Source: Sphaerisporangium sp. TRM90804 (GTDB lineage Bacteria; Actinomycetota; Actinomycetes; Streptosporangiales; Streptosporangiaceae). Taken from it: a DNA stretch of 64,000 nt. The DNA lies in contig NZ_JARWAC010000030.1 in assembly GCF_029846175.1 (NCBI RefSeq), positions 124,001-188,000 of the forward strand. Direction: 5' to 3'. Shown piece after piece: positions 1 to 64,000 of this stretch. Both the position numbers and the translations under genes were made by a program. The notes under the pieces are model-generated. The model saw only the letters and a program-made list of their open reading frames with translations, did no database searches and was not told the DNA's origin. Position 1 is the stretch's first letter, and every line of letters begins with the position of its first letter.

Positions 1-2435
1 TCCGCCAGTTCAAGGAGATCCAGGACCTCGACCCGCTCCGCCGCGACGACACCAGCCTGTGGTACTCCTCCACCACCGCGGTCGCCGACCGCATGCGCAG
101 GGTGGAGGAACGGCTGGTCTCCTCGGTCGTCCAGCAGAGCCGCACCCTCCAGGAGGAGGCGCAGCGCCAGGCGCTGATCTCCGGCGCGCTCATCCTGGTC
201 CTGCTGCTGCTGGTCCTCGTCATCACCGCGGTGGTCGCCAGCTCGCTGACCCGCCCGCTGCGCCGCCTGAGAGCCGAGGCGCTGGAGATCGCCGGCTCCC
301 GGCTCCCGGAGACCGTCCAGCGGCTGCGTGAGAGCAGCGACAGCGCCCCGACGGCCGAGGTCGTGCCCATCGGCGTCAACTCCCGAGACGAGATGGGAGA
401 GGTCGCCCGGGCGTTCGACGAGGTCCACCGCGAGGCGATCCGGCTGGCGGGCGACGAGGCCCGCCTGCGGAGCAACGTCAACGCCATGTTCGTCAACCTC
501 TCGCGCCGCAGCCAGACCCTGGTGGAACGCCAGCTCAGCCTCATCGACGGCCTGGAGCAGGGCGAGCAGGACGAGTCCCGGCTGGGCAACCTGTTCAAGC
601 TCGACCACCTGGCCACCCGCATGCGCCGCAACAGCGAGAACCTGCTGGTCCTCGCCGGGCAGGAGCCCTCGCGCCGGTGGAGCCAGCCGGTGCCGCTCGT
701 CGACATCGTCCGCGCCTCCCTGTCGGAGGTCGAGAGCTACGAGCGCGTCGACGTGCGCGTCCAGTCCGGCACCTCGGTGATCGGCCAGGCCGTGAACGAC
801 GCCGTCCACCTGGTCGCCGAGCTGGTGGAGAACGCCATCTCCTTCTCGCCCCGCGAGACCAAGGTCGTGGTGTCCAGCAACCGCATCGACGGCGGCGGCG
901 TCATGATCTCGGTGAGCGACAGCGGCATCGGCATGACCGCCGACGAACTGGCCGAGGCCAACTGGCGCCTGGCCAACCCGCCCGTCGTGGACGTCTCGGT
1001 GTCGCGCCGCATGGGCCTGTTCGTGGTCGGCCGCCTCGCGCTGCGCCACAACATCCGCGTGCAGCTCCGCCAGCAGGACGCCGGGGGGCTCACCGCGATG
1101 GTGCTGCTGCCCGAGGGGCTGCTCGCCACCTCCGGCGCCCCGCAGTACCCCGGCATGCCCATGGAGGCCGCCGGAGCGGGTCAGTTCGGCGCGCCGTCCC
1201 AGGCCGCGGCCACCTCCGCGATGTTCGGCGGCGGCCCCGGCGGGCCCGGAGGCTTCGAGCAGCCCGGCATGCGGGCCCCGGTCTTCGGAGCCGACGCCCC
1301 CGGCGTCGGGGCGCCCTCGGGCCCGTCCAACCGCGGGCCCTTCGAGCGCGGGCCGTTCGAACGGCCCGCCACCGGCAACGACCCCTTCGACCAGCGCCCG
1401 GGCGCGCGCGATCCCTTCGAGCGCGCCCCCGGCGGCCGGGGCATGTTCGACAGCCCGCCCGCCGAGCGCGGCGGCCCCGGCCGCGGGGCCTTCGACCGCG
1501 ACGAGCCCGAGCAGGATCCGTTCGACCGCTACTTCAACCCCAACCCGCCGCTGGACACCCCGTGGCCCGCGGACGTCCCCGCGCCCGGGAGCGGCCCCGC
1601 CGGGCCCGCCTCGGGCCCCTGGCCCGGGCTCGCCGACCAGGACACCGCCTCATGGCCGGCCGTCCCCTCCCACGGCGGTCCCGCAGGCCCCGTCACCGGC
1701 AACCAGGCCGCGGGCGCCGGGCTGGGCGGCCCCATGACGGGCCCGCAGGCCGGTCCGAGGACGGGCCCGTCCGGCGGCCCGATGACCGGCCCGGTGGGCG
1801 GCATGGCCGGCCCCATGACGGGCCCCGGGACGGCGGGGCCGGCCACCGGCCCGGCCGCCAGGTCCGGGCACCCGTTCGGCGGCCTCGCCGACATGGACCA
1901 CACCGGGCCGCTGCCCACCGTCCACAGCTCACCGCTCGACGGGTCCGAGGAGTTCCTGCCGATCTTCGCGGCCGTCGAGTCCGACTGGTTCCGCCGCTCT
2001 GACGGCGGCCCGGACACCCGGCCCGGCCCCGGCCGCGCCACCCGCGAGGCCGAGCCCGTGCAGGCGGTCGCCGCCCCGGTGGCCGAGGCCGTCCAGGACG
2101 ACGTGGACGAGCGGTCCGCCGAGGGCAGGTCGTGGTCCTCGCCGGGCGACGCCGGCTGGCAGGCGGCGCGCGCCGCCAGCGACCCCAGCCTCGGCGGCAT
2201 CACCTCCTCCGGGCTGCCCAAGCGGGTGCCGAAGGCCAACCTCGTCCCCGGGTCGGCCGACCCCGGCCCGTCGGCCTTCACCCCGCAGCCGTCCATCTCC
2301 CCCGACCGCGTGCGCAGTCGCATGGCCAGCTTCCAGCAGGGCGTGCGCAAGGGACGGGCCGTGGCCCGCGGCGAGGCGGGCGACGACCCTTCACCCCCCA
2401 ACAGGAACGTTGAAAGCAACAAGGAGGACTCGTGA
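1..2435 (+). CDS. cvnA: CvnA-type nitrate/nitrite-sensing sensor histidine kinase, conservon 1 (5' partial)
   Basis: The reading frame is open from base 3, so the true start and most of the extracellular sensor lie upstream of the window. Seen in order: end of the sensor region, a membrane segment at about nt 168-246 (ILVLLLLVLVITAVV), a HAMP linker, a helical dimerisation segment with NLSRRSQTLVERQ, and an HATPase domain with N-box ELVENAISFSP, G1 DSGIGM and G2 RRMGLFVVGR. A Pro/Gly-rich tail of about 400 residues follows, with TGP/MTGP repeats from about nt 1680 to 1850. The tail ends with conserved patches LPIFAAVES, GLPKRVPKANLVPG and SFQQGVRKGRAVARGE. In Streptomyces, CvnA proteins form a membrane complex with CvnB-D. 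The stop overlaps the cvnB start by 4 nt. The signal is unknown. Confidence 0.9.
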   Translation, partial: RQFKEIQDLDPLRRDDTSLWYSSTTAVADRMRRVEERLVSSVVQQSRTLQEEAQRQALISGALILVLLLLVLVITAVVASSLTRPLRRLRAEALEIAGSRLPETVQRLRESSDSAPTAEVVPIGVNSRDEMGEVARAFDEVHREAIRLAGDEARLRSNVNAMFVNLSRRSQTLVERQLSLIDGLEQGEQDESRLGNLFKLDHLATRMRRNSENLLVLAGQEPSRRWSQPVPLVDIVRASLSEVESYERVDVRVQSGTSVIGQAVNDAVHLVAELVENAISFSPRETKVVVSSNRIDGGGVMISVSDSGIGMTADELAEANWRLANPPVVDVSVSRRMGLFVVGRLALRHNIRVQLRQQDAGGLTAMVLLPEGLLATSGAPQYPGMPMEAAGAGQFGAPSQAAATSAMFGGGPGGPGGFEQPGMRAPVFGADAPGVGAPSGPSNRGPFERGPFERPATGNDPFDQRPGARDPFERAPGGRGMFDSPPAERGGPGRGAFDRDEPEQDPFDRYFNPNPPLDTPWPADVPAPGSGPAGPASGPWPGLADQDTASWPAVPSHGGPAGPVTGNQAAGAGLGGPMTGPQAGPRTGPSGGPMTGPVGGMAGPMTGPGTAGPATGPAARSGHPFGGLADMDHTGPLPTVHSSPLDGSEEFLPIFAAVESDWFRRSDGGPDTRPGPGRATREAEPVQAVAAPVAEAVQDDVDERSAEGRSWSSPGDAGWQAARAASDPSLGGITSSGLPKRVPKANLVPGSADPGPSAFTPQPSISPDRVRSRMASFQQGVRKGRAVARGEAGDDPSPPNRNVESNKEDS

Positions 2436-2854
2436 GGGAGCTGAGCCAGGCCGCTCGTGGCGTCAACTGGCTGATCACCGACTTCGTGAACAACGTCCCT
2501 GGCGTCGCTCACACCGTCGTGGTCTCCGCCGACGGGCTGCCGCTGGCCTACTCAGAGGGTTTCCCCAAGGACCGGGCCGATCAGCTCGCGGCGGTGGCCG
2601 CGGGGTTGATCAGCCTGACGCAGGGGGCCTCGCGGGTGTTCGAGGGCGGCGCCGTCACGCAGACGGTCGTGGAGATGCAGCGCGGGTTGCTGTTGATCAT
2701 GTCGATCAGTGATGGTTCGTGTCTGGCCGTTCTGGCCGCGCCCGACTGCGACATGGGTCTGGTGGCCTACCAGATGACCCTGTTGGTCGAGCGTGCCGGT
2801 CAGGTGCTGACCCCGGCCGTACGCGCCGAACTCCAGGCGTCTCAACCGCGATGA
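2432..2854 (+). CDS. cvnB: Roadblock/LC7-domain protein CvnB, conservon 1
   Basis: This 140-residue protein starts at a GTG that overlaps the cvnA stop (GTGA), with AAGGAGG just upstream, so translation is probably coupled. It begins RELSQAARGVNWLI, typical of the CvnB Roadblock/LC7 family, which are MglB-like small-GTPase partners. It should bind the CvnD GTPase at the cytoplasmic face of the CvnA complex. Nucleotides 2558-2686 are identical over 129 bp to 12211-12339 in the second conservon, including synonymous sites, although flanking sequence has diverged. Confidence 0.95.
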   Translation: MRELSQAARGVNWLITDFVNNVPGVAHTVVVSADGLPLAYSEGFPKDRADQLAAVAAGLISLTQGASRVFEGGAVTQTVVEMQRGLLLIMSISDGSCLAVLAAPDCDMGLVAYQMTLLVERAGQVLTPAVRAELQASQPR

Positions 2855-2877
2855 GACGCCGATGAGAGGAGGACGCC

Positions 2878-3336
2878 GTGGCACGCCGTGGCTGGACAGA
2901 CGACGGTGACCCGTTGAGCGGGGGCACCGCCTACCCGTCGATGGAGGACCCCCGCCGGTTCCCCGGCTCGGCCCCCGTGCCGCTGCCGGAGCCGGTCGAG
3001 CAGAGTTCGCTGGTGCGCCCCTACGCCATGACCGGCGGCCGCACCGCACCGCGGACCTCGCTCGCCCTGGAGGCGCTGGTGTCCTCCTCCACCTCGGTAC
3101 ACCACGACCTGTCCTCCCTCCCCCCCGAGAAGCAGGCGATCAGCACGCTGTGCCGCCAGGTGCGGTCGGTCGCCGAGATCGCCGCGCTGCTGCGCATGCC
3201 TCTGGGCGTGGCTCGTGTCGTCATCGCGGACATGGCCGGCGAGGGGCTGATCCAGGTGCACCAGCCGCAACTCGATACCGGGAAGCCGGATCTCAACCTG
3301 CTCGAAAGGGTTCTCAGTGGACTTCGCAGGCTCTAG
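2878..3336 (+). CDS. cvnC: DUF742 protein CvnC, conservon 1
   Basis: The 152-residue protein starts at a GTG preceded by GAGAGGAGGA. The N-terminal 50 residues are polar and Pro-rich. The rest is the DUF742 winged-helix-like domain: RPYAMTGGRTAPRT, then LCRQVRSVAEIAALLRMPLGVARVVIADM, then an end at NLLERVLSGLRRL. DUF742 proteins are the third member of every conservon; a DNA-binding or adaptor role is proposed for the family but is not settled. Its last 20 nt overlap the start of cvnD. Confidence 0.93.
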   Translation: MARRGWTDDGDPLSGGTAYPSMEDPRRFPGSAPVPLPEPVEQSSLVRPYAMTGGRTAPRTSLALEALVSSSTSVHHDLSSLPPEKQAISTLCRQVRSVAEIAALLRMPLGVARVVIADMAGEGLIQVHQPQLDTGKPDLNLLERVLSGLRRL

Positions 3337-3913
3337 CCGCGGCGCGGCGCTGACGTCGACGAAGATCGTCGTCGCTGGAGGCTTCGGCGTCGGCAAGACC
3401 ACGTTCGTGGGAGCGGTCTCGGAGATCGTGCCGCTGACCACCGAAGCGGTCATGACCGACGCCAGCGCCGGCATCGACGACCTGGGTCTGACTCCGCACA
3501 AGACCACGACCACCGTGGCGATGGACTTCGGCCGGGTGTCGCTGGACCAGGATCTGATCCTGTACCTGTTCGGCACGCCGGGTCAGCACAGGTTCTGGTT
3601 CATGTGGGACGACCTGGTGCGCGGCGCCATCGGAGCCGTCGTGCTGGTCGACACCCGGCGGCTGGCCGACTGCTTCCCCGCCATCGACTACTTCGAAGAG
3701 GCGCAGCTTCCGTTCGTGGTCGGCATCAACGGCTGGGACGGCAACTACGCCCACGCCGACGAGGAGGTGCGCGAGGCGCTGACGCTGGCCCCGCACATCC
3801 CCCTGGTGCGCACCGACGCCCGCTCGCGCGACTCGGTGAAGAACACCCTGATCGCCCTGGTGGAGCACGCCCTGACGATGCGGGTGGCGGTCCCCGGCTG
3901 GGGAGGCCGCTGA
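3317..3913 (+). CDS. cvnD: CvnD small GTPase, conservon 1
   Basis: The 198-residue protein starts at a GTG inside the end of cvnC, so the shared 20 nt code in two frames. It has a P-loop GGFGVGKTTF near residue 21, a switch-like region with DDLGLTPHKTTTT, and FGTPGQHRFWFMW, the DxxG-equivalent of this MglA-like family. CvnD is expected to be a GTP-binding switch regulated by CvnB. Nucleotides 3584-3702 are identical over 119 bp to 13144-13262 of the paralogue. The two proteins differ mainly after residue 125 and at the C-terminus (VPGWGGR against VPGR). Confidence 0.95.
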   Translation: MDFAGSSRGAALTSTKIVVAGGFGVGKTTFVGAVSEIVPLTTEAVMTDASAGIDDLGLTPHKTTTTVAMDFGRVSLDQDLILYLFGTPGQHRFWFMWDDLVRGAIGAVVLVDTRRLADCFPAIDYFEEAQLPFVVGINGWDGNYAHADEEVREALTLAPHIPLVRTDARSRDSVKNTLIALVEHALTMRVAVPGWGGR

Positions 3914-3934
3914 GCCTCCGGCCGGGAACCGCCG

Positions 3935-3954
3935 CCGGCGCGGCGACGCGCCGG
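3935..3954. terminator. Hairpin between convergent cvnD1 and O-methyltransferase gene
   Basis: A perfect 8-bp inverted repeat, CCGGCGCG and CGCGCCGG, encloses a GCGA (GNRA-type) tetraloop in the 49 bp between two convergent genes. There is no T tract, so it is a GC hairpin of the kind often found at actinomycete gene ends. It could serve both strands. Confidence 0.5.
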
Positions 3955-3962
3955 GAGACCGG

Positions 3963-4967
3963 TCAGGCCGGTCGTGCCTCGACCAGGCTGGCGTTGAAGG
4001 GCAGCGGGGTCACGCCCGTCACCGTCAGCCCGGCCTTCTCCAGCAGCACCGTGTACTCCGACCTGCTGCGCTCCCGCCCCTGCCCGAACAGGCTGAGCAT
4101 GCGCATGTCGAGGTCCTTGCCGAAGTGCGGCCGGTCGTCGTCGGGCAGCACCATCTCCACCAGCAGCACCCGGCCCTCCCGCGGCACGGCGGCCCGCACC
4201 ACGCTGAGGATGGTCAGCGCGCTGGCCTCGTCCCAGTTGTGCACGACGCTGCCCAGCAGGTAGGCGTCGGCGCCCTCGGGCACCGAGGCGAAGAAGTCGC
4301 CCTCCACGAACTCGCAGCGGTCGCTCAGCCCCCACGAGGCGAAGGCCTCCCGCGCGTCGGCCAGCACGTGCGGCAGCTCCAGCAGCACGCCGCGCAGCTC
4401 CGGGTTGGCGCGCAGCACGGCCGCGAGGATGTGGCCGCGACCGCCGCCCACGTCCACCACCTCGCGCATCGAGCCGAAGTCGTACCGGCTCGCCACCCCC
4501 TCGGCCATCGGCACGGCCCGGTTGGTCATGTAGTTGTTGAAGAGCTGGGCCAGCTCGGGGTGGTGCGGCATGTAGTCGTACAGGTGGCCGTTGTCCTCCA
4601 CCCAGGCCGAGCGCCCGGTCCGCACCGTCTTCGTCAGCTGGGCCAGCGCGGGGGCCAGCAGCGGGTCGGTGTTGAACAGCACGCCGCTGCGCAGGGACAG
4701 CGGAGCGTCGGCGCGCAGCATCGCACCGGCCTCGGTGAGCGCGTAGGAGTCCTCGCCCACCGTCTCCACCAGCCCGACGGACGCCAGCGTGCGCATCAGC
4801 CTGCTCAGCGAGGGGGCGTGCGCGTCGCACCGAGCGGCCAGCTCGGCGACGCTGAGCGGGCCGTCCGCCAGGTGCTCGGCGCAGTCCAGCTCCACCATGC
4901 TCCGCATCGCAGCCGTCCGCCAGGAGCCGCGGAGCACGTCCCAGATGACGCTCGCGGGGTCGGTCAT
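3963..4967 (-). CDS. SAM-dependent O-methyltransferase, family 2 (plant/actinomycete type)
   Basis: The 334-residue protein is started at the ATG with GGAGG five bases upstream; an in-frame ATG 30 nt further up lacks this. The N-terminal 90 residues form a winged-helix dimerisation domain (LSVAELAARCDAHAPSLSRL). The Rossmann part has VVDVGGGRGHIL for SAM and VVHNWDE, whose His matches the catalytic base of this family, then VLLVEMVLPDD. Such enzymes methylate hydroxyls of aromatic or polyketide substrates. It is the last gene of the minus-strand ABC operon, 85 bp after the ATPase gene, which suggests that the imported compound or its product is methylated. The substrate is unknown. Confidence 0.85.
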   Translation of the reverse strand: MTDPASVIWDVLRGSWRTAAMRSMVELDCAEHLADGPLSVAELAARCDAHAPSLSRLMRTLASVGLVETVGEDSYALTEAGAMLRADAPLSLRSGVLFNTDPLLAPALAQLTKTVRTGRSAWVEDNGHLYDYMPHHPELAQLFNNYMTNRAVPMAEGVASRYDFGSMREVVDVGGGRGHILAAVLRANPELRGVLLELPHVLADAREAFASWGLSDRCEFVEGDFFASVPEGADAYLLGSVVHNWDEASALTILSVVRAAVPREGRVLLVEMVLPDDDRPHFGKDLDMRMLSLFGQGRERSRSEYTVLLEKAGLTVTGVTPLPFNASLVEARPA

Positions 4968-5052
4968 GTGTCCTCCAGTCATCAGATTCATCGGCATACC
5001 GCGGCACCGCGCACGAACCGGGGTCCGTGCGCGGGCCGGGAAGTGAGGCGGG

Positions 5053-5841
5053 TCAGGCGGCGGACTCGCCGTCGGACGGGTGGCCCTTGGCGCGCACCAG
5101 GCGCCCGACCTCGGCGCGCAGGTGGACGAAGGCCGGCAGCTCCCGCGTCGCGATCTGGTCGCGGGGGAAGGGCAGCCCGACCGGAAGCTCGGCCGCGACC
5201 CTGGCCGGCGCCCCGGTGAGCACGACGACCCGGTCGCCGACGTAGACGCTCTCGTCGATGTCGTGCGTGATCAGCAGGACGGTCATGCGGTGGTGCTCGC
5301 GCACCTTGAGGACCAGGTCCTCCAGGTCCTCACGGGTCTGGGCGTCGACCGAGCCGAAGGGCTCGTCCATGAGCAGCAGGGCGGGGCGGTAGGCCAGCGC
5401 GCGGGCGATGGCCACCCGCTGCTGCATCCCGCCGGACAGCTCCCACGGGTACTTGGCCGCGGCGCCGGTCAGGCCGACCTCCTCCAGCGCCTCCGCCGCC
5501 GCTCGCCGCCGCGCCGCGCGGTCCATGCCGCGGCGGCGCAGCGGCAGGGCCACGTTGTCCACGACGGACATCCACGGGAACAGCGAGCGGCTGTAGTCCT
5601 GGAAGACGACGGCCAGATCGCCCGGCGTGTCGGCCACCGCCACGTCCCCGACGTGGATGTGGCCCTCGGTGGGCCTGATGAGCCCGGCGATCGAACGCAG
5701 CAGGGTGGACTTGCCGCAGCCGGAGGGGCCCACGACGCACACCAGCTCCCCTTCGGCGACCTTCAGGTCGATGCCGCCGAGGGCCCGGTGGGCCTTCGGG
5801 CCGGTGCCGTAGGTGTGGTGCAGGTTGACGACATCGAGCAC
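5053..5841 (-). CDS. ABC importer ATPase, nitrate/sulfonate/taurine family (SsuB/TauB-like)
   Basis: The 262-residue ATPase has Walker A GPSGCGKST, signature LSGGMQQRVAIARAL, Walker B LLLMDEPFGSVD and the H-loop LLITHDIDES. The start MLDVVNLHHTYG lies 35 nt after the upstream permease stop. It would drive uptake through the two permeases encoded just upstream. The family imports sulfonates, nitrate, taurine, pyrimidine thiamine precursors and similar small solutes; the sequence alone does not choose among them. Confidence 0.9.
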   Translation of the reverse strand: MLDVVNLHHTYGTGPKAHRALGGIDLKVAEGELVCVVGPSGCGKSTLLRSIAGLIRPTEGHIHVGDVAVADTPGDLAVVFQDYSRSLFPWMSVVDNVALPLRRRGMDRAARRRAAAEALEEVGLTGAAAKYPWELSGGMQQRVAIARALAYRPALLLMDEPFGSVDAQTREDLEDLVLKVREHHRMTVLLITHDIDESVYVGDRVVVLTGAPARVAAELPVGLPFPRDQIATRELPAFVHLRAEVGRLVRAKGHPSDGESAA

Positions 5842-5876
5842 GGTGTTCCTCTGTTCTCCTCAGTTCGGCCGACGCC

Positions 5877-6734
5877 TCAGGATGTCTGCCGGGCGCCCCG
5901 GTGCCAAGAAAGCAGGTGTCTCTCGGCGACGAGGAACGACGTGTTCAGCACGTAGCCCAGGATGCTGAGGACGACGATGGCGCCCCACATCGCGGACATG
6001 TCGAACGTCTGCTGGTTGTACATGATCTGGTAGCCGATGCCGGCGCTGCTGCCGACCAGCTCCGACACCACCATCAGGACGACGGCGAGCGAGAGGCTGA
6101 GGCGCAGCCCGGCGAAGATCTTCGGCGCGGACGAGGGCAGCACGATGCGCAACAGCCGCTGCGTCCTGCTCAGCCTGAACACCTGCGCGGTGTCGGTGTG
6201 GATCCGGTCGACGTAACGCGCGCCGTCGATGCTGTTGATCAGGATGGGCCAGACCACGCCGTAGGCGATGGTGGCCACCTGCATCTTGTTGCCCAGGTCC
6301 AGAAGCACGATGAACAGCGGGATCAGCGCGGTCGGCGGCACGGCCCGGCCGAACTCGATCACCGGGTCGACGTAGTCGGCGAGCCTGCGGGAGCGTCCGA
6401 CCGCCACCCCGAGCGCGATGCCGGCGACGCAGGCCAGCAGCCACCCGCCGAACAGCCGCCCCAGGCTCGGCGGGAAGGTGTCCAGCGCCTGCTCGGTCAG
6501 GAACAGGCTGGACGCGGGCCCGGTCAGCCACAGCTCGTACATGCGCGCCGCGATCTGGGACGGCGGCGGGAAGTAGACCGACTCGGCGTTGCGGGTGGCC
6601 AGCTCCCAGGCGGCGATGGCGGGTGGAACGAGCCACACCCGGGCCAGCACCGACCACAGGGACGCGCGCAGGCGCGGCGCGGGCCGCGAGGGGGTCTCGC
6701 GCCGTGGCCTGACGGGGGCGGTCGTGGCGCTCAC
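5877..6734 (-). CDS. ABC importer permease, SsuC/TauC-like (second)
   Basis: The 285-residue protein starts at a GTG overlapping the upstream permease stop (GTGA); a longer open frame exists but is not membrane protein. After a basic cytoplasmic N-terminus there are about six membrane segments. The EAA loop that contacts the ATPase is visible as VLPSSAPKIFAGLRLSLSLA. It should form a heterodimeric channel with the permease at 6731-7504, since both have the full BPD_transp_1 region. Confidence 0.88.
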   Translation of the reverse strand: MSATTAPVRPRRETPSRPAPRLRASLWSVLARVWLVPPAIAAWELATRNAESVYFPPPSQIAARMYELWLTGPASSLFLTEQALDTFPPSLGRLFGGWLLACVAGIALGVAVGRSRRLADYVDPVIEFGRAVPPTALIPLFIVLLDLGNKMQVATIAYGVVWPILINSIDGARYVDRIHTDTAQVFRLSRTQRLLRIVLPSSAPKIFAGLRLSLSLAVVLMVVSELVGSSAGIGYQIMYNQQTFDMSAMWGAIVVLSILGYVLNTSFLVAERHLLSWHRGARQTS

Positions 6735-7504
6735 AGCTCGCCCACCGCCCGCACCGCGTGCCACCGGAAGGCCCTGCGCTGCAGGTTGACCAGCAGGAGG
6801 TTGGCCACCAGGCCGAGGACTCCGGTCCACAGCACCGCGGCCAGGATCAGGTCGGTGCGCAGGCCCGAGCCCGCGCGGATCATGAAGACGCCGAGCCCGC
6901 CCTCGCCGCCGGCCAGCAGCTCGGCGCTGACCGTGACGATGAAGGCGACCGAGGACGCCAGGCGGATCCCCGTCATGACGAAAGGCGCCGCGCTCGGCAG
7001 CGACACCCGGCCGAGGATGGCGAGCGTGCCGAAGCCGAAGCTGCGCAGCGTCTCCTTGGCCAGGGGGTCGACGTCGCGCAGGCCGTACATGGTGTTGATG
7101 AGCAGCGGCCAGGACGCCGCGTAGACGACCGCGATGATCTTCGCGGCCTCGCCGGAGGGGACCAACAGGGTGACGAGGGGAAGCAGTGCGATCGAGGGGA
7201 TCGGGCGGAGGAACTCCACCAGGGGGCGGGCCGACAGCTCCGCCCGGGGAAGGTTGCCGAGCATCAGGCCGAGCGGGACGGCGAGCAGGACGGCGATGAG
7301 CAGGCCCATCGCCCACACCCGCAGCGTCACGAGCAGGTCGGCGGTGAACTCCGGGTCCCAGGGGAGCTGGACCGCCTCCGCCAGGATCGTCGACATGCGG
7401 GGGAGCAGGGCGGGGTCGATCAGCCCCGTTCTCCCGGCGAGCTCTGCCATGATCATGAGACCCGCGGCGCCGGCGGCGCCGCGGGCTGCTCGGCGAACAC
7501 TCAT
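6731..7504 (-). CDS. ABC importer permease, SsuC/TauC-like (first)
   Basis: The 257-residue protein starts at MSVRRAARG, an ATG overlapping the binding-protein stop (ATGA). About six membrane segments are present. The EAA loop reads VSLPSAAPFVMTGIRLASSVAFI. It is shorter at the N-terminus than its partner. Tight overlaps on both sides mean that the binding protein and the two permeases are one transcription and translation unit. Confidence 0.88.
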   Translation of the reverse strand: MSVRRAARGAAGAAGLMIMAELAGRTGLIDPALLPRMSTILAEAVQLPWDPEFTADLLVTLRVWAMGLLIAVLLAVPLGLMLGNLPRAELSARPLVEFLRPIPSIALLPLVTLLVPSGEAAKIIAVVYAASWPLLINTMYGLRDVDPLAKETLRSFGFGTLAILGRVSLPSAAPFVMTGIRLASSVAFIVTVSAELLAGGEGGLGVFMIRAGSGLRTDLILAAVLWTGVLGLVANLLLVNLQRRAFRWHAVRAVGEL

Positions 7505-8502
7505 TGAGGCAGCGGGACCAGCAGCGGGGTGACGTCCAGCGACTCCTGCAGGTACCCGAACTCCTGCATGAGGTCGGCGACGCGCTGGATCCGCGTCCCG
7601 TTGAGGGTGGTCGGGAACGCGCCCATGCCGATGACCGAGGCGTCGGCCGCGCTGATCTCGGTGTAGGACAGCAGGGCCTTCTCCACCTCCTTGCGGTCGG
7701 AGGCGGCGATCTGCTGGCCCTTGATGTACGCGCGCTGGAACGCGGCGGCGGTCTTGGGGTTGGCTTCGGCCCACTTCTTGGTGACGGTCCAGCCGGCGAT
7801 GGGGAAGTCGGCCATCGCGCCGGTCATGGTGTCGGCGATCTTCCTGGCGCCGTTGGCCTTCTGCACGGCGGTCGCGAACGGCTCGGTGATCCAGGCCGCG
7901 TCGACGTTGCCCGAGGCCAGGTTGGCGGGCATGTCGGGGAAGGCCATGGGCTTGAACGTCACGTCCTTCTGCCTGTCGAGTCCGGCCGTGCGCAGCACGT
8001 AGCCGGTGGCCAGCTCGCCGATGCTGTTGACGGCGGGGACCGCGATGGTGGCGCCCTTGAGCTGCTTGACCTCCTTGATGGGGGAGTCCTTGGGCACGAC
8101 CAGGAGGAAGATGTCGGGCTTGGCCTCGAAGGCGTCGGCGAGGAAGCGGAACTCGCCGCCCTTCTTGGCCTGGACGTTCAAGATGGCGAAGTAGTTGCCG
8201 AGGATCATGTCCAGGCTGCCGCCCAGCAGGCCGGGGACGGCGAGGGCGCTGCTCTGCAGCGGCTGGATCTTGACGTCCAGACCTTCCTGCGCGAAGTATC
8301 CCTTGGCCTTGGCGATGTGGATGCCGGCGGAGTCCGGGATGGGGAGGGCACCGATCGTGATCGTGGTCTTCTCCAGGCCTCCGGCGTTCGCCTGGCCGGT
8401 GGGGGAGGCCGAGTCGGTGTTCGAGCCGCCGCACGCCGCGAGCGCCAGCGCCAGAACGGCCGCCGTGCCGACGATGAGGGTACGACCCCTAAGTCGTCTC
8501 AT
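7501..8502 (-). CDS. ABC importer substrate-binding lipoprotein, NMT1/SsuA-like
   Basis: The 333-residue protein has a signal peptide and a lipobox ALAACGGS, so it should be anchored outside the membrane. Mature-domain features of the NMT1/SsuA fold include TTITIGALPIPDSAGIHIAKAKGYFAQEGLDV split over two motifs, IAVPAVNSIGELATGYVL, and GNVDAAWITEPFA. The first ITIG and last WITEP elements are typical of sulfonate, nitrate and pyrimidine-precursor binders. It is the first gene of the operon, with AAGGA about 11 nt before the ATG. The ligand is unknown. Confidence 0.9.
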   Translation of the reverse strand: MRRLRGRTLIVGTAAVLALALAACGGSNTDSASPTGQANAGGLEKTTITIGALPIPDSAGIHIAKAKGYFAQEGLDVKIQPLQSSALAVPGLLGGSLDMILGNYFAILNVQAKKGGEFRFLADAFEAKPDIFLLVVPKDSPIKEVKQLKGATIAVPAVNSIGELATGYVLRTAGLDRQKDVTFKPMAFPDMPANLASGNVDAAWITEPFATAVQKANGARKIADTMTGAMADFPIAGWTVTKKWAEANPKTAAAFQRAYIKGQQIAASDRKEVEKALLSYTEISAADASVIGMGAFPTTLNGTRIQRVADLMQEFGYLQESLDVTPLLVPLPQ

Positions 8503-8932
8503 TGGAAGGTGTCCTTATTGGGTAGCAGGGGGGAAGGTGTGACTACCGTGACTGATGGGACGAGTTGACAGGCGGTCATGAAGCCTAGCGGAGGAAGATC
8601 GGCGAATACATGACGAAGTCGTCTATGGTAGGAAAACTCGTGATATGTCCTGTTTGTGCGGTATGTTAAACGGTGTGACTTGGTGTGTATTGACGCACTG
8701 TAAATATCGATTTCGGGTTTCGCCAGTCTCCGCGTGGTCCCATGGCGACGAACATCAGCCCCGGCCCATGAACTGGTTCGTTTACCCGAATAATGAACTG
8801 GACCGCTCCAAATAGCGATAGTGGTTGGTCGATCTCCTAGGCTTGTGCTCCAATTGCTCCCCTGACTTCCCATGTGTCACACCAGCACATCGCCTTCCCC
8901 CCACGCAGAACAGCCGCGAGAGGTTGCGACCA
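8503..8932. promoter_or_regulatory. Divergent AT-richer control region between ABC operon and conservon 2
   Basis: This 430-bp gap lies between divergently read genes and must hold both promoters. The stretch from about 8590 to 8830 is clearly richer in A and T than the rest of the window. A 9-bp direct repeat ATGAACTGG occurs at 8768-8776 and 8793-8801, 25 bp apart, a possible operator. A TTGACG hexamer sits near 8688 but I see no convincing -10 partner. I looked for a TPP riboswitch upstream of the NMT1-like gene and did not find its conserved core. Confidence 0.45.
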
Positions 8933-11900
8933 GTGAGGACAGCAACAGTCGAGAGCGGTCGCCGCGCCATGCCGGACGCAGCCCCACCTTCCGCCGAGCC
9001 GGACGCGCAGGCGCCTCCCCCGGGCGGACCGAGGAAGAAGTCCACGGCCCTGCGCAACTGGCGCGTGCGCACCCGCCTCATCGCGCTCATCCTGGTTCCC
9101 ACGCTGGTCGCCGTCCTGCTCGGCGGGCTGCGGGTGGCGACCTCCATCCAGAGCGCCGCGGACTACGAACGCGTGCGTACGGTGGCGGAGTTCGGCATCA
9201 ACCTCGCCGACCTGGTCCACGAGCTCGACCTGGAGCGTGACCTCGCGGCCCGTTACGTCGCCAACGGCCGCCGCGGCACCCAGGCCCGGCTCCTCATCAC
9301 CGACCAGCAGAACGCCGTCGACGCCGCCGCCCAGATCGTCGCCGACCGCAGGGAGACGGTCGAACCGGCGCTCGGCGACATCGGCCGCCAGGCGCTGGTG
9401 CGCGTGCTCGACCGGCTCGCCGCCCTGCGCGGGCTGCGCCAGACCGTCGGCGACTCACAGCTCCCGCCGCTGCCGTCGTTCCAGAAGTACAACCTCGTCA
9501 TCGACGACATCATGATCCTCTCCGACGAGGCGGCCCGCGGCGGGTCGGACGAGACGCTCAACGCCCGCGCCGCGGCGCTGGCCTCCCTCGCCAGGGCGGC
9601 CGAGCAGGCGTCGCGTCAGCGCGGCCTCATGACGGTCGCGCTCACCTCCCGCCAGTTCGGCGACGCCGAGCTGGTCGCGTTCAACACGGCCCGCGCCCAG
9701 CAGGCCAGCGAGCTCGGCGTGTTCCAGTTCCGCGCCGGGCCCGCCGAGCGCCAGCGCTACTCCGACACCGTCACCGGCCCGCTGATCGACCGCGCGGCCG
9801 GGCTCGTCGAGCGCGTGCTGGTCCTGACCAGGGAGCGCGCCGAGCTCGCCAACCTCAGCGGAGGGGCCGGCAGCGACGTCGACTACTGGTTCGAGGCCGC
9901 CGGCGACGGGCTCGACCGCATGCAGGTCGTCCAGCGGGAGATCGGGCGCAGCGTCGTCGACCGGGCCGCCGAGCTGGCCCGCGACGAGCAGCGGCAGGCC
10001 GCCGTCAACATCGGCGTCGTGGCCCTGCTGCTCATCCTGGTGCTGGTCATCACCACCGTCATGGCGCGGTCCCTGGTCACCCCGCTGCGCCGCCTGCGCC
10101 GCGAGGCCCTGGAGATCGCCGGTCGCCGCCTGCCCGAGCTGGTGCAGAAACTGCGCGAGTCCGAGAGTGCCGCGGGACCGCCCGAGGTGCGGCCCATCGG
10201 CGTGACCTCGACCGACGAGGTGGGCGAGGTCGCCCGGGCCTTCGACGAGGTCCACCGCGAGGCGATCCGCCTGGCGAGCGACGAGGCACAGCTGCGCAGC
10301 AACGTCAGCGCCATGTTCGTCAACCTCTCGCGCAGGACGCAGACGCTCGTCGAGCGGCAGATCACGCTCATCGACGGCCTGGAGCAGGGCGAGCAGGACG
10401 ACAACCGGCTCGGCGACCTGTTCCGCCTGGACCACCTGGCCACCCGCATGCGCCGCAACAGTGAGAACCTGCTGGTCCTCGCCGGGCAGGAGCCCGCGCG
10501 GCGGTGGAGCCAGCCGGTGCCGCTGCTGGACGTCACCCGGGCGTCGCTGTCGGAGGTGGAGAACTACGAGCGGGTGGCGATGCACGTCCCCGCCGGCGTC
10601 TCCATCGCGGGCCAGGCGGTGAACGACGTCATCCACCTGCTGGCCGAGCTGGTCGAGAACGCCATCTCCTTCTCGCCGCGGGAGACCCGCGTCACGATGT
10701 CGGCCAACCGCATCGACGGCGGCGGGGTGATGATCTCCATCACCGACGCCGGCATCGGCATGACCGACGAGGAGCTCGCCCAGACCAACTGGCGCCTGGC
10801 CAACCCGCCGGTCGTAGACGTCGCGGTCTCGCGGCGCATGGGCCTGTTCGTGGTCGGCCGCCTCGCGCTGCGCAACGGCATCCGCGTGCAGCTCCGGCGG
10901 CACGACGGCGGCGGGCTGACCGCGATGGTGCTGCTGCCCGAGGCGCTCATGGGCATGCCCGCCCACCCCGGGGCGGGCGCCGCTCCGGCCGGGCAGCCCT
11001 CCTTCGAAGGATCGGCCACCCCCGCCTGGGCGGCGACGTCGGGACGGCCCGCGGCGCAGGGCGCGTTCGCGGCGGCGGGCCAGGCGGGCGTCTTCGGCTC
11101 CAACGGCGCGGGGCCGAACGGCATGGGCCCGATGGGCCCGACGACCGGAGGCGGCTTCGGCGGCCCGCCCGGCGGCGGTTTCGGCGGTCCCGCCACGGGC
11201 CCGGGAGGGTACGGCGGCCCGGCGACCGGCGGCGGTCGCCACGGCGGCTTCGACGGCCCCACGATGGGGACCGATGCCTTCGGCGGTCCGGCTACGGGCT
11301 CGGGAGGTTTCGGCGGGTCCGCGACCGGTCCTGGCGGTTACGGCGGCCCTCCCGGCGGTTACGGCGGTCCTCCCGGCGGTTACGGCGGCCCGCCCGGCGG
11401 GGGCGGCGGTTACGGCGGCCCTCCGACCGGCCCGGGCGGCCCGTCCACGGGCAACTTCGGCGGCCCGCCCACCGGCCCTCGCGACCCCGGCGGGCCCGCG
11501 GGCCCGCCGACCGGTCCGCACAGGTTCGGCGGCCCGTCGTCCGGCCCCGTGGGGCCGGGCGCCGGCAACGACCTGCCGGTGCGGCTGCGGCCCCGGCGGT
11601 ACGAGTCGCCCGAGGGCGACGCGGCCACCGGCCCGCTGCCCGCCGTGCGCACCTCTCCCATGGAACAGGAGGAGGAGTATTTGCCGATCTTCGCGTCCGT
11701 CGAGTCGGCATGGTTCCGGCGCGCCGACCCCCAGCAGGAGGCCGAGCAGGCGGCGCAACCCGGCTGGCAGGAGGGCGCCGCGGACGCCGGCTGGCAGGCC
11801 GCGGCGGTCGTCAAGGAACCGGTGCGTGACGGAACCACCCAGGCCGGCCTGCCCAAACGCGTCCCCAAGGCCAACCTGGTGCCCGGATCGGCGGGCGCCT

Positions 11901-12088
11901 CCCAGGCCGCGCAGAGCCCGGTCCCTTCGATGCCCCCGCTCTCGCCCGACCGGGCGCGCAGCCGGCTGTCGAGCTTCCAGCAGGGCATCCGGCAGGGCCG
12001 CGCGGTCGCGCGCGGCGAGCTCAGTGAGGACGACGTGGCGTTCAACCCCGACCCGCGGCGCGTGCATGGTGACAAGGAGGACAAGTGA
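8933..12088 (+). CDS. cvnA: CvnA-type nitrate/nitrite-sensing sensor histidine kinase, conservon 2
   Basis: A GTG start with GAGAGG upstream gives 1051 residues; an ATG twelve codons later is also possible. Order: basic N-terminus, membrane segment 49-66, extracellular NIT-type sensor about 75-345 with the conserved SRQRGLMTV region, membrane segment 357-381, HAMP, the helical NLSRRTQTLVERQ segment near 465, then HATPase about 550-670 (ELVENAISFSP, DAGIGM, RRMGLFVVGR). A Gly/Pro-rich tail of GGYGGPPGG, GGFGG and PTGP repeats fills about 680-880. The end repeats the conservon-1 patches LPIFASVES, GLPKRVPKANLVPG and SFQQGIRQGRAVARGE. The stop overlaps cvnB by 4 nt. Confidence 0.92.
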   Translation: MRTATVESGRRAMPDAAPPSAEPDAQAPPPGGPRKKSTALRNWRVRTRLIALILVPTLVAVLLGGLRVATSIQSAADYERVRTVAEFGINLADLVHELDLERDLAARYVANGRRGTQARLLITDQQNAVDAAAQIVADRRETVEPALGDIGRQALVRVLDRLAALRGLRQTVGDSQLPPLPSFQKYNLVIDDIMILSDEAARGGSDETLNARAAALASLARAAEQASRQRGLMTVALTSRQFGDAELVAFNTARAQQASELGVFQFRAGPAERQRYSDTVTGPLIDRAAGLVERVLVLTRERAELANLSGGAGSDVDYWFEAAGDGLDRMQVVQREIGRSVVDRAAELARDEQRQAAVNIGVVALLLILVLVITTVMARSLVTPLRRLRREALEIAGRRLPELVQKLRESESAAGPPEVRPIGVTSTDEVGEVARAFDEVHREAIRLASDEAQLRSNVSAMFVNLSRRTQTLVERQITLIDGLEQGEQDDNRLGDLFRLDHLATRMRRNSENLLVLAGQEPARRWSQPVPLLDVTRASLSEVENYERVAMHVPAGVSIAGQAVNDVIHLLAELVENAISFSPRETRVTMSANRIDGGGVMISITDAGIGMTDEELAQTNWRLANPPVVDVAVSRRMGLFVVGRLALRNGIRVQLRRHDGGGLTAMVLLPEALMGMPAHPGAGAAPAGQPSFEGSATPAWAATSGRPAAQGAFAAAGQAGVFGSNGAGPNGMGPMGPTTGGGFGGPPGGGFGGPATGPGGYGGPATGGGRHGGFDGPTMGTDAFGGPATGSGGFGGSATGPGGYGGPPGGYGGPPGGYGGPPGGGGGYGGPPTGPGGPSTGNFGGPPTGPRDPGGPAGPPTGPHRFGGPSSGPVGPGAGNDLPVRLRPRRYESPEGDAATGPLPAVRTSPMEQEEEYLPIFASVESAWFRRADPQQEAEQAAQPGWQEGAADAGWQAAAVVKEPVRDGTTQAGLPKRVPKANLVPGSAGASQAAQSPVPSMPPLSPDRARSRLSSFQQGIRQGRAVARGELSEDDVAFNPDPRRVHGDKEDK

Positions 12089-12507
12089 GGGAGCTTAGCC
12101 AGGCGGCCCGAGGGATCAACTGGCTCATCACCGACTTCGTCCGGGGAGTGCCCGGCGTGGCCCACACGGTGGTGGTGTCCTCCGACGGGCTGCCGCTGGC
12201 CTACTCGGACGGTTTCCCCAAGGACCGGGCCGATCAGCTCGCGGCGGTGGCCGCGGGGTTGATCAGCCTGACGCAGGGGGCCTCGCGGGTGTTCGAGGGC
12301 GGCGCCGTCACGCAGACGGTCGTGGAGATGCAGCGCGGGCTGTTGCTGATCATGTCGATCAGTGATGGTTCGTGTCTGGCGGTGCTGGCCGCGCCCGACT
12401 GCGACATGGGTCTGGTGGCCTACCAGATGACGCTGATGGTCGAGCGTGCCGGTCAGGTGCTGACCCCGGCCGTGCGCGCCGAGCTTCAGGCGTCGTCGCC
12501 GCGGTGA
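12085..12507 (+). CDS. cvnB: Roadblock/LC7-domain protein CvnB, conservon 2
   Basis: The 140-residue protein starts at a GTG overlapping the cvnA stop, with AAGGAGG upstream. It has the same domain as the conservon-1 copy and is near-identical in protein: differences are few and include VRGVPG against VNNVPG and SDGFPK against SEGFPK. The 129-bp tract at 12211-12339 is base-for-base the same as 2558-2686. Its stop overlaps the next start (GTGA). Confidence 0.95.
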   Translation: MRELSQAARGINWLITDFVRGVPGVAHTVVVSSDGLPLAYSDGFPKDRADQLAAVAAGLISLTQGASRVFEGGAVTQTVVEMQRGLLLIMSISDGSCLAVLAAPDCDMGLVAYQMTLMVERAGQVLTPAVRAELQASSPR

Positions 12508-12902
12508 CCTCCATGGGCGGCCCCGGCTCGGGCTGGGAGGACGGCTTACGGCCCTACCAACAGGAGCCCGCCTCGCCGGTGCGGCCGTTCACCGTCACCG
12601 GCGGCCGCTCGGCGCCGCGGACGCACTTGGCCATGGAGACGTTGGTGCATTCCACCATTCCGCCTTATCAAGATGTATCCGGGCTGATTCCGGAATATCA
12701 GGCGATTAACACTCTCTGCCGTCAGGTGCGCTCCGTCGCCGAGATCTCCGCGCTCCTTCACGTTCCGCTGGGAGTGGCGCGCGTGCTGATATCCGATATG
12801 GCGGCCGAGGGGTACGTGCAGCTCCACCAGCCGCAGCTCGAAGCGGGTAAGCCGGATTCGAACTTGCTCGAAAGGGTTCTCAGTGGACTTCGCAGGCTCT
12901 AG
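12504..12902 (+). CDS. cvnC: DUF742 protein CvnC, conservon 2
   Basis: The 132-residue protein is started at the GTG that overlaps the cvnB stop; an ATG three codons later is an alternative. It is shorter at the N-terminus than its paralogue and diverges there, then matches in RPFTVTGGRSAPRT, LCRQVRSVAEISALLHVPLGVARVL and NLLERVLSGLRRL. A middle patch at about 12650-12720 is AT-richer than the rest and unlike copy 1 (IPPYQDVSGLIPEYQAIN). The last 20 nt overlap cvnD. Confidence 0.92.
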   Translation: MTSMGGPGSGWEDGLRPYQQEPASPVRPFTVTGGRSAPRTHLAMETLVHSTIPPYQDVSGLIPEYQAINTLCRQVRSVAEISALLHVPLGVARVLISDMAAEGYVQLHQPQLEAGKPDSNLLERVLSGLRRL

Positions 12903-13464
12903 TGGCCCGCTCACGTCGACGAAGATCGTCGTGGCGGGGGGTTTCGGCGTCGGGAAGACGACGTTCGTGGGAGCGGTCTCGGAGATCGTGCCGCTGACCA
13001 CCGAGGCGGTCATGACCGACGCCAGCGCCGGCATCGACGACCTCGGTCTGACACCGCGAAAGACGACGACGACGGTCGCCATGGACTTCGGCCGGGTGTC
13101 GCTGGACCAGGATCTGATCCTCTACCTGTTCGGCACGCCCGGCCAGCACAGGTTCTGGTTCATGTGGGACGACCTGGTGCGCGGCGCCATCGGAGCCGTC
13201 GTGCTGGTCGACACCCGGCGGCTGGCCGACTGCTTCCCCGCCATCGACTACTTCGAAGAGGCCAAGCTGCCGTTCGTCATCGGGCTGAACGGGTGGGAGG
13301 GCGAGCACGCCTACGGCGAGGAGGAGGTGCGCGAGGCCCTCAGCATCTCCCCGCACATCCCGATCGTCCGCACCGACGCCCGCAAGCGTGACCTGGTGAA
13401 GGGCACGCTGATCTCCCTGGTGGAGCACGCGCTGACGATGCGGGTGTCCGTGCCGGGCCGGTAG
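12883..13464 (+). CDS. cvnD: CvnD small GTPase, conservon 2
   Basis: The 193-residue GTPase starts inside cvnC at a GTG, exactly as in conservon 1, and the 38 bp around this overlap are identical in both copies. P-loop GGFGVGKTTF and FGTPGQHRFWFMW are conserved. Five residues after the MDFAGSS start of copy 1 are missing here. The tract 13144-13262 is identical to 3584-3702. Residues after about 120 differ more (KLPFVIGLNGWEGEHAYG). Confidence 0.95.
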   Translation: MDFAGSSGPLTSTKIVVAGGFGVGKTTFVGAVSEIVPLTTEAVMTDASAGIDDLGLTPRKTTTTVAMDFGRVSLDQDLILYLFGTPGQHRFWFMWDDLVRGAIGAVVLVDTRRLADCFPAIDYFEEAKLPFVIGLNGWEGEHAYGEEEVREALSISPHIPIVRTDARKRDLVKGTLISLVEHALTMRVSVPGR

Positions 13465-13592
13465 ACCCGCGGCACGGATCGGCCGGGCCGTCGCTCGAAG
13501 CGCGTGGGCGGCGCGCGGAGCGGATAGGCTGGGAGGTCGAGTCGCACACGCAAGACCCCGGACGACCCGTAGCGCAGAGGCTGGCCAATCAC

Positions 13593-15155
13593 GTGTTCGA
13601 GACGCTTTCCGACCGGCTGACATCGGTCTTCTCCTCCCTCAGGTCCAAGGGGAGGCTCTCCGACGCGGACATCGACGCGACCTGCCGAGAGATCCGCATC
13701 GCCCTTCTCGAGGCCGACGTGGCGCTGCCCGTCGTCAAGGACTTCGTGTCCCATGTCAGGGAGCGCGCCCGCGGATCGGAGGTCTCCCAGGCACTCAACC
13801 CCGCCCAGCAGGTCGTCAAGATCGTCAACGACGAGCTGGTGCAGATCCTGGGCGGCGAGACCCGGCGGCTGCGGTTCGCCAAGACCCCGCCCACGGTCAT
13901 CATGCTCGCGGGCCTCCAGGGCGCCGGCAAGACCACGCTGGCCGGCAAGCTGGCCCGCTGGCTGCGCGAGCAGGGCCACGCCCCGCTCCTGGTCGCCGCC
14001 GACCTCCAGCGGCCCAACGCCGTGCAGCAGCTCCAGGTGGTCGGCGAGCGCGCGCAGGTCGCGGTGCACGCCCCCGAGCCCGGCAACGGCGTCGGCGACC
14101 CCGTCGCGGTGGCCCGCGGGTCGATCGACCACGCCAAGCGCCGCCAGCACGACATCGTCATCATCGACACCGCCGGCCGCCTCGGCATCGACCAGGAGCT
14201 GATGAAGCAGGCCGCGGACATCCGCGACGCCGTCAGCCCCGACGAGGTCCTGTTCGTGGTCGACGCGATGATCGGCCAGGACGCCGTCACCACCGCCCAG
14301 GCGTTCATGGACGGCGTGGGCTTCGACGGCGTCGTGCTCACCAAGCTCGACGGCGACGCCCGAGGCGGCGCGGCCCTGTCGGTGCGGCACATCACCGGCC
14401 GCCCGATCATGTTCGCGTCCACCGGCGAGAAGCTCGAGGACTTCGACGCGTTCCACCCCGACCGCATGGCGTCCCGCATCCTCGACATGGGTGACATCCT
14501 CACCCTGATCGAGCAGGCGCAGCGCACGTTCGACGAGGGCGAGGCCGCCAAGATGGCGGGCAAGCTCGTCTCGGGCGACGGCTTCACGCTCGACGACTTC
14601 CTCGAGCAGATGATGATGGTCCGCAAGATGGGCCCGCTGAAGAACCTCCTGGGCATGATGCCCGGCATGGGGCAGATGCGCGATCAGCTCAACCAGGTCG
14701 ACGAGCGCGATCTCGACCGCGTCGCCGCCATCATCCGCTCGATGACCCCGGCCGAGCGCGCCGAGCCCAAGATGATCAACGGCTCGCGGCGCGCCCGCAT
14801 CGCCCGCGGCTCCGGCGTCACCGTCACCGAGGTCAACAACCTCGTCGTCCGCTTCTTCGACGCGCAGAAGATGATGCGCCAGATGGCCGGAGGCATGGGG
14901 CTGCCGGGCATGCCCGGCGGGCGCAAGGGCGGCAAGGCCGCCCAGAAGAAGGCCAAGAAGGGCCGCAGGGTCAGCGGCGACCCGCGCAAGGCCGCGCTCG
15001 GCAAGGCCGCCCCCGCGGCCGGTTCCGACGAGGCGCCCGCGCTGCCGCCCGGCCTGGGCGGGCTCGCCGGCCTCGGCGGCGGCAAGCTCCCGCCCGGTCT
15101 GGAGCTGCCCCCCGGCTTCGACCCCTCCAAGCTGCGCCTGCCCGGCCAGAAGTAG
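13593..15155 (+). CDS. ffh: Signal recognition particle GTPase Ffh (SRP54)
   Basis: The 520-residue protein starts at a GTG (MFETLSDRLTSVFSSLRSKG). N domain to about 90; G domain with GLQGAGKTT, DTAGRLGID and TKLDGDARGGAAL; M domain rich in methionine (MMMVRKMGPLK, MMPGMGQMR) that binds 4.5S RNA and signal peptides. The last 60 or so residues are a Lys then Gly/Pro-rich tail, as in other actinomycetes. It begins the ffh-rpsP-rimM-trmD-rplS cluster. No 4.5S RNA gene was seen here. Confidence 0.97.
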   Translation: MFETLSDRLTSVFSSLRSKGRLSDADIDATCREIRIALLEADVALPVVKDFVSHVRERARGSEVSQALNPAQQVVKIVNDELVQILGGETRRLRFAKTPPTVIMLAGLQGAGKTTLAGKLARWLREQGHAPLLVAADLQRPNAVQQLQVVGERAQVAVHAPEPGNGVGDPVAVARGSIDHAKRRQHDIVIIDTAGRLGIDQELMKQAADIRDAVSPDEVLFVVDAMIGQDAVTTAQAFMDGVGFDGVVLTKLDGDARGGAALSVRHITGRPIMFASTGEKLEDFDAFHPDRMASRILDMGDILTLIEQAQRTFDEGEAAKMAGKLVSGDGFTLDDFLEQMMMVRKMGPLKNLLGMMPGMGQMRDQLNQVDERDLDRVAAIIRSMTPAERAEPKMINGSRRARIARGSGVTVTEVNNLVVRFFDAQKMMRQMAGGMGLPGMPGGRKGGKAAQKKAKKGRRVSGDPRKAALGKAAPAAGSDEAPALPPGLGGLAGLGGGKLPPGLELPPGFDPSKLRLPGQK

Positions 15156-15163
15156 CCTCACCA

Positions 15164-15191
15164 GGGGCGGCACGCCTCGCATCGCCGCCCC
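15164..15191 (+). terminator. Hairpin after ffh
   Basis: Inverted repeat GGGGCGGC and GCCGCCCC with a 12-nt loop begins 8 bp after the ffh stop. It lacks a clear T run. It sits at the start of a 272-bp gap before rpsP in which I saw no gene and no clear promoter. Confidence 0.4.
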
Positions 15192-15427
15192 GGCACCTCG
15201 TGCCGCGGCGGCGGCGCGCCTCCCGGGGCGCGTCGGCGGCCGCGCGTGCGCGTCGATTCGGCCTGAGGCCGGATCATCTGGCAGAATGTCATGTTGGTAC
15301 ATCGTGACCGCGGGCGCCCTCTAACCCCCGCGCGTTACGCCTGTCCCCGGGGCGGTCATTTCGTCGTGCCCCACTCGGCGAGACACCCGCCCACCCAAGC
15401 TTCGAAAGCCCAGGAGAGACCACACCC

Positions 15428-15889
15428 GTGGCAGTCAAGATCAAGCTCAAGCGGCTCGGCATGATCCGCAACCCGCAGTACCGCATCGTGGTGGCGGACA
15501 GCCGCACCAAGCGTGACGGCCGTGCGATCGAGGAGATCGGTCTTTACCACCCCAAGGAGAACCCGTCGTTCATCCAGGTGAACTCCGAGCGGGCGCAGTA
15601 CTGGCTGGGTGTCGGCGCGCAGCCGACCGAGCCGGTGCTCAAGCTGTTCAAGCTGACCGGCGACTGGCAAAAGTTCAAGGGCGAGCCCGCCCCGCCGGCG
15701 ATGCTGGTGGCCGAGCCCAAGCCCGACCGCCACGCCGCCTACGAGGCCGCCGCCAAGGAGACGCTCTCCAGCGACACCGGTGGCGGCGCCACCACGCCGC
15801 GCAAGGCCAGAAGGCCCGCCAAGACCGACGACACCGCCGCGACCCCGGCCGAGCCGGCCGCGGAGGAGAAGCCGGAAGGCGAGGCCTGA
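15428..15889 (+). CDS. rpsP: Small-subunit ribosomal protein S16
   Basis: The protein has 153 residues. The first 80 are canonical bS16 ([21 protein letters not shown], split here as MIRNPQYRI and [11 protein letters not shown]; then EEIGLYHP and [14 protein letters not shown]). The remaining 70 residues are a low-complexity Ala/Pro/Glu/Lys tail, common in actinobacterial S16. The GTG start is preceded by AGGAGAG. One base separates its stop from the KH-domain gene. Confidence 0.97.
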
Positions 15890-15890
15890 G

Positions 15891-16133
15891 GTGCTTGAGG
15901 AAGCCCTCGAGCATCTGGTCAAGGGCATCGTCGAACACCCCGACGAGGTTCTGGTCCGCCCCCGGCGCATCCGCACCGGGCGCGTCCTGGAGGTCCGGGT
16001 CCATCCCGAAGACCTCGGCAAGGTCATCGGCCGTGGCGGCCGTACGGCCAAGGCGTTGCGCACCGTCGTCAACGCCCTGGCCGACGGCAAGTACGTGCGG
16101 GTCGACCTGCTCGACCTGAACGAGGCCCGGTAA
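15891..16133 (+). CDS. khpA: KH-domain RNA-binding protein (KhpA family)
   Basis: The GTG start lies one base after the rpsP stop and gives 80 residues, the usual KhpA length. It carries VHPEDLGKVIGRGGRTAKALR, whose GRGG loop is the RNA-contacting GxxG motif, and ends RVDLLDLNEAR. The gene always sits between rpsP and rimM in actinomycetes. KhpA/KhpB-type proteins bind RNA and affect translation and cell elongation in other Gram-positives. Confidence 0.93.
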   Translation: MLEEALEHLVKGIVEHPDEVLVRPRRIRTGRVLEVRVHPEDLGKVIGRGGRTAKALRTVVNALADGKYVRVDLLDLNEAR

Positions 16134-16157
16134 GACCGCGAGGCGCAAGCCTCTTCA

Positions 16158-16189
16158 CAGGGGACCCCCGCGAGCCGGGCGGTCCCCTG
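16158..16189 (+). terminator. Terminator-like hairpin after the KH-domain gene
   Basis: Perfect 9-bp arms CAGGGGACC and GGTCCCCTG with a 14-nt loop, followed by TCGCGGTTTTC. It could end part of the rpsP-khpA transcript before rimM. The rest of the 225-bp gap to rimM shows no gene. Confidence 0.6.
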
Positions 16190-16358
16190 TCGCGGTTTTC
16201 CCCCGCCTCGGCCCCGGGACGTCCGGCGCTCAGGCGCCGCGCCCCGGCGGGCGCGGACCCACGTCCGGGGCCGGCCGCCACGCGGCCGGCGCCTGGGCGG
16301 CGCACGAATCGAACTCACGGGCTCCACGGGAGCCCCGGACTCTTGGAGGAACGGCGAG

Positions 16359-16874
16359 GTGCAGCTTGTCGTCGGCCGGATCGGCCGCCCGCACGGCATC
16401 CGGGGCGAGGTGACGGTCGAGGTGCGCACCGACGCCCCCGAGTCGCGTTTCACCCTCGGGGCGTCGCTCGCGACCGACCCGCCGGCCACGGGTCCCCTCG
16501 TCGTCGAGAGCCTGCGCTGGCACAAGAGCGCGCTGCTGCTGCGCTTCGCCGGCGTGGCGGGCCGGGAGCAGGCCGAGGAGCTGCGCGGCACCCTGCTCGT
16601 CGTCGACTCCGCCGACATCCCGCCGCCCGACGACCCCGACGAGTTCCACGACCACCAGCTCATCGGCCTGTCGGTGGTCACCGTCGGCGGCGAGGCCGTC
16701 GGCGAGGTGGTGGAGATCCTGCACCACGGCCAGGACCTGCTGGTCGTCCGGCGCCCCACCGGCGAGGTGCTGGTGCCGTTCGTGAAGGCCCTGGTGCCGG
16801 AGGTCGACCTCGACGCCAAGCGCCTGGTCGTCGACCCCCCGCCGGGCCTGCTCGACCCGGACGAGACGCTCTGA
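16359..16874 (+). CDS. rimM: 16S rRNA processing / 30S maturation factor RimM
   Basis: The 171-residue protein starts at a GTG 7 nt after TTGGAGGAA. N-terminal RimM barrel: VVGRIGRPHGIRGEVTVEVRTD. C-terminal PRC-barrel: LIGLSVVTVGGEAVGEVVEIL and VLVPFVKALVPEVDLD. RimM binds S19 and helps maturation of the 30S head. Its stop overlaps the ATG of a 31-codon reading frame (TGATG) that leads to trmD. Confidence 0.96.
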   Translation: MQLVVGRIGRPHGIRGEVTVEVRTDAPESRFTLGASLATDPPATGPLVVESLRWHKSALLLRFAGVAGREQAEELRGTLLVVDSADIPPPDDPDEFHDHQLIGLSVVTVGGEAVGEVVEILHHGQDLLVVRRPTGEVLVPFVKALVPEVDLDAKRLVVDPPPGLLDPDETL

Positions 16875-16969
16875 TGGACCCGATGGACCTGACGAACCTG
16901 ACGGACCTGTCGGAGGCCACGGCACGGGTCCGGCCGCACGCCACGGCCGCGAACCCGGGAGGGCGGTGA
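16874..16969 (+). CDS. Putative 31-codon mini-ORF bridging rimM and trmD
   Basis: The frame starts at an ATG joined to the rimM stop (TGATG) and ends with a TGA two bases before the preferred trmD ATG. Its own stop also overlaps an upstream GTG of trmD. The first codons come from a roughly 9-bp iteration (GACCTGACG, AACCTGACG, GACCTGTCG), giving MDPMDLTNLTDLSE. No domain is recognised. It may be a coupling peptide that lets ribosomes run from rimM to trmD, or only a chance frame in a 97-bp spacer. Confidence 0.3.
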   Translation: MDPMDLTNLTDLSEATARVRPHATAANPGGR

Positions 16970-16971
16970 GC

Positions 16972-17757
16972 ATGCGCGTCGACATCATCTCGATCTTCCC
17001 CGAGTACTTCGCCCCGCTCGACGTCTCGCTGCTTGGCAAGGCGCGGCAGCGCGGGCTGCTCGACATCCGGGTGCACCAGCTGCGCGAGTGGACCCACGAC
17101 GTGCACCGCACCGTGGACGACACCCCCTACGGCGGCGGTCCCGGCATGGTGATGAAACCCGAGCCGTGGGGCGAGGCCATCGACGCCGTCGTCGTGGGCG
17201 CGGAGATCCCGCCCCGGCTGGTCGTCCCCACGCCCAGCGGGCGGCCGTTCACCCAGCAGGTGGCCATCGAGTACGCCAAGGAGCCCTGGCTGCTGTTCGC
17301 CCCCGCTCGCTACGAGGGCATCGACTCGCGGGTCATGGCCGAGTACGGCTCCCGCCTGCGGGTCGACGAGGTCGGCATCGGCGACTACGTGCTGGCCGGG
17401 GGAGAGGCGGCGGTGCTGGTGATCGTCGAGGCCGTGGCCCGCCTGCTGCCCGGCGTGCTCGGCAACGCCGAGTCCGTCGCCGACGACTCCTTCGCCCCCG
17501 GGTCCATGGCGGGGCTGCTCGAAGGGCCCGTGTTCACCAAGCCCCCGGTGTGGCGCGGGCACGAGGTGCCGCCGATCCTGCTCTCGGGCAACCACGGGGC
17601 GATCGCGCGCTGGCGCCGCGACGAGGCGCTGCGCCGTACGGCCGCCAACCGGCCAGAACTCGCCGCGCGACTCGACCGGGAGGCCCTTGACAAGCGCGAC
17701 CGCGAGGTCCTCCAGGACGCTTCGTTTCGCTTCCGGCCGGAAGATATGGCAAACTGA
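16972..17757 (+). CDS. trmD: tRNA (guanosine(37)-N1)-methyltransferase TrmD
   Basis: The ATG is chosen because GGGAGGG lies 8 nt upstream and the protein then begins MRVDIISIFPEYF as in the family; a GTG two codons earlier is too close to the ribosome site. Trefoil-knot SAM-binding motifs are seen: YGGGPGMVMKPEPW, ARYEGIDSRV, and EVGIGDYVLAGGEAA. The protein has 261 residues. It methylates G37 next to the anticodon and prevents +1 frameshifting. Confidence 0.96.
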   Translation: MRVDIISIFPEYFAPLDVSLLGKARQRGLLDIRVHQLREWTHDVHRTVDDTPYGGGPGMVMKPEPWGEAIDAVVVGAEIPPRLVVPTPSGRPFTQQVAIEYAKEPWLLFAPARYEGIDSRVMAEYGSRLRVDEVGIGDYVLAGGEAAVLVIVEAVARLLPGVLGNAESVADDSFAPGSMAGLLEGPVFTKPPVWRGHEVPPILLSGNHGAIARWRRDEALRRTAANRPELAARLDREALDKRDREVLQDASFRFRPEDMAN

Positions 17758-17920
17758 GTCGCTGCCGCCGACTACGTTTCATGGTCGGCGCGGCTGGCCC
17801 GGGTGGTAGGCCCGGCCTCCGAGACGTATTCAGCCCAGCGCTCGTGTCTTCCTCGTCGCCGTGCCTCAGGCGCGGCCGGGCGGACCTCCGGGCGCTCGCT
17901 TCGAATGAGGAACCGCTGTC

Positions 17921-18286
17921 ATGCACACGCTGATCCAGGAGCTTGAGAAGACCTCGCTCCGCAGTGACATCCCGAGCTTCCGCCCGGGTGACACCCTTGA
18001 GGTCCACGTCCGCGTCGTCGAAGGCAACCGGTCCCGTATCCAGGTCTTCAAGGGCTTCGTGCTCCGCCGCCAGGGCGGTGGCATCCGCGAGACCTTCACC
18101 GTGCGCAAGGTGAGCTACGGCGTCGGCGTCGAGCGCACCTTCCCGGTGCACAGCCCGGTCATCGAGAAGATCGAGCTCGTGACCCGCGGCGACGTCCGCC
18201 GCGCCAAGCTCTACTACATGCGCGACCTGCGCGGCAAGGCCGCCCGCATCCGCGAGAAGCGCGACGCGCTTCCCACCGGCAAGTAG
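17921..18286 (+). CDS. rplS: Large-subunit ribosomal protein L19
   Basis: The 121-residue protein has the bL19 motifs [46 protein letters not shown], and [18 protein letters not shown]. The ATG follows GAGGAACCGCTGTC. The 163 bp separating it from trmD have no gene; I saw no recognisable L19 leader structure. A strong terminator follows. Confidence 0.97.
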
Positions 18287-18298
18287 GCGCTCGCGCCC

Positions 18299-18330
18299 GG
18301 CCCGCACCCGAAAGGGATGCGGGCCATTTT
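18299..18330 (+). terminator. Rho-independent terminator after rplS
   Basis: Arms GGCCCGCA and TGCGGGCC enclose an inner CCC-gaaa-GGG pairing, and the stem is followed by ATTTTG. It lies 12 bp after the rplS stop and ends the ffh-rplS ribosome-maturation cluster before the signal peptidase genes. Confidence 0.8.
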
Positions 18331-18457
18331 GCTGATCCGCAAAGCGGCTCCGGCCTGGCCGAATACCGCCGGGAGGGCTACTTCGGCGACCGTTTATTCG
18401 ATGCGATGACGAGTCGGCGACCCGCCGTGGAGCGGGCATCATCTAGGCTCGACAGCG

Positions 18458-19333
18458 ATGACTAGCGATGGCCAGGGGGCCGGCGGTCCGCGCCGCCCCG
18501 TCGAGGACGAGGTAGACGTGGTCGCGGAAGACACGAAGCCAACAGCCAAGGACGGCAAGGAGAAAAAGGGATCCTTCTGGCGCGAGCTACCTGTTCTGGT
18601 GGTGGTCGCCCTCGTCCTGGCGCTCATCATCAAGAGCTTCGTGGTTCAGGCGTTCTACATCCCCTCCGAGTCGATGGAGGACACCCTGCTCGTCAACGAC
18701 AGGGTGCTGGTCAACAAGCTCGTCTACCACACCCGTGACATCGAGCGTGGCGACATCGTGGTCTTCTCCGGCGTCGACTCCTGGGCCAGCGAGGTCGAGG
18801 TGCCCGAGCCCACCAACCCGGTCGCCGCCTTCTTCCGCTGGGTCGGCACCGCCTTCGGCGTGGTCCCCGGCGAGAAGGACTACATCAAACGGGTGATCGG
18901 CGTGCCGGGCGACACCGTGAAGTGCTGCGACCCCAAGGGCCGCGTCACCGTCAACGGCGTGGCGCTCGACGAGACCGCCTACCTCTACCCCGACGACCAG
19001 CCCTCGCAGAAGTTCTTCGAGATCAAGGTCCCGAAGGACCGCCTCTGGGTGATGGGCGACCACCGCTCGGTGTCCCTCGACTCACGCTCCCACCAGGGCG
19101 ATCCCGGCGGCGGCACGATCGCGCGCGAGATGGTGGTCGGGCGGGCCTTCGTGATCGTCTGGCCGTTCTCACGGGCGTCGACGCTGCCCATCCCCGACAC
19201 CTTCGGGCAGAGCGCGCTGAGGGCCGCGGGCGCGGTGGGCGGCGCGGCTCCGCTGCTGCTCGGCTTCGCGGCCGCGTTTCCCCTGATGGCCGTGCGCCGC
19301 CGGGTGCTCAAGGCGAGCATCCGTCCCCGATGA
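18458..19333 (+). CDS. lepB: Type I signal peptidase (first of tandem pair)
   Basis: The 291-residue enzyme has an acidic/basic N-terminus, a membrane segment at about 44-66 (LPVLVVVALVLALIIKSFVV), catalytic Ser in YIPSESMEDTL and catalytic Lys in YIKRVIGVPGD. GDHRSVSLDSRSH is box E. Unlike its neighbour it has a second hydrophobic stretch near the C-terminus (GGAAPLLLGFAAAFPLMAV), so it probably spans the membrane twice. It removes signal peptides of secreted proteins. Its stop overlaps the second gene's start (ATGA). Confidence 0.95.
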   Translation: MTSDGQGAGGPRRPVEDEVDVVAEDTKPTAKDGKEKKGSFWRELPVLVVVALVLALIIKSFVVQAFYIPSESMEDTLLVNDRVLVNKLVYHTRDIERGDIVVFSGVDSWASEVEVPEPTNPVAAFFRWVGTAFGVVPGEKDYIKRVIGVPGDTVKCCDPKGRVTVNGVALDETAYLYPDDQPSQKFFEIKVPKDRLWVMGDHRSVSLDSRSHQGDPGGGTIAREMVVGRAFVIVWPFSRASTLPIPDTFGQSALRAAGAVGGAAPLLLGFAAAFPLMAVRRRVLKASIRPR

Positions 19334-20016
19334 CCGTCACCGGATCCGGCGACAAGGCCGGGAGCGACGTCACCGCGACCCCGCCCGGCCAGGGTGAGGC
19401 GGCCCCGGGCGAGCCGGAGCAGACCGCCGCCGCGCCCGGTGGCCCGCGCGAGCCGGGCGCGTCGAAGAAGTCCGGCTGGCGGGAGTCCGTGCTGCTGGTC
19501 TCCGTGGGCGTCGTGGCAGCCCTGCTCGTGCACTTCTTCGTGGTCGACTCCGTGTACATCCCGTCGGAGTCCATGGAGCAGACCCTGCTGATCAACGACA
19601 GGGTGGTGGTGGACAAGCTCTCCGGCGACGTCGGCCGCGGCGAGGTCGTGGTCTTCAAGGGCTGGGACGGCACCACCACGATCAAGCGTGTCATCGGCGT
19701 CGGCGGCGACCGCGTGAAGTGCTGCGACGCCCAGAAGCGCGTCACCGTCAACGGGGTGCCGCTGGACGAGGAGTCCTACCTCCATCCGCAGGACTTCCCC
19801 TCGCAGGAGAGGTTCGACGTCACCGTGCCGAAGGGGCGGCTGTGGCTGATGGGCGACCACCGCGCCTCCTCCGAGGACTCCCGCGCCTACCGGGACGACG
19901 GCTCACTCGGCACGATCTCCACCGACGACGTCGTGGGGAGGGCGTTCGCGCTCTACTGGCCGCTGTCCCGCATGGCCACGCTGCCCGTCCCAGAGACGTT
20001 CTCAAAGGTGCGATAA
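19330..20016 (+). CDS. lepB: Type I signal peptidase (second of tandem pair)
   Basis: The 228-residue protein starts at the ATG overlapping the first peptidase stop. One N-terminal membrane segment (VLLVSVGVVAALLVHFFVV) is followed by Ser in YIPSESMEQTL, Lys in TIKRVIGVGGD, and MGDHRASSEDSR. It lacks the C-terminal membrane segment of its partner. A CC pair (KCCDAQKRVTVNG) is shared by both copies. Tandem signal peptidases with different topology are usual in Streptomyces and relatives. Confidence 0.95.
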   Translation: MTVTGSGDKAGSDVTATPPGQGEAAPGEPEQTAAAPGGPREPGASKKSGWRESVLLVSVGVVAALLVHFFVVDSVYIPSESMEQTLLINDRVVVDKLSGDVGRGEVVVFKGWDGTTTIKRVIGVGGDRVKCCDAQKRVTVNGVPLDEESYLHPQDFPSQERFDVTVPKGRLWLMGDHRASSEDSRAYRDDGSLGTISTDDVVGRAFALYWPLSRMATLPVPETFSKVR

Positions 20017-20146
20017 CGTACCCCTCCCCGCGATTGGGGCGTAGGCTGGTGGCCATGGTCGCGCTCGCACCGCCGTACACCGGCCCCGAAGCCCGACCTT
20101 CCCCGCGGTGTCTCTCCCGGCGGCGGGTCGCCGCGGCGCTCACCCC

Positions 20147-20842
20147 ATGACCGTTCTCTACCGCCCGCGTCCCAGCATCGTCCGGCGCGACTCGGGGCTC
20201 TACGGCTACGAACGAGCGCTCGCGCGCCGAGGCCTGTCACCGATCGCCGGCGTCGACGAGGCCGGCCGGGGCGCCTGCGCCGGGCCCCTCGTGGTGGCCG
20301 CGGTGGTCCTGCGCACCGAGATCGACGGCATCGCCGACTCCAAGGTGCTCACCCCCGCCCGGCGGGAGACCCTGCACGACCGCATCCTGGCCACGGCGGC
20401 GGCGGTGAACGTGGTCGTCATCCCACCTCAGGACATCGACACGCGCGGACTGCACAAGTGCAACGTCGCCGGGATGCGCCGGGCCGTCGCGGGCCTCGAA
20501 TGCGATCTCGGCTACGTCCTGGTCGACGGCTTCCCCGTCCCCGGCCTGCCCGCGCCGTCGCTGGCGGTCTGGAAGGGCGACCAGGTCTCGGCGTGCGTCG
20601 CCGCGGCCTCGATCGTCGCCAAGGTCACCCGCGACCGCATGATGACCTCGCTGGACGAGAGGTACCCCCAGTACGGCTTCGCCGACCACAAGGGGTACGT
20701 CACGGCGAGGCACCGGAGGGCACTCGCCGCCCACGGCCCCAGCCCGCATCATCGGTTCTCCTTTGTGACAGTGAACTCGGTGATGCGGTCGGAAGCGGGC
20801 GCCGCGATAGGCGAGAATGGTGTGGGGGCCGGTGTCGCCTGA
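20147..20842 (+). CDS. rnhB: Ribonuclease HII
   Basis: The ATG gives 231 residues beginning MTVLYRPRPSIVRRDSG. Catalytic motifs: GVDEAGRGACAGPLV (Asp-Glu pair), DSKVLTPARRE, LVDGFPVPG and SIVAKVTRDRMM. RNase HII nicks RNA in RNA/DNA hybrids and starts removal of misincorporated ribonucleotides. It lies 130 bp after lepB and 41 bp before the DUF2469 gene. Confidence 0.95.
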   Translation: MTVLYRPRPSIVRRDSGLYGYERALARRGLSPIAGVDEAGRGACAGPLVVAAVVLRTEIDGIADSKVLTPARRETLHDRILATAAAVNVVVIPPQDIDTRGLHKCNVAGMRRAVAGLECDLGYVLVDGFPVPGLPAPSLAVWKGDQVSACVAAASIVAKVTRDRMMTSLDERYPQYGFADHKGYVTARHRRALAAHGPSPHHRFSFVTVNSVMRSEAGAAIGENGVGAGVA

Positions 20843-20883
20843 TCGGGCGGCACCCGGGGGAGGAAGGGAAGTGGAGGGCCGGG

Positions 20884-21207
20884 ATGAGCGCGGAGGATCT
20901 CGAAAAATACGAGACCGAGATGGAGTTGCAGCTCTACCGGGAGTACCGCGATGTGGTCGGCCTGTTCACCTACGTCGTGGAGACCGAGCGGCGCTTCTAC
21001 CTGACCAACTCCGTCGACCTCGACGTGCGCACCGCCGAGAACGGCGACGTGTTCTTCGACGTCAAGATGCAGGACGCCTGGGTGTGGGACATGTACCGCC
21101 CGGCGAGGTTCGTCAAGAACGTCCGCGTCGTCACCTTCAAGGACGTCAACGTCGAAGAGCTGGCCAAGCCCGACCTGGAAATGCCCAAGGAAGGCTTCTC
21201 CGGCTGA
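20884..21207 (+). CDS. DUF2469 protein, conserved in actinobacteria
   Basis: The 107-residue acidic protein begins MSAEDLEKYETEMELQLYRE and contains VVGLFTYVVETERRFYL and DVFFDVKMQDAWVWDMYRP. The family is almost confined to actinobacteria, nearly always between rnhB and yraN, and its function is unknown. GGGAGGAAGGG lies about 20 nt upstream. The protein is soluble, with no signal peptide. Confidence 0.92.
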   Translation: MSAEDLEKYETEMELQLYREYRDVVGLFTYVVETERRFYLTNSVDLDVRTAENGDVFFDVKMQDAWVWDMYRPARFVKNVRVVTFKDVNVEELAKPDLEMPKEGFSG

Positions 21208-21468
21208 CCTGACGACGCCCCCGAAGCGCCGCCAGGCGACGCCCCGGATGCCCGGCGCGCAAACCGGGCCCCGGCATCTGCCCGCACCCCGGATTCCCCC
21301 CGGACGCCCCGGCGACTCGGCGGTCCCCGGCCACCCGTATCCCGCGGCCACGCACGGCATTCGGACACCACACCCCGGTGCCCATACGTCACTTCCGCGG
21401 ACGGGCACGGCATCGCTGACACGAAGCCGATTCCCCGGCCCGACTGGTCCTGCCAGCACCGTGCCGTA
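21208..21468. other. Non-coding spacer before repeat array
   Basis: Together with the following array this makes a 725-bp gene-free stretch between DUF2469 and yraN. The segment is Pro/Arg-coding-like GC sequence with several CCCCGG blocks but no frame with a start, ribosome site and recognisable domain on either strand. Confidence 0.5.
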
Positions 21469-21815
21469 CCAGGCCTGACCAGCACGGTCGTCCCGGGCCC
21501 GACCGCACGGTGCCGTACCAGGACTACCAGCACGGTCGTACCGGGCCCGACCGTGATGGTCGTACTGTCACGGGCCGTTCCGCGCCCGACACGCAGGTGT
21601 GCCGTACCGGGACCGGCCGGCACGGCGCCGCGCCGGGACCGACTAGCACCGTCGTGCCGGGAGCGACCGGGATGGTCGTACTGTCACGGTGCCGTGCTGG
21701 GATCGACTAGCACGGTCGTGCCGGGAGCGACCGGGATGGTCGTACTGTCACGGTGCCGTACCGGGACCGGCCAGCACGGTGCCGTACCGGGACCGACCAG
21801 GATGGATGTACCGGG
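21469..21815. repeat. Iterated 24-26 bp imperfect repeat array with hairpin units
   Basis: At least ten degenerate units with the theme AGCACGGTCGTACCGGGACCGAC follow head to tail (core written here in two parts: AGCACGGTCGTACC and GGGACCGAC). Many contain CGGTCGTACCG or CGGTGCCGTACCG, in which CGGT and ACCG can pair. A higher-order 64-bp unit is repeated almost exactly at 21644-21707 and 21708-21771. The motif GATGGTCGTACTGTCACGG occurs three times. No gene is credible inside. Confidence 0.8.
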
Positions 21816-21932
21816 ACGGGGCCGGCCCACGGCGGGTGCGGGTCAGGCGCGGTCCGGAGTTATCCCCAGAGTGTCGTTCGGCCCCGTGGCGCACCCGCTT
21901 CGTGAGCGAAGGTGTGGGCCGGAGGTGGTTCC

Positions 21933-22286
21933 ATGGCCACGGCACACGAGCTGGGCAGATACGGCGAGGAGATCGCCGTCGACTTCCTGCTGGCCGAGGG
22001 GTTGCAGATCCTGGAGCGCAACTGGCGCTGCTCCGAGGGCGAGATAGACATCCTGGCCCGCGACGGCCCCGTCCTGGTGATCGTCGAGGTGAAGACCCGT
22101 TCAGGCCGCACCCACGGCACCGCCTTCGAAGCGGTGACCCCCGCCAAGTTCACCCGCCTCCGAGCCCTGGCGAGCCGCTGGCTGAAGACCCAGCCCGAGT
22201 GGTTCGCCTCGGTCCGCATCGACGTCATAGCCCTCGAACGCTTCGCGGGCGAGTTCGTCCTCCGCTACGCCCGGGGGGTGTCCTAG
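21933..22286 (+). CDS. yraN: UPF0102 YraN-family putative nuclease
   Basis: The ATG at MATAHELGRYGEE is chosen since GGAGGTGG lies 6 nt upstream; it gives 117 residues. The restriction-endonuclease-like core reads GEIDILARDG then VIVEVKTRSG (D and ExK). The activity of YraN proteins is not established; gene context links them to DNA uptake or processing. The comM ATG follows its stop without a gap. Confidence 0.92.
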   Translation: MATAHELGRYGEEIAVDFLLAEGLQILERNWRCSEGEIDILARDGPVLVIVEVKTRSGRTHGTAFEAVTPAKFTRLRALASRWLKTQPEWFASVRIDVIALERFAGEFVLRYARGVS

Positions 22287-23831
22287 ATGCCGGTGGCGCG
22301 CACCCGTTCGGTGGCGCTGGTGGGGGTGAGCGGGCACGTCGTGGAGGTCGAGGCCGATGTCGGGCACGGCATCGCCGGGGTCAGCCTGATCGGCATGCTC
22401 GACACGGCGCTCAGCGAGGCCCGCGACCGCGTCCGCTCCGCGATCGTCAACAGCCGCTACGCCTGGCCCGACGCCCGCGTCACCGTCAGCCTCTTTCCCG
22501 CGAGCCTTCCCAAGCGGGGAAGCCTCTTCGATCTCGCCATCGCCGTGGCCCTGCTCGGCGCGGCGGGCCTGGTGCCGCGTAAGGAGATCTCCAGCCCTAT
22601 CTACCTCGGTGAGCTGGGGCTCGACGGCACGGTCCGGCCGGTGCGCGGCGTCCTGCCCGCGGTGGTCGCCGCTGCCGAGGCGGGCGCGAGTTCCGTCGTG
22701 GTCCCGATGGCGAACGCGGCGGAGGCCGCCCTCGTGCCCGGCGTCGCGGTCACTCCTGTGCTCACATTGGCGGAGCTGGTCGAGTCCCTGCGCGGCGGCG
22801 GGCAGGCGAGCATGCCCGTGCTCGCCGACACCAGCCCGCCCCCCGCCCCGCCCGCCGGGCCGCCGGGGTGCCCCGCGCCCGATCTCTCCGACATCGCCGG
22901 GCAGGCCGTGGCGCGCCGTGCCCTGGAGGTCTGCGCCGCCGGGGGGCACAACCTCTGGATGATGGGGCAGCCGGGCACCGGCAAGACCATGCTCGCCGAG
23001 CGGCTGCCGACCCTGCTCCCGCGCCTCGATCGCGACCAGGCGCTGGAGGTCACGGCCATCCACTCCGTCGCGGGCACCCTGCCGCCCGACCGCCCCATGC
23101 TCGCCCATCCGCCGTTCATGGCCCCCCATCACACCGCGACGGTCGCGGCCATCGTCGGCGGCGGCAGCAGCGTCATCCGCCCGGGTGCGGTCTCCCTGGC
23201 TCACCGGGGGGTGCTCTTCCTCGACGAGGCGCCCGAGTTCCCCGCCCGAGTGCTCGACTCGCTGCGCCAGCCGCTGGAGTCAGGCCAGGTCACCGTGGCG
23301 CGGGCCGCGGTCACCGTCACGTTCCCGGCCCGGTTCATGCTGGTGCTGGCGGCCAACCCGTGCCCGTGCGCCCAGGCGTCCACGCCCGAGAGCCCGTGCC
23401 GGTGCACCCCCACCCAGCGGCGCCGCTACCTCGCCCGCCTCTCCGGCCCCCTGCTCGACCGCGTCGACGTCAAGGTCGGCCTCACGCGCTCGACCCGCCG
23501 CGAGCTGCTGGCCGATCGCCAGTTCATCGAGCCGAGCGAGGTCGTGGCCGAGCGCGTGCTCCTCGCCCGAGAACGCACCCTGGCCCGCCTGCGGGGAACT
23601 CCCTGGCGCTGCAACGCCGAGGTCCCCTCGGCGGCCCTGCACGGAGCCTTCAGGCCGGCCTCCGCGGCCATGTCCCCCCTCTACCGGTGCCTCGACACCG
23701 GCGAGCTCAGCGCCCGAGGCCTCGACCGCGTTCTTCGACTCTCCTGGACCCTGGCCGACCTGACCGGCAAGCCCGCCCCCGAGGTCCCCGAAACCACCGC
23801 CGCCCTAGCCCTATGGACCGGAACCGAATGA
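22287..23831 (+). CDS. comM: ComM/YifB AAA+ ATPase (Mg-chelatase-like)
   Basis: The 514-residue protein has an N-terminal Lon-protease-like fold (SLIGMLDTALSEARDRV, NLYPA-like SLFPASLPKRGSLFDLA), then an AAA+ domain with Walker A GQPGTGKTML and Walker B VLFLDEAPEF, a zinc-finger-like NPCPCAQASTPESPCRCTP, and a C-terminal Mg-chelatase domain. ComM proteins drive branch migration during recombination of incoming DNA. The stop overlaps the dprA ATG (ATGA). Confidence 0.94.
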   Translation: MPVARTRSVALVGVSGHVVEVEADVGHGIAGVSLIGMLDTALSEARDRVRSAIVNSRYAWPDARVTVSLFPASLPKRGSLFDLAIAVALLGAAGLVPRKEISSPIYLGELGLDGTVRPVRGVLPAVVAAAEAGASSVVVPMANAAEAALVPGVAVTPVLTLAELVESLRGGGQASMPVLADTSPPPAPPAGPPGCPAPDLSDIAGQAVARRALEVCAAGGHNLWMMGQPGTGKTMLAERLPTLLPRLDRDQALEVTAIHSVAGTLPPDRPMLAHPPFMAPHHTATVAAIVGGGSSVIRPGAVSLAHRGVLFLDEAPEFPARVLDSLRQPLESGQVTVARAAVTVTFPARFMLVLAANPCPCAQASTPESPCRCTPTQRRRYLARLSGPLLDRVDVKVGLTRSTRRELLADRQFIEPSEVVAERVLLARERTLARLRGTPWRCNAEVPSAALHGAFRPASAAMSPLYRCLDTGELSARGLDRVLRLSWTLADLTGKPAPEVPETTAALALWTGTE

Positions 23832-25603
23832 CCCCCGCCCCCCGAAATCCCCCCACCAGCCCACCGCCCCTCCCACCCGACGACCGCCCCTCGCACACCC
23901 CCCTCCACCCCGCGACGGTTCTCCCCGCCGAACGGGACGGGATGCCCGCTCGCCCTGTCCCGGTCCCAGATCCCCCCGCCGGTCCACCGGCCCTGCCGTC
24001 CGGTGAACGTTCCTCGCGCGACCCTGTCCACCGCTCGGCGGTTTCCTGTGCTGAACGGGATGGGATGCCCGCTCGCCCTGTCCCGGCGCCGGATTCTCCC
24101 GCCGAGCCACGGGCCTTCTCGTCCGATGATCGCCCCTCGGGGGGCCCGCAACCGCCTGATGTCACCGCGGAGGCGCCTCTTCACGCCTCCGTGGTTCCCT
24201 GCGCCGAGCAGCTCCCGGGTGACGTCCGCCCCACCACCACGAATTCGTCCCAGGGGCGGCCGGTGGTTTGTTCCGGTGATGGGCGTCCGGGTGCGCCGCG
24301 GTCTGGCGATGCCGTCGGCATGGAGTGCTCGGCGGCGGAGCCGCCCGTGGGGGCGATGGGTGGTCGACATCCGGGTGATGATCACTTCGCTGACGTATCC
24401 GATAGGCGGCCTGACGGCCCGGTCGGCGAGCCGTCCGGTGTTGGGCGGGAGGAGGACGAGGAGCGGCTGGCGCGGGTCGGGTTGATGCGGGTGGCCGATG
24501 CGGGGGATCGCGTCATGGGCGAGCTGGTCGCGGCGTGTGGGGCCCGCTCCGTTCTCGATCAGGTTCGTCATGGACGGCTCGACGCCGGGTTCGTGGAGCG
24601 GTGGAGGGCAGGAAAGGGGCGAGTGGCCGATCTCGATCGGCGCATGGGCACCTGGCGCGCGCGGTTGCCGGCCGTAGACCCGGCGGGGGATCTCTCGGAA
24701 GGGCGGCGGCTGGGGGCCCGGCTCGTCATGCCGGGTGATCTCGAATGGCCGACGCAGCTCGACGATCTCGGGCCGGAGCGTCCCCTGGCGCTCTGGCTGC
24801 ACGGCCGGGCCGATCTGCGGTTCTCCTGCCTTCGCTCGGTGGCCGTCGTCGGTTCACGGGCGGCGACGGCGTACGGCGTCCACGTGGCGGCCGAGCTGAG
24901 CGCGGGCCTGAGCGAAGCCGGGTGGGGCGTGATCTCCGGGGGCGCGTACGGCGTCGACGCGGCGGCGCACCGGGGCACGCTGGCCGGTCATGCGGAGACC
25001 ATCGCCGTGCTGGCCTGCGGCACCGACGTCCCGTACCCCGCCGCCAACCAGATGCTGTTCGAGGCCGTCCGCAGCCGCGGGCTGCTGGTCAGCGAGTGCC
25101 CGCCCGGTGCACGGCCCACCCGGCCCCGGTTCCTGATCCGCAACCGGGTGATCGCCGCGCTGTCCCGGGGAACCGTGGTCGTCGAGGCGGCCATCCGGAG
25201 CGGAGCGTTGAACACCGCGGCGCACGCCGTCGCGCTGCGCCGCCACCTGGCCGCCGTCCCGGGCCCGGTGACATCGGAGAACTCCGCCGGCTGCCATCGG
25301 CTGATCCGGCGGGCCGAAGCCGTCTGCGTCACGTCGGCCCGCGACGTGATCGAGCTCGTCGGAGCCATGGGCGACGATCTCGCCCCCGAGCAGCGCGGCC
25401 CCGTACTGCCCCGCGACGCCCTTGCCGCCGACACCCGCAGCGTCCTGGAAGCCGTCCCCGCCAAGCGGGGCGCGGGCCCCGCCACCATCGCCGTGGCGGC
25501 GGGCGTCGACCTCATGGCCGCCCTCAGCCACCTGGGCGCCCTGGCCGCGGCAGGCTACGTCGAACGCACCGACAACGGCTGGCGCCTGCGAAGAAGCACC
25601 TGA
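23828..25603 (+). CDS. dprA: DNA processing protein DprA with long repetitive N-terminal extension
   Basis: The ATG overlapping the comM stop gives 591 residues, against about 370-400 usual for DprA. The first 200 residues are Pro-rich, with two full copies and one partial copy of a 41-residue repeat. Then comes a helical region (EEDEERLARVGLMRV), the Rossmann core with VVGSRAATAYG, VISGGAYGVDAAAHRGTL, CGTDVPYPAAN, ECPPG, FLIRNRVIAALSRGTVVVEA and VPGPVTSENSAG, and a C-terminal winged-helix domain. DprA loads RecA on incoming single-stranded DNA. An internal start near 24440-24490 would give a normal-length protein, so the extension is uncertain. Confidence 0.85.
   Translation: MTPAPRNPPTSPPPLPPDDRPSHTPLHPATVLPAERDGMPARPVPVPDPPAGPPALPSGERSSRDPVHRSAVSCAERDGMPARPVPAPDSPAEPRAFSSDDRPSGGPQPPDVTAEAPLHASVVPCAEQLPGDVRPTTTNSSQGRPVVCSGDGRPGAPRSGDAVGMECSAAEPPVGAMGGRHPGDDHFADVSDRRPDGPVGEPSGVGREEDEERLARVGLMRVADAGDRVMGELVAACGARSVLDQVRHGRLDAGFVERWRAGKGRVADLDRRMGTWRARLPAVDPAGDLSEGRRLGARLVMPGDLEWPTQLDDLGPERPLALWLHGRADLRFSCLRSVAVVGSRAATAYGVHVAAELSAGLSEAGWGVISGGAYGVDAAAHRGTLAGHAETIAVLACGTDVPYPAANQMLFEAVRSRGLLVSECPPGARPTRPRFLIRNRVIAALSRGTVVVEAAIRSGALNTAAHAVALRRHLAAVPGPVTSENSAGCHRLIRRAEAVCVTSARDVIELVGAMGDDLAPEQRGPVLPRDALAADTRSVLEAVPAKRGAGPATIAVAAGVDLMAALSHLGALAAAGYVERTDNGWRLRRST
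23879..24139 (+). repeat. 123-bp tandem repeat, in frame within 5' part of dprA
   Basis: Unit 1 is 23879-24001, unit 2 is 24002-24124, and a third begins at 24125 and fades. Each unit is 41 codons, keeping the dprA frame; both full units encode AERDGMPARPVP. At DNA level the block GGGATGCCCGCTCGCCCTGT is exact in both. The length is a multiple of three and there are no stops, which supports translation but does not prove it. Confidence 0.75.
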
Positions 25604-25620
25604 CGCTTCCCACCCATCCC

Positions 25621-25945
25621 CTCCTCGCGAGTGGGGGGTACGACGGCCTCGACACCGCTCCTCACGAGTCGCCTTCTCGCGGGTGGGGTGCCACGGCCTT
25701 GACATGGCTCTCCATAGGTAGGTTGCGTTCTCGCGGGTGGGGTGCCGTGGCCTCGACACCCCTCCCAAGCGCCGTCTTCTTGCGAGTGGGGGGTGCGGTG
25801 GCCTTGACACCGCTCCCCGCGTCGGGTTCTCGCAGGTGAGGGTCCCCCGGCCCTGTACAGTTCCCCATCCATCGCCTCCTCGCAGGGCGGGGGTGCCGCG
25901 GCCTTCCTGCGGCTTTTCGTGCGTCGTCTCCTCATGGGTGCTATC
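25621..25945. repeat. 50-54 bp direct repeat array downstream of dprA
   Basis: Six to seven imperfect head-to-tail copies begin with CTCGCGGGTGGGGTGCC-like sequence at about 25624, 25676, 25730, 25779, 25829, 25879 and 25931. A second shared element is GGCCTTGACAC or GGCCTCGACAC, followed by a variable CT-rich part. The array fills most of the 374-bp gap between convergent dprA and the M23 gene. I see no gene and no simple terminator in it. Confidence 0.8.
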
Positions 25946-25977
25946 GCCTCACCGTCCTTCGGGGTGCCTTCTGTCGG

Positions 25978-26838
25978 TCAGGTCGGCGGCCAACGAGGGA
26001 GCAGGCGCACCTGGCCTCGGGCCAGCAGCAGGAGGGGGTCCAGGTAGCCGTCGGGGCCGATGAGGCCCCAGTGGAGGCAGGTCGCCGGGCAGTGCGCGGC
26101 GGCGTCGGTATGGCGGGGCTTCTCGACGACGCCGATGATGTCGCCGCGCCGCACGGTCTGGCCGCGCCGCACCGTCGTGCGCACCGGCAGGTACGTCGTT
26201 CGCAGACCGTCGGCGTGCGCGATCGAGACGACGCCCCGGGCGGCGAACGGGCCGGCGTAGACGACGACGCCCGCGCCGGCCGCATGCACGGGCCGCCGGG
26301 GACGCGCGTCGAGATCAACCCCGCGATGCCCCGCCAGCCACGGCAGCGGGGGAGGGGCGAACGGGCGCATGACCACCAAGGGGCCGGCAAGCGGCGAGCT
26401 CCACCGGGCGACGCCAGGAGCGGTCTCGCCGCCCTCCCACGATGGATTCGCGACCCCACCCTCCTGATCACCGGCCTCCTGATCACCGGCCTCCTGATCA
26501 CCGGGCGGTCCCGCCGCCGGTCGGTCGGGACCGGACACGTCTCGCCGCCCGTCGTGCCGGCTCGTTGCCGGTCGGGGGGAGCCACGTCCGTGACCTTGGG
26601 CTCCGGGTGGGCTTGTGGCCGGTTGGGGGGTGCTGGGTCGGTGGTCTTGGGTTTCGGGCGGGCCTGTGGCCGGTGGGGTGGATCCGCCTTCTTGATCGGG
26701 GGCGCTCGCCGCTGGGCGGGGGCTGCTGGTCGTCCTGGAGTCGGGGGAGGTGGCCGCGGTCGCGGTAAGGGTGGGGGATGGGGCGGTGGCGAGGGTGAGG
26801 AACAGCACGGCCAGCAGGCGCTTCACCGGAGGGCTCAT
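25978..26838 (-). CDS. Secreted M23 (LytM-like) peptidase with variant zinc motif
   Basis: The ATG at MSPPVKRLLAVLFLTLATAPS gives a signal peptide and 286 residues; longer starts lose it. A disordered Pro/Ser/Asp linker follows, with GDQEAG repeated (a 15-bp DNA repeat near 26459-26503). The C-terminal domain shows HRGVDLD, the first zinc motif, but the usual HLH is CLH in HCPATCLHWGL, so one metal ligand is Cys. The end GYLDPLLLLARGQVRLL is typical of actinobacterial M23 proteins encoded near rpsB. A cell-wall peptidase or a non-catalytic wall binder are both possible. Confidence 0.8.
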   Translation of the reverse strand: MSPPVKRLLAVLFLTLATAPSPTLTATAATSPDSRTTSSPRPAASAPDQEGGSTPPATGPPETQDHRPSTPQPATSPPGAQGHGRGSPRPATSRHDGRRDVSGPDRPAAGPPGDQEAGDQEAGDQEGGVANPSWEGGETAPGVARWSSPLAGPLVVMRPFAPPPLPWLAGHRGVDLDARPRRPVHAAGAGVVVYAGPFAARGVVSIAHADGLRTTYLPVRTTVRRGQTVRRGDIIGVVEKPRHTDAAAHCPATCLHWGLIGPDGYLDPLLLLARGQVRLLPRWPPT

Positions 26839-26947
26839 GGGAGAAGACTGGTGGACGGCGGCACGGGAGCGGGGGGCCGAGCGGCGTTCTGTGTACAAGT
26901 GAGGTCCGCGGGTCCGACCGGCTGGAATCGGCGTGGAGGGAGATCTC

Positions 26948-28357
26948 ATGGGGCCCGACGGGAGACCTCAGACGGTTGACGAGGTCGTCAGGGCGCTGGG
27001 CAGGGAGGTCGGGCTTGATCTCCCCGCCGTCCGCGTGACGGGGGATGAGAGGGCCCTGCCGTCCGCGTTCAGGATCGGAACGGCGGCCGCCGCCGTCGTC
27101 GGTGCGGTGACCGGGGCCGTCTCCCTGTACCGGCGGGAACAGGGTCACGCGGAGGTGACCGTGGACGTCGGCGAGGCCGTCGCCGCCTTCAAGGACGAGC
27201 GGTACTTCACGATCGACGGCGAGGCCCTCGACCTGTGGGCGCCGCTGTCCCGCGATTACCCGACATCCGACGGGTGGGTACGGCTGCACTGCAACTTCGA
27301 CCACCACCGCGACGCCGCACTGCGTGCCCTGAACCTCCCGCCGGACTCCGGCGAAGCCCAGGTCGCCGCCGCCTGCGCCGGCCGGACGGCCGTCGACGTC
27401 GAGCAGGCGGTCACCGACGCCGGGGGATGCGCGGCCGCGACGCGGAGTCGCGAGCGGTGGCACGACCACCCGCAGAGCCGCGCCGTCGCACGCTTGCCCC
27501 TCATCGGGCTCAGGCGCCTCGGCCCCGCCGCACACGCCGCGCCCGGCCCACCGGAGCACGCGCCGGTGACCGGGACGCGGCCGTTGGACGGGGTACGGGT
27601 GCTTGATCTCACCCGGGTGCTGGCCGGGCCGGTGGCGACGCGTGTCCTCGCCGCTCACGGTGCGAAGGTCCTCAAGGTCGGGGCGGCCCACCTGCCGGAG
27701 GTGCCCGGGGTGGTGATCAGCACGGCGTTCGGCAAGCGCTACTGCGAGCTGGACCTTCGTACGCAGGAAGGCGCGGACGCGCTGCGCCGGCTGGTGGCGG
27801 GGGCGGACGTGCTCGTCCAGTCATACCGGCCCGGCGCGCTGGCGGCGCTGGGCTTCGGCGCCGATCAGCTCGCGTCCATGCGACCGGGCCTCGTCCGCGT
27901 GGACATCTCCGCCTACGGCACGCTGGGCCCGTGGGCGGGGCGGCGCGGCTTCGACAGCCTCGTGCAGATGGTCTGTGGCATCGCGCACGAGGGCGGCGAT
28001 GGTGGCGATGGCGGCAAGCCCGTCCCGCTGCCCGTCCAGGCGCTCGACCACGCCACCGGCTGGCTGGCCGCGCTGGGCGCGGTCGCCGGTCTGCTGCGCC
28101 GGCGGGCCGAAGGGGGGGCGTGGCAGGCCGAGACGATCCTGGCCCGCACCGCCCTCTGGCTCGACGGCCTCGGCCGCATCACCCCTTCCCCGCGGGGCCG
28201 CGACGCCGGGCCGGAGGCGCCGGTTCCGCTTGAGCGGATGGACAGCTCGTTCGGGACCCTTGCGTACGTCCCGGCTCCCGGCGCGATCGGCGGGGCACGG
28301 CCATTCTGGTCGTCGCCGCCGCCCCGCCGGGGGGAGCACCCGCCCGCCTGGTGGTGA
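26948..28357 (+). CDS. CaiB/BaiF-type (family III) CoA-transferase, rearranged two-part architecture
   Basis: The ATG with GGAGGGAGA upstream gives 469 residues. Residues 1-200 resemble a partial CoA-transferase domain (FRIGTAAAAVVGAVTGAVSLY, VTVDVGEAVAAF). After a linker, residues 215-350 look like a fresh N-terminal domain: PLDGVRVLDLTRVLAGPVATR, RYCELDLRTQEGADALRRLV, DVLVQSYRPGALAALGFG and RVDISAYGTLGPWAGRRGFD. The family moves CoA between carboxylic acids. The substrate is unknown, and the ordering suggests a duplication or permutation. Confidence 0.75.
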   Translation: MGPDGRPQTVDEVVRALGREVGLDLPAVRVTGDERALPSAFRIGTAAAAVVGAVTGAVSLYRREQGHAEVTVDVGEAVAAFKDERYFTIDGEALDLWAPLSRDYPTSDGWVRLHCNFDHHRDAALRALNLPPDSGEAQVAAACAGRTAVDVEQAVTDAGGCAAATRSRERWHDHPQSRAVARLPLIGLRRLGPAAHAAPGPPEHAPVTGTRPLDGVRVLDLTRVLAGPVATRVLAAHGAKVLKVGAAHLPEVPGVVISTAFGKRYCELDLRTQEGADALRRLVAGADVLVQSYRPGALAALGFGADQLASMRPGLVRVDISAYGTLGPWAGRRGFDSLVQMVCGIAHEGGDGGDGGKPVPLPVQALDHATGWLAALGAVAGLLRRRAEGGAWQAETILARTALWLDGLGRITPSPRGRDAGPEAPVPLERMDSSFGTLAYVPAPGAIGGARPFWSSPPPRRGEHPPAWW

Positions 28358-28387
28358 TGGGCGGCGCCTGGGACAGGGGCGTGCCGG

Positions 28388-29746
28388 TCACCGGTGTCGC
28401 GTCGAGGAAGGCTCGCCCGCCTGGTGGCCGGTGCTTCTCGAAGGGCCGGGCTCCGCCGGTCGCTTCGCCGGCGGTGCCGGGGCCGGCTCTGCTGAGGGGG
28501 CGTGCGAGGGGGCGTGGCGGAGCGGGGAGAGCCAGACGAGCGCGATGGCGAGGACGAGGACGGCGGCACAGGCCCACAGGGCGGGGCGCAGGCCGATCAG
28601 GTCGCCGAGCACGCCGCCCGTGACGCCACCGAGCGTCATCACCCCCATGGTGGAGACCGTCATGACGGCGTTCACCCGCCCGACCGCCTCAGGCGGGGAC
28701 TCGCGGAGTTGCACCGTCCCGTAGCAGACGCTGAACGCCACCACCGCGATGCCGCTGACCAGGTACGCGGCCACCAGCAGCGGCACCAGCACCACGGGGG
28801 ATCCGTGCGCTGCTGCCAGCGCGGCCGTCTCGAGCGGGAAGAACAGCACCCCGGCGAGGATCACCCGGTTCTCGGAGAACCGGCGGGCCAGCCGGGGCGT
28901 GACGGCCGCGCCGACGAGCCCCCCGGCGCCGTACGCCGCCGTCAGCAGGCCGATCACCCACGCGGGCAGCCCCAGCGTGTGCACGGCGAACAGGACGTAC
29001 AGCGCCATGTGTCCGGCCGAGGCGAAGTTGACCAGGACGCCCGCGCCGATCAGCGTCCACAGCACCCGGTTGCCCGTCACGGCGCGCACGCCGTCGCGGA
29101 TGTCGCGCAGAAGGCTACGGCGCGGCGATCCGGCGGCCGTCCCCGAACGGGAGGCGGGCTCCGGGGAACGGATGGACCGCAGGCACAGGGCCGAGACCAG
29201 GAAGGAGGCCGCGTCCGCCACCAGGGCCACCGGAGCGGTCAGGAGCTGGACCAGGATGCCGGCCAGCCCGGGTCCGGTGACGCTCGCCGTGGAGTACACC
29301 GCCTGGAAGCCGGCGATGGCCGCCGTCCGCTGGTGCTCGGGGACGACGCTGGGGATGTGCGGGAACCAGGCCGTCTGGTAGACGACGGCGCAGGTGCCCG
29401 TGACCAGCGCGACGGCGATCAGCAGCGGCGTGGACAGCAGGCCCGCGAACCAGGCGAGCGGCACCGCGGCCACCGCGGCGGCCGCGACCAGCTCACACCC
29501 GATCATGATCGGCCGGCGACGGGCCAGACGGTCGACGTACGCGCCGGCGTGCAGCCCGAAGAGCAGGTACGGCAGGGTCGCGGCCCCGGTGAGCAGGCCC
29601 ATCTCGGTCGGCGTCGCGCCCAGCAGCGTCGCCGCCGTGAGGGGCACGGCAAGACGGGTGACGTGGGTGCCGGTCTCGGACACCGCGCGCGCGGACCACA
29701 GCAGCCGGTAGTCGGGCTGCCGCCGGAGAGGGATGGTCTCAACCAT
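28388..29746 (-). CDS. MFS exporter, EntS-like family
   Basis: The 452-residue protein begins MVETIPLRRQPDYRLLWSAR and has about twelve membrane segments with the loop GAYVDRLARRRPIMIG, matching the MFS motif between segments 2 and 3. VVYQTAWFPHIPSVVPEHQRTAAI is typical of the EntS/multidrug group. It is divergent from an ArsR-type regulator gene with a palindrome between them, so it is probably that regulator's target. The substrate is unknown. Confidence 0.85.
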   Translation of the reverse strand: MVETIPLRRQPDYRLLWSARAVSETGTHVTRLAVPLTAATLLGATPTEMGLLTGAATLPYLLFGLHAGAYVDRLARRRPIMIGCELVAAAAVAAVPLAWFAGLLSTPLLIAVALVTGTCAVVYQTAWFPHIPSVVPEHQRTAAIAGFQAVYSTASVTGPGLAGILVQLLTAPVALVADAASFLVSALCLRSIRSPEPASRSGTAAGSPRRSLLRDIRDGVRAVTGNRVLWTLIGAGVLVNFASAGHMALYVLFAVHTLGLPAWVIGLLTAAYGAGGLVGAAVTPRLARRFSENRVILAGVLFFPLETAALAAAHGSPVVLVPLLVAAYLVSGIAVVAFSVCYGTVQLRESPPEAVGRVNAVMTVSTMGVMTLGGVTGGVLGDLIGLRPALWACAAVLVLAIALVWLSPLRHAPSHAPSAEPAPAPPAKRPAEPGPSRSTGHQAGEPSSTRHR

Positions 29747-29763
29747 GATTATGAAAGTAAGCC

Positions 29764-29777
29764 TTCACAGTTGTGAA
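29764..29777. promoter_or_regulatory. Palindromic operator candidate between MFS and ArsR-type genes
   Basis: TTCACA-GT-TGTGAA is an exact inverted repeat 18 bp upstream of the MFS start and 65 bp before the regulator start. Looser partners (GAAAG and CTTTC elements) flank it. It is well placed to let the regulator repress both genes. Confidence 0.5.
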
Positions 29778-29842
29778 AGCAACCCTTCGCGATTCCGCCT
29801 ACATCGCCGCCAATGCAGACGGAGGGCGTTACCGTTCCTGCT

Positions 29843-30475
29843 ATGAGTCAGCGGAACCAGATGGTCGAGGACCCGCGTGTCATGCGGGCGCTGGCGCACC
29901 CGTCGCGCCTGGCCATCCTCAAGCGCCTGCAGACCGAGGGTCCGGCGACGGCGACCGAATGCGCCGAGATCGCCGGCATCTCGCCGAGCGCCTGCAGCTA
30001 CCACCTGCGCATGCTGGCCAAGTACGGGTTCGTCGAGGACGCCCCGCCGCGCGGCGACGGCCGCGAGCGCCTGTGGCGGGCGCACCACCGCGGCTTCACC
30101 GTGGCCGAGCCGGACGAACTAACCCCCGAGGTGGCCGAGGCGAAGAACGTCCTGGCCAAAACCGTGGTCAACGGCATCGCCGAGGAGCTGCTGCGGTACT
30201 TCGACGCCAGCGTGCGCGAGTCCAGGCAGTGGCGGCAGGCCAGCACGCTCAACCAGATGCTCCTGCGCGCCAACGCCGAGGAGCTGGAGGAGCTCGGCCG
30301 CCGGGTGACGGAGATCCTGGTGCCGTACCTGGCCAAGACCCGCACCGCCGAGGAGGCGCCCCCGGACGCCCGTTTGGTCCAGGGGGTCGTCTACCTCTAC
30401 CCGCGGCCGCCCGCGGGACCCGGCGTCGGCCGGTCCGGAACCGGCCCGGATAACCCGCCCGAGGCGGAAAACTGA
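29843..30475 (+). CDS. ArsR-type winged-helix transcriptional regulator
   Basis: The start at MSQRNQMVEDPRVMRALAHPSR gives 210 residues; an ATG ten codons upstream is also possible and neither has a strong ribosome site. The DNA-binding helices are ATECAEIAGISPSACSYHLRMLAKYGFVED, read as two helices. The wing is RGDGRERLWRAHHRG. There is no metal-binding Cys pair. The C-terminal half is helical and may bind a small ligand. It is divergent from the exporter. Confidence 0.85.
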   Translation: MSQRNQMVEDPRVMRALAHPSRLAILKRLQTEGPATATECAEIAGISPSACSYHLRMLAKYGFVEDAPPRGDGRERLWRAHHRGFTVAEPDELTPEVAEAKNVLAKTVVNGIAEELLRYFDASVRESRQWRQASTLNQMLLRANAEELEELGRRVTEILVPYLAKTRTAEEAPPDARLVQGVVYLYPRPPAGPGVGRSGTGPDNPPEAEN

Positions 30476-30717
30476 CTTCGTCTTGGGTTGACAAGTAAGG
30501 AACCCTGTATGCGTGGGCTGGGCGTGGCCGGGTTCCGGGTACACTTCTGGTGGCTCGTCAAGCGGGCCGACTTCGCACGCCCACAGGCGAACCGCCCTCT
30601 CGGTCCGGGTCGTTGACTCGGATGGGGCGGTTCAGGGCGTCAGGGCGGGAGCCCCAGGCTTCCGCATACAACCGAGACGCGCGCCCTCGCGGCGCTCTAC
30701 CCAGGAGGACCATACTC
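30476..30717 (+). promoter_or_regulatory. rpsB upstream region
   Basis: A TTGACA hexamer at 30488-30493 is followed 15 nt later by TATGCG, and a separate TACACT sits at 30540-30545, preceded by GGG. These are candidate rpsB promoter parts only. A long leader of up to about 170 nt then precedes the AGGAGGA ribosome site. I saw no known ribosomal-protein leader structure. Confidence 0.35.
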
Positions 30718-31731
<1,014 letters not shown>

Positions 31732-31768
31732 GTCAGGCGCCGGTCCGTACGGCTAGCAAGGCTTTTAC

Positions 31769-31802
31769 CGGGTGGGTGCGCCAAAGGGGGCGCACCCACC
31801 CG
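31769..31802 (+). terminator. Strong hairpin (attenuator-like) between rpsB and tsf
   Basis: A perfect 14-bp inverted repeat, CGGGTGGGTGCGCC and GGCGCACCCACCCG, with a 6-nt AAAGGG loop lies 37 bp after rpsB and 29 bp before tsf. There is no T run downstream. It may lower tsf expression relative to rpsB or protect the upstream mRNA end. Confidence 0.65.
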
Positions 31803-31831
31803 ATCCACGACGACTCAACGAGGAAAAGACA

Positions 31832-33503
<1,672 letters not shown>

Positions 33504-33512
33504 GGAGCCGCT

Positions 33513-34070
33513 GTGATCGACGAAACCCTCCTCGAAGCCGAGGAAAAGATGGACAAGGCGGTCGCGGTCGCGAAGGAGGACTTCGCGGCGATCCGCACCG
33601 GCAGGGTCGGCCCCTCGATGTTCAACAAGATCCTTGTTGACTACTACGGGTCCCCGACGCCCGTGCAGCAGCTCGCGTCGTTCCACGTCCCCGAAGCTCG
33701 CATGGTCATCATCCAGCCCTACGACAAGGGCTCGATGACCGCCATCGAGAAGGCGATCCGCGACAGCGACCTCGGCGTCAACCCCGGCAACGACGGCGCC
33801 GTGATCCGCGTGGTGTTCCCCGAGCTGTCGGAGGAGCGCCGCAAGGAGTACATCAAGATCGCCAGGACCAAGGCCGAGAGCAGCAAGGTCTCGGTGCGCA
33901 ACATCCGCCGGCACGCCAAGGAGACGCTGGACAAGCTCGTCAAGGACGGCGAGGCCGGCGAGGACGAGGTGCGCCGCGCGGAGAAGGAACTGGACGACCT
34001 CACGCAGAAGCACGTCGCCAAGATCGACGACCTGCTGAAGCACAAGGAGTCCGAGCTGCTCGACATCTGA
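33513..34070 (+). CDS. frr: Ribosome recycling factor
   Basis: The 185-residue protein starts at a GTG after GGGAGCCGCT. It has the family motifs [42 protein letters not shown]-like [15 protein letters not shown], and [21 protein letters not shown]. With EF-G it splits post-termination ribosomes. The length is standard. Confidence 0.97.
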
Positions 34071-34229
34071 GCGCGGTCGCAGGTCAGGTTCGGGCGCTTC
34101 CACTCCGGTGTCGGCCGAGGGGGAGCGCCCTCTCCACGTTTCGGGGCCATCGTGCTCCCTCCCCGCCGCCCGGCGGTACTGGCACGGCGGCCGCCGAGCG
34201 TGGTGGGCGTGTACGAGAGTGGGATCACA

Positions 34230-35183
34230 GTGGAAGGTACGGCGGCGGACGGTCCGGGCTCGGCCGGAGGCCGGGGAGTCGACGGAGGCCCGCCCGCGGG
34301 CGCCGGCGGCGTTGTCCCCGACGGGTCGCACGACGACACGGACATCCCCCGGGGCGCCGAGAGGGCACGTTCGGGGCGCGTGCGCACCGGGCGCAACCTG
34401 CCGGCGGCCATCGCCGTCGGCGCCGGCCTGGGCGCGGCGGTCATCGTCTCGCTCTACACGGTCAAGGAAGCCTTCCTGGCCGTCCTGCTCGTCACCGTGG
34501 CCGTCGGCGTCGTCGAGCTGGTCCGCGCGTTCGCCGTGCGAGACATCTGGGTGCCGCTGGCCCCGGCGCTGGCCGGCCTCGTCGGCATGGTCGTAGGAGC
34601 CTACTGGGGCGGGCCCGAATGGCTGCTCGGCGCGTTCACGCTGACCGTGCTCACGCTGCTGATCTGGCGGATGCCCCGCGGCACCGACGGGTATGTGCGG
34701 GACGCCTCCGGCGGCGTCCTGACGGTGGTGTACACCGGGGTGCTCGCGTCGTTCGTCCCGCTCATGCTGGCCGAGACCGACGGCGCCGACCGTGTGCTGA
34801 TCTTCGTGGCCGTCACCGTCTCCAGCGACATCGGCGGATACTTCGCGGGCATCCTGTTCGGCAAGCACCGCATGTCGGCCATCAGCCCGAACAAGACCTG
34901 GGAGGGCTTCAGCGGGTCGGTGCTGGCGTGCGTGATCTGCGGCGCGGTGCTGGTGCGGGTGCTGATGGACGGCCAGTACTGGCAGGGCGCGATCGTGGGC
35001 GCCGTGGTGGCCGCGTTCGCGACCGTCGGCGACCTGATCGAGTCGGTGATCAAGCGCGACCTCGGCATCAAGGACATGGGCTCGGTGCTGCCGGGCCACG
35101 GCGGGGTGATGGACCGCCTCGACTCGCTGCTCGTCACGCTCGTCCCGGTCTGGCTGCTTCTGGCGATCTTCATACCCACCTGA
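34230..35183 (+). CDS. cdsA: Phosphatidate cytidylyltransferase
   Basis: A GTG after GAGAGTGGGA gives 317 residues; GTGs seven and 26 codons earlier are alternatives. A disordered 50-residue N-terminus precedes about eight membrane segments. The signature parts SDIGGYFAGILFGKH, SPNKTWEGFSGS and KRDLGIKDMGSVLPGHGGVMDR are complete. It makes CDP-diacylglycerol for all phospholipid head groups. The start is uncertain; the identity is not. Confidence 0.93.
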   Translation: MEGTAADGPGSAGGRGVDGGPPAGAGGVVPDGSHDDTDIPRGAERARSGRVRTGRNLPAAIAVGAGLGAAVIVSLYTVKEAFLAVLLVTVAVGVVELVRAFAVRDIWVPLAPALAGLVGMVVGAYWGGPEWLLGAFTLTVLTLLIWRMPRGTDGYVRDASGGVLTVVYTGVLASFVPLMLAETDGADRVLIFVAVTVSSDIGGYFAGILFGKHRMSAISPNKTWEGFSGSVLACVICGAVLVRVLMDGQYWQGAIVGAVVAAFATVGDLIESVIKRDLGIKDMGSVLPGHGGVMDRLDSLLVTLVPVWLLLAIFIPT

Positions 35184-35216
35184 CAGGGCAGGGCGCCCCG
35201 CGCCCGATGACCGTCG

Positions 35217-36248
35217 TCAGGGGATACGCCCGGCGAGGGTGAGGCGCTGGTGCCCGTGCTCGGCGACGTGCTGAAGCTCCTGCTCGGTGACCGGCACGAG
35301 CCACAGCCATCGCACCTCGTCACCGCTGAACGCGAAGCCCGATAAGTCGGGTAAGCCGGGCACGGTGTCCAGCATGAGCACGCCGTCGTAGCCGGCCCCC
35401 AGCGGGAACGACGCCGGCTCGTCGTACCAGCGGGCCGTGTGCCCGTGGCCCAGCCAGGTCACCGACCGCCACGGGTACCGCGCCAGCCAGAGGAACAGCC
35501 GCGCCGCGTCGGTGGGCTCTCCCCGCGTCGCCACGGCCAGCTCCACCCGCGCGTAGGTGTCGGGCCGCTCGATGTACTGCTCCACGGTGGGCATCCGCTG
35601 ACAGCTCATCCCGACGGTGGACAGCACCGTGTACCCGTCCTTCGGCCGCTCGGTGACGCCCACCGTGGGCAGGTGGTCGGCGCCGAGGTCCCAGTACCTG
35701 CCCGCCCCGCCGACCCTGACGTCCAAGTGGCTCATCACGAACTGCTGGAAGGACGGCCAGGCGCTGTCGCCGCCGCGCCACTCCCAGTACGAGCGCGCCT
35801 TGGCGATCCTCGGAGCGAGGCCTTCCAGGGCCTCCTGCAGCGACCAGGCGAGCGGCGACTCGCCGACGGCGTCCCTGGCGTAGCCGGGCATGCCGTGTTC
35901 CAGGTCCGACCAGCCGGGAATCACCGCCAGCAGCTCACCGTTGCGGTACAGGGCGGCGCCGTCGCCCTCCTCGAACCACAGCACCTCCAGCTCGCCGGCC
36001 GTGATCGGCGCCGTGCCCTCCGGGACGCGGGTGTGGGCCACGGGCATCACGGGAGACCGCCACGGGCCCTCCGGCCCGGCGGTGGCGTAGGAGGGGGCGG
36101 GTCCGTGGTTGGCGAGCCAGACGGCCCCGTGGATCCCGCCTCCCCCGTCGCGCAGGTAAGCTACCGACGACGCCCCGTCCTGCTCGACGGTCACCGCCCG
36201 GCTGCCGTAGGGGCTGGTGTCGGTGAGGACGACGTCGGTGCTGCCCAA
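35217..36248 (-). CDS. Suppressor-of-fused (SUFU)-domain protein
   Basis: The 343-residue protein is encoded against its neighbours between cdsA and rlmN. The second half matches the SUFU fold: HLPTVGVTERPKDGYTVLSTVGMS, YARVELAVATRG, WLGHGHTARWYDEP, YDGVLMLDT and WLWLVPVTEQELQ. The N-terminal 130 residues are an extra domain I do not recognise, with VAYLRDGGGGIHGAVWLANHG. Bacterial SUFU proteins are often immunity proteins for polymorphic toxins, but no toxin gene adjoins this one. There is no signal peptide. Confidence 0.75.
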   Translation of the reverse strand: MGSTDVVLTDTSPYGSRAVTVEQDGASSVAYLRDGGGGIHGAVWLANHGPAPSYATAGPEGPWRSPVMPVAHTRVPEGTAPITAGELEVLWFEEGDGAALYRNGELLAVIPGWSDLEHGMPGYARDAVGESPLAWSLQEALEGLAPRIAKARSYWEWRGGDSAWPSFQQFVMSHLDVRVGGAGRYWDLGADHLPTVGVTERPKDGYTVLSTVGMSCQRMPTVEQYIERPDTYARVELAVATRGEPTDAARLFLWLARYPWRSVTWLGHGHTARWYDEPASFPLGAGYDGVLMLDTVPGLPDLSGFAFSGDEVRWLWLVPVTEQELQHVAEHGHQRLTLAGRIP

Positions 36249-36357
36249 CGCATACCCGCCTTTCCGGTGGACGTCTCCCCGATCGGCCGAGGATCACTAA
36301 CAGAGCACACCGAATGGCTGTCCACTGCAGCTTCCGGCAAAACGTTGAGAGAAGGAC

Positions 36358-37461
36358 ATGTCCGCCGAGCTCACTTTCGTCGCCCCCCGGCGCGCCAAGC
36401 CGTCCCGGCACCTGGCCGACCTGTCGATGGCCGAGCGCCGCGCCGCCGTCGTCGAGCTGGGAGAGAAGCCGTTCCGTGCCGAGCAGCTGTCCCGGCACTA
36501 CTTCGAGCGGCTGACCACCGACCCGGCGCACATGACCGACCTGCCCGCCGCCTCCCGCGACCGGCTGGTCGAAGGGCTCATGCCCGGCCTGCTGACCTCG
36601 GTCCGCGAGATCACCTGTGACGACGGCACCACCCGCAAGACGCTGTGGAAGCTGTTCGACGGCGCGCTGGTCGAGTCGGTCCTCATGCGCTACCCCGACC
36701 GGGTGACCCTGTGCGTGTCGTCCCAGGCCGGGTGCGGCATGAACTGCCCGTTCTGCGCCACCGGCCAGGCGGGGCTGACCCGCAACATGTCGACCGCCGA
36801 GATCGTCGAGCAGGTCGTGGCCGGCGCTCGGGCCCTGGCCCGCGACGAGATCCCCGGCGGCACCGGGCGGGTGAGCAACATCGTCTTCATGGGCATGGGC
36901 GAGCCGCTGGCCAACTACAAGGCCGTGATCGGCGCGGTGCGCCGCATCGTCGACCCGGCCCCGGAAGGGCTCGGCATCTCGGCGCGCGGCGTCACCGTCT
37001 CCACGGTCGGCCTCGTCCCGGCGATCGAGAAGCTGTCGAACGAGGGGCTGCCGGTGACGCTGGCGGTGTCCCTGCACGCCCCCGACGACGAACTACGCGA
37101 CACCCTCGTGCCGGTCAACACGCGCTGGAAGGTCGCCGAGGTGCTGGACGCCGCGTGGAGCTACGTCGCCCGCACCAAGCGCCGCGTCTCCATCGAGTAC
37201 GCGCTGATCAAGGACATCAACGACCAGGAGTGGCGGGCCGATCTCCTCGGCCGCCTGCTCAAGGGCAACCTCGTCCACGTGAACCTCATCCCGCTCAACC
37301 CCACCCCCGGCTCGAAGTGGACCGCCTCCCGCCCCGAGGACGAGCGAGCGTTCGTCCGCCGCCTGGAGCACCACGGCGTCCCCGTGACCGTCCGCGACAC
37401 CCGCGGCCGAGAGATCGACGGCGCCTGCGGCCAACTCGCCGCCGCCACCCCGGACTCCTGA
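36358..37461 (+). CDS. rlmN: 23S rRNA A2503 / tRNA A37 methyltransferase RlmN (radical SAM)
   Basis: The 367-residue protein has the radical-SAM cluster motif [11 protein letters not shown], then [54 protein letters not shown] and the C-terminal resolving Cys in DGACGQLA. It methylates C2 of adenine in 23S rRNA and tRNA. The ATG follows GAGAGAAGGAC. The 109-bp gap to the SUFU gene should contain both promoters. Confidence 0.96.
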
Positions 37462-37575
37462 CCTCGCCAGCCCACTCAGCCCACCCAGGCCGACGCGAGG
37501 CCGGCCACCGCCACATCAGGCGCCGGGTCACCAAGCCGAGGCCACCCGCACCGACGAGTCCACGACCGGGCGGGG

Positions 37576-37830
37576 TCACATATGGCGAACGGCGTTGGCC
37601 ATCAACGCCAGCAGCAGCAACGCCCCCGCCCCGACCCCCAGCATGCGCCAGAACGCCCCCCACGCGGCCGCCTTGGCCCCGGGAACCTTCCCCTGAGCAT
37701 CCGCCGCGGCCTTCACCGCCTTCCCCCACCCCGCCCACGTGTCCACCACCCGCTGAAACCGCCGCCCCACAAGAAACAGAACCGTGGCGACCACCACAAC
37801 GATCACCACACGCCCGTCGGCACCATCCAT
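37576..37830 (-). CDS. Small two-span membrane protein, unknown
   Basis: The ATG with GGGAGAGAGCC upstream gives 84 residues. Membrane segment 1 is VVIVVVVATVLFLVG near residue 8; a charged middle with VVDTWAGWGKAVKAAADAQGK follows; membrane segment 2 is MLGVGAGALLLLALMANAV near the end. No family is recognised. It is convergent with rlmN and divergent from the lipoprotein gene. Confidence 0.6.
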   Translation of the reverse strand: MDGADGRVVIVVVVATVLFLVGRRFQRVVDTWAGWGKAVKAAADAQGKVPGAKAAAWGAFWRMLGVGAGALLLLALMANAVRHM

Positions 37831-38048
37831 GGCTCTCTCCCGCCTGAGAAAGCGAACCCCGGCGCTGGAGAACTTATTCGACCTCTCGCGGGCGCGAAAG
37901 TGGAATGTCATTTTGAATGCCATTCGAATTATGGCGGCCGACTGCACATATCTCCATATATCCACAAATTCGACAGCAAAGCGATCCTCCTATGCCCGCC
38001 TGCTCCGCTACCTGGCCGAGCAGGGCTACTCTCAGTAGAGTCGTCCAG
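37831..38048. promoter_or_regulatory. AT-rich divergent spacer
   Basis: The part from about 37900 to 37990 is unusually AT-rich for this window (ATGTCATTTTGAATGCCATTCG, cut here to its start; also CATATATCC). It lies between the divergent membrane-protein and lipoprotein genes and so should hold their promoters. A plus-strand frame across it (to 38038) has no domain and biased composition, so I do not call a gene. Confidence 0.35.
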
Positions 38049-38513
38049 GTGCGATGTGCCGCTGTGTGCGCCCTCCTGCTGCTCGCGGCGTCCGCTTGCA
38101 GCAGCGGTCCGACCCTTGACGAGGCCGCGCGGGTCATGGCCGAAGATGGTGCCGTGCTGAGCCGGCTTGCGTTCATCGGGGCTCCGGTCGTCGCGGACAA
38201 GAGCGCGGGCAAGGACAACGACCCGACCGGCTGCTCCGAAGGGTCGGCGCGCCGTAGCTTCAGAATCACCGGCCGCTTCAATGAAAGCGACGTTCTCACC
38301 CCGCGAGAGAAACCGGAAAGCGTGGCGTTCGCGCTGGCTTCTCAGCTCCGCGTCCTCGGGTACGAGAACGATGCCCCCTTGTCCGCCGACGACGCGCCGG
38401 ATCACACCGTGCACGTCTTGAGGAAAAAGGATCCCGGTATCACGTTCAGGGTCGTCACCCAGGCGGTGGAGCCGGGTATCGAGGTGTTCGGCCAGACCGA
38501 CTGCCTGCCGTGA
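38049..38513 (+). CDS. Predicted lipoprotein, paralogue of the one at 60591-61022
   Basis: A GTG start (MRCAAVCALLLLAASACSSG) gives a 154-residue protein with a short signal peptide and lipobox AASAC. The mature part has EDGAVLSRLAFIG, a Cys in TGCSEGSARR, ITGRF, LRVLGYEND, VLRKKDPGITFRVV and EVFGQTDCLP. The same pattern, with two matching cysteines and EDGAxLSRL, ITG, LGY, ITF and GQTxCxP, occurs in the lipoprotein at 60591-61022. Function unknown. It ends 8 bp from the convergent WXG100-like gene. Confidence 0.7.
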   Translation: MRCAAVCALLLLAASACSSGPTLDEAARVMAEDGAVLSRLAFIGAPVVADKSAGKDNDPTGCSEGSARRSFRITGRFNESDVLTPREKPESVAFALASQLRVLGYENDAPLSADDAPDHTVHVLRKKDPGITFRVVTQAVEPGIEVFGQTDCLP

Positions 38514-38521
38514 GGTGACGA

Positions 38522-38821
38522 CTAGGCTCCGGTCGTCACCTGTTGGGCCTGCTGTCGCAGTCGATGCGCGGCGAGTCGCAGGTTTCGTGAGGCCTCATGG
38601 CATTGGTCGGCCAACCTTCCCAGCTCCGCCTTCCTCTGCGCGCACTCGTGGCCGAAGCGCTGAGCCGCCGGGCCCGTCCATGCGGGACCCTCATCGAGGG
38701 ACCCGAGCCGGATCCGTTCGAAGAAGGCGGAGAGAGCCTCCGCATGGCGATCGAACCGTGCGGCGAGACGGTCCTTGGCGTCGGCCTCGCGTCGCAGCTC
38801 GGCGGGATCCGGCATCGTCAA
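38522..38821 (-). CDS. WXG100-like small helical protein
   Basis: The 99-residue protein is almost all helix, with a central turn DEGPAWTGPAAQRFGHE that contains the WxG motif at about residue 48. This matches ESAT-6/WXG100 proteins secreted by type VII systems. Its ATG overlaps the stop of the 595-residue gene upstream (ATGA), so the two are cotranslated. No EccC ATPase or other secretion gene is in the window. Confidence 0.7.
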   Translation of the reverse strand: MTMPDPAELRREADAKDRLAARFDRHAEALSAFFERIRLGSLDEGPAWTGPAAQRFGHECAQRKAELGRLADQCHEASRNLRLAAHRLRQQAQQVTTGA

Positions 38822-40605
38822 CCCCCCCGGCTTCCCAGCGCGTCCAGCACCACCGGCAGCATCAGCCCTTGCAGCGTGATCTCCAGGAACTGCCGGTCCC
38901 CGTCACTGAAGGCGGGCAGGCCGTGCTCCCGCCGTGACGCCTCGAACGCGTCCAACTGCACATTGACGAGCTTTCGCACCTCCTCGGAGGCTTCCTCCGG
39001 CGGTGCGCCGTCCCACAGCTTCCCCAGGAAGTCCTCGCCGGGGTTCTTCGCCACGAAGTCGGACACCTTTCCCATCGCGGTGTCCACCACGAGTTCCTTG
39101 CCCAGCTGGGAGATCACCGCTCCGGCCGCGATGTCCAGTGGGAACATGGCGAGCTGAGAGTAGAACTCTCGAGTCTCCTCGGCGGTGAGATCGGCCTCAT
39201 GGATACCACCGATGAGCAATGAGGCGAGCCCTCCGGTGGTCATGGCCTTCTTCAGGAAGACACCACGTTCCTGTTCTCGCGCGGCTTCGGTGACGGCATT
39301 TCCGAATGGGTGGCTCTCGCCCAGTTGCAGAGCTTTGACGAACGCCTTGTACTGCTTCTCCAGGATGGGAAGGGTCGCTGGGTCCCGAAGAAGGCCTCCA
39401 AAGAAATTGACGGCTTCATCCGAACCGAGTCGCATCCAAGCCCGGTCGGGGGAGGTGGATACGTCGAACTTGTTCGCGGCCCACACGGCGGCGAGGTCGG
39501 TGAAGTGCTGGGGGATGTGCTTGGCGAGGGTCTGGGCCAGGGGGGAGGGGACCTGGAGGACTTCGCCGTCGGGGATGGAGGGGTTCAGGGATGACCAGGT
39601 GGACTGGGTGCCGAAGATCTTGATGGTGTTGATCCAGGCGTCGCGGCGAAGCGTGGGGTCGCCGGCGTCCGCTGCCAGGGCGTTGTCCAGGGCTTTCGCC
39701 AGGAGGGTCTCGAAGGCGGGGGTGCCGTTTCCCTTGACGACCTCGGGGCGGAGCAGGAGTTCGGCGCTCTTGCCGTCGGCGAGGAGGAGCTGCGTGGCTT
39801 CGAGGTTCTTGGTCAGTGCCGTGACGAGCCAGTGGGTGTTCCAGCCGGGGTCCGGGCCCTTGTGGCTGCTCGCCCTCGCTATCTTGGCCCCGGCCTGCGC
39901 CACGAACGCGGTGGGTTGTGGGGCCAGGGCCAGCAGCAGGGCCAGGTCTTCCACGGGGCTGCCGGCGAGCAGGCGGGGACGGAGATCGGGCGGGGCCTTG
40001 CCGATGGTGGACGCGGCGGCGAGGGCGTCCGCCAGCGGGCCCAGATCGTCGCTGATCCTGGCGACGTCGTCGGGGCTGTGGCCCGAAGGGCCGCTCCGGT
40101 GGCGAGCGCTTTCGGCGCGGAGGATTCCGGTGAAGGCGGCGGCGCCCAGCTGGGCGAGTAACCCGGCCGCGTACTCGGTGTCGGCGGTCTTGCCGCGCCG
40201 TTCCGCGAGGACGGATCGCAGCCGTTGCCAGGAGGGCGGGCTCGGGTCGGCCTGGTAGGCGGCCCATGCCGCTTTCACCGCGTCGCCCGCGACGACTCCC
40301 GCCGCGTGCGCCGACTCGGCGCTGGGAAAGAAGAACTCCGCCCCTTTCACGCCATCACGCGACGCGGTGTCCTCCATCCGCTGGATGGTCTGAACGCGCC
40401 AGTCGAGGTCGCGTTGTGCGCCGGCGAGAAAAGCGTGCACGCGGTCGAGCACCTCGGCTCCCGGGCCCGCCGGCCAGTCGTCGGCCGCCTCCGTTATGGA
40501 CGCGGAGAGATGAGGCTTGAATGCCGCCGCGCCCCGCATGGTGTCGTCCATGGCGGAGAGCAGAAGCTGGGCGGCATGCGGGTTTATGCCGACGAATTCC
40601 CCCAT
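38818..40605 (-). CDS. Large protein with WXG-like N-terminal domain (possible DUF6571-like)
   Basis: The ATG with AGGAGACC upstream gives 595 residues (MGEFVGINPHAAQLLLSAMDD). The N-terminal 90 residues are helical with DDWPAGPGAEV at the turn, like WXG proteins. The middle has TEYAAGLLAQLGAAAFTGIL, which recalls DUF6571 actinobacterial proteins. Near residue 505 is an Ala/Gly/Leu-rich stretch (LDIAAGAVISQLGKELVV). No nuclease or other toxin motif is evident. With its WXG100-like partner it looks like a type VII substrate pair. Function unknown. Confidence 0.6.
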   Translation of the reverse strand: MGEFVGINPHAAQLLLSAMDDTMRGAAAFKPHLSASITEAADDWPAGPGAEVLDRVHAFLAGAQRDLDWRVQTIQRMEDTASRDGVKGAEFFFPSAESAHAAGVVAGDAVKAAWAAYQADPSPPSWQRLRSVLAERRGKTADTEYAAGLLAQLGAAAFTGILRAESARHRSGPSGHSPDDVARISDDLGPLADALAAASTIGKAPPDLRPRLLAGSPVEDLALLLALAPQPTAFVAQAGAKIARASSHKGPDPGWNTHWLVTALTKNLEATQLLLADGKSAELLLRPEVVKGNGTPAFETLLAKALDNALAADAGDPTLRRDAWINTIKIFGTQSTWSSLNPSIPDGEVLQVPSPLAQTLAKHIPQHFTDLAAVWAANKFDVSTSPDRAWMRLGSDEAVNFFGGLLRDPATLPILEKQYKAFVKALQLGESHPFGNAVTEAAREQERGVFLKKAMTTGGLASLLIGGIHEADLTAEETREFYSQLAMFPLDIAAGAVISQLGKELVVDTAMGKVSDFVAKNPGEDFLGKLWDGAPPEEASEEVRKLVNVQLDAFEASRREHGLPAFSDGDRQFLEITLQGLMLPVVLDALGSRGG

Positions 40606-40752
40606 CGTGCCTGGTCTCCTCGCGGGTAGAGGTGCCCGAGCAGAAGCCATTGCATCGTAACGGGGGACGACGGACGGCAAGCACTTTCCTCACGCCCAGC
40701 GGGCCGGATCAATACTCGGACAGGCCTCAAGCGGTCGCCGCGTTGTCTCGGC

Positions 40753-41562
40753 TCAGGGGCGGCAGAGGATTTCGCCGTGCAGGACGGTGAACCAGCCGTC
40801 GGGGGAGGCGCCCCATTCGCGCCAGCCTTCGGCGAGGCGGTGGAGGTCGGACCGGGTGGCGTAGCCGTAGGTGATGGCCTGGGTGGCCAGGGAGGAGGAG
40901 GTGACGCGGTCGGCCCACAGGTCGCTCCACCAGGTGCGGTCGGCGGGGGTGGCGAAGCACCACACCGAGGCGGTGGCGGTGACGTCGGTGAATCCCGCCT
41001 GGTGGGCCCAGGAGAGCAGGTGGCGGCCGGCGTCGGGCTCGCCGCCGTTGGCGCGGGTCACGCGCAGGCTCAGCGAGAGCCAGTCGCGCAGGGCGGGGAC
41101 CTCCGGGTACCAGGTGAAGCCGCTGAAGTCGGAGTCGCGGGCGGCGACGAGGCCTCCCGGCGCGCACGCCCGGCGCATCGCGGCCAGCGCGGCGACGGGG
41201 TCGCCGAGGTGCTGCAGCACCTGGTGCGCGTGGACGACGTCGAAGGTCTTCCCGGGGTCGGGCTCGTAGACGTCGCCGACCTCGCAGGTGACGTTCGTGA
41301 GCCCTCGGACGGCCACCGTCTCGCCCGCCTGGAGCACGACGCCCTCGGCCGTGTCGATCGCGGTGACGTGCCCGGGGGCGACCAGTTCCGCCAGGTCGGC
41401 GGTGATGGTGCCGGGGCCGCAGCCGATGTCGAGCAGCGACATGCCTGGGCGCAGGTGCGGGAGCAGGTACGCCGCCGAGTTGGCCGCCGTGCGCCAGGTG
41501 TGCGAGCGGAGTACCGATTCGTGGTGGCCGTGGGTGTAGACGGCGCGCGGCTTCTCGGGCAT
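40753..41562 (-). CDS. Class I SAM-dependent methyltransferase, UbiE-like
   Basis: The ATG with GGGGAG and GAGG upstream gives 269 residues (MPEKPRAVYTHGHHESVL); an ATG nine codons earlier lacks a ribosome site. Motifs: LLDIGCGPGTITADLAELV (SAM), VTAIDTAEGVV, TFDVVHAHQVLQHLGDPVAALAAM and PGGLVAARDSDF. The YTHGHHESVLRSHTWRTAANSA region is shared by actinomycete methyltransferases acting on small molecules. Substrate unknown. It is a single gene with no clear operon partner. Confidence 0.82.
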   Translation of the reverse strand: MPEKPRAVYTHGHHESVLRSHTWRTAANSAAYLLPHLRPGMSLLDIGCGPGTITADLAELVAPGHVTAIDTAEGVVLQAGETVAVRGLTNVTCEVGDVYEPDPGKTFDVVHAHQVLQHLGDPVAALAAMRRACAPGGLVAARDSDFSGFTWYPEVPALRDWLSLSLRVTRANGGEPDAGRHLLSWAHQAGFTDVTATASVWCFATPADRTWWSDLWADRVTSSSLATQAITYGYATRSDLHRLAEGWREWGASPDGWFTVLHGEILCRP

Positions 41563-41768
41563 CTTCCTCAGCTCCCCGGTGGGTCCCATGGGTGGAGCGT
41601 AGTCGCCTGTCCATTTTATGAGAAGTATGGTCTTGATTATCGAGACGGCATCGAATATGACGACGTGGGCGCTGCGGCGGACAGGCGCTCCTGTGGTGAG
41701 GTGCCCGTAGACGGGCTGACGCTGGGGACGGCCGCGCTTGGGGCGGTCCGCGGTGCCGGGCCGCGAGG

Positions 41769-42452
41769 TCAGGGGCGGGTGCGGCGGAGGCGGGTGTAGG
41801 CCAGGAGGGCCGCGGCGCACCAGAAGAGGGTGGGGGCGGTCAGGGACGGCAGCGCGGCGGTGAGGAAGGACGGCTCGTTGGCCGCGCGGATCCAGCCGAT
41901 CAGCGGGACGGTGAGCCACGGGATCGGCGCCAGGCTGATCAGCAGCATCGTCACGTAGCCGCCCAGCAGGACGAGGGCGGAGGTCGCCGAGTCGGGCAGG
42001 ATCGGCCGGCTGGACAGCGCGCCGAGCACGGTGCCGGTGAGCAGGGACAGGAGATGGAGGGCCAGGCCGCCCAGCAGGACGGGCCAGCCGGGCATGGAGC
42101 TGAACCCGATGGCCAGGGGCACGGCGAGCGCGAGCACGGCCAGCCCGGCGTTGACGGCGACGGCTGCGAGCAGACCCGCGCCCACCTCGCGGCCGGGGCG
42201 CCCGGCGGCGGTGATGGCGATGAGCCGCTGCACGTCGGGATCGGTGTCCAGCAGCCCGCGCGCTGCCCAGGCGAACACCGGGACGAGCAGCACGGCCGAG
42301 TCGGCGTACGACGACAGCTCCTGGCCCACGCCCACCCGGGTCGAGTACAGCACGATCACGACGGCCAGCAGCCCGATGAACGGCTGCACGATGCGGTGCG
42401 CCCTGGCGTACCCGGCGGTCTTGAAGCGGGCGAGGGCGAGTACCGGCCTCAT
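41769..42452 (-). CDS. ABC transporter membrane protein (exporter type)
   Basis: The 227-residue protein has about six membrane segments (FIGLLAVVIVLYST, AVLLVPVFAWAARGLL, AVNAGLAVLALAVPLAIGF, LLGGLALHLLSLLTGTVLGAL, ALVLLGGYVTMLLISLAP). There is no EAA importer loop. It should pair with the ATPase at 42520-43320. Its ATG overlaps the stop of a 24-codon mini-ORF, which in turn overlaps the ATPase stop. Confidence 0.75.
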   Translation of the reverse strand: MRPVLALARFKTAGYARAHRIVQPFIGLLAVVIVLYSTRVGVGQELSSYADSAVLLVPVFAWAARGLLDTDPDVQRLIAITAAGRPGREVGAGLLAAVAVNAGLAVLALAVPLAIGFSSMPGWPVLLGGLALHLLSLLTGTVLGALSSRPILPDSATSALVLLGGYVTMLLISLAPIPWLTVPLIGWIRAANEPSFLTAALPSLTAPTLFWCAAALLAYTRLRRTRP

Positions 42453-42545
42453 CGGGCGCCCTCCGCGTGGGGTGCCTCCGCGGCGTGCCCGGCGGTTCCG
42501 AGGCGGGCGGGTGCCGGCCTCATCGGGGGCCCTCCGCGTGGTGTT
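42441..42545. repeat. 71-bp-offset direct duplication at the ATPase/permease junction
   Basis: The segment from 42441 (CCGGCCTCATCGGG then GCCCTCCGCGTGG) recurs from 42512 with about 31 of 34 positions equal. Both copies carry, on the minus strand, a stop-start overlap ATGAGGCCGG. The duplication has therefore created a second junction and a small frame between two genes. Confidence 0.75.
42449..42523 (-). CDS. 24-codon mini-ORF between ABC ATPase and permease genes
   Basis: The frame MRPAPARLGTAGHAAEAPHAEGAR starts at an ATG overlapping the ATPase stop and ends in a TGA overlapping the permease ATG. Its first residues copy the permease start (MRP) and its last residues copy the ATPase end (HAEGPR). 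It is therefore a by-product of the junction duplication. It may keep translation coupled across the insert; the peptide itself probably has no function. Confidence 0.45.
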   Translation of the reverse strand: MRPAPARLGTAGHAAEAPHAEGAR

Positions 42546-43320
42546 CGTCGGCGGCGGGGCCGGTCGGGGTGGGGCCGGGATCCGCGGGGGCGGTTCCCGG
42601 GCGGATCCTCGCCGCGTAACCGTCGGCGCGGAGCTTGCGTGTGACGGCTTCCGCCTCGCCGGCGTCTACCGTCACCTCGATGACCGCCTTGGCGGTGGTC
42701 CCGTGGCCGGTCGTGCCGGACGCGGGGTGGTGGACGGCGGCGTCCTCCACGGTCAGGTGGGTGACGCCGGGGTGGCCGGCCAGGCCGTTCTGGTGGTCGC
42801 TGAGCACGACGATGCCTCCGGCGCCGGCCAGTTCCGCCATGGCCAGGGGGAGTTCGGCGCGGGTGCGTTCGTCGAGGCCGGAGAACGGCTCGTCCAGGAC
42901 CAGCAGGCCGGGGGAGGCGAGCAACGCCTGGGCGAGGCCGACCTTGTGGGCGCTTCCCTTGGACAGGTCGGCGAGCGGCGTTCCAAGCAGGTTCTCCATG
43001 CCCAGCCGCTCGGCCCACGTTCCGATGACGGACGACGGCAGCCCGCGGACCGCGGTCACGTGCGCCAGGTAGGCCGACACGGTGAAGGGCTGCTGCGCGG
43101 GAAAGATCTCGGGCGCGAAGCCGACGACCGGGGGCCGGCCGGAGATCGACCCGCGGGTCGGGCGCGCGGTGCCGGCGAGCAGCCGCAACAGCGTCGACTT
43201 GCCCGCCCCGTTGCGCCCCTTGACCTCGGCGATCGTGCCGGACGGCAGCTCAAGGCCCACTTCGTGGAGAACCCACGGGGCTTTCCTGGCGTAGCGGAAG
43301 GAGAGGTTCGCGAGCCGCAT
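42520..43320 (-). CDS. ABC transporter ATPase with atypical signature motif
   Basis: The 266-residue ATPase has Walker A GRNGAGKST, Walker B GLLVLDEPFSGLDE and H-loop region VVLSDHQNG, where His is retained. The signature is LSKGSAHKVGLAQALL in place of LSGGQ. The last 60 residues are an extra ferredoxin-like or regulatory tail (AVIEVTVDAGEAEAVTRKL) then a Pro-rich end. It powers the exporter-type membrane protein downstream. Substrate unknown. Confidence 0.82.
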   Translation of the reverse strand: MRLANLSFRYARKAPWVLHEVGLELPSGTIAEVKGRNGAGKSTLLRLLAGTARPTRGSISGRPPVVGFAPEIFPAQQPFTVSAYLAHVTAVRGLPSSVIGTWAERLGMENLLGTPLADLSKGSAHKVGLAQALLASPGLLVLDEPFSGLDERTRAELPLAMAELAGAGGIVVLSDHQNGLAGHPGVTHLTVEDAAVHHPASGTTGHGTTAKAVIEVTVDAGEAEAVTRKLRADGYAARIRPGTAPADPGPTPTGPAADEHHAEGPR

Positions 43321-43434
43321 AGATCCAGAAGCTTACCCCCGTCTTCCCAACCGTCTGGATTTCGCAAAGTAATGCCCTAAGAATGGGAAAGAAGAGAAAG
43401 CCGATGCGGGGGTGTCGATTCGGGAGGACAGGGC

Positions 43435-44232
43435 GTGAACCGCTTTCCACGTGTGTTCGGGTTGCGGAACGGTTACGACCCCGGCCAGGTGGACGCGCTG
43501 ATTCAGCGCATCGAGGCCACGCTCGGGCGCGGCGTCGTCGAGGGGGCGCCCGTGACCGCCGACGACATCCGCATGGCGCGCTTCAACGTCAAGCTGGGCG
43601 GCTACAACGAGGTGGCGGTCGACTTCGCGCTGGACGCCTTCGTCGTGGCCGTCGAGACGCTGGCCCGGGGCGAGGCGGGTGATCCGGCTCCGGCGAAGGG
43701 GCGTGCCGGCGCGTTGCACGCCGCGCCGGTGGCCGAGGGCGCGCCTGCCGGGAGCCTGCCGGGCGGGCTGGCGCGGGAGGCCGGGCATGGTGGCGAGGCG
43801 GAACGTTCCGAGGAGGACGACGACGCCCCCACCCTGCCGGGGCTGGGGGAGAAGCCCGGGCCCGGCCAGAGGCCGGTCGCCGAGGCGCTGACGGCGGCGT
43901 GGCTGGAGACGCAGGCGGCGCGGGTGGAGCGCGTGCTGTTCCGGCCGGGCAGGCTGGGCGCCGGCTACAACGAGGACGAGGTGGACGTCTTCCTCGACCG
44001 CGTGGTGGCCACGCTGCGCGGCACCACCGACCGTCCGCTCACGGCCGAGCAGGTCAGGAGGGCGGCCTTCTCGACGGTGGTCTTCAAGACCGGCTACGCC
44101 GTCGCCCAGGTGGACGCGTTCCTCGCCGAGATCGCCGACGTGCTCGAACGCCGCGGCTCCCCCGAGGAACCCCCGTCCCAGAACGGGGCGGGGGCGGCCC
44201 GGGACGCGGCTCAGCGGGTGGCGCGGGAGTAG
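43435..44232 (+). CDS. DivIVA-domain protein with two DivIVA-like repeats
   Basis: The 265-residue protein starts at a GTG after GGGAGGACAGG. Residues 1-75 and 165-240 are two related modules: RNGYDPGQVDALIQRIEATL and GYNEDEVDVFLDRVVATL, each followed by a VTADDIRMARF or LTAEQVRRAAF block and a second GY repeat (YNEVAVDFALDAF, GYAVAQVDAFLAEI). An acidic/Gly-rich linker joins them. No long coiled coil follows, unlike polar-growth DivIVA. Similar genes lie near rlmN/dxr in actinomycetes. Role unproven. Confidence 0.75.
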   Translation: MNRFPRVFGLRNGYDPGQVDALIQRIEATLGRGVVEGAPVTADDIRMARFNVKLGGYNEVAVDFALDAFVVAVETLARGEAGDPAPAKGRAGALHAAPVAEGAPAGSLPGGLAREAGHGGEAERSEEDDDAPTLPGLGEKPGPGQRPVAEALTAAWLETQAARVERVLFRPGRLGAGYNEDEVDVFLDRVVATLRGTTDRPLTAEQVRRAAFSTVVFKTGYAVAQVDAFLAEIADVLERRGSPEEPPSQNGAGAARDAAQRVARE

Positions 44233-44283
44233 GTGCGCTCGTACGGACGCCGCGGCGCCCGGGGGCCCTCTAACACCGGACCG

Positions 44284-44781
44284 TCAGCGGGTGCCCCAGG
44301 AGTAGGTCTGCTTGTGCAGCTTCAGGTAGACGAAGGTCTCGGTCGCCCGGACGGTGGGGATCGCCCGGATCTTGCCGAGGATCTCCAGCAGGTGGCGGTC
44401 GCCCTCGCAGACCACCTCGACCATGATGTCCAGCGAGCCGGCCGTGAGCACGACGTAGTCGATCTCGTCGATGGACGACAGTTTGTCGGCCACCGTCTCC
44501 AGGTCGCCCTCGCACTTGATGCCGATCATCGCCTGGCGGGGGAAACCCAGCGTGAGCGGGTCGGTGACCGCGACGATCTGCATGACCCCGGCGTCCAGCA
44601 GCCGCTGCACCCGCTGGCGTACGGCCGCCTCCGACAACCCCACCGCCTTGCCGATGGAGGCGTACGGCTTACGCCCGTCGGCCTGCAGCTCCTCGATGAT
44701 CTGCTTGGAGATCTCGTCCAGCACCACCGGGCCGGGTTTGGGGCGGGCGGGCTCCCGTCGCGCCTTCGGCGGCGTCGTCAT
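44284..44781 (-). CDS. Lrp/AsnC-family regulator
   Basis: The 165-residue protein has an N-terminal helix-turn-helix (IGKAVGLSEAAVRQRVQRLLDAG) and a C-terminal RAM ligand-binding domain (MIGIKCEGDLETVADKLSSIDEIDYVVLTAGSLDIMVEVV). It is divergent from the aldehyde dehydrogenase gene that opens the polyamine operon, with an AT-centred palindrome between them, so it likely controls that operon in response to an amino acid or amine. Confidence 0.9.
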   Translation of the reverse strand: MTTPPKARREPARPKPGPVVLDEISKQIIEELQADGRKPYASIGKAVGLSEAAVRQRVQRLLDAGVMQIVAVTDPLTLGFPRQAMIGIKCEGDLETVADKLSSIDEIDYVVLTAGSLDIMVEVVCEGDRHLLEILGKIRAIPTVRATETFVYLKLHKQTYSWGTR

Positions 44782-44895
44782 CTCCGTGCGTCCTCCCTTG
44801 CACCCGGTCGGCTAGCGCAGACTGATTACGGCGCCGTCTCCGCGATGTTGCCGTCCTGGTGCGACATGTTGTCAGTTAGGCCTGTACTGTCAAGC

Positions 44896-44931
44896 GATTT
44901 CGTAGCAATTTGATATATTCGCGACGAAATC
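44896..44931. promoter_or_regulatory. Lrp-type operator candidate before the polyamine operon
   Basis: Arms GATTTCGT and ACGAAATC enclose a 20-bp centre that is mostly A/T (AATTTGATATATT). The arrangement, GC-bounded arms with an AT-rich middle, is typical of Lrp/AsnC sites. It lies 114 bp from the regulator start and 66 bp before the dehydrogenase TTG start. Confidence 0.5.
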
Positions 44932-44997
44932 CCTTGTCGTCACGTTCGCACTCTGTCAGAGTCGCGACAACTCAGCCACCTCCCAAGGAGGCAAACG

Positions 44998-46431
44998 TTG
45001 ACCACCCGTCTGCAGAACTTCATCAACGGTGAGCTCGCGGACGCCAAGAGCGGCCGGTTCTCCGACGTGGTCGACCCGTGCACGGGTGAGGCCTACCTCC
45101 AGGCGCCGGTCTCCGGCCAGGACGACGTCGACGCCGCCTACGCGGCGGCCGGCGCGGCCTTCGAGGCGTGGGGGACCGCGACGCCGGGCGAGCGCGCGAA
45201 CCTCCTGCTGAAGGTCGCCGACGCGATCGAGGCGCGGGCCGGCGAGCTGGTCGAGGCCGAGTGCCGCAACACGGGCAAGCCCCGCGCCCGCATGGCCGAG
45301 GACGAGATCCCCCCGGCGGCCGACCACTTCCGCTTCTTCGCCGGCGCCGCACGCACGCTGGAGGGCCCCACCTCCGGGGAGTTCCTGGCCGACCACACCT
45401 CGGTGGTCCGGCACGAGCCCATCGGCGTGGTGGGCCAGGTGACGCCGTGGAACTACCCGCTGATGATGGCGGTGTGGAAGATCGCCCCGGCGCTCGCCGC
45501 GGGGAACACGGTCGTGCTCAAGCCCTCCGACACCACCCCGGTCTCCACGGTGAAGCTCGCCGAGATCATGGGCGAGATCCTCCCGGCGGGCGTCTTCAAC
45601 GTCGTCGTGGGCGACCGGGAGACCGGCGCGCTGGTCGTCGGCCACCCCGCCGCCTCCATGGTCGCGATCACCGGTTCGGTCGGCGCGGGCGTCCAGGTGG
45701 CCAAGTCGGCCGCCGACGACCTCAAGCGCGTCCACCTGGAGCTGGGCGGCAAGGCGCCGGTCGTCGTGTTCGACGACGTCAGGGACATCGCCGGGGTCGC
45801 CGAGGCGATCGCCGGCGCCGGTCTGTACAACGCCGGGCAGGACTGCACCGCGGCCTGCCGGGTGCTGGTGCACGAGAGCATCCACGAGCCGTTCCTGGCC
45901 GCGCTCGCCGAGGCCGCCGCGGCCACGAAGACCGGCGCGCTGGACGACGAGGACGCCTTCTACGGCCCGCTCAACAACGCCACGCAGCTCGCCCGGGTCG
46001 AGGGCTTCCTGGAGCGGATCCCCGGCCACGCGAAGGTCGTCACCGGCGGCAGGCGCGTCGGCGACGCCGGCTTCCTGTTCGAGCCGACCGTCGTCGACGG
46101 GCTCCAGCAGGAAGACGAGATGATCCAGACCGAGGTGTTCGGCCCGGTCATCACGGTGCAGACGTTCGCCGACGAGGCGGAGGCGCTCACCAAGGCCAAC
46201 GACGTGAAGTACGGCCTGTCCGCGTCGGTGTGGACCTCCGACCACGGGCGCGCGATGCGCATGTCCCGGCGGCTGGACTTCGGCGTCGTGTGGGTCAACA
46301 CCCACATCCCGTTCGTCTCGGAGATGCCGCACGGCGGCTTCAAGCACTCGGGGTACGGCAAGGACCTCTCGGTGTTCGGCCTGCACGACTACACGAGGGT
46401 CAAGCACGTCATGCATTACATCGGCGAATGA
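44998..46431 (+). CDS. Gamma-aminobutyraldehyde dehydrogenase
   Basis: The 477-residue enzyme starts at a TTG with AAGGAGG 6 nt upstream. Motifs: GVVGQVTPWNYPLMM (NAD site), VHLELGGKAPVVVF (catalytic Glu) and YNAGQDCTAACRVLV (catalytic Cys), the last typical of aminobutyraldehyde dehydrogenases (PatD/PuuC group). It would oxidise 4-aminobutanal, made from putrescine, to GABA. It heads an operon with a polyamine importer and an amine oxidase. Confidence 0.88.
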   Translation: MTTRLQNFINGELADAKSGRFSDVVDPCTGEAYLQAPVSGQDDVDAAYAAAGAAFEAWGTATPGERANLLLKVADAIEARAGELVEAECRNTGKPRARMAEDEIPPAADHFRFFAGAARTLEGPTSGEFLADHTSVVRHEPIGVVGQVTPWNYPLMMAVWKIAPALAAGNTVVLKPSDTTPVSTVKLAEIMGEILPAGVFNVVVGDRETGALVVGHPAASMVAITGSVGAGVQVAKSAADDLKRVHLELGGKAPVVVFDDVRDIAGVAEAIAGAGLYNAGQDCTAACRVLVHESIHEPFLAALAEAAAATKTGALDDEDAFYGPLNNATQLARVEGFLERIPGHAKVVTGGRRVGDAGFLFEPTVVDGLQQEDEMIQTEVFGPVITVQTFADEAEALTKANDVKYGLSASVWTSDHGRAMRMSRRLDFGVVWVNTHIPFVSEMPHGGFKHSGYGKDLSVFGLHDYTRVKHVMHYIGE

Positions 46432-46495
46432 CCGGACCGGCTCACGGGCGCTGTCGCCTCGCATGCCGGTCGGCTTAGAAGAGGGATAGCCTGGA

Positions 46496-47647
46496 ATGAC
46501 GGAAATCCAGGCGGGCAGGGGGGCGGCCGTCGCGGCCGCCTCCGGGGATTCCCAGGTGCCCGCCATCGAGCTCGACGGCGTCGTCAAGGAGTACCAAGCG
46601 CAGGGTGAGGTCGTACAGGCGGTCAAGGGCGTCAGCCTCTCGATCGCCGAGGGCGAGTTCTTCTCCATGCTGGGGCCCTCCGGGTGCGGCAAGACCACCA
46701 CCATGCGGATGATCGCCGGGTTCGAGGATCCGTCGCGCGGCACCGTCCGGCTGCACGGGCAGGACGTCACGGACGTGCCGCCCAACAAGCGTGACGTCAA
46801 CATGGTCTTCCAGTCCTACGCGCTGTTCCCGCACATGAGCGTCTGGGAGAACGTCGCCTTCGGCCTGCGGCGGCGCCGCGTGCCCGCGCAGGAGATCAAG
46901 AACCGGGTCGGCGCGATACTGGAGATCGTCGATCTCACCGGCCGCGAGAAGCGGCGCCCGCGCGAGATGTCCGGCGGCCAGCAGCAGCGGGTGGCGCTCG
47001 CCCGCGCGCTGGTCAACAACCCGCGCGCCCTGCTGCTGGACGAGCCCCTCGGCGCGCTGGATCTCAAGCTGCGCCAGGCGATGCAGATGGAGCTCAAGCG
47101 CATCCAGCGCGAGGTCGGCATCACCTTCGTGTACGTGACCCACGACCAGAACGAGGCGCTCACCATGAGCGACCGCATCGCCGTCATGAACGACGGCCTG
47201 GTCGAGCAGCTCGCCGGTCCCCGGGAGATCTACGAGCGCCCCGCGACGACGTTCGTCGCGGGCTTCATCGGCACCTCCAACCTGCTGAGCGGGACGGCGG
47301 AGCGGGTGGACGGCGGCACGGCCCTGCTGCGCGTCGGCGAGCGGGGAAGGGTGCTGGTGCCGGTCGGGGACGACGTCCGGCAGGGCGGCGCGGTGGAGGT
47401 GACCGTGCGCCCGGAGAAGATCCGGATCTCCGTCGAGGAGCCCGCCGCGGACGTCAGCGCCGTGCCCGGGACGGTCGCCGAGGTCGTCTACCTCGGCACC
47501 TACAACAGTTATGCCGTGAACCTGGCCGGCGGCGCGGAGTTCACGGTGTTCGAGCAGAACGCCAGCAACAGTGACATCACGGCGGAGCGGGGTGCCTCCG
47601 TCTGGCTGTCGTGGCAGCCGCAGCACTCGTACGCGATAGGAAGTTGA
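46496..47647 (+). CDS. potA: Spermidine/putrescine ABC importer ATPase
   Basis: The 383-residue protein has Walker A GPSGCGKTTT, signature MSGGQQQRVALARAL, Walker B LLLDEPLGALD, H-loop YVTHDQNEAL and a C-terminal TOBE domain (VTVRPEKIRI). The order potA-potD-potB-potC with short gaps supports polyamine specificity. It lies 64 bp after the dehydrogenase gene. Confidence 0.92.
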   Translation: MTEIQAGRGAAVAAASGDSQVPAIELDGVVKEYQAQGEVVQAVKGVSLSIAEGEFFSMLGPSGCGKTTTMRMIAGFEDPSRGTVRLHGQDVTDVPPNKRDVNMVFQSYALFPHMSVWENVAFGLRRRRVPAQEIKNRVGAILEIVDLTGREKRRPREMSGGQQQRVALARALVNNPRALLLDEPLGALDLKLRQAMQMELKRIQREVGITFVYVTHDQNEALTMSDRIAVMNDGLVEQLAGPREIYERPATTFVAGFIGTSNLLSGTAERVDGGTALLRVGERGRVLVPVGDDVRQGGAVEVTVRPEKIRISVEEPAADVSAVPGTVAEVVYLGTYNSYAVNLAGGAEFTVFEQNASNSDITAERGASVWLSWQPQHSYAIGS

Positions 47648-47655
47648 CCCTTTTC

Positions 47656-48930
47656 ATGACCACCGCCCCTCGCGATCTCGCGTTCCTTCGCGGCCTCACC
47701 CAGGCCCGCACCCGCTCCGGCTCCGCCGCGACCCCGCTCACCCGCCGCGACGCCCTGCGCGTCGCGGGCCTGTCAGCCGCGGCCCTGGGCCTGGCCGCCT
47801 GCGGCGTGCAGGGCCGGGGCGCCGCGGCCCCGCCCCAGAAGGACGCCGTCGCCGGCTACTGGGCGGACAAGAAGCAGAACGGCACCCTGCGCTTCGCCAA
47901 CTGGCCGCTGTACATGGACAAGGACGGCAAGCGGTACGTCACCCTGGAGAGCTTCACCAAGGAGACCGGCATCCAGGTCGAGTACCAGGAGGCCATCCAG
48001 GACATGTCCACCTGGTTCGGCAAGATCCAGCCGCAGCTCGCCGCCGGGCAGGACATCGGCTACGACCTGATGGTCATGACCAACGGCATCCAGCTCGGCC
48101 GGGCGGTCGCGCTGGGCTACCTGGTGCCGCTGGACCACGCCAGGCTGCCGAACTTCGCCGCCAACGCGGGGGACACGTTCAAGAACCGCTCCTACGACAA
48201 GGGGAACGTGTACACGATCCCCTGGCAGTCGGGCGTGACCGGCATCGCGTACAACCCCAAGTACGTGGACGGCGAGGTCACGAGCATCCAGGAGCTGTGG
48301 AACCCGAAGTACAAGGGCAAGGTCGGCATGCTGCTGGACAACCAGGAGATCGCGAACTTCGGCCTGTTCGCGCTCGGCATCGACCCGGACAAGTCGGTCG
48401 AGGCGGACTGGCGTAAGGCGGGTCAGAAGCTTCAGGAGCAGCGTGACGCCGGAATCGTCCGCAAGTACTACGAGAACGACTACGTGGACGCGCTCGTCCG
48501 CGGCGACATCTGGATGTGCATGGCCTGGTCGGGCGACGTCTACCAGCAGATCGCCGAGGGCCAGGACCTGAAGTTCGTCGTCCCCCAGGAGGGGGCCACG
48601 ATCTGGACCGACAACATGTGCATCCCGAAGACCGCGCGGAACCCGGTCGACGCGCTGGCGATGATGGACTACTCATACAAGCCCGAGATCGCGGCCAACC
48701 TCGCCGAGTACATCAACTACATCACCCCGGTGCCCGGAACGCAGGCCCTGCTCAAGGACCGCGCCGCCAAGGCCTCCGGCGACGACAAGGAAGCGCTCGA
48801 CCTGCTGGCGGCCAGCCCGCTGATCTACCCCTCGGACGCCGACATGGCCAGGCTGCGGTCGTACAAGACGCTGACCTCCGCCGAGGAGAAGGTCTTCGAG
48901 GGCATCTTCCAGCCGATCACGCAAGGTTAG
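47656..48930 (+). CDS. potD: Polyamine ABC importer binding protein, Tat-type lipoprotein
   Basis: The ATG at MTTAPRDLAFLRG gives 424 residues, though its ribosome site is weak. The signal has twin Arg and a lipobox (LTRRDALRVAG then LGLAACG), implying Tat export followed by lipid anchoring. The mature part has GTLRFANWPLYMD, the N-terminal PotD/PotF strand, and GYDLMVMTN, VTGIAYNPKY and WMCMAWSGDVYQ, which line polyamine sites in the family. Specificity for putrescine or spermidine cannot be told by eye. Confidence 0.9.
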   Translation: MTTAPRDLAFLRGLTQARTRSGSAATPLTRRDALRVAGLSAAALGLAACGVQGRGAAAPPQKDAVAGYWADKKQNGTLRFANWPLYMDKDGKRYVTLESFTKETGIQVEYQEAIQDMSTWFGKIQPQLAAGQDIGYDLMVMTNGIQLGRAVALGYLVPLDHARLPNFAANAGDTFKNRSYDKGNVYTIPWQSGVTGIAYNPKYVDGEVTSIQELWNPKYKGKVGMLLDNQEIANFGLFALGIDPDKSVEADWRKAGQKLQEQRDAGIVRKYYENDYVDALVRGDIWMCMAWSGDVYQQIAEGQDLKFVVPQEGATIWTDNMCIPKTARNPVDALAMMDYSYKPEIAANLAEYINYITPVPGTQALLKDRAAKASGDDKEALDLLAASPLIYPSDADMARLRSYKTLTSAEEKVFEGIFQPITQG

Positions 48931-48932
48931 GC

Positions 48933-49787
48933 ATGAGACGCCGGATCGCGCCCTACCTCCTGGTCCTGCCCGGAGGCCTGTGGCTCATCGCCTTCCTGGT
49001 GGTGCCGCTCGTCTTCATGGCGTCGGTCTCCACCCAGGAGGGCGACATCGTCAACGGGTTCGCCCAGACCTTCCGGTTCGCCAACTTCGCCGACGCCCTG
49101 ACCGAGTACCGGACGCAGTTCCTGCGCTCGGCGGGCTACGGGCTGGCGGGCACGGTGCTGACCATCGCGCTGGCCTACCCGGTGGCGTACTGGATCGCGT
49201 TCAAGGCCGGCAGGCGCAAGTCGACGTACCTCCTGCTCGTGCTGCTGCCGTTCTTCGTGTCGTTCGTGCTGCGCACCGTCTCCTGGAAGTTCCTGCTGGC
49301 CGACGACGGCATCCTGCTGCAGCCGCTGAAGAGCGCCGGCCTGCTGGCGCAGGACTTCCACGTGCTGCAGACGACGGCCGCGGTGGTCGGCGGCCTCACC
49401 TACAACTACCTGCCGTTCATGGTGCTGCCGATCTACGTGGCGCTGGAGCGGGTGGACCCGCGCGTCGTGGAGGCGTCCCAGGACCTCTACGCCTCGCGCC
49501 TGACGTCGTTCACCAAGGTCGTGCTTCCGCTGTCGCTGCCCGGCGTGTTCGCGGGCGTGCTGATGACGTTCGTCCCGATGACGGCCGACTACGTCAACGC
49601 GGCCATCCTCGGCGGCCCCGCCAACACGATGATCGGCAACATCATCCAGACGGAGTACCTGGTGAACAACGACTACCCCGCCGGAGCGGCGCTGTCGTTC
49701 ACGCTCATGGCCGCCATGCTGATCGGCATCTTCGTCTACGCCAGGGCCCTGGGCACCGAGAACGTGCTTGAGGCGGCGGCGCGATGA
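48933..49787 (+). CDS. potB: Polyamine ABC importer permease (PotB-like)
   Basis: The 284-residue protein starts two bases after the potD stop. Six membrane segments are visible, beginning YLLVLPGGLWLIAFLVVPLVFM. The EAA loop is VVEASQDLYASRLTSFTKVVLPLSLPG. DADDGILL-like LLADDGILLQPL and TYNYLPFMVLPIYVALERVD are typical of PotB/PotH. Its stop overlaps the potC ATG. Confidence 0.9.
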   Translation: MRRRIAPYLLVLPGGLWLIAFLVVPLVFMASVSTQEGDIVNGFAQTFRFANFADALTEYRTQFLRSAGYGLAGTVLTIALAYPVAYWIAFKAGRRKSTYLLLVLLPFFVSFVLRTVSWKFLLADDGILLQPLKSAGLLAQDFHVLQTTAAVVGGLTYNYLPFMVLPIYVALERVDPRVVEASQDLYASRLTSFTKVVLPLSLPGVFAGVLMTFVPMTADYVNAAILGGPANTMIGNIIQTEYLVNNDYPAGAALSFTLMAAMLIGIFVYARALGTENVLEAAAR

Positions 49788-50638
49788 GCGGCCCGCTCAG
49801 CCCCGCGCTGCCCGCCGTGGCGGCCGGCGGACCGCGCACCGGCCCGGCGCGCCGTCCCCGCAAGCGCTGGGGCGACCGCCTGCTGTACGGCTACACCTGG
49901 CTCGTGCTGATCTGGCTCTTCGCGCCGATAGCCGTGATGATCGCGTTCGGCTTCAACGACACCCGGAGCAAGTCGAACGTGAGCTGGCAGGGCTTCACGT
50001 TCAAGTGGTGGGGCAGGCTCGGCGACTACCCCGACCTGACCCTCGCCGTGGTCAACTCCGTGACGATCGCCCTGCTCGCCACGCTGATCACCACCGTGCT
50101 CGGCACGCTGATGGGCGTCGCGCTCGGCCGGTACCGTTTCCGCGGCCAGGGCGCCACCAACCTGGTCATGTTCGCCGCCATCTCCTCGCCCGAGCTGGTC
50201 ATGGGCGCCTCGCTGCTGTCGCTGTTCGTCAGCCTGGGGGTGCAGACCGGGTACTACACGATCGTGATCGCGCACGTGCTGTTCGCGGTCTCGTTCGTCG
50301 CGGTCACCGTGCGGGCGCGCGTCGTCGGCCTGGACCCCTCGATCGAGGAGGCCGCGCGCGACCTCGGCGCCTCGACCTGGGTGACCTTCTGGCGGGTGAC
50401 GTTCCCGATGATCCTCCCGGGCGTCGTGTCCGGCGCGCTGCTGGCGTTCGCGCTGTCGATCGACGACTTCGTCATCACGCAGTTCACCAGCGGCCCCACC
50501 ATCACCTTCCCCCTGTGGATCTACGGCGCCGTCCGCATCGGCGTGCCGCCACAGGTCAACATCCTCGGCACGCTGATCTTCGCGGTCGGCGTGGCGATCG
50601 CCGTGATCAACACGGTGACCTCCCGGCGCCGCACCTGA
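49784..50638 (+). CDS. potC: Polyamine ABC importer permease (PotC-like)
   Basis: The 284-residue protein starts at an ATG overlapping potB (ATGA). After a basic Pro/Arg-rich N-terminus there are six membrane segments. PotC features: FNDTRSKSNVSWQGFTFKWW, the EAA loop IEEAARDLGASTWVTFWRVTFPMILPG, and SIDDFVITQFTSGP, which is diagnostic for PotC/PotI. Confidence 0.92.
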   Translation: MSGPLSPALPAVAAGGPRTGPARRPRKRWGDRLLYGYTWLVLIWLFAPIAVMIAFGFNDTRSKSNVSWQGFTFKWWGRLGDYPDLTLAVVNSVTIALLATLITTVLGTLMGVALGRYRFRGQGATNLVMFAAISSPELVMGASLLSLFVSLGVQTGYYTIVIAHVLFAVSFVAVTVRARVVGLDPSIEEAARDLGASTWVTFWRVTFPMILPGVVSGALLAFALSIDDFVITQFTSGPTITFPLWIYGAVRIGVPPQVNILGTLIFAVGVAIAVINTVTSRRRT

Positions 50639-50717
50639 GCCCGGGGACATGACCGGGCGGGGACGCGGCGCCCCGTCCGGAAAGCACAACAACGCGTTTC
50701 GTGAGGACGTGGAAATC

Positions 50718-52112
50718 GTGGATCCGCTGATAGCGCTGGCTGACGCGGAGCGTAAGCCGTACTGGTTGGACAGTCCGGACAATCCCGAGCCGTTACGCCG
50801 GCTCTTCGAACACACCACCGCCGACCTGGTCGTGGTCGGCGGCGGCTTCTCGGGGCTGTGGACGGCCCTGATCGCCAAGGAACGCGACCCCTCGCTCGAC
50901 GTCGTCCTGCTGGAGGGCAGGCGCGTCGGCTGGGCCGCGTCCGGGCGCAACGGCGGGTTCTGCGGGGCCAGCCTGACCCACGGGCTCGGCAACGGCCTGG
51001 CGCGCTGGCCGCGGGAGATCGCCGCCCTGGTGCGGATGGGCAGGGAGAACCTCGACGAGATCGAGCGGACCGTGGCCCGCCACGGCATCGACTGCGGGTT
51101 CGAGCGCACCGGCGAGCTGCACGTGGCCACCGAGCCCTGGCAGCTCGGCGCCATGGCCGGGGAGGCCGACATCGCACGCGAGCTGGACATGGACGTCCGG
51201 CTGCTGGACGCCGGGCAGGTGCGCGCCGAGGTCGGCTCGCCCACCTACGCCGGCGGCGTGTGGGACCGCGACGGCTGCGCGATGATCGACCCCGCCCGGC
51301 TCGCCTGGGGCCTGCGCGACGCCTGCCTGTCGGCGGGCGTCCGGGTGTACGAGCGCACCCCGGTGCGCTCGATCCGCGACGACGGGACGGCCCTGCACCT
51401 GTCCACCCCGCACGCCGACGTGCGCGCGGCCAAGGTCGCCCTCGGCACGGGCGTGTTCCCGCCGCTGCTCGGACGGCTCAGGAGCTTCCTGGTGCCGGTC
51501 TACGACTACGCGCTGATGACCGAGCCGCTGAGCGCGGCCCAGCTCGGCGCGGTCGGCTGGCGCAACCGGCAGGGCATCGGCGACGGCGCCAACCAGTTCC
51601 ACTACTACCGGCTGACCGAGGACAACCGCATCCTGTGGGGCGGCTACGACGCCGTCTACTACAACGGCGGCATCGTGCGGGAGGAGTACGACCAGAACGA
51701 CGCCACGTTCGCCAAGCTCGCCGAGCACTTCTTCACCACCTTCCCGCAGCTCGCCGACGTGCGCTTCACGCACAGGTGGGGCGGCGTGATCGACACGTGC
51801 AGCAGGTTCAGCGCGTTCTTCGGCACGGCGCACCACGGCCGGCTCGCCTACGCGGTGGGCTACACCGGGCTGGGCGTCGGCCCCACCCGGTTCGGGGCCA
51901 ACGTCATGCTCGACCTGCTCTCGGGCGAGCCGACCGAGCGCACCGAGCTGCGGATGGTGCGGGAGAAACCGGTGCCGTTCCCGCCCGAGCCGCTGCGTTC
52001 GGGGGTCATCCAGCTCACCCGCTGGTCGATCGCCCGCGCCGACGCCCAGCAGGGACGTCGCAACCTCTGGCTGCGCACGCTGGACCGCCTGGGGCTCGGT
52101 TTCGACTCCTGA
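50718..52112 (+). CDS. FAD-dependent amine oxidoreductase, PuuB/OrdL-like
   Basis: The GTG at MDPLIALADAERKPYWLDS gives 464 residues; an ATG 23 codons earlier is possible. FAD-binding motif DLVVVGGGFSGLWTALIA, GWAASGRNGGFCGASLTHG, LMTEPLSAAQ, GGYDAVYYNGG and a C-terminal GYTGLGVGPTRFGANVML fit the DAO family and the gamma-glutamylputrescine oxidase group. It would oxidise putrescine or gamma-glutamylputrescine to an aldehyde for the dehydrogenase at the head of the operon. It lies 79 bp after potC. Confidence 0.82.
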   Translation: MDPLIALADAERKPYWLDSPDNPEPLRRLFEHTTADLVVVGGGFSGLWTALIAKERDPSLDVVLLEGRRVGWAASGRNGGFCGASLTHGLGNGLARWPREIAALVRMGRENLDEIERTVARHGIDCGFERTGELHVATEPWQLGAMAGEADIARELDMDVRLLDAGQVRAEVGSPTYAGGVWDRDGCAMIDPARLAWGLRDACLSAGVRVYERTPVRSIRDDGTALHLSTPHADVRAAKVALGTGVFPPLLGRLRSFLVPVYDYALMTEPLSAAQLGAVGWRNRQGIGDGANQFHYYRLTEDNRILWGGYDAVYYNGGIVREEYDQNDATFAKLAEHFFTTFPQLADVRFTHRWGGVIDTCSRFSAFFGTAHHGRLAYAVGYTGLGVGPTRFGANVMLDLLSGEPTERTELRMVREKPVPFPPEPLRSGVIQLTRWSIARADAQQGRRNLWLRTLDRLGLGFDS

Positions 52113-52274
52113 CCGACGGCGAGGCGGGCGCCCCGCGCCCGGGGCGTCCGCCCTCCGCCGCTGCCCAGGGCGGCATTTCACAACGCGAAGAGCCCCATAG
52201 TGACGTGCATACCGCCTGTTTCCTGGGCAGAAGCCCTTGCAACACTTACGGTGAACCAGCTTAAGGATGAGGGC

Positions 52275-54827
52275 ATGACCAGTCTCGGGGAGTCGGTCGC
52301 CGTCGGCGTCGAGGAGGAGTTCCACGTCGTGGATCTCGAAACCCGCCATCTCGTCCCACGCGCGGGCAACCTGCTGAATCGGCTGCCGAACGAGCGCTTC
52401 ACCGAAGAGCTCCAGCGGTCGGTGGTGGAGTCCAACAGCCGCCCCTACGTGAGGCTGGAGGATCTCGGTCACGACCTGACGGCGCTGCGCCGCACGGTGA
52501 CCGAGGCCGCCGACGGTCTCGGCCTGGGCATCGTGGCGGCGGGAACCGTGCCGCTGGTCGACCCGGCGGCGCTGGAGATCTCGCCGGACGCGCGCTACGA
52601 GCAGATGCTGGAGGACTACCAGCTACTCACCCGCGAGCAGCTCATCTGCGGCGCCCAGGTGCACGTGGACGTGTCCGACCGCGATCTCGCCGTCGAGGCC
52701 GCCCACCGCGTGGCGCCCTGGCTGCCGCCCCTGCTGGCGCTCAGCGCCAGCTCCCCGTACTGGTTCGGCGCCGACAGCGGCTACGCCAGCTACCGCACGC
52801 TGGTGTGGCAGCGCTGGCCCACCACCGGCCCGGTGCGCCGGTTCTCCTCGGCCGCCGAGTACGACCAGATGGTCGCCGACCTGGTGCGGTCCGGGGTGAT
52901 CAGCGACCCGGGGATGATCTACTTCGACGTGCGCCCGTCCCGGCACCTGCCGACGGTGGAGCTGCGCATGTGCGACGCCTGCCCGCGGGTGGAGGACGTC
53001 GTGCTGCTGGCCGGCATCTTCCGCGCCCTGGTCCTGCGCGAGCTGCACGACCTCGAAGCCGGTGTGCCGATGCAGGAGACCCGCACCGAGATGGTGCGGG
53101 CGGCGACCTGGCGCTCGGCACGTTCCGGGCTCGAAGGCATGCTCGTCGACCCGGTGGAGGGCACGGCCATGCCGGCGGGCGAGGTGATCCGGCGGATGCT
53201 GACGGGCCTGCGCCCCCAGCTGGAGGCGACCGGCGACTGGGAGCTGGTCACCCTGCTCACCGAGGCCGCGCTGGCCCGCGGCAGCTCCGCCGCCCGTCAG
53301 CGCAAGCTGATGCAGAGCGGCGGCACGTGCGTCGACGTCGTCGACATGCTGGTGGCCGAGACCCGCGCGGACGGCTGGCACGAGCTGTACGGCGGCCCGC
53401 TGCCCGGCCTGGAGACCACCCTGCTCAAGGGGTACGAGGTCGTGAAGGACGAGGCGGTCATCGAGGGCATCGTGCGCGAGCCCTACCAGCCGGTCTTCAC
53501 GGTGCTCGACCGGCTCGGCGCGGTGGAGCTGCGTGAGCGCGAGACCACGCGGAACGCCTACATGGACGACAACGGCATGGCGTTCCGCGTCGGCGACGGC
53601 GAGGACCAGGAGGCCACCCCCGAGCACGGCACCGGTCAGGACGGCCGGATGCCCGTCGACCTGGTGCCCCGGCTCGTCGCGGCCGACGACTGGGCGATGA
53701 TCGAGGAGGGGATGCCGCAGCGCGTCCGCGCCCTCGAAGCGTTCGTGCGCGACGTCTACGGCAGGCGCGAGGCCATCAGGGACGGCGTGGTGCCCGGCTG
53801 GGTCGTGGAGGAGTCCACCGGATTCCGGCCGACCGGCCTGCGCGTGCACGAGGGGTCGGTCAGGTGCTCGGTCGCCGGGCTCGACCTGGCCCGCGACGGC
53901 GCCGGCCGCTGGATGGTGCTGGAGGACAACCTTCGCGTCCCCTCCGGCATCGGCTACGCGGTCGCCAACCGGCGGCTCGCCGCCCACATCGTGCCCGAGC
54001 TCGACCGGTCGCACGTCCACGACCCGGAGGGCACGGCCGCCCTGCTGCGCGAGACCCTGCTCGCCGCCTCGCCCGTGGACGACCCGGCGCTCGCCGTGGT
54101 GACCTCCGGGCGCGGCGACCCCGCCTACTTCGAGCACAGCCTGCTGGCCGAGGAGATGGGCGTGCCGCTCGTCCTCCCGGCCGACCTCACCGTCGACGAC
54201 GGCGTCGTGCGCGCCGCCGGCCGCCGCGTCGACGTGCTGTACCGCAGGATCAACGAGGACGACCTGCTGGCCGCCCCGATCGGGAATGCCCTGCTGGCCG
54301 CGATGGAGCGCGGGACGCTCACGCTGGCCAACGCCCCCGGCAACGGCGTCGCCGACGACAAGAGCCTGTACCGGTACGTGCCCCAGCTCATCGACTACTA
54401 CCTGGGGGAACGCCCGTTGCTGGCCAACGTGCCCACCTATCTGTGCCGTGACGAGCACGACCGCGAGAACGTGCTCGACCGCCTGACCGAGCTGGTCGTC
54501 AAGCCCGTGGACGGGTTCGGCGGGCACGGGGTGGTGATCGGCCAGGACGCCTCCGCGATGGAGCTGGAGGAGCTGCGCAAGGAGATCCTCGCCGCCCCCG
54601 AGCGGTGGGTGGCGCAGGAGACCGTGGCGCTGTCCACCCACCCCACCTTCGACGGCGACCGCATGCGGCCGCACGTGATCGACCTGCGGGCCTTCGTCCT
54701 CCTGGGACGAGAGGGCGTCGTGCCGCGGGCCGCGCTGACCCGGGTCGCGCCGCCCGACAGCATGATCGTGAACTCCTCCAAGGGCGGCGGCGCCAAGGAC
54801 ACCTGGCTGATGAAGGAGACGGCCTGA
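52275..54827 (+). CDS. Carboxylate-amine ligase (GCS2-like) fused to type-2 circularly permuted ATP-grasp
   Basis: The ATG at MTSLGESVAVGVEEEFHVVD follows AGGATGAGGG and gives 850 residues. Residues 8-370 are a glutamate-cysteine-ligase-2/YbdK domain (GVEEEFHVVD, ICGAQVHVDVSD, YFDVRPSRHLPTVELRMCD). Residues 430-840 are a CP-ATP-grasp type 2 domain (WVVEESTGFRPTGLRVHEG, VLEDNLRVPSGIGYA, DVLYRRINEDDL, VKPVDGFGGHGVVIG, HVIDLRAFVLLG). Both domains form amide bonds with ATP, so one chain may make two such bonds or a capped dipeptide. The stop overlaps the amidotransferase ATG (TGATG). Product unknown. Confidence 0.85.
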   Translation: MTSLGESVAVGVEEEFHVVDLETRHLVPRAGNLLNRLPNERFTEELQRSVVESNSRPYVRLEDLGHDLTALRRTVTEAADGLGLGIVAAGTVPLVDPAALEISPDARYEQMLEDYQLLTREQLICGAQVHVDVSDRDLAVEAAHRVAPWLPPLLALSASSPYWFGADSGYASYRTLVWQRWPTTGPVRRFSSAAEYDQMVADLVRSGVISDPGMIYFDVRPSRHLPTVELRMCDACPRVEDVVLLAGIFRALVLRELHDLEAGVPMQETRTEMVRAATWRSARSGLEGMLVDPVEGTAMPAGEVIRRMLTGLRPQLEATGDWELVTLLTEAALARGSSAARQRKLMQSGGTCVDVVDMLVAETRADGWHELYGGPLPGLETTLLKGYEVVKDEAVIEGIVREPYQPVFTVLDRLGAVELRERETTRNAYMDDNGMAFRVGDGEDQEATPEHGTGQDGRMPVDLVPRLVAADDWAMIEEGMPQRVRALEAFVRDVYGRREAIRDGVVPGWVVEESTGFRPTGLRVHEGSVRCSVAGLDLARDGAGRWMVLEDNLRVPSGIGYAVANRRLAAHIVPELDRSHVHDPEGTAALLRETLLAASPVDDPALAVVTSGRGDPAYFEHSLLAEEMGVPLVLPADLTVDDGVVRAAGRRVDVLYRRINEDDLLAAPIGNALLAAMERGTLTLANAPGNGVADDKSLYRYVPQLIDYYLGERPLLANVPTYLCRDEHDRENVLDRLTELVVKPVDGFGGHGVVIGQDASAMELEELRKEILAAPERWVAQETVALSTHPTFDGDRMRPHVIDLRAFVLLGREGVVPRAALTRVAPPDSMIVNSSKGGGAKDTWLMKETA

Positions 54828-56608
54828 TGTGCGGCCTGAGCGGCGAGATCCGCTTCGACGGGCAGGCGGCCGACGTCCCGGCCGTGGTGCGCATGACGGC
54901 GACCATGACCGACCGCGGGCCCGACGGCACGGGAACGTGGTCGATCGGCCCCGTCGCCCTGGGCCACCGGCGCCTGAGCATCATCGACCTGTCGGAGCGT
55001 GGCTCCCAGCCGATGGTGGACGCCGAGGCGGGCCTGGCCGGGGTCTTCAACGGCTGCCTGTACAACTACCGCGAGCTGCGCGAGGAGCTGGCCGCGGAGG
55101 GGTACCGCTTCTTCTCCACCTCCGACACCGAGGTGCTGCTGAAGGCCTACCGCCACTGGGGCGGGCGGTGCGTCGACCGCTTCAAGGGCATGTTCGCGTT
55201 CGCGGTCGCCGAGCGGGACACCGGCCGGCTCGTGCTCGGCCGCGACCGGCTCGGCATCAAGCCGCTGTACGTCACCCAGGACGCCCACCGGCTGCGGTTC
55301 GCCTCCACCCTGCCGGCGCTGCTCGCGGGCGGAGGCGTGCCGACCGACGTCGACCGCGTCGCGCTGCACCACTACATGACCTTCCACTCGGTGGTGCCCT
55401 CGCCGCGGACGATCCTGACCGGGGTGCGGAAGCTGCCGCCGGCGACCGTGCGCACCATCGAACCCGACGGCACGATCAGCGACGACCACTACTGGACGCC
55501 CGCCTTCTCCCGCGCCCAGGAGGCCGTGGGCATGGACGCCGCCGAATGGCGCGACGCCGTCCGGGAGACGCTGCGTGTCGCCGTACGGCGGCGCATGGTC
55601 GCCGACGTGCCCGTCGGCGTGCTGCTGTCGGGCGGGCTCGACTCCACCATGATCGTCGCGCTGCTCGCCGAGGAGGGCCAGCGGGATCTGGCGACGTTCA
55701 GCGTCGGGTTCCACGCGGCCGGCGGGGAGTCGGGCGACGAGTTCGCCTACTCCGACATGGTCGCCGCCCGGTTCGGCACCGACCACCACCGCATCATGGT
55801 CGACGACCAGCGGCTGCTGCCGTCCCTGGTCGACGCGGTGGCGGCGATGAGCGAACCCATGGTGAGCCACGACTGCGTGGCCTTCCACCTGCTGTCGCAG
55901 GAGGTCTCCAAGCACGTCAAGGTCGTCCAGTCGGGCCAGGGCGCCGACGAGGTGTTCGCGGGATACGACTGGTACCCGCCGCTGGCGGGGGTGCCGCGCG
56001 ACGACGCCGCCGAGGCGTACGCGAAGGTGTTCTTCGACCGGCCGCACGAGGATCTGTCGGAGTTCCTGGAGCCGGAGTTCCTGGTCGGCGAGGACGTCAG
56101 CGGCGCGTTCGTCCGGGCGCACATGGGCATGCTCGGAGCGGACACCGCGCTGGACGCCGCGCTGCGCCTGGACACCGGCGTCATGCTCGTCGACGACCCG
56201 GTCAAGCGGGTCGACAACATGACGATGGCCTTCGGGCTGGAGGCCCGCACGCCGTTCCTGGACCACGAGCTGGTCGAGCTGGCCGCCCGGTGCCCGCCGG
56301 AGCTGAAGCTCGCCTCCGGCGGCAAGGGCGTGCTCAAGGACGCGGCCCGCGGGCTGGTCCCCGACGAGGTGATCGACCGTCCGAAGGGGTACTTTCCGGT
56401 CCCGGCGATCCGGCACATCCACGGACCGTTCCTAGAATTGGTCCGGGACGCCCTCACCGGTCCCACCGCGCGCTCGCGTGGCCTGTTCCGCCCCGCCATG
56501 GTGGAGAAGCTGCTCGCCGCGCCCGACGACCACCGGACCACCCTCGGGGCCAACGCGCTGTGGCAACTTGGACTCCTCGAGTTGTGGCTGCAAGCGCAAG
56601 GAGTCTGA
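54827..56608 (+). CDS. asnO: AsnO-type class II glutamine amidotransferase, like NAGGN amidotransferase
   Basis: The 593-residue protein begins MCGLSGEIRFDG, where Cys2 is the glutaminase nucleophile. GHRRLSIIDLSERG and FNGCLYNYRELREEL complete that half. The synthase half has the PP-loop VLLSGGLDST and FHLLSQEVSKHVKVVQSGQGADEVFAGY (given here as FHLLSQEVSK and VVQSGQGADEVFAGY), then DDPVKRVDNMTMAFGLEAR. The run ALLAGGG, ALHHYMTFHSVVPSPRTIL and the end LWQLGLLELWLQAQG are like the enzyme amidating N-acetylglutaminylglutamine, rather than AsnB. It should amidate a carboxylate made by the coupled ligase. Confidence 0.85.
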   Translation: MCGLSGEIRFDGQAADVPAVVRMTATMTDRGPDGTGTWSIGPVALGHRRLSIIDLSERGSQPMVDAEAGLAGVFNGCLYNYRELREELAAEGYRFFSTSDTEVLLKAYRHWGGRCVDRFKGMFAFAVAERDTGRLVLGRDRLGIKPLYVTQDAHRLRFASTLPALLAGGGVPTDVDRVALHHYMTFHSVVPSPRTILTGVRKLPPATVRTIEPDGTISDDHYWTPAFSRAQEAVGMDAAEWRDAVRETLRVAVRRRMVADVPVGVLLSGGLDSTMIVALLAEEGQRDLATFSVGFHAAGGESGDEFAYSDMVAARFGTDHHRIMVDDQRLLPSLVDAVAAMSEPMVSHDCVAFHLLSQEVSKHVKVVQSGQGADEVFAGYDWYPPLAGVPRDDAAEAYAKVFFDRPHEDLSEFLEPEFLVGEDVSGAFVRAHMGMLGADTALDAALRLDTGVMLVDDPVKRVDNMTMAFGLEARTPFLDHELVELAARCPPELKLASGGKGVLKDAARGLVPDEVIDRPKGYFPVPAIRHIHGPFLELVRDALTGPTARSRGLFRPAMVEKLLAAPDDHRTTLGANALWQLGLLELWLQAQGV

Positions 56609-58440
56609 CCGTCGACCTCTCGTGGACCTGCCGGTTCCCCGCACTCTCGCCCGACGGCCGTGCCGTCGCGTTCGTCAGCGACCGCGACGGCGTGCCCCGC
56701 GTCTGGGTCCAGGACCTGCCCGAGCCGGGCGGGGCGCCGGCGACGCCCGGGCCCCCGCACGCCTCACCGCGGGCCGCGGCCGCGCGCGCTCCCGGCGCGC
56801 CACCGGCCCGGCCCGGCCACGCCCGGGTGATCGACACCGGCCCCGAGCCGGTCGACGACGTGCTGTGGTCGCCGGACGGCGCCTGGCTGGCCGTTCAGAT
56901 CTCGCCCGGCGGGGGCGAGCACACCCAGGTCTGGGCGGTGCGTCCCGACGGCACCGACCGCCGCCTGCTCGCCGGGCCGGAAGACCTGCCCGCCAAGGGC
57001 TCGGCGGTGTTCGTCAGGTGGACCGGCCGGGGCTCCATCCTCCTGGTCGCCGAGCTGGCACCCTCGGGCACCACCGAGGCCGTGCTGATCGACGCCGAGC
57101 TGGGCAACCGCGACACCATCGCCACCGGCCCGCTGATGTGGCCGAGCGCGGTGAGCCGCGACCACGGGCGCGTGCTGCTGCGCCACGGCTCGCGCGGCAA
57201 GCGTGAGATGGCGGTGGCCGACCTCCCCTTCGGCAGGGAACGGCCGCTGCTGCCGCCCACCACCGACATCGGGTCGCTGTCTCCGGACGGCGAGATCGCC
57301 TACGTCCGCTCCAACGCCGGGCGCGACCGCAGCGCGCTGATCGCCATGCCGGTCGGCGGGGCGCCGACGGTGCTCGCCGAGCGGCCGGACGCCGAGCTCG
57401 ACCGGTTCACCGTCAGCCTGGACGGCCGGGTGGCCCTGCTGGCCTGGAACGTGGCGGGGCGCTCGGAGCTGCAGCTGATCGACCTGCCCGGCGGCCAGAC
57501 CCGCGAGCTTCCCCCGCCGCCCGCCGCCGTGATCAGCTCCGTGCGCCTGTCGCCGGACGGCGCGCTGGCCGTGATGGCGGCCGAGTCGCCCGACACGCCC
57601 TCGTACGTGCTCCTGTGCGACCTGCGCACCGGGCGGTACCAGCGGGTGGCGGGCGACGATCCGCTGCCCGACGAGATCGTGGCCGAACTGGTGCGCTACC
57701 AGGCCAGGGACGGCCTGGAGCTCACCGCCTGGCTGTACCGGGCGGCGCCGTCGCCGTCCCCTTGCGTGATCTACCTGCACGGCGGCCCCGAGAGCCAGGA
57801 GCGGCCCACGTTCAACCCGCTCTTCCAGCGGCTCGTGGCGGCCGGCATCAGCGTCCTGGCGGCCAACGTGCGCGGCTCGTCCGGCTTCGGGCGCGCCTTC
57901 CTGGACGCCGACGACCACGCGCTGCGCTTCCACGCGATCGACGACGTCGCCGACTCCGTCGCCTACGCCGTGGGCGCCGGGGTCGCCGACCCCGCCAAGG
58001 TCGCCTGCATGGGGCGCTCGTACGGCGGCTACCTCACGCTGGCGGCCCTGGTGACCTACCCCGAGCTGTTCCGGGCCGGGGTCGACGTCTGCGGCATGGC
58101 CGACTTCGCCACCTTCTACGCCAACACCGAGCCGTGGATCGCCGCCGCGGCCGTCACCGAGTACGGCGACCCGGTGGCCGACCGCGACCTGCTGCGCGCG
58201 CTGTCGCCCATCCACTCCTTCGACCGGCTCACCGCGCCGCTGCTGGTCGTGCACGGCGCCCAGGACACCAACGTGCCGGTGTTCGAGGCCGAGCAGGTGG
58301 TGACCGCGGCGACCAGGCGCGGCATCCCCTGCCGCTACCTGCTGTTCGACGACGAGGGCCACGAGACGGTGCGCAAGGCCAACAAGATCGCCTTCATGCA
58401 GGCGGTGACCGACTGGCTCACCCGCTGGTTCGAGGACTGA
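56584..58440 (+). CDS. S9-family prolyl-oligopeptidase-type peptidase
   Basis: A GTG 25 nt inside the amidotransferase end gives 618 residues (MAASARSLTVDLSWTCRFP); an AAGGAG lies just after it, so the start is not certain. An N-terminal seven-bladed propeller shows repeated SPDGRAVAFVSD, SPDGAWLAVQIS and SPDGEIAYVRS. The C-terminal hydrolase has HGGPESQERP, Ser in GRSYGGYLT, Asp in HGAQDTNVPV and His in DEGHETVRK. Family members clip short, often blocked, peptides. In this operon it may recycle or trim the capped peptide product. Confidence 0.88.
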   Translation: MAASARSLTVDLSWTCRFPALSPDGRAVAFVSDRDGVPRVWVQDLPEPGGAPATPGPPHASPRAAAARAPGAPPARPGHARVIDTGPEPVDDVLWSPDGAWLAVQISPGGGEHTQVWAVRPDGTDRRLLAGPEDLPAKGSAVFVRWTGRGSILLVAELAPSGTTEAVLIDAELGNRDTIATGPLMWPSAVSRDHGRVLLRHGSRGKREMAVADLPFGRERPLLPPTTDIGSLSPDGEIAYVRSNAGRDRSALIAMPVGGAPTVLAERPDAELDRFTVSLDGRVALLAWNVAGRSELQLIDLPGGQTRELPPPPAAVISSVRLSPDGALAVMAAESPDTPSYVLLCDLRTGRYQRVAGDDPLPDEIVAELVRYQARDGLELTAWLYRAAPSPSPCVIYLHGGPESQERPTFNPLFQRLVAAGISVLAANVRGSSGFGRAFLDADDHALRFHAIDDVADSVAYAVGAGVADPAKVACMGRSYGGYLTLAALVTYPELFRAGVDVCGMADFATFYANTEPWIAAAAVTEYGDPVADRDLLRALSPIHSFDRLTAPLLVVHGAQDTNVPVFEAEQVVTAATRRGIPCRYLLFDDEGHETVRKANKIAFMQAVTDWLTRWFED

Positions 58441-58489
58441 CGCCGCGATCCGGTTTCGCGAGGGCACGGGAAGGGGGTTGACTGTCGGC

Positions 58490-59377
58490 ATGATCGAACA
58501 CGTCCGGTTCACCGCCGACGGCATCGCCCTGGCCGGTGACCTCAGAGTGCCGCAGGGGCCGGGGCCGCACCCGGCCCTGGTGTTCACCGGGCCCTTCACC
58601 GGGGTCAAGGAGCAGGTGACCGGCCTGTACGCCGAGCGGCTGGCCGCCGCCGGGTACGTGACGCTCGCCTTCGACCACCGCAACTTCGGCGCCTCCGGCG
58701 GCGAGCCGCGGCGGCACGAGGATCCCCAGGGCAAGCTGGCCGACCTGCGGGCCGCCGTGTCGTTCCTGCGCGGCCTGCCCGCGGTCGACCGCGAGCGCGT
58801 CGGCGCCGTCGGCATCTGCCTGGGCGGCGGGTACGCGTTGCGCTTCGCCGCCTTCGACCCCCGGGTCAAGGTCTTCGTGGGCATCGCCGGCGCCTACAAC
58901 AACCCGTACGCCATGCGGTCGGCCATGACGCCGGTCGGGTACGAGGGGGCGCTCTCGTCCTTCACCGACGTGCTGGAGCGGCAGGACCGCGGCGGCGACG
59001 TCGAGTACCTTCCTGCGGTGGCCGAGACCGGCGAGGCCGCGATGCCGGGGGACGAGCCGTTCGCCTACTACGGCACCGAACGGTCGGCCGCGCCGACCTG
59101 GGTCAACGAGGTCACCCGGGCGTCGGTGCGCGAGCTGGTCACCATGGACAACATGATGGGCGCCGACTTCCTGTCGCCCAAGCCCGGCCTGATCGTGCAC
59201 GGCCTCGCCGACCGCTTCTGCTCCCCGGAGGGCGCCGAGGAGGCGTACAAGCGCATGGACGGCCCCAAGAGGATCGCCTGGCTCGACGCCCGGCGGCACA
59301 TCGACCTCTACGACACCGAGCCGCACGTCACCCAGGCCGTCGAGGAGACCACCCGGTTCCTCGCCGACCACCTGTGA
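58490..59377 (+). CDS. Dienelactone-hydrolase-like alpha/beta hydrolase with Cys nucleophile
   Basis: The ATG gives 295 residues; GGGGG lies 12 nt upstream. The nucleophile elbow is GICLGGGYAL, so the nucleophile is Cys as in dienelactone hydrolases. Asp is probably in HGLADRFCSP and His in ARRHIDLYD. VFTGPFTGVKEQVTGLYAERLAAAGY (start VFTGPFTGVKEQ) and AFDHRNFGASGGEPR are typical of a large actinobacterial subgroup. It lies 49 bp after the peptidase gene. Substrate unknown. Confidence 0.8.
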   Translation: MIEHVRFTADGIALAGDLRVPQGPGPHPALVFTGPFTGVKEQVTGLYAERLAAAGYVTLAFDHRNFGASGGEPRRHEDPQGKLADLRAAVSFLRGLPAVDRERVGAVGICLGGGYALRFAAFDPRVKVFVGIAGAYNNPYAMRSAMTPVGYEGALSSFTDVLERQDRGGDVEYLPAVAETGEAAMPGDEPFAYYGTERSAAPTWVNEVTRASVRELVTMDNMMGADFLSPKPGLIVHGLADRFCSPEGAEEAYKRMDGPKRIAWLDARRHIDLYDTEPHVTQAVEETTRFLADHL

Positions 59378-59380
59378 CCG

Positions 59381-60295
59381 GTGTCCGTCCGCGAGCTCGT
59401 CGTCCTGGGCACGGGCAGCCAGGCGCCGACACGCGCCCGCAACCACAACGGGTACCTCCTGCGGTGGGACGGCGCCGGCCTGTTGTTCGACCCGGGTGAG
59501 GGCACCCAGCGGCAGATGATCCTGGCCGGGGTGGCCGCGAGCGACGTCACCCGCATCCTGGTCACCCACTTCCACGGCGACCACTGCCTCGGGCTGCCCG
59601 GCGTGATCCAGCGGCTGTCGCTCGACCGCGTGGCGCACCCGGTGCACGCCCACTTCCCTGCCGCCGGCGCCGAGTACTTCGCCCGGCTCCGGCACGCCAG
59701 CTCCTTCTACGAGACCGCGACGCTGGTGCCCGAGCCGGTGCGCGAGGCCGGAGTGATCGCCGAGGGCGGTTTCGGGCGCATCGAGGCGTACCCGCTCGAC
59801 CACCCCGTTCCGGCGTACGGGTACCGGCTGGTGGAGGCGGACGGACGCCGCATGCTGCCCGACCGCCTGCGCGCCCTCGGCATCTCCGGCCCGCGCGTCG
59901 GCGAGCTCCAGCGCGACGGCGCCGTCCGCGTCGGCGGCCGCGCGATCACAGTGGAGGAGGTCAGCCGCCCGCGCCCGGGCCAGCGGTTCGCGTTCGTCAT
60001 GGACACCCGCCTGTGCGACGCCGTGTACACCCTGGCCGACGGCGCCGACCTGCTGGTCATCGAATCCACCTTCCTGGACGAGGACGCCGGCCTCGCCCGC
60101 GAACACGGCCACCTCACCGCCGCCGAGGCCGGCCACGTGGCCGCCCGATGCGGCGTCCGCCACCTCGTGCTGACCCACTTCTCCCAGCGCTACCGCGACC
60201 CCGCCCCCTTCGAGGAGCAGGCCCGCCGCCACTTCCCCGGCCGCATCACCGTCGCCGAGGACCTGATGCGCGTCCCCGTCCCCCGCCACGGCTAG
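59381..60295 (+). CDS. rnz: Ribonuclease Z (tRNA 3' endonuclease), MBL fold
   Basis: The 304-residue protein starts at a GTG three bases after the previous stop. Zinc motif [34 protein letters not shown] at the start; [32 protein letters not shown] ([17 protein letters not shown]); and [10 protein letters not shown] at the end. The shape matches tRNase Z, which cuts the 3' trailer from tRNA precursors. Being next to a tRNA gene is probably chance. Confidence 0.88.
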
Positions 60296-60363
60296 CCCGG
60301 CCCCCGTGCGCACCGACCGGCCGCACCCTCACAGGAGGCGACCGGTTCGCGCATGGAGACGGC

Positions 60364-60401
60364 AAGAGGCCCGGTGTCCGTCTCCGGACACCGGGCCTCT
60401 T
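60364..60401. terminator. Bidirectional terminator between rnz and initiator tRNA gene
   Basis: Perfect 17-bp arms AAGAGGCCCGGTGTCCG and CGGACACCGGGCCTCTT enclose a TCTC loop. It is the longest perfect hairpin I found in the window. It follows rnz by 68 bp on the plus strand and the tRNA 3' end by 12 bp on the minus strand. Confidence 0.8.
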
Positions 60402-60413
60402 GATCGTTCCGCA

Positions 60414-60490
60414 TGGTAGCGGGGGCAGGATTTGAACCTGCGACCTCTGGGTTATGAGCCCAGCGAGCTACCGAGCTGCTCCACCCCGCG
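60414..60490 (-). tRNA. Initiator tRNA-fMet (CAT)
   Basis: Read on the minus strand the 77-nt gene begins CGCGGGGTGGAGCAG and ends GCTACCA with an encoded CCA. The anticodon loop is CTCATAA (CAT). The anticodon stem has three GC pairs (TGGG and CCCA) and the first acceptor pair is mismatched (C1-T72), both marks of initiator tRNA. The TΨC arm GGTTCAAATCC is intact. Confidence 0.97.
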
Positions 60491-60590
60491 GCGATGAACA
60501 CAACCTTACCGGTCCCACGCCGGTAAGCAAATCGGCGTCCCCGCGCCCCTGGGAAGGCGGATCAAGTCGCGCCGCCGGGAAGGCGGCGGG

Positions 60591-61022
60591 TCAGGTCGCG
60601 GGCATGCAGCCCGTCTGACCGGTGATCTCCACGTTCGGCCGGTCGGCCCGCAGCGCGACGGTGAAGGTGATGTCCAGCGAGTCCTTCCTCATCACGCTCA
60701 CCTTCACCCCGAACCGCGCACCGGGCCCCTCGGCCTCCTGGTACCCCATCGTGTGCAGCTCGGTGGCCAGCGCCGACACCACCGCCGAGGACGCGTTCCC
60801 CGCGGGCACGTCCCCGGTGATCGTGTACAGCCCGCGCCTGCTCCCACCAGGGCACCCGGCCCGGTCCTCGACGGCGCTCACCCGCTTGCCCGCCAGCGTC
60901 AGCCGGCTCAGCGCGGCCCCGTCCTCGTTCAGCACCCCCGCCACGTCCCGGAACGCCGGCTCCGCCCCACACCCGGCCAGCCCCCCGACGACCACGAGCA
61001 CCCAAACCCCGACACGTCGCAC
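60591..61022 (-). CDS. Predicted lipoprotein, paralogue of the one at 38049-38513
   Basis: The GTG start gives 143 residues with signal MRRVGVWVLVVVGGLAGC (lipobox LAGC). The mature part has LNEDGAALSRLTLAG, a Cys in AGCPGGSRRG, YTITGDVP, LHTMGYQE, VMRKDSLDITFTV and EITGQTGCMP. Order and spacing match the lipoprotein at 38 kb, with clear sequence similarity. Two conserved Cys suggest a disulfide. No family known to me. It is 68 bp downstream of the SDR gene on the same strand. Confidence 0.72.
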   Translation of the reverse strand: MRRVGVWVLVVVGGLAGCGAEPAFRDVAGVLNEDGAALSRLTLAGKRVSAVEDRAGCPGGSRRGLYTITGDVPAGNASSAVVSALATELHTMGYQEAEGPGARFGVKVSVMRKDSLDITFTVALRADRPNVEITGQTGCMPAT

Positions 61023-61090
61023 CCTGGCACTTTACCGATCACACCGTCGGATCGCCCGTCCGCCGGATCGGCGCCGATCAGCGGGTACGG

Positions 61091-61810
61091 CTAGCTCATC
61101 GTCCTGCCGCCGTTGACGGCGAGGCGCTGGCCGGTGATGAAGCGGGCGGCCGGGGAGGAGAGGAAGGCTACGGCCTCGGCGACGTCGGCGGGGACGCCCA
61201 TGTGGCCGAGGGGGACTTGCTGTCGGTACTCGGAGACGTCCTCGCCCGCGTGGCGTTCGACGGGGATCCAGCCGGGCTCGACGGTGTTCACCGTGATGCC
61301 GAGGGGGCCCAGTTCGCGCGCCCAGGAGCGGGTGAGGCCGTGCATGGCGGCCTTGGCCGAGACGTAGTGGCCGTAGTCGGCGTTGCCGAGGTCGACGACC
61401 TCGCTGCCCACGTTCACGATGCGGCCGCCGCCCGCCGCGCGGAAGTCGGGCAGGGCCGCCTGGAGCAGGAGCAGGGGGGCCTTCACGAAGAAGCGGAGCT
61501 GGTCGAGGTGGTCGTTCCAGGTCTGCTTCTCGACGGGCATCAGGGGCTGCGGGCCGGTGGCGTTGTTCACCACGACGCCGATCGGGCCGGCGTGCTCGTG
61601 GATCTCGGCGACGCCCCGGCGCACGGCTTCCTCGTCGGTCACGTCGAAGCGCGCCACGTACGCGCCCTGGCCGATGCGGTCGGCGACGGCCGTGGCGCCC
61701 GCGGTGTCGTTGGCGTAGTTGACGACGACCTTCCAGCCGTCGGTGGCCAGCCGCTCGGCGATGATCGCGCCCAGCCCTCGCGACGCCCCGGTGACCAGTG
61801 CGCAGCCCAT
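61091..61810 (-). CDS. Short-chain dehydrogenase/reductase (SDR)
   Basis: The ATG with GAGGAGAGGACC upstream gives 239 residues. NAD(P)-site GASRGLG at residue 8, NNATGP, catalytic Tyr/Lys in YVSAKAAMHGL, and PGWIPV. Ser is in VNVGSEVVDLG. The N-terminal fingerprint and C-terminal FITGQRLAVNGGRTMS resemble FabG-like 3-oxoacyl reductases, but the substrate is not determined. Confidence 0.88.
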   Translation of the reverse strand: MGCALVTGASRGLGAIIAERLATDGWKVVVNYANDTAGATAVADRIGQGAYVARFDVTDEEAVRRGVAEIHEHAGPIGVVVNNATGPQPLMPVEKQTWNDHLDQLRFFVKAPLLLLQAALPDFRAAGGGRIVNVGSEVVDLGNADYGHYVSAKAAMHGLTRSWARELGPLGITVNTVEPGWIPVERHAGEDVSEYRQQVPLGHMGVPADVAEAVAFLSSPAARFITGQRLAVNGGRTMS

Positions 61811-61965
61811 GTTCGGTCCTCTCCTCAGTGCGGACCCCCCATCCTTCCCGACGGGCCGCCGAGCGCGCACCCGGGGTGCGGGCCGTGCGGGATGAGCCGG
61901 CGGGCCGCAGCGTACTCCGGCGGCTGGCCCGCCGGTCTCCCGGGAGCGGCTGCGGCGGGCGGGTG

Positions 61966-62607
61966 TCAGGGGATGGGCAGGGGGGCCGGGGCGTCCTCGT
62001 CGGGGGCCGGGGCCGGGGGCTTCGCGGATCGGCGGTGGCGGACGTGGCGTACGACCTCGGTGACGATCGCGATCGTCACGGCGATGCCGAGGCCGAGCAG
62101 GAGTCCCTTGATGGGGTCGTGCTCGAAGGCCAGGCCGCCTAGGTAACCGACGAGCGCCGAGTACAGCGCCCACGTGCCGGCCGCCAGGGCGTCGAAGAGG
62201 GCGAACAGGCGCCGCGGGTAGCCGACCCCGCCCATGGTCAGCGTGACGGCGGTCCGGCCGCCGGGGATGTACCGGGCGATGACCAGCACGAGCCCGCCGC
62301 GCTCGGCGAGTGCCTTGGCCGCCCAGTCGAACGCGCCCCGGCCGCGCCCGCGCCTGAACCGGCCCACCGACGACTTGCCGATGAAGTAGGACACGTGGTC
62401 GCCGACGAAGGCTCCCAGGGCCGCGACCAGGATGACCGGCACCAGGCCAGGCTCTCCGGTGGCAGCGAACACGCCGGCGGTGATGACCGCCGTCTCGCTG
62501 GGCACGACGGGGAAGAAGCCGTCGATCACGGCCAGCGCGAACAGGGCCACGTAGACCCACGGCGAGGACATGACGTCTTTCAACAGGTCGAGCAGGGCAT
62601 CGGACAT
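61966..62607 (-). CDS. DedA-family membrane protein
   Basis: The 213-residue protein has about five hydrophobic segments and the DedA/SNARE-associated motifs FPVVPSETAVITAG, ALGAFVGDHVSYFIG and VIARYIPGGRTAVTLTMG. DedA proteins move phospholipids or polyprenyl phosphates across the membrane and support proton-motive-force homeostasis. The C-terminus is a Pro/Ala/Asp tail. It is divergent from the sensor kinase gene. Confidence 0.88.
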   Translation of the reverse strand: MSDALLDLLKDVMSSPWVYVALFALAVIDGFFPVVPSETAVITAGVFAATGEPGLVPVILVAALGAFVGDHVSYFIGKSSVGRFRRGRGRGAFDWAAKALAERGGLVLVIARYIPGGRTAVTLTMGGVGYPRRLFALFDALAAGTWALYSALVGYLGGLAFEHDPIKGLLLGLGIAVTIAIVTEVVRHVRHRRSAKPPAPAPDEDAPAPLPIP

Positions 62608-62741
62608 GTGATCAACGGTAGGAAGCCGGTCGTTTCCGGCGCCTCCTCCGCAAGTGCTCGCCCATCCCTGACTTTCGTCAGGGTTCGTCCCGTACTTGTG
62701 GCGGAGTCGCGGGACGCGCGCGGCACGGTACCGTCGCCGAC

Positions 62742-63968
62742 GTGGACCGATGGACGGGTGTTCTGCGACGCTCCCGGCGCGAGGCGATCGTGGACCTCCT
62801 GCTCTGGGCGGCGCTCTGCGTGCCCGTGGTGGTCCTCGCCGGCGACCCCGGGCCGTGGGGGCCCGTCCCGGCCGGCCTGGCGCCGGTGGTCACGCTCGCC
62901 GGGATGGCCCTGGTCGGCGTCGCCGTGCTGCTCGCCCGGGCCCACCCCCTGGCGGCCACGCTCATTGTGCTGCCCGTCGGGCCGTGGAACTCGACGGACG
63001 CCATCGCCACCACGGTGATGGGGCCGCTGGACGCGGCGACGCCGGTCAAGGTCGGCCCGCTGAACGCCTACTCGCTCGCCATCGTCGTCCTGTTCTACCT
63101 GGCCGGCCGCAGGACGGTCAGGGGCGGGCCCGCGTCGGGCCTGATCGCCCTCACCCTGGTCGGCGGCGTGGTCCTGGCCGCCGTGTCGACGTGCGGGCCG
63201 CTGGGGAGCGGCCCCGGCCTCGAGCACACCGTCTGGATCCCGCTGCTCAGCGGATTCCTCCTCACGGCCGTCGCCCCCTGGACGGCCGGCCGCTACCGCT
63301 TCCAGCGGGCCGAGCAGCTCGCCCGCGAGCACCGCATGATCGCCGAGCAGGCGCGGCTGCGGGAGCGGGCGAGCATCGCCCAGGACATGCACGACTCCCT
63401 CGGCCACGAGCTGGCGCTCATCGCGCTTCGCGCGGGCGCGCTGGAGGTGGCGCCCACCTTGGGGGAGGAGCACCGCGGCGCCGCCGGGGAGCTGCGGGCG
63501 GCGGCGGGCGTCACGACCGAGCGGCTGAGGCGCATCGTGGACGTGCTGCGTGACGACTCGGGGCCGCCCGGGCCGTCCTCGACCGAGAGCGTCGACGAGC
63601 TGGTGCGGCGCACGCGCGACTCGGGCATGACGGTCCGGCTGGAGGTGCGGGGCGCCGGGCCGCGGGTGCCCGACGTCGTCGCCCGCGCGGTCTACCGGGT
63701 GGTCCAGGAGTCGCTGACCAACGCCGCCAAGCACGCGCCGGGCGCCCCGGTCGACGTACGGCTCGCGCACTCGGCGCGGGACACCGTGGTCGCCGTCGCG
63801 AACGCCGCGCCGCAGGCCCGCGTCCCGCAGGCGGGCCGCTCCCGCGCGGGTCACGGCCTGGTGGGGCTGGCCGAACGGGTACGGCTGGCCGGCGGGACGC
63901 TCTCCGCCGGGCCCGTGGGCGGCGGCTTCACGGTCACCGCCCGGCTGCCCCACGGCGAGGACGCGTGA
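62742..63968 (+). CDS. Two-component sensor histidine kinase (HisKA_3 type)
   Basis: The 408-residue protein starts at a GTG. Residues 15-190 contain five or six membrane segments with little outside loop. The dimerisation helix has the phospho-accepting His in QDMHDSLGHELALIALRAG. The HATPase domain has VVQESLTNAAKHAPG and GHGLVGLAERV. It is a NarL-type kinase that senses something in or near the membrane. Its partner gene appears to start at its stop but is cut by the window edge. Confidence 0.9.
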   Translation: MDRWTGVLRRSRREAIVDLLLWAALCVPVVVLAGDPGPWGPVPAGLAPVVTLAGMALVGVAVLLARAHPLAATLIVLPVGPWNSTDAIATTVMGPLDAATPVKVGPLNAYSLAIVVLFYLAGRRTVRGGPASGLIALTLVGGVVLAAVSTCGPLGSGPGLEHTVWIPLLSGFLLTAVAPWTAGRYRFQRAEQLAREHRMIAEQARLRERASIAQDMHDSLGHELALIALRAGALEVAPTLGEEHRGAAGELRAAAGVTTERLRRIVDVLRDDSGPPGPSSTESVDELVRRTRDSGMTVRLEVRGAGPRVPDVVARAVYRVVQESLTNAAKHAPGAPVDVRLAHSARDTVVAVANAAPQARVPQAGRSRAGHGLVGLAERVRLAGGTLSAGPVGGGFTVTARLPHGEDA

Positions 63969-64000
63969 CGACCGCGCGCGTGCCGGCCCACGGCGTTACC
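63965..64000 (+). CDS. Start of probable NarL-type response regulator gene (3' cut off)
   Basis: A GTG overlaps the kinase stop (GTGA) and the frame MTTARVPAHGVT stays open to the window end. A response regulator is expected here because HisKA_3 kinase genes nearly always precede one. Only 12 codons are visible, so the identity is inferred from context. Confidence 0.35.
   Translation, partial: MTTARVPAHGVT

Follow-up and report, generated by a model that had tools for sequence, protein, structure and literature searches.

The closest described relative of the locus reported here is the gene set for the osmolyte NAGGN, asnO-ngg-(M42 peptidase), of Sinorhizobium meliloti and Pseudomonas aeruginosa, with the canonical order AsnO, Ngg, M42 in Azospirillum. 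Ngg combines a GNAT acetyltransferase with an ATP-grasp domain, and in NAGGN synthesis the AsnO family amidates a glutaminyl end. NAGGN has been reported from a Micromonospora by NMR, and the same paper also reports asnO together with ngg (PMC8146288). Another parallel, by analogy, is the two-step ligation that yields glutathione or glutathionylspermidine; the locus described below has a gamma-glutamyl ligase domain and a second ligase domain in one protein, with amidation by AsnO coming afterwards. Here we analyse a window of Sphaerisporangium sp. TRM90804, meaning the whole stretch of 64,000 nucleotides under study, in which an AsnO gene lies between a fused ligase and a hydrolase. Our literature searches found no published description of a set composed of GCS2/CP-ATP-grasp ligase, AsnO and hydrolase. 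We consider it slightly better than an even bet that this set encodes a sister pathway to that of NAGGN, widespread in Actinomycetota, whose likely product would be a gamma-glutamyl-capped, glutamine-containing peptide amide acting as a compatible solute.

Table 1. Coordinates of the ligase-AsnO-hydrolase locus and its parts within the window.
Feature	Position	Strand	Description
Gene A	52275..54827	+	ATG start, 850 aa; YbdK/GCS2-type carboxylate-amine (gamma-glutamyl) ligase fused with type 2 circularly permuted ATP-grasp (CP-ATP-grasp) ligase
GCS2 domain, gene A residues 10-286	52302..53132	+	Pfam PF04107, 193 bits; TIGR02050; PDB 1r8g
CP-ATP-grasp type 2 domain, gene A residues 465-825	53667..54749	+	PF14403, 393 bits; PDB 3n6x
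TGATG stop-start overlap of genes A and B	54825..54829	+	
Gene B	54827..56608	+	ATG start, 593 aa; AsnO-type class II amidotransferase (Ntn glutaminase and Asn-synthase domains)
Gene B codons 570-576 (RTTLGAN)	56534..56554	+	Stretch differing by kind of partner ligase
25-nt overlap of genes B and C	56584..56608	+	
Gene C	56584..58440	+	GTG start, 618 aa; S9 prolyl-oligopeptidase/acylaminoacyl-peptidase-like hydrolase, the hydrolase slot

The initial annotation had described three genes joined by overlaps, and both overlaps lie exactly where it placed them (Table 1). The 25-nt overlap of AsnO and S9 genes is seen again in three further loci (L081, L093, L099), with the starts predicted in the present analysis, and in the annotated genes of Streptomyces fungicidicus. 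Because the order ligase, AsnO, hydrolase is found again in other genera and families, the arrangement is far beyond chance. Upstream of gene A, the window holds a Pot-like ABC transporter and a DAO oxidoreductase (46496-52112). Together with the likeness of the CP-ATP-grasp to a glutathionylspermidine synthase, these genes had raised the idea of a gamma-glutamyl-polyamine product, which was dropped: a DAO-like gene lies upstream only in L073, L080 and L081, all of the same genus, and the other loci differ.

The N-terminal half of gene A belongs to the YbdK/PRK13517-type carboxylate-amine ligases. In the profile search gene A exceeds the cut-offs of TIGR02050, the YbdK family (284.7 bits, cut-off 176.4), and of NF010041, by name a glutamate-cysteine ligase (372.3 bits, cut-off 332); PDB 1r8g, which this half matches, is YbdK itself. 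Unlike these ligases, the GCS2 domain of gene A is fused to a CP-ATP-grasp and tied to AsnO, and further GCS2s in genomes with the fusion are just about 30-44% alike to it. The C-terminal half corresponds to CP_ATPgrasp_2 proteins: the PF14403 match covers profile positions 1-374 of 374, a full-length domain, and PDB 3n6x, a 'putative glutathionylspermidine synthase', is matched over its full length with the motifs LEDNLR.PSG and GGG.KDTW in common. The Pfam domain search detected no acetyltransferase domain in gene A, and the classic GshA and GshB models were not among its high-scoring matches.

Gene B, which carries the Pfam domains GATase_7 and Asn_synthase, is by sequence a NAGGN-type AsnO and not an AsnB, as the initial annotation had suggested from resemblance. 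It scores 978 bits against the NCBIfam model TIGR03104 for N-acetylglutaminylglutamine amidotransferase (cut-off 570.1) and 418.5 bits against TIGR01536 for asparagine synthase, above the cut-off of 267 but far below the former score. The tree agrees, with an AsnO clade (support 100) apart from six AsnB-like outgroups and gene B inside it, together with the Ngg-linked AsnOs. One clade (97) unites the AsnOs whose partners are S9 or EgtC-like proteins, and no Ngg-linked member was found in it. Residue 570 separates the two kinds, being leucine or isoleucine in 51/51 Ngg-linked AsnOs and in 0/63 of the actinobacterial others. The clade is mostly one lineage, and many counts are thus not independent. 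The AsnOs linked to GCS2/CP-ATP-grasp have a polar residue 570 together with G574, whereas the Ngg-linked enzymes have L/I570 and mostly R or N at 574; the window AsnO has R570 and G574, and so lacks the L/I570 of the Ngg-linked enzymes. Position 570 was picked by screening all columns in a first set and was then checked on further Micromonospora and Pseudomonadota sets; incomplete AsnOs (L051, L094, L117) were excluded from the tree and the residue counts, and L204, a repeat of L058 with identical AsnO, was counted once. The difference at residue 570 suggests that the two kinds act on different acceptors. A second correlation, between AsnO residues 573/575 and loss of the CP-ATP-grasp, was dropped, as L088 and L089 have the fusion yet show the GCS2-only pattern.

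The hydrolase slot is more variable. In the window, gene C matches PF00326 (Peptidase_S9) with 152 bits, carries GRSYGGY in agreement with the GxSxGG of the S9 prolyl-oligopeptidase family, and resembles the amino acyl peptidase PDB 5l8s and acylamino-acid-releasing enzymes. In relatives the slot is taken by an EgtC-like or a DUF1028 protein. A divergent extra EgtC copy adjoins AsnO in 12/12 relatives, with the true EgtC elsewhere in the genome; these copies keep C2, R88, N114, G115 and D137 and share on average 39% identity with six true EgtCs. Since the window's own hydrolase is an S9 enzyme, the argument from EgtC is one from relatives. The ergothioneine pathway itself was rejected as a reading of the locus: gene A reaches 26 bits against EgtA, cut-off 370.8, and the EgtC of this genome (G000) lies on another contig (C77).

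The initial annotation proposed a search for the gene order across actinobacteria, and co-occurrence was indeed found. Among the best 80 loci of the named-genome scan, the fused ligase had an AsnO beside or near it in 20/20 loci, and the CP-ATP-grasp without GCS2 in 0/53. One actinobacterial lineage (L045) is an exception to the latter, having CP-ATP-grasp, AsnO and DUF1028, with GCS2 absent from the 7 kb upstream. In the strain's own family, 24 AsnO loci were found in 24/120 genomes; one of two hydrolases lies downstream in 24/24, and the ligase adjoins in 22/24. The remaining two (L088, L089) were rejected as counter-examples with a missing ligase, since both genomes hold the fusion elsewhere (L205, L206). 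Opposite-strand genes lie between ligase and AsnO in L103 and L112, the latter also with two short same-strand calls, and no GCS2 ligase was found on the plasmid record L068, which holds AsnO. A CP-ATP-grasp of the gene A kind is kept in 0/9 GCS2-only genomes, which implies that this domain is not needed everywhere and that the product may differ between lineages. When neighbouring genes other than ligase, AsnO and hydrolase were clustered, the most frequent cluster was present at 12/84 loci, in scattered places, and a UspA-like gene (by reading) stands near 4 of the 84; the 28 largest clusters include no osmotic-stress gene as constant neighbour, and no exporter, regulator or tailoring gene in a constant place.

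Compared with the NAGGN locus, the window shares an AsnO of one family (TIGR03104) and the three-part logic of ligase, amidotransferase and peptidase around asnO, while the GCS2-CP-ATP-grasp ligase precedes AsnO and Ngg was not found. The initial annotation held that both the first and the last step had changed, and this is borne out: GCS2, with or without CP-ATP-grasp, stands in for Ngg, and S9 takes the place of M42, as the EgtC-like or DUF1028 protein does in relatives. In the window genome, 98.9% complete, the best match to the Ngg model TIGR03103 reaches 26 bits against a cut-off of 569; matches above cut-off occur in 3/3 Ngg-linked genomes, 0/10 genomes with other ligases and 0/11 named genomes. 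In one of these eleven (G417), the ATP-grasp half of the model is matched in part, at 165 bits and so below the cut-off. The M42 peptidase, not seen beside the window's AsnO, is a weak criterion, as it was also not seen in 11/21 Ngg-linked actinobacterial loci in the locus DNA examined. Outside the actinomycetes, AsnO exceeds the cut-off in 24/200 Pseudomonadota genomes, with Ngg downstream in 21/24 loci (one locus per genome, about 1.5 kb on most sides) and GCS2 or S9 in 0/24 in the DNA around AsnO. Of the other three, L227 (I570) ends near a contig edge; L235 (M570, Q574) and L236 (H570, K574) have neither Ngg nor a gene A-type ligase in the longer stretches examined; AsnO thus occurs without Ngg outside the actinomycetes as well. 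An opposite-strand CP-ATP-grasp lies upstream in L214.

Both versions are present within the genus Micromonospora. Among 121 genomes, Ngg occurs in 84 and the fusion in 21: 83 have Ngg only, 20 the fusion only, one both and 17 neither. Ngg and the fusion are thus nearly mutually exclusive in this genus, with one exception (G517), which has two AsnOs, one per ligase, each carrying the residue 570 of its kind.

In the scheme that we infer, gene A would take over the part of Ngg, the synthetase with acetyltransferase and ATP-grasp domains. The GCS2 domain of gene A would activate the side-chain carboxylate of glutamate and join it to an amino acid, giving gamma-Glu-X, and the CP-ATP-grasp domain would then extend the free carboxyl end, as in the two ligations of glutathione. 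AsnO would move the amide nitrogen of glutamine onto the C-terminal carboxyl of the capped peptide, as it does with N-acetyl-Gln-Gln. Gene C, or in relatives the EgtC-like gamma-glutamyl hydrolase or the DUF1028 protein, would hydrolyse the peptide, most likely for recycling once it is no longer required. To our knowledge no physiological substrate has been settled for YbdK-type enzymes, so the gamma-glutamyl linkage is assigned from the family; X, the order of steps, the role in osmotic stress and that of the hydrolase are likewise inferred. The initial annotation proposed a gamma-glutamyl or similar dipeptide amide; the EgtC-like paralogue in relatives and the AsnO residue switch argue for a gamma-glutamyl product, whereas a dipeptide has become uncertain, as ligation by the fusion may go on to a third residue.

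That the locus makes NAGGN itself through a non-orthologous replacement of Ngg is a reading we hold to be quite unlikely. It would agree with the family of AsnO and with the NAGGN reported by NMR from a genus that has both kinds of locus (PMC8146288), but canonical Ngg is present in 84 of 121 genomes there and the same paper reports asnO with ngg. The 570/574 switch, moreover, tracks the kind of ligase, and to retain both loci with distinct AsnOs, as G517 does, would be needless for one product. Gene A is also without an acetyltransferase domain, and GCS2 ligases are known to use glutamate and not an acyl donor. An ordinary asparagine synthetase with chance neighbours, for which one could cite only the passed TIGR01536 cut-off, is rejected with near certainty: the TIGR03104 score is far higher, the tree places gene B outside the AsnB-like outgroups, AsnO accompanies all 20 fusions among the best 80 loci, and the genome holds separate AsnB-like genes that score 325 bits or less.

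An unlikely alternative is a thiol resembling glutathione amide, in which GCS2 would form gamma-Glu-Cys, the CP-ATP-grasp would add a residue and AsnO would amidate. The name of NF010041 (372 bits), the resemblance to a putative glutathionylspermidine synthase and the work of EgtC, the known form of the EgtC-like partner, in a thiol pathway all point this way. However, the NAGGN substrate of the AsnO family has a glutaminyl end, the 28 largest clusters include no constant neighbour outside the gene set, an EgtC above cut-off is already present away from the locus in the 15 genomes searched, and gene A is far below the EgtA cut-off. We rate as similarly unlikely a specialised metabolite or macromolecule modification, such as a bioactive peptide amide or a change to protein or wall, in place of a compatible solute. 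Sets of ligase, ATP-grasp and Asn-synthase occur in peptide natural products too, the clusters shown hold no constant stress gene, and two AsnOs outside actinomycetes (L243, L244) are without any ligase searched for, one of them adjoining glycosyltransferase-like genes (by reading). Against this stand the lack of a constant place for exporter, regulator and tailoring genes in the same clusters, the conservation of the set across genera and its taking the place of the osmolyte locus in Micromonospora.

If the preferred reading, a sister pathway to that of NAGGN, is true, a compatible solute or capped peptide amide that has gone unrecognised would be made by many actinomycetes, with Streptomyces, Micromonospora, Pseudonocardia, Mycobacterium and Microbacterium relatives among them, and an orphan ligase fusion and an EgtC paralogue would each gain a likely function. 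The public label 'N-acetylglutaminylglutamine amidotransferase', which the Streptomyces fungicidicus gene bears, would in that case assign AsnOs of this clade to a product that is not theirs. Micromonospora would offer a natural experiment within one genus, where one version of a pathway takes the place of the other and the two can be distinguished at one residue position. More tentatively, and with somewhat less than an even chance, a large part of Actinomycetota may have swapped the acetyl-capped NAGGN for peptide amides of a new class with a gamma-glutamyl cap, assembled in two ligation steps as glutathione is and then amidated by AsnO; in some lineages a duplicated EgtC may remove the cap, either in recycling of the solute or as the removal of a protecting group comparable to that in ergothioneine synthesis, leaving a free peptide amide.

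The canonical NAGGN (N-acetylglutaminylglutamine amide) system is outlined in the available excerpt of PMC8070244, according to which the synthetase Ngg acetylates one glutamine and links a second, the amidotransferase AsnO turns the C-terminal end into an amide, and the next gene codes for a peptidase; there, Pseudomonas aeruginosa asnO and ngg mutants are described as growing poorly at high osmolarity. The canonical order asnO-ngg-M42 is found in an Azospirillum locus. On the Shinella plasmid pShin-06 (L180:6778-10779) a mechanosensitive channel gene directly follows asnO-ngg, which fits an osmolyte role of this canonical system.

The window set lacks Ngg and thus falls outside the NAGGN locus proper, although its manner of working is alike. 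Its three genes overlap by 1 nt (A/B) and 25 nt (B/C), and their domains agree with the ligase fusion, amidotransferase and S9 peptidase of the initial annotation.

Features of the window set and its surroundings
Feature	Position in window	Strand	Basis
PotA/D/B/C-like spermidine/putrescine ABC transporter genes, then DAO-family oxidoreductase	46496-52112		
Gene A, GCS2 domain fused to circularly permuted ATP-grasp (CPAG) domain	52275-54827	+	domain search
Gene B, Asn-synthase-type class II amidotransferase	54827-56608	+	TIGR03104 score
Gene C, S9 peptidase	56584-58440	+	sequence match
Alpha/beta hydrolase and ribonuclease Z, directly 3' of gene C	58490-60295		

By sequence, the halves of gene A match PDB 1r8g (YbdK) and PDB 3n6x (a putative glutathionylspermidine synthase); no single one of the three matching solved sequences spans the two halves. 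Gene B scores 978 bits with TIGR03104 (NAGGN amidotransferase) versus 418.5 with the asparagine synthase model, and in a tree of 82 AsnOs and 6 AsnB-like outgroups AsnO stands apart from the latter (support 100), so its earlier assignment to the NAGGN type and not to AsnB holds. Top solved matches of gene C include amino-acyl and acylamino-acid-releasing enzymes. As had been proposed, the first and last genes differ in content from the canonical set, GCS2-CPAG standing for Ngg and S9 for M42. The transporter genes and oxidoreductase are probably a polyamine uptake/catabolism operon, which stops 162 nt 5' of gene A; the DAO-like gene was seen upstream of the set only in same-genus loci, and the downstream hydrolase-ribonuclease Z order was also read in two of these (L080, L081).

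Across the phylum Actinomycetota, AsnO exceeded the cut-off in 31 of 296 sampled genomes (897-1021 bits, next best 378), and all 31 neighbourhoods were mapped for about 7 kb per side where the contig was long enough. Ngg lies downstream of AsnO in 21; the other ten have GCS2 and/or CPAG and no Ngg was seen in them. These ten comprise two fusions (the window and L059), four loci where GCS2 stands by itself and which cluster with named Streptomyces loci, three in which CPAG precedes AsnO (L045, L046, L050) and one, L063, with GCS2 of a different kind. The replacement of Ngg is also shown at genome level, the Ngg model exceeding its cut-off in 3/3 Ngg-linked genomes tested, in 0/10 with GCS2 and/or CPAG loci and in 0/2 without AsnO, and staying below it in all 11 named genomes with a GCS2-type locus (one, G417, gave a partial 165-bit match). 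The CPAG-first loci form an actinobacterial lineage of their own, in which CP-ATP-grasp, AsnO and DUF1028 are each encoded by an unfused gene; a divergent GCS2 lies further upstream in L046 and L050, was looked for upstream and not found in L045, and the GCS2 and CP-ATP-grasp matches of L046 are in pieces. Here DUF1028 fills the hydrolase slot, which suggests that it can serve as hydrolase of such a system.

The predicted recurrence of the gene order in actinobacteria was confirmed in named genomes with 12 fused proteins as queries. Among the best 80 of 589 loci, AsnO occurs at 20/20 fused loci (18 directly adjoining, two with genes between) and S9 at 19/20, the twentieth locus ending in AsnO; AsnO and S9 occur together at 4/7 GCS2-only loci, and AsnO at 0/53 CPAG-only loci within the stretches examined (fused versus CPAG-only, Fisher p 2e-18, relatedness ignored). 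Fusion-bearing taxa include Sphaerisporangium, Actinoplanes, Micromonospora, Pseudonocardia, Mycobacterium, Williamsia, Subtercola, Glaciihabitans and Microbacterium. The plasmid of Streptomyces sp. NBC_01001 (L068) has AsnO and S9 and GCS2 was not found on that record; any ligase belonging to this locus must lie on a different replicon. The entire actinobacterial set also occurs on a contig assigned to Nevskia (Pseudomonadota; L105), where AsnO groups (95) with that of Mycobacterium L116; the cause is either mis-binning or transfer.

In the Streptosporangiaceae, AsnO exceeded the cut-off in 24 of 120 genomes, and their 24 neighbourhoods gave no Ngg. Seventeen of these loci have the fused gene A and five a lone GCS2; the remaining two have no adjoining ligase, the fusion being located elsewhere in both genomes (G382, L205:2211-5128; G407, L206:2166-5128). 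Beside these two fusions a small GNAT-like gene was read, with a trehalose-forming-enzyme-like gene near; in these two genomes the GNAT might put an acetyl group on the product. AsnO is followed by S9 in 12 neighbourhoods and by an EgtC-like amidohydrolase in 12 (two of the latter scanned with NCBIfam).

Both versions of the system occur within one genus. Of 121 genomes sampled from the genus of M. noduli, 84 have Ngg above the cut-off and 21 have the fusion (20 full-length, one as two abutting pieces), giving 83 with Ngg only, 20 with the fusion only, one with both and 17 with neither (Fisher p 8e-12, kinship ignored). This split matters because NAGGN was shown by NMR in Micromonospora provocatoris, for which asnO and ngg are reported (excerpt of PMC8146288), and NAGGN clusters are called conserved in Micromonospora (excerpt of PMC11537254). 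The canonical locus can explain the NAGGN of M. provocatoris. The sole genome with both systems (G517) has two AsnOs, reading ELTPLHGN beside Ngg and RRTTLGSN beside the fusion.

A residue switch in the C-terminal part of AsnO is likewise shown. Position 570, chosen by a screen of all alignment columns in the first AsnO set, is L or I in 51/51 Ngg-linked AsnOs (23/23 of the first set, 7/7 further distinct Micromonospora, 21/21 Pseudomonadota) and in none of the 63 others, namely 59 of the first set (R in 54, K in two, the rest H, S or T) and four further fusion-linked Micromonospora AsnOs (all R). Position 574 is G in those 63, and R (18), H (2), G (2) or N (1) in the first 23 Ngg-linked AsnOs. 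In two Pseudomonadota AsnOs without Ngg nearby, residue 570 is M or H; another, truncated by a contig end, has I. The one with H570 (L244:3342-7163; K574) was read as flanked by two glycosyltransferase-like genes, and perhaps amidates a surface sugar or peptide.

Every S9- or EgtC-like-partnered AsnO falls in one clade of 55 (SH-aLRT 97) with no Ngg-linked row inside; the EgtC-like-partnered AsnOs are a single group (98), the CPAG/DUF1028 AsnOs a separate clade (100), and the AsnO of L063 a long branch of unsettled placement. Since GCS2-only rows stand at two places, inside or beside fused rows, and CPAG of the gene A kind is kept in 0/9 GCS2-only genomes, loss of this domain on more than one occasion is probable. 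One of these GCS2-only groups also contains L088 and L089, whose genomes still have the fusion elsewhere.

Against the EgtC model (cut-off 218.65) the EgtC-like protein reaches 200-224 bits, 11/12 falling below the cut-off, and each of the 12 genomes has a second EgtC, above the cut-off, elsewhere. It shares 39% mean identity with six true EgtCs and has four fixed differences from them, one being H113 to L; it retains C2, R88, N114, G115 and D137, which we take to be the catalytic and glutamate-binding residues, as in class II amidotransferases. EgtC takes off a gamma-glutamyl group. In the excerpt of PMC6154287, EgtC is termed a glutamine amidohydrolase and EgtA a gamma-glutamylcysteine synthase. 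The best single hint of a gamma-glutamyl cap is that one set pairs a ligase of the gamma-glutamyl-forming type with a duplicate of an enzyme that cleaves this group.

What the sequences show is the gene content, the replacement of Ngg and the switch in AsnO; for the window set we propose a pathway whose product, step order and osmotic role are inferred. The GCS2 domain of gene A would make gamma-Glu-X, the CPAG domain would lengthen it, AsnO would amidate the extended molecule, and the hydrolase in the gene C slot would recycle the product. No constant stress-gene neighbour was found among the neighbour gene clusters compared, and the literature searches made found no earlier description of this variant. 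The window set is a real, recurrent variant of the NAGGN system, and its product probably differs from NAGGN.
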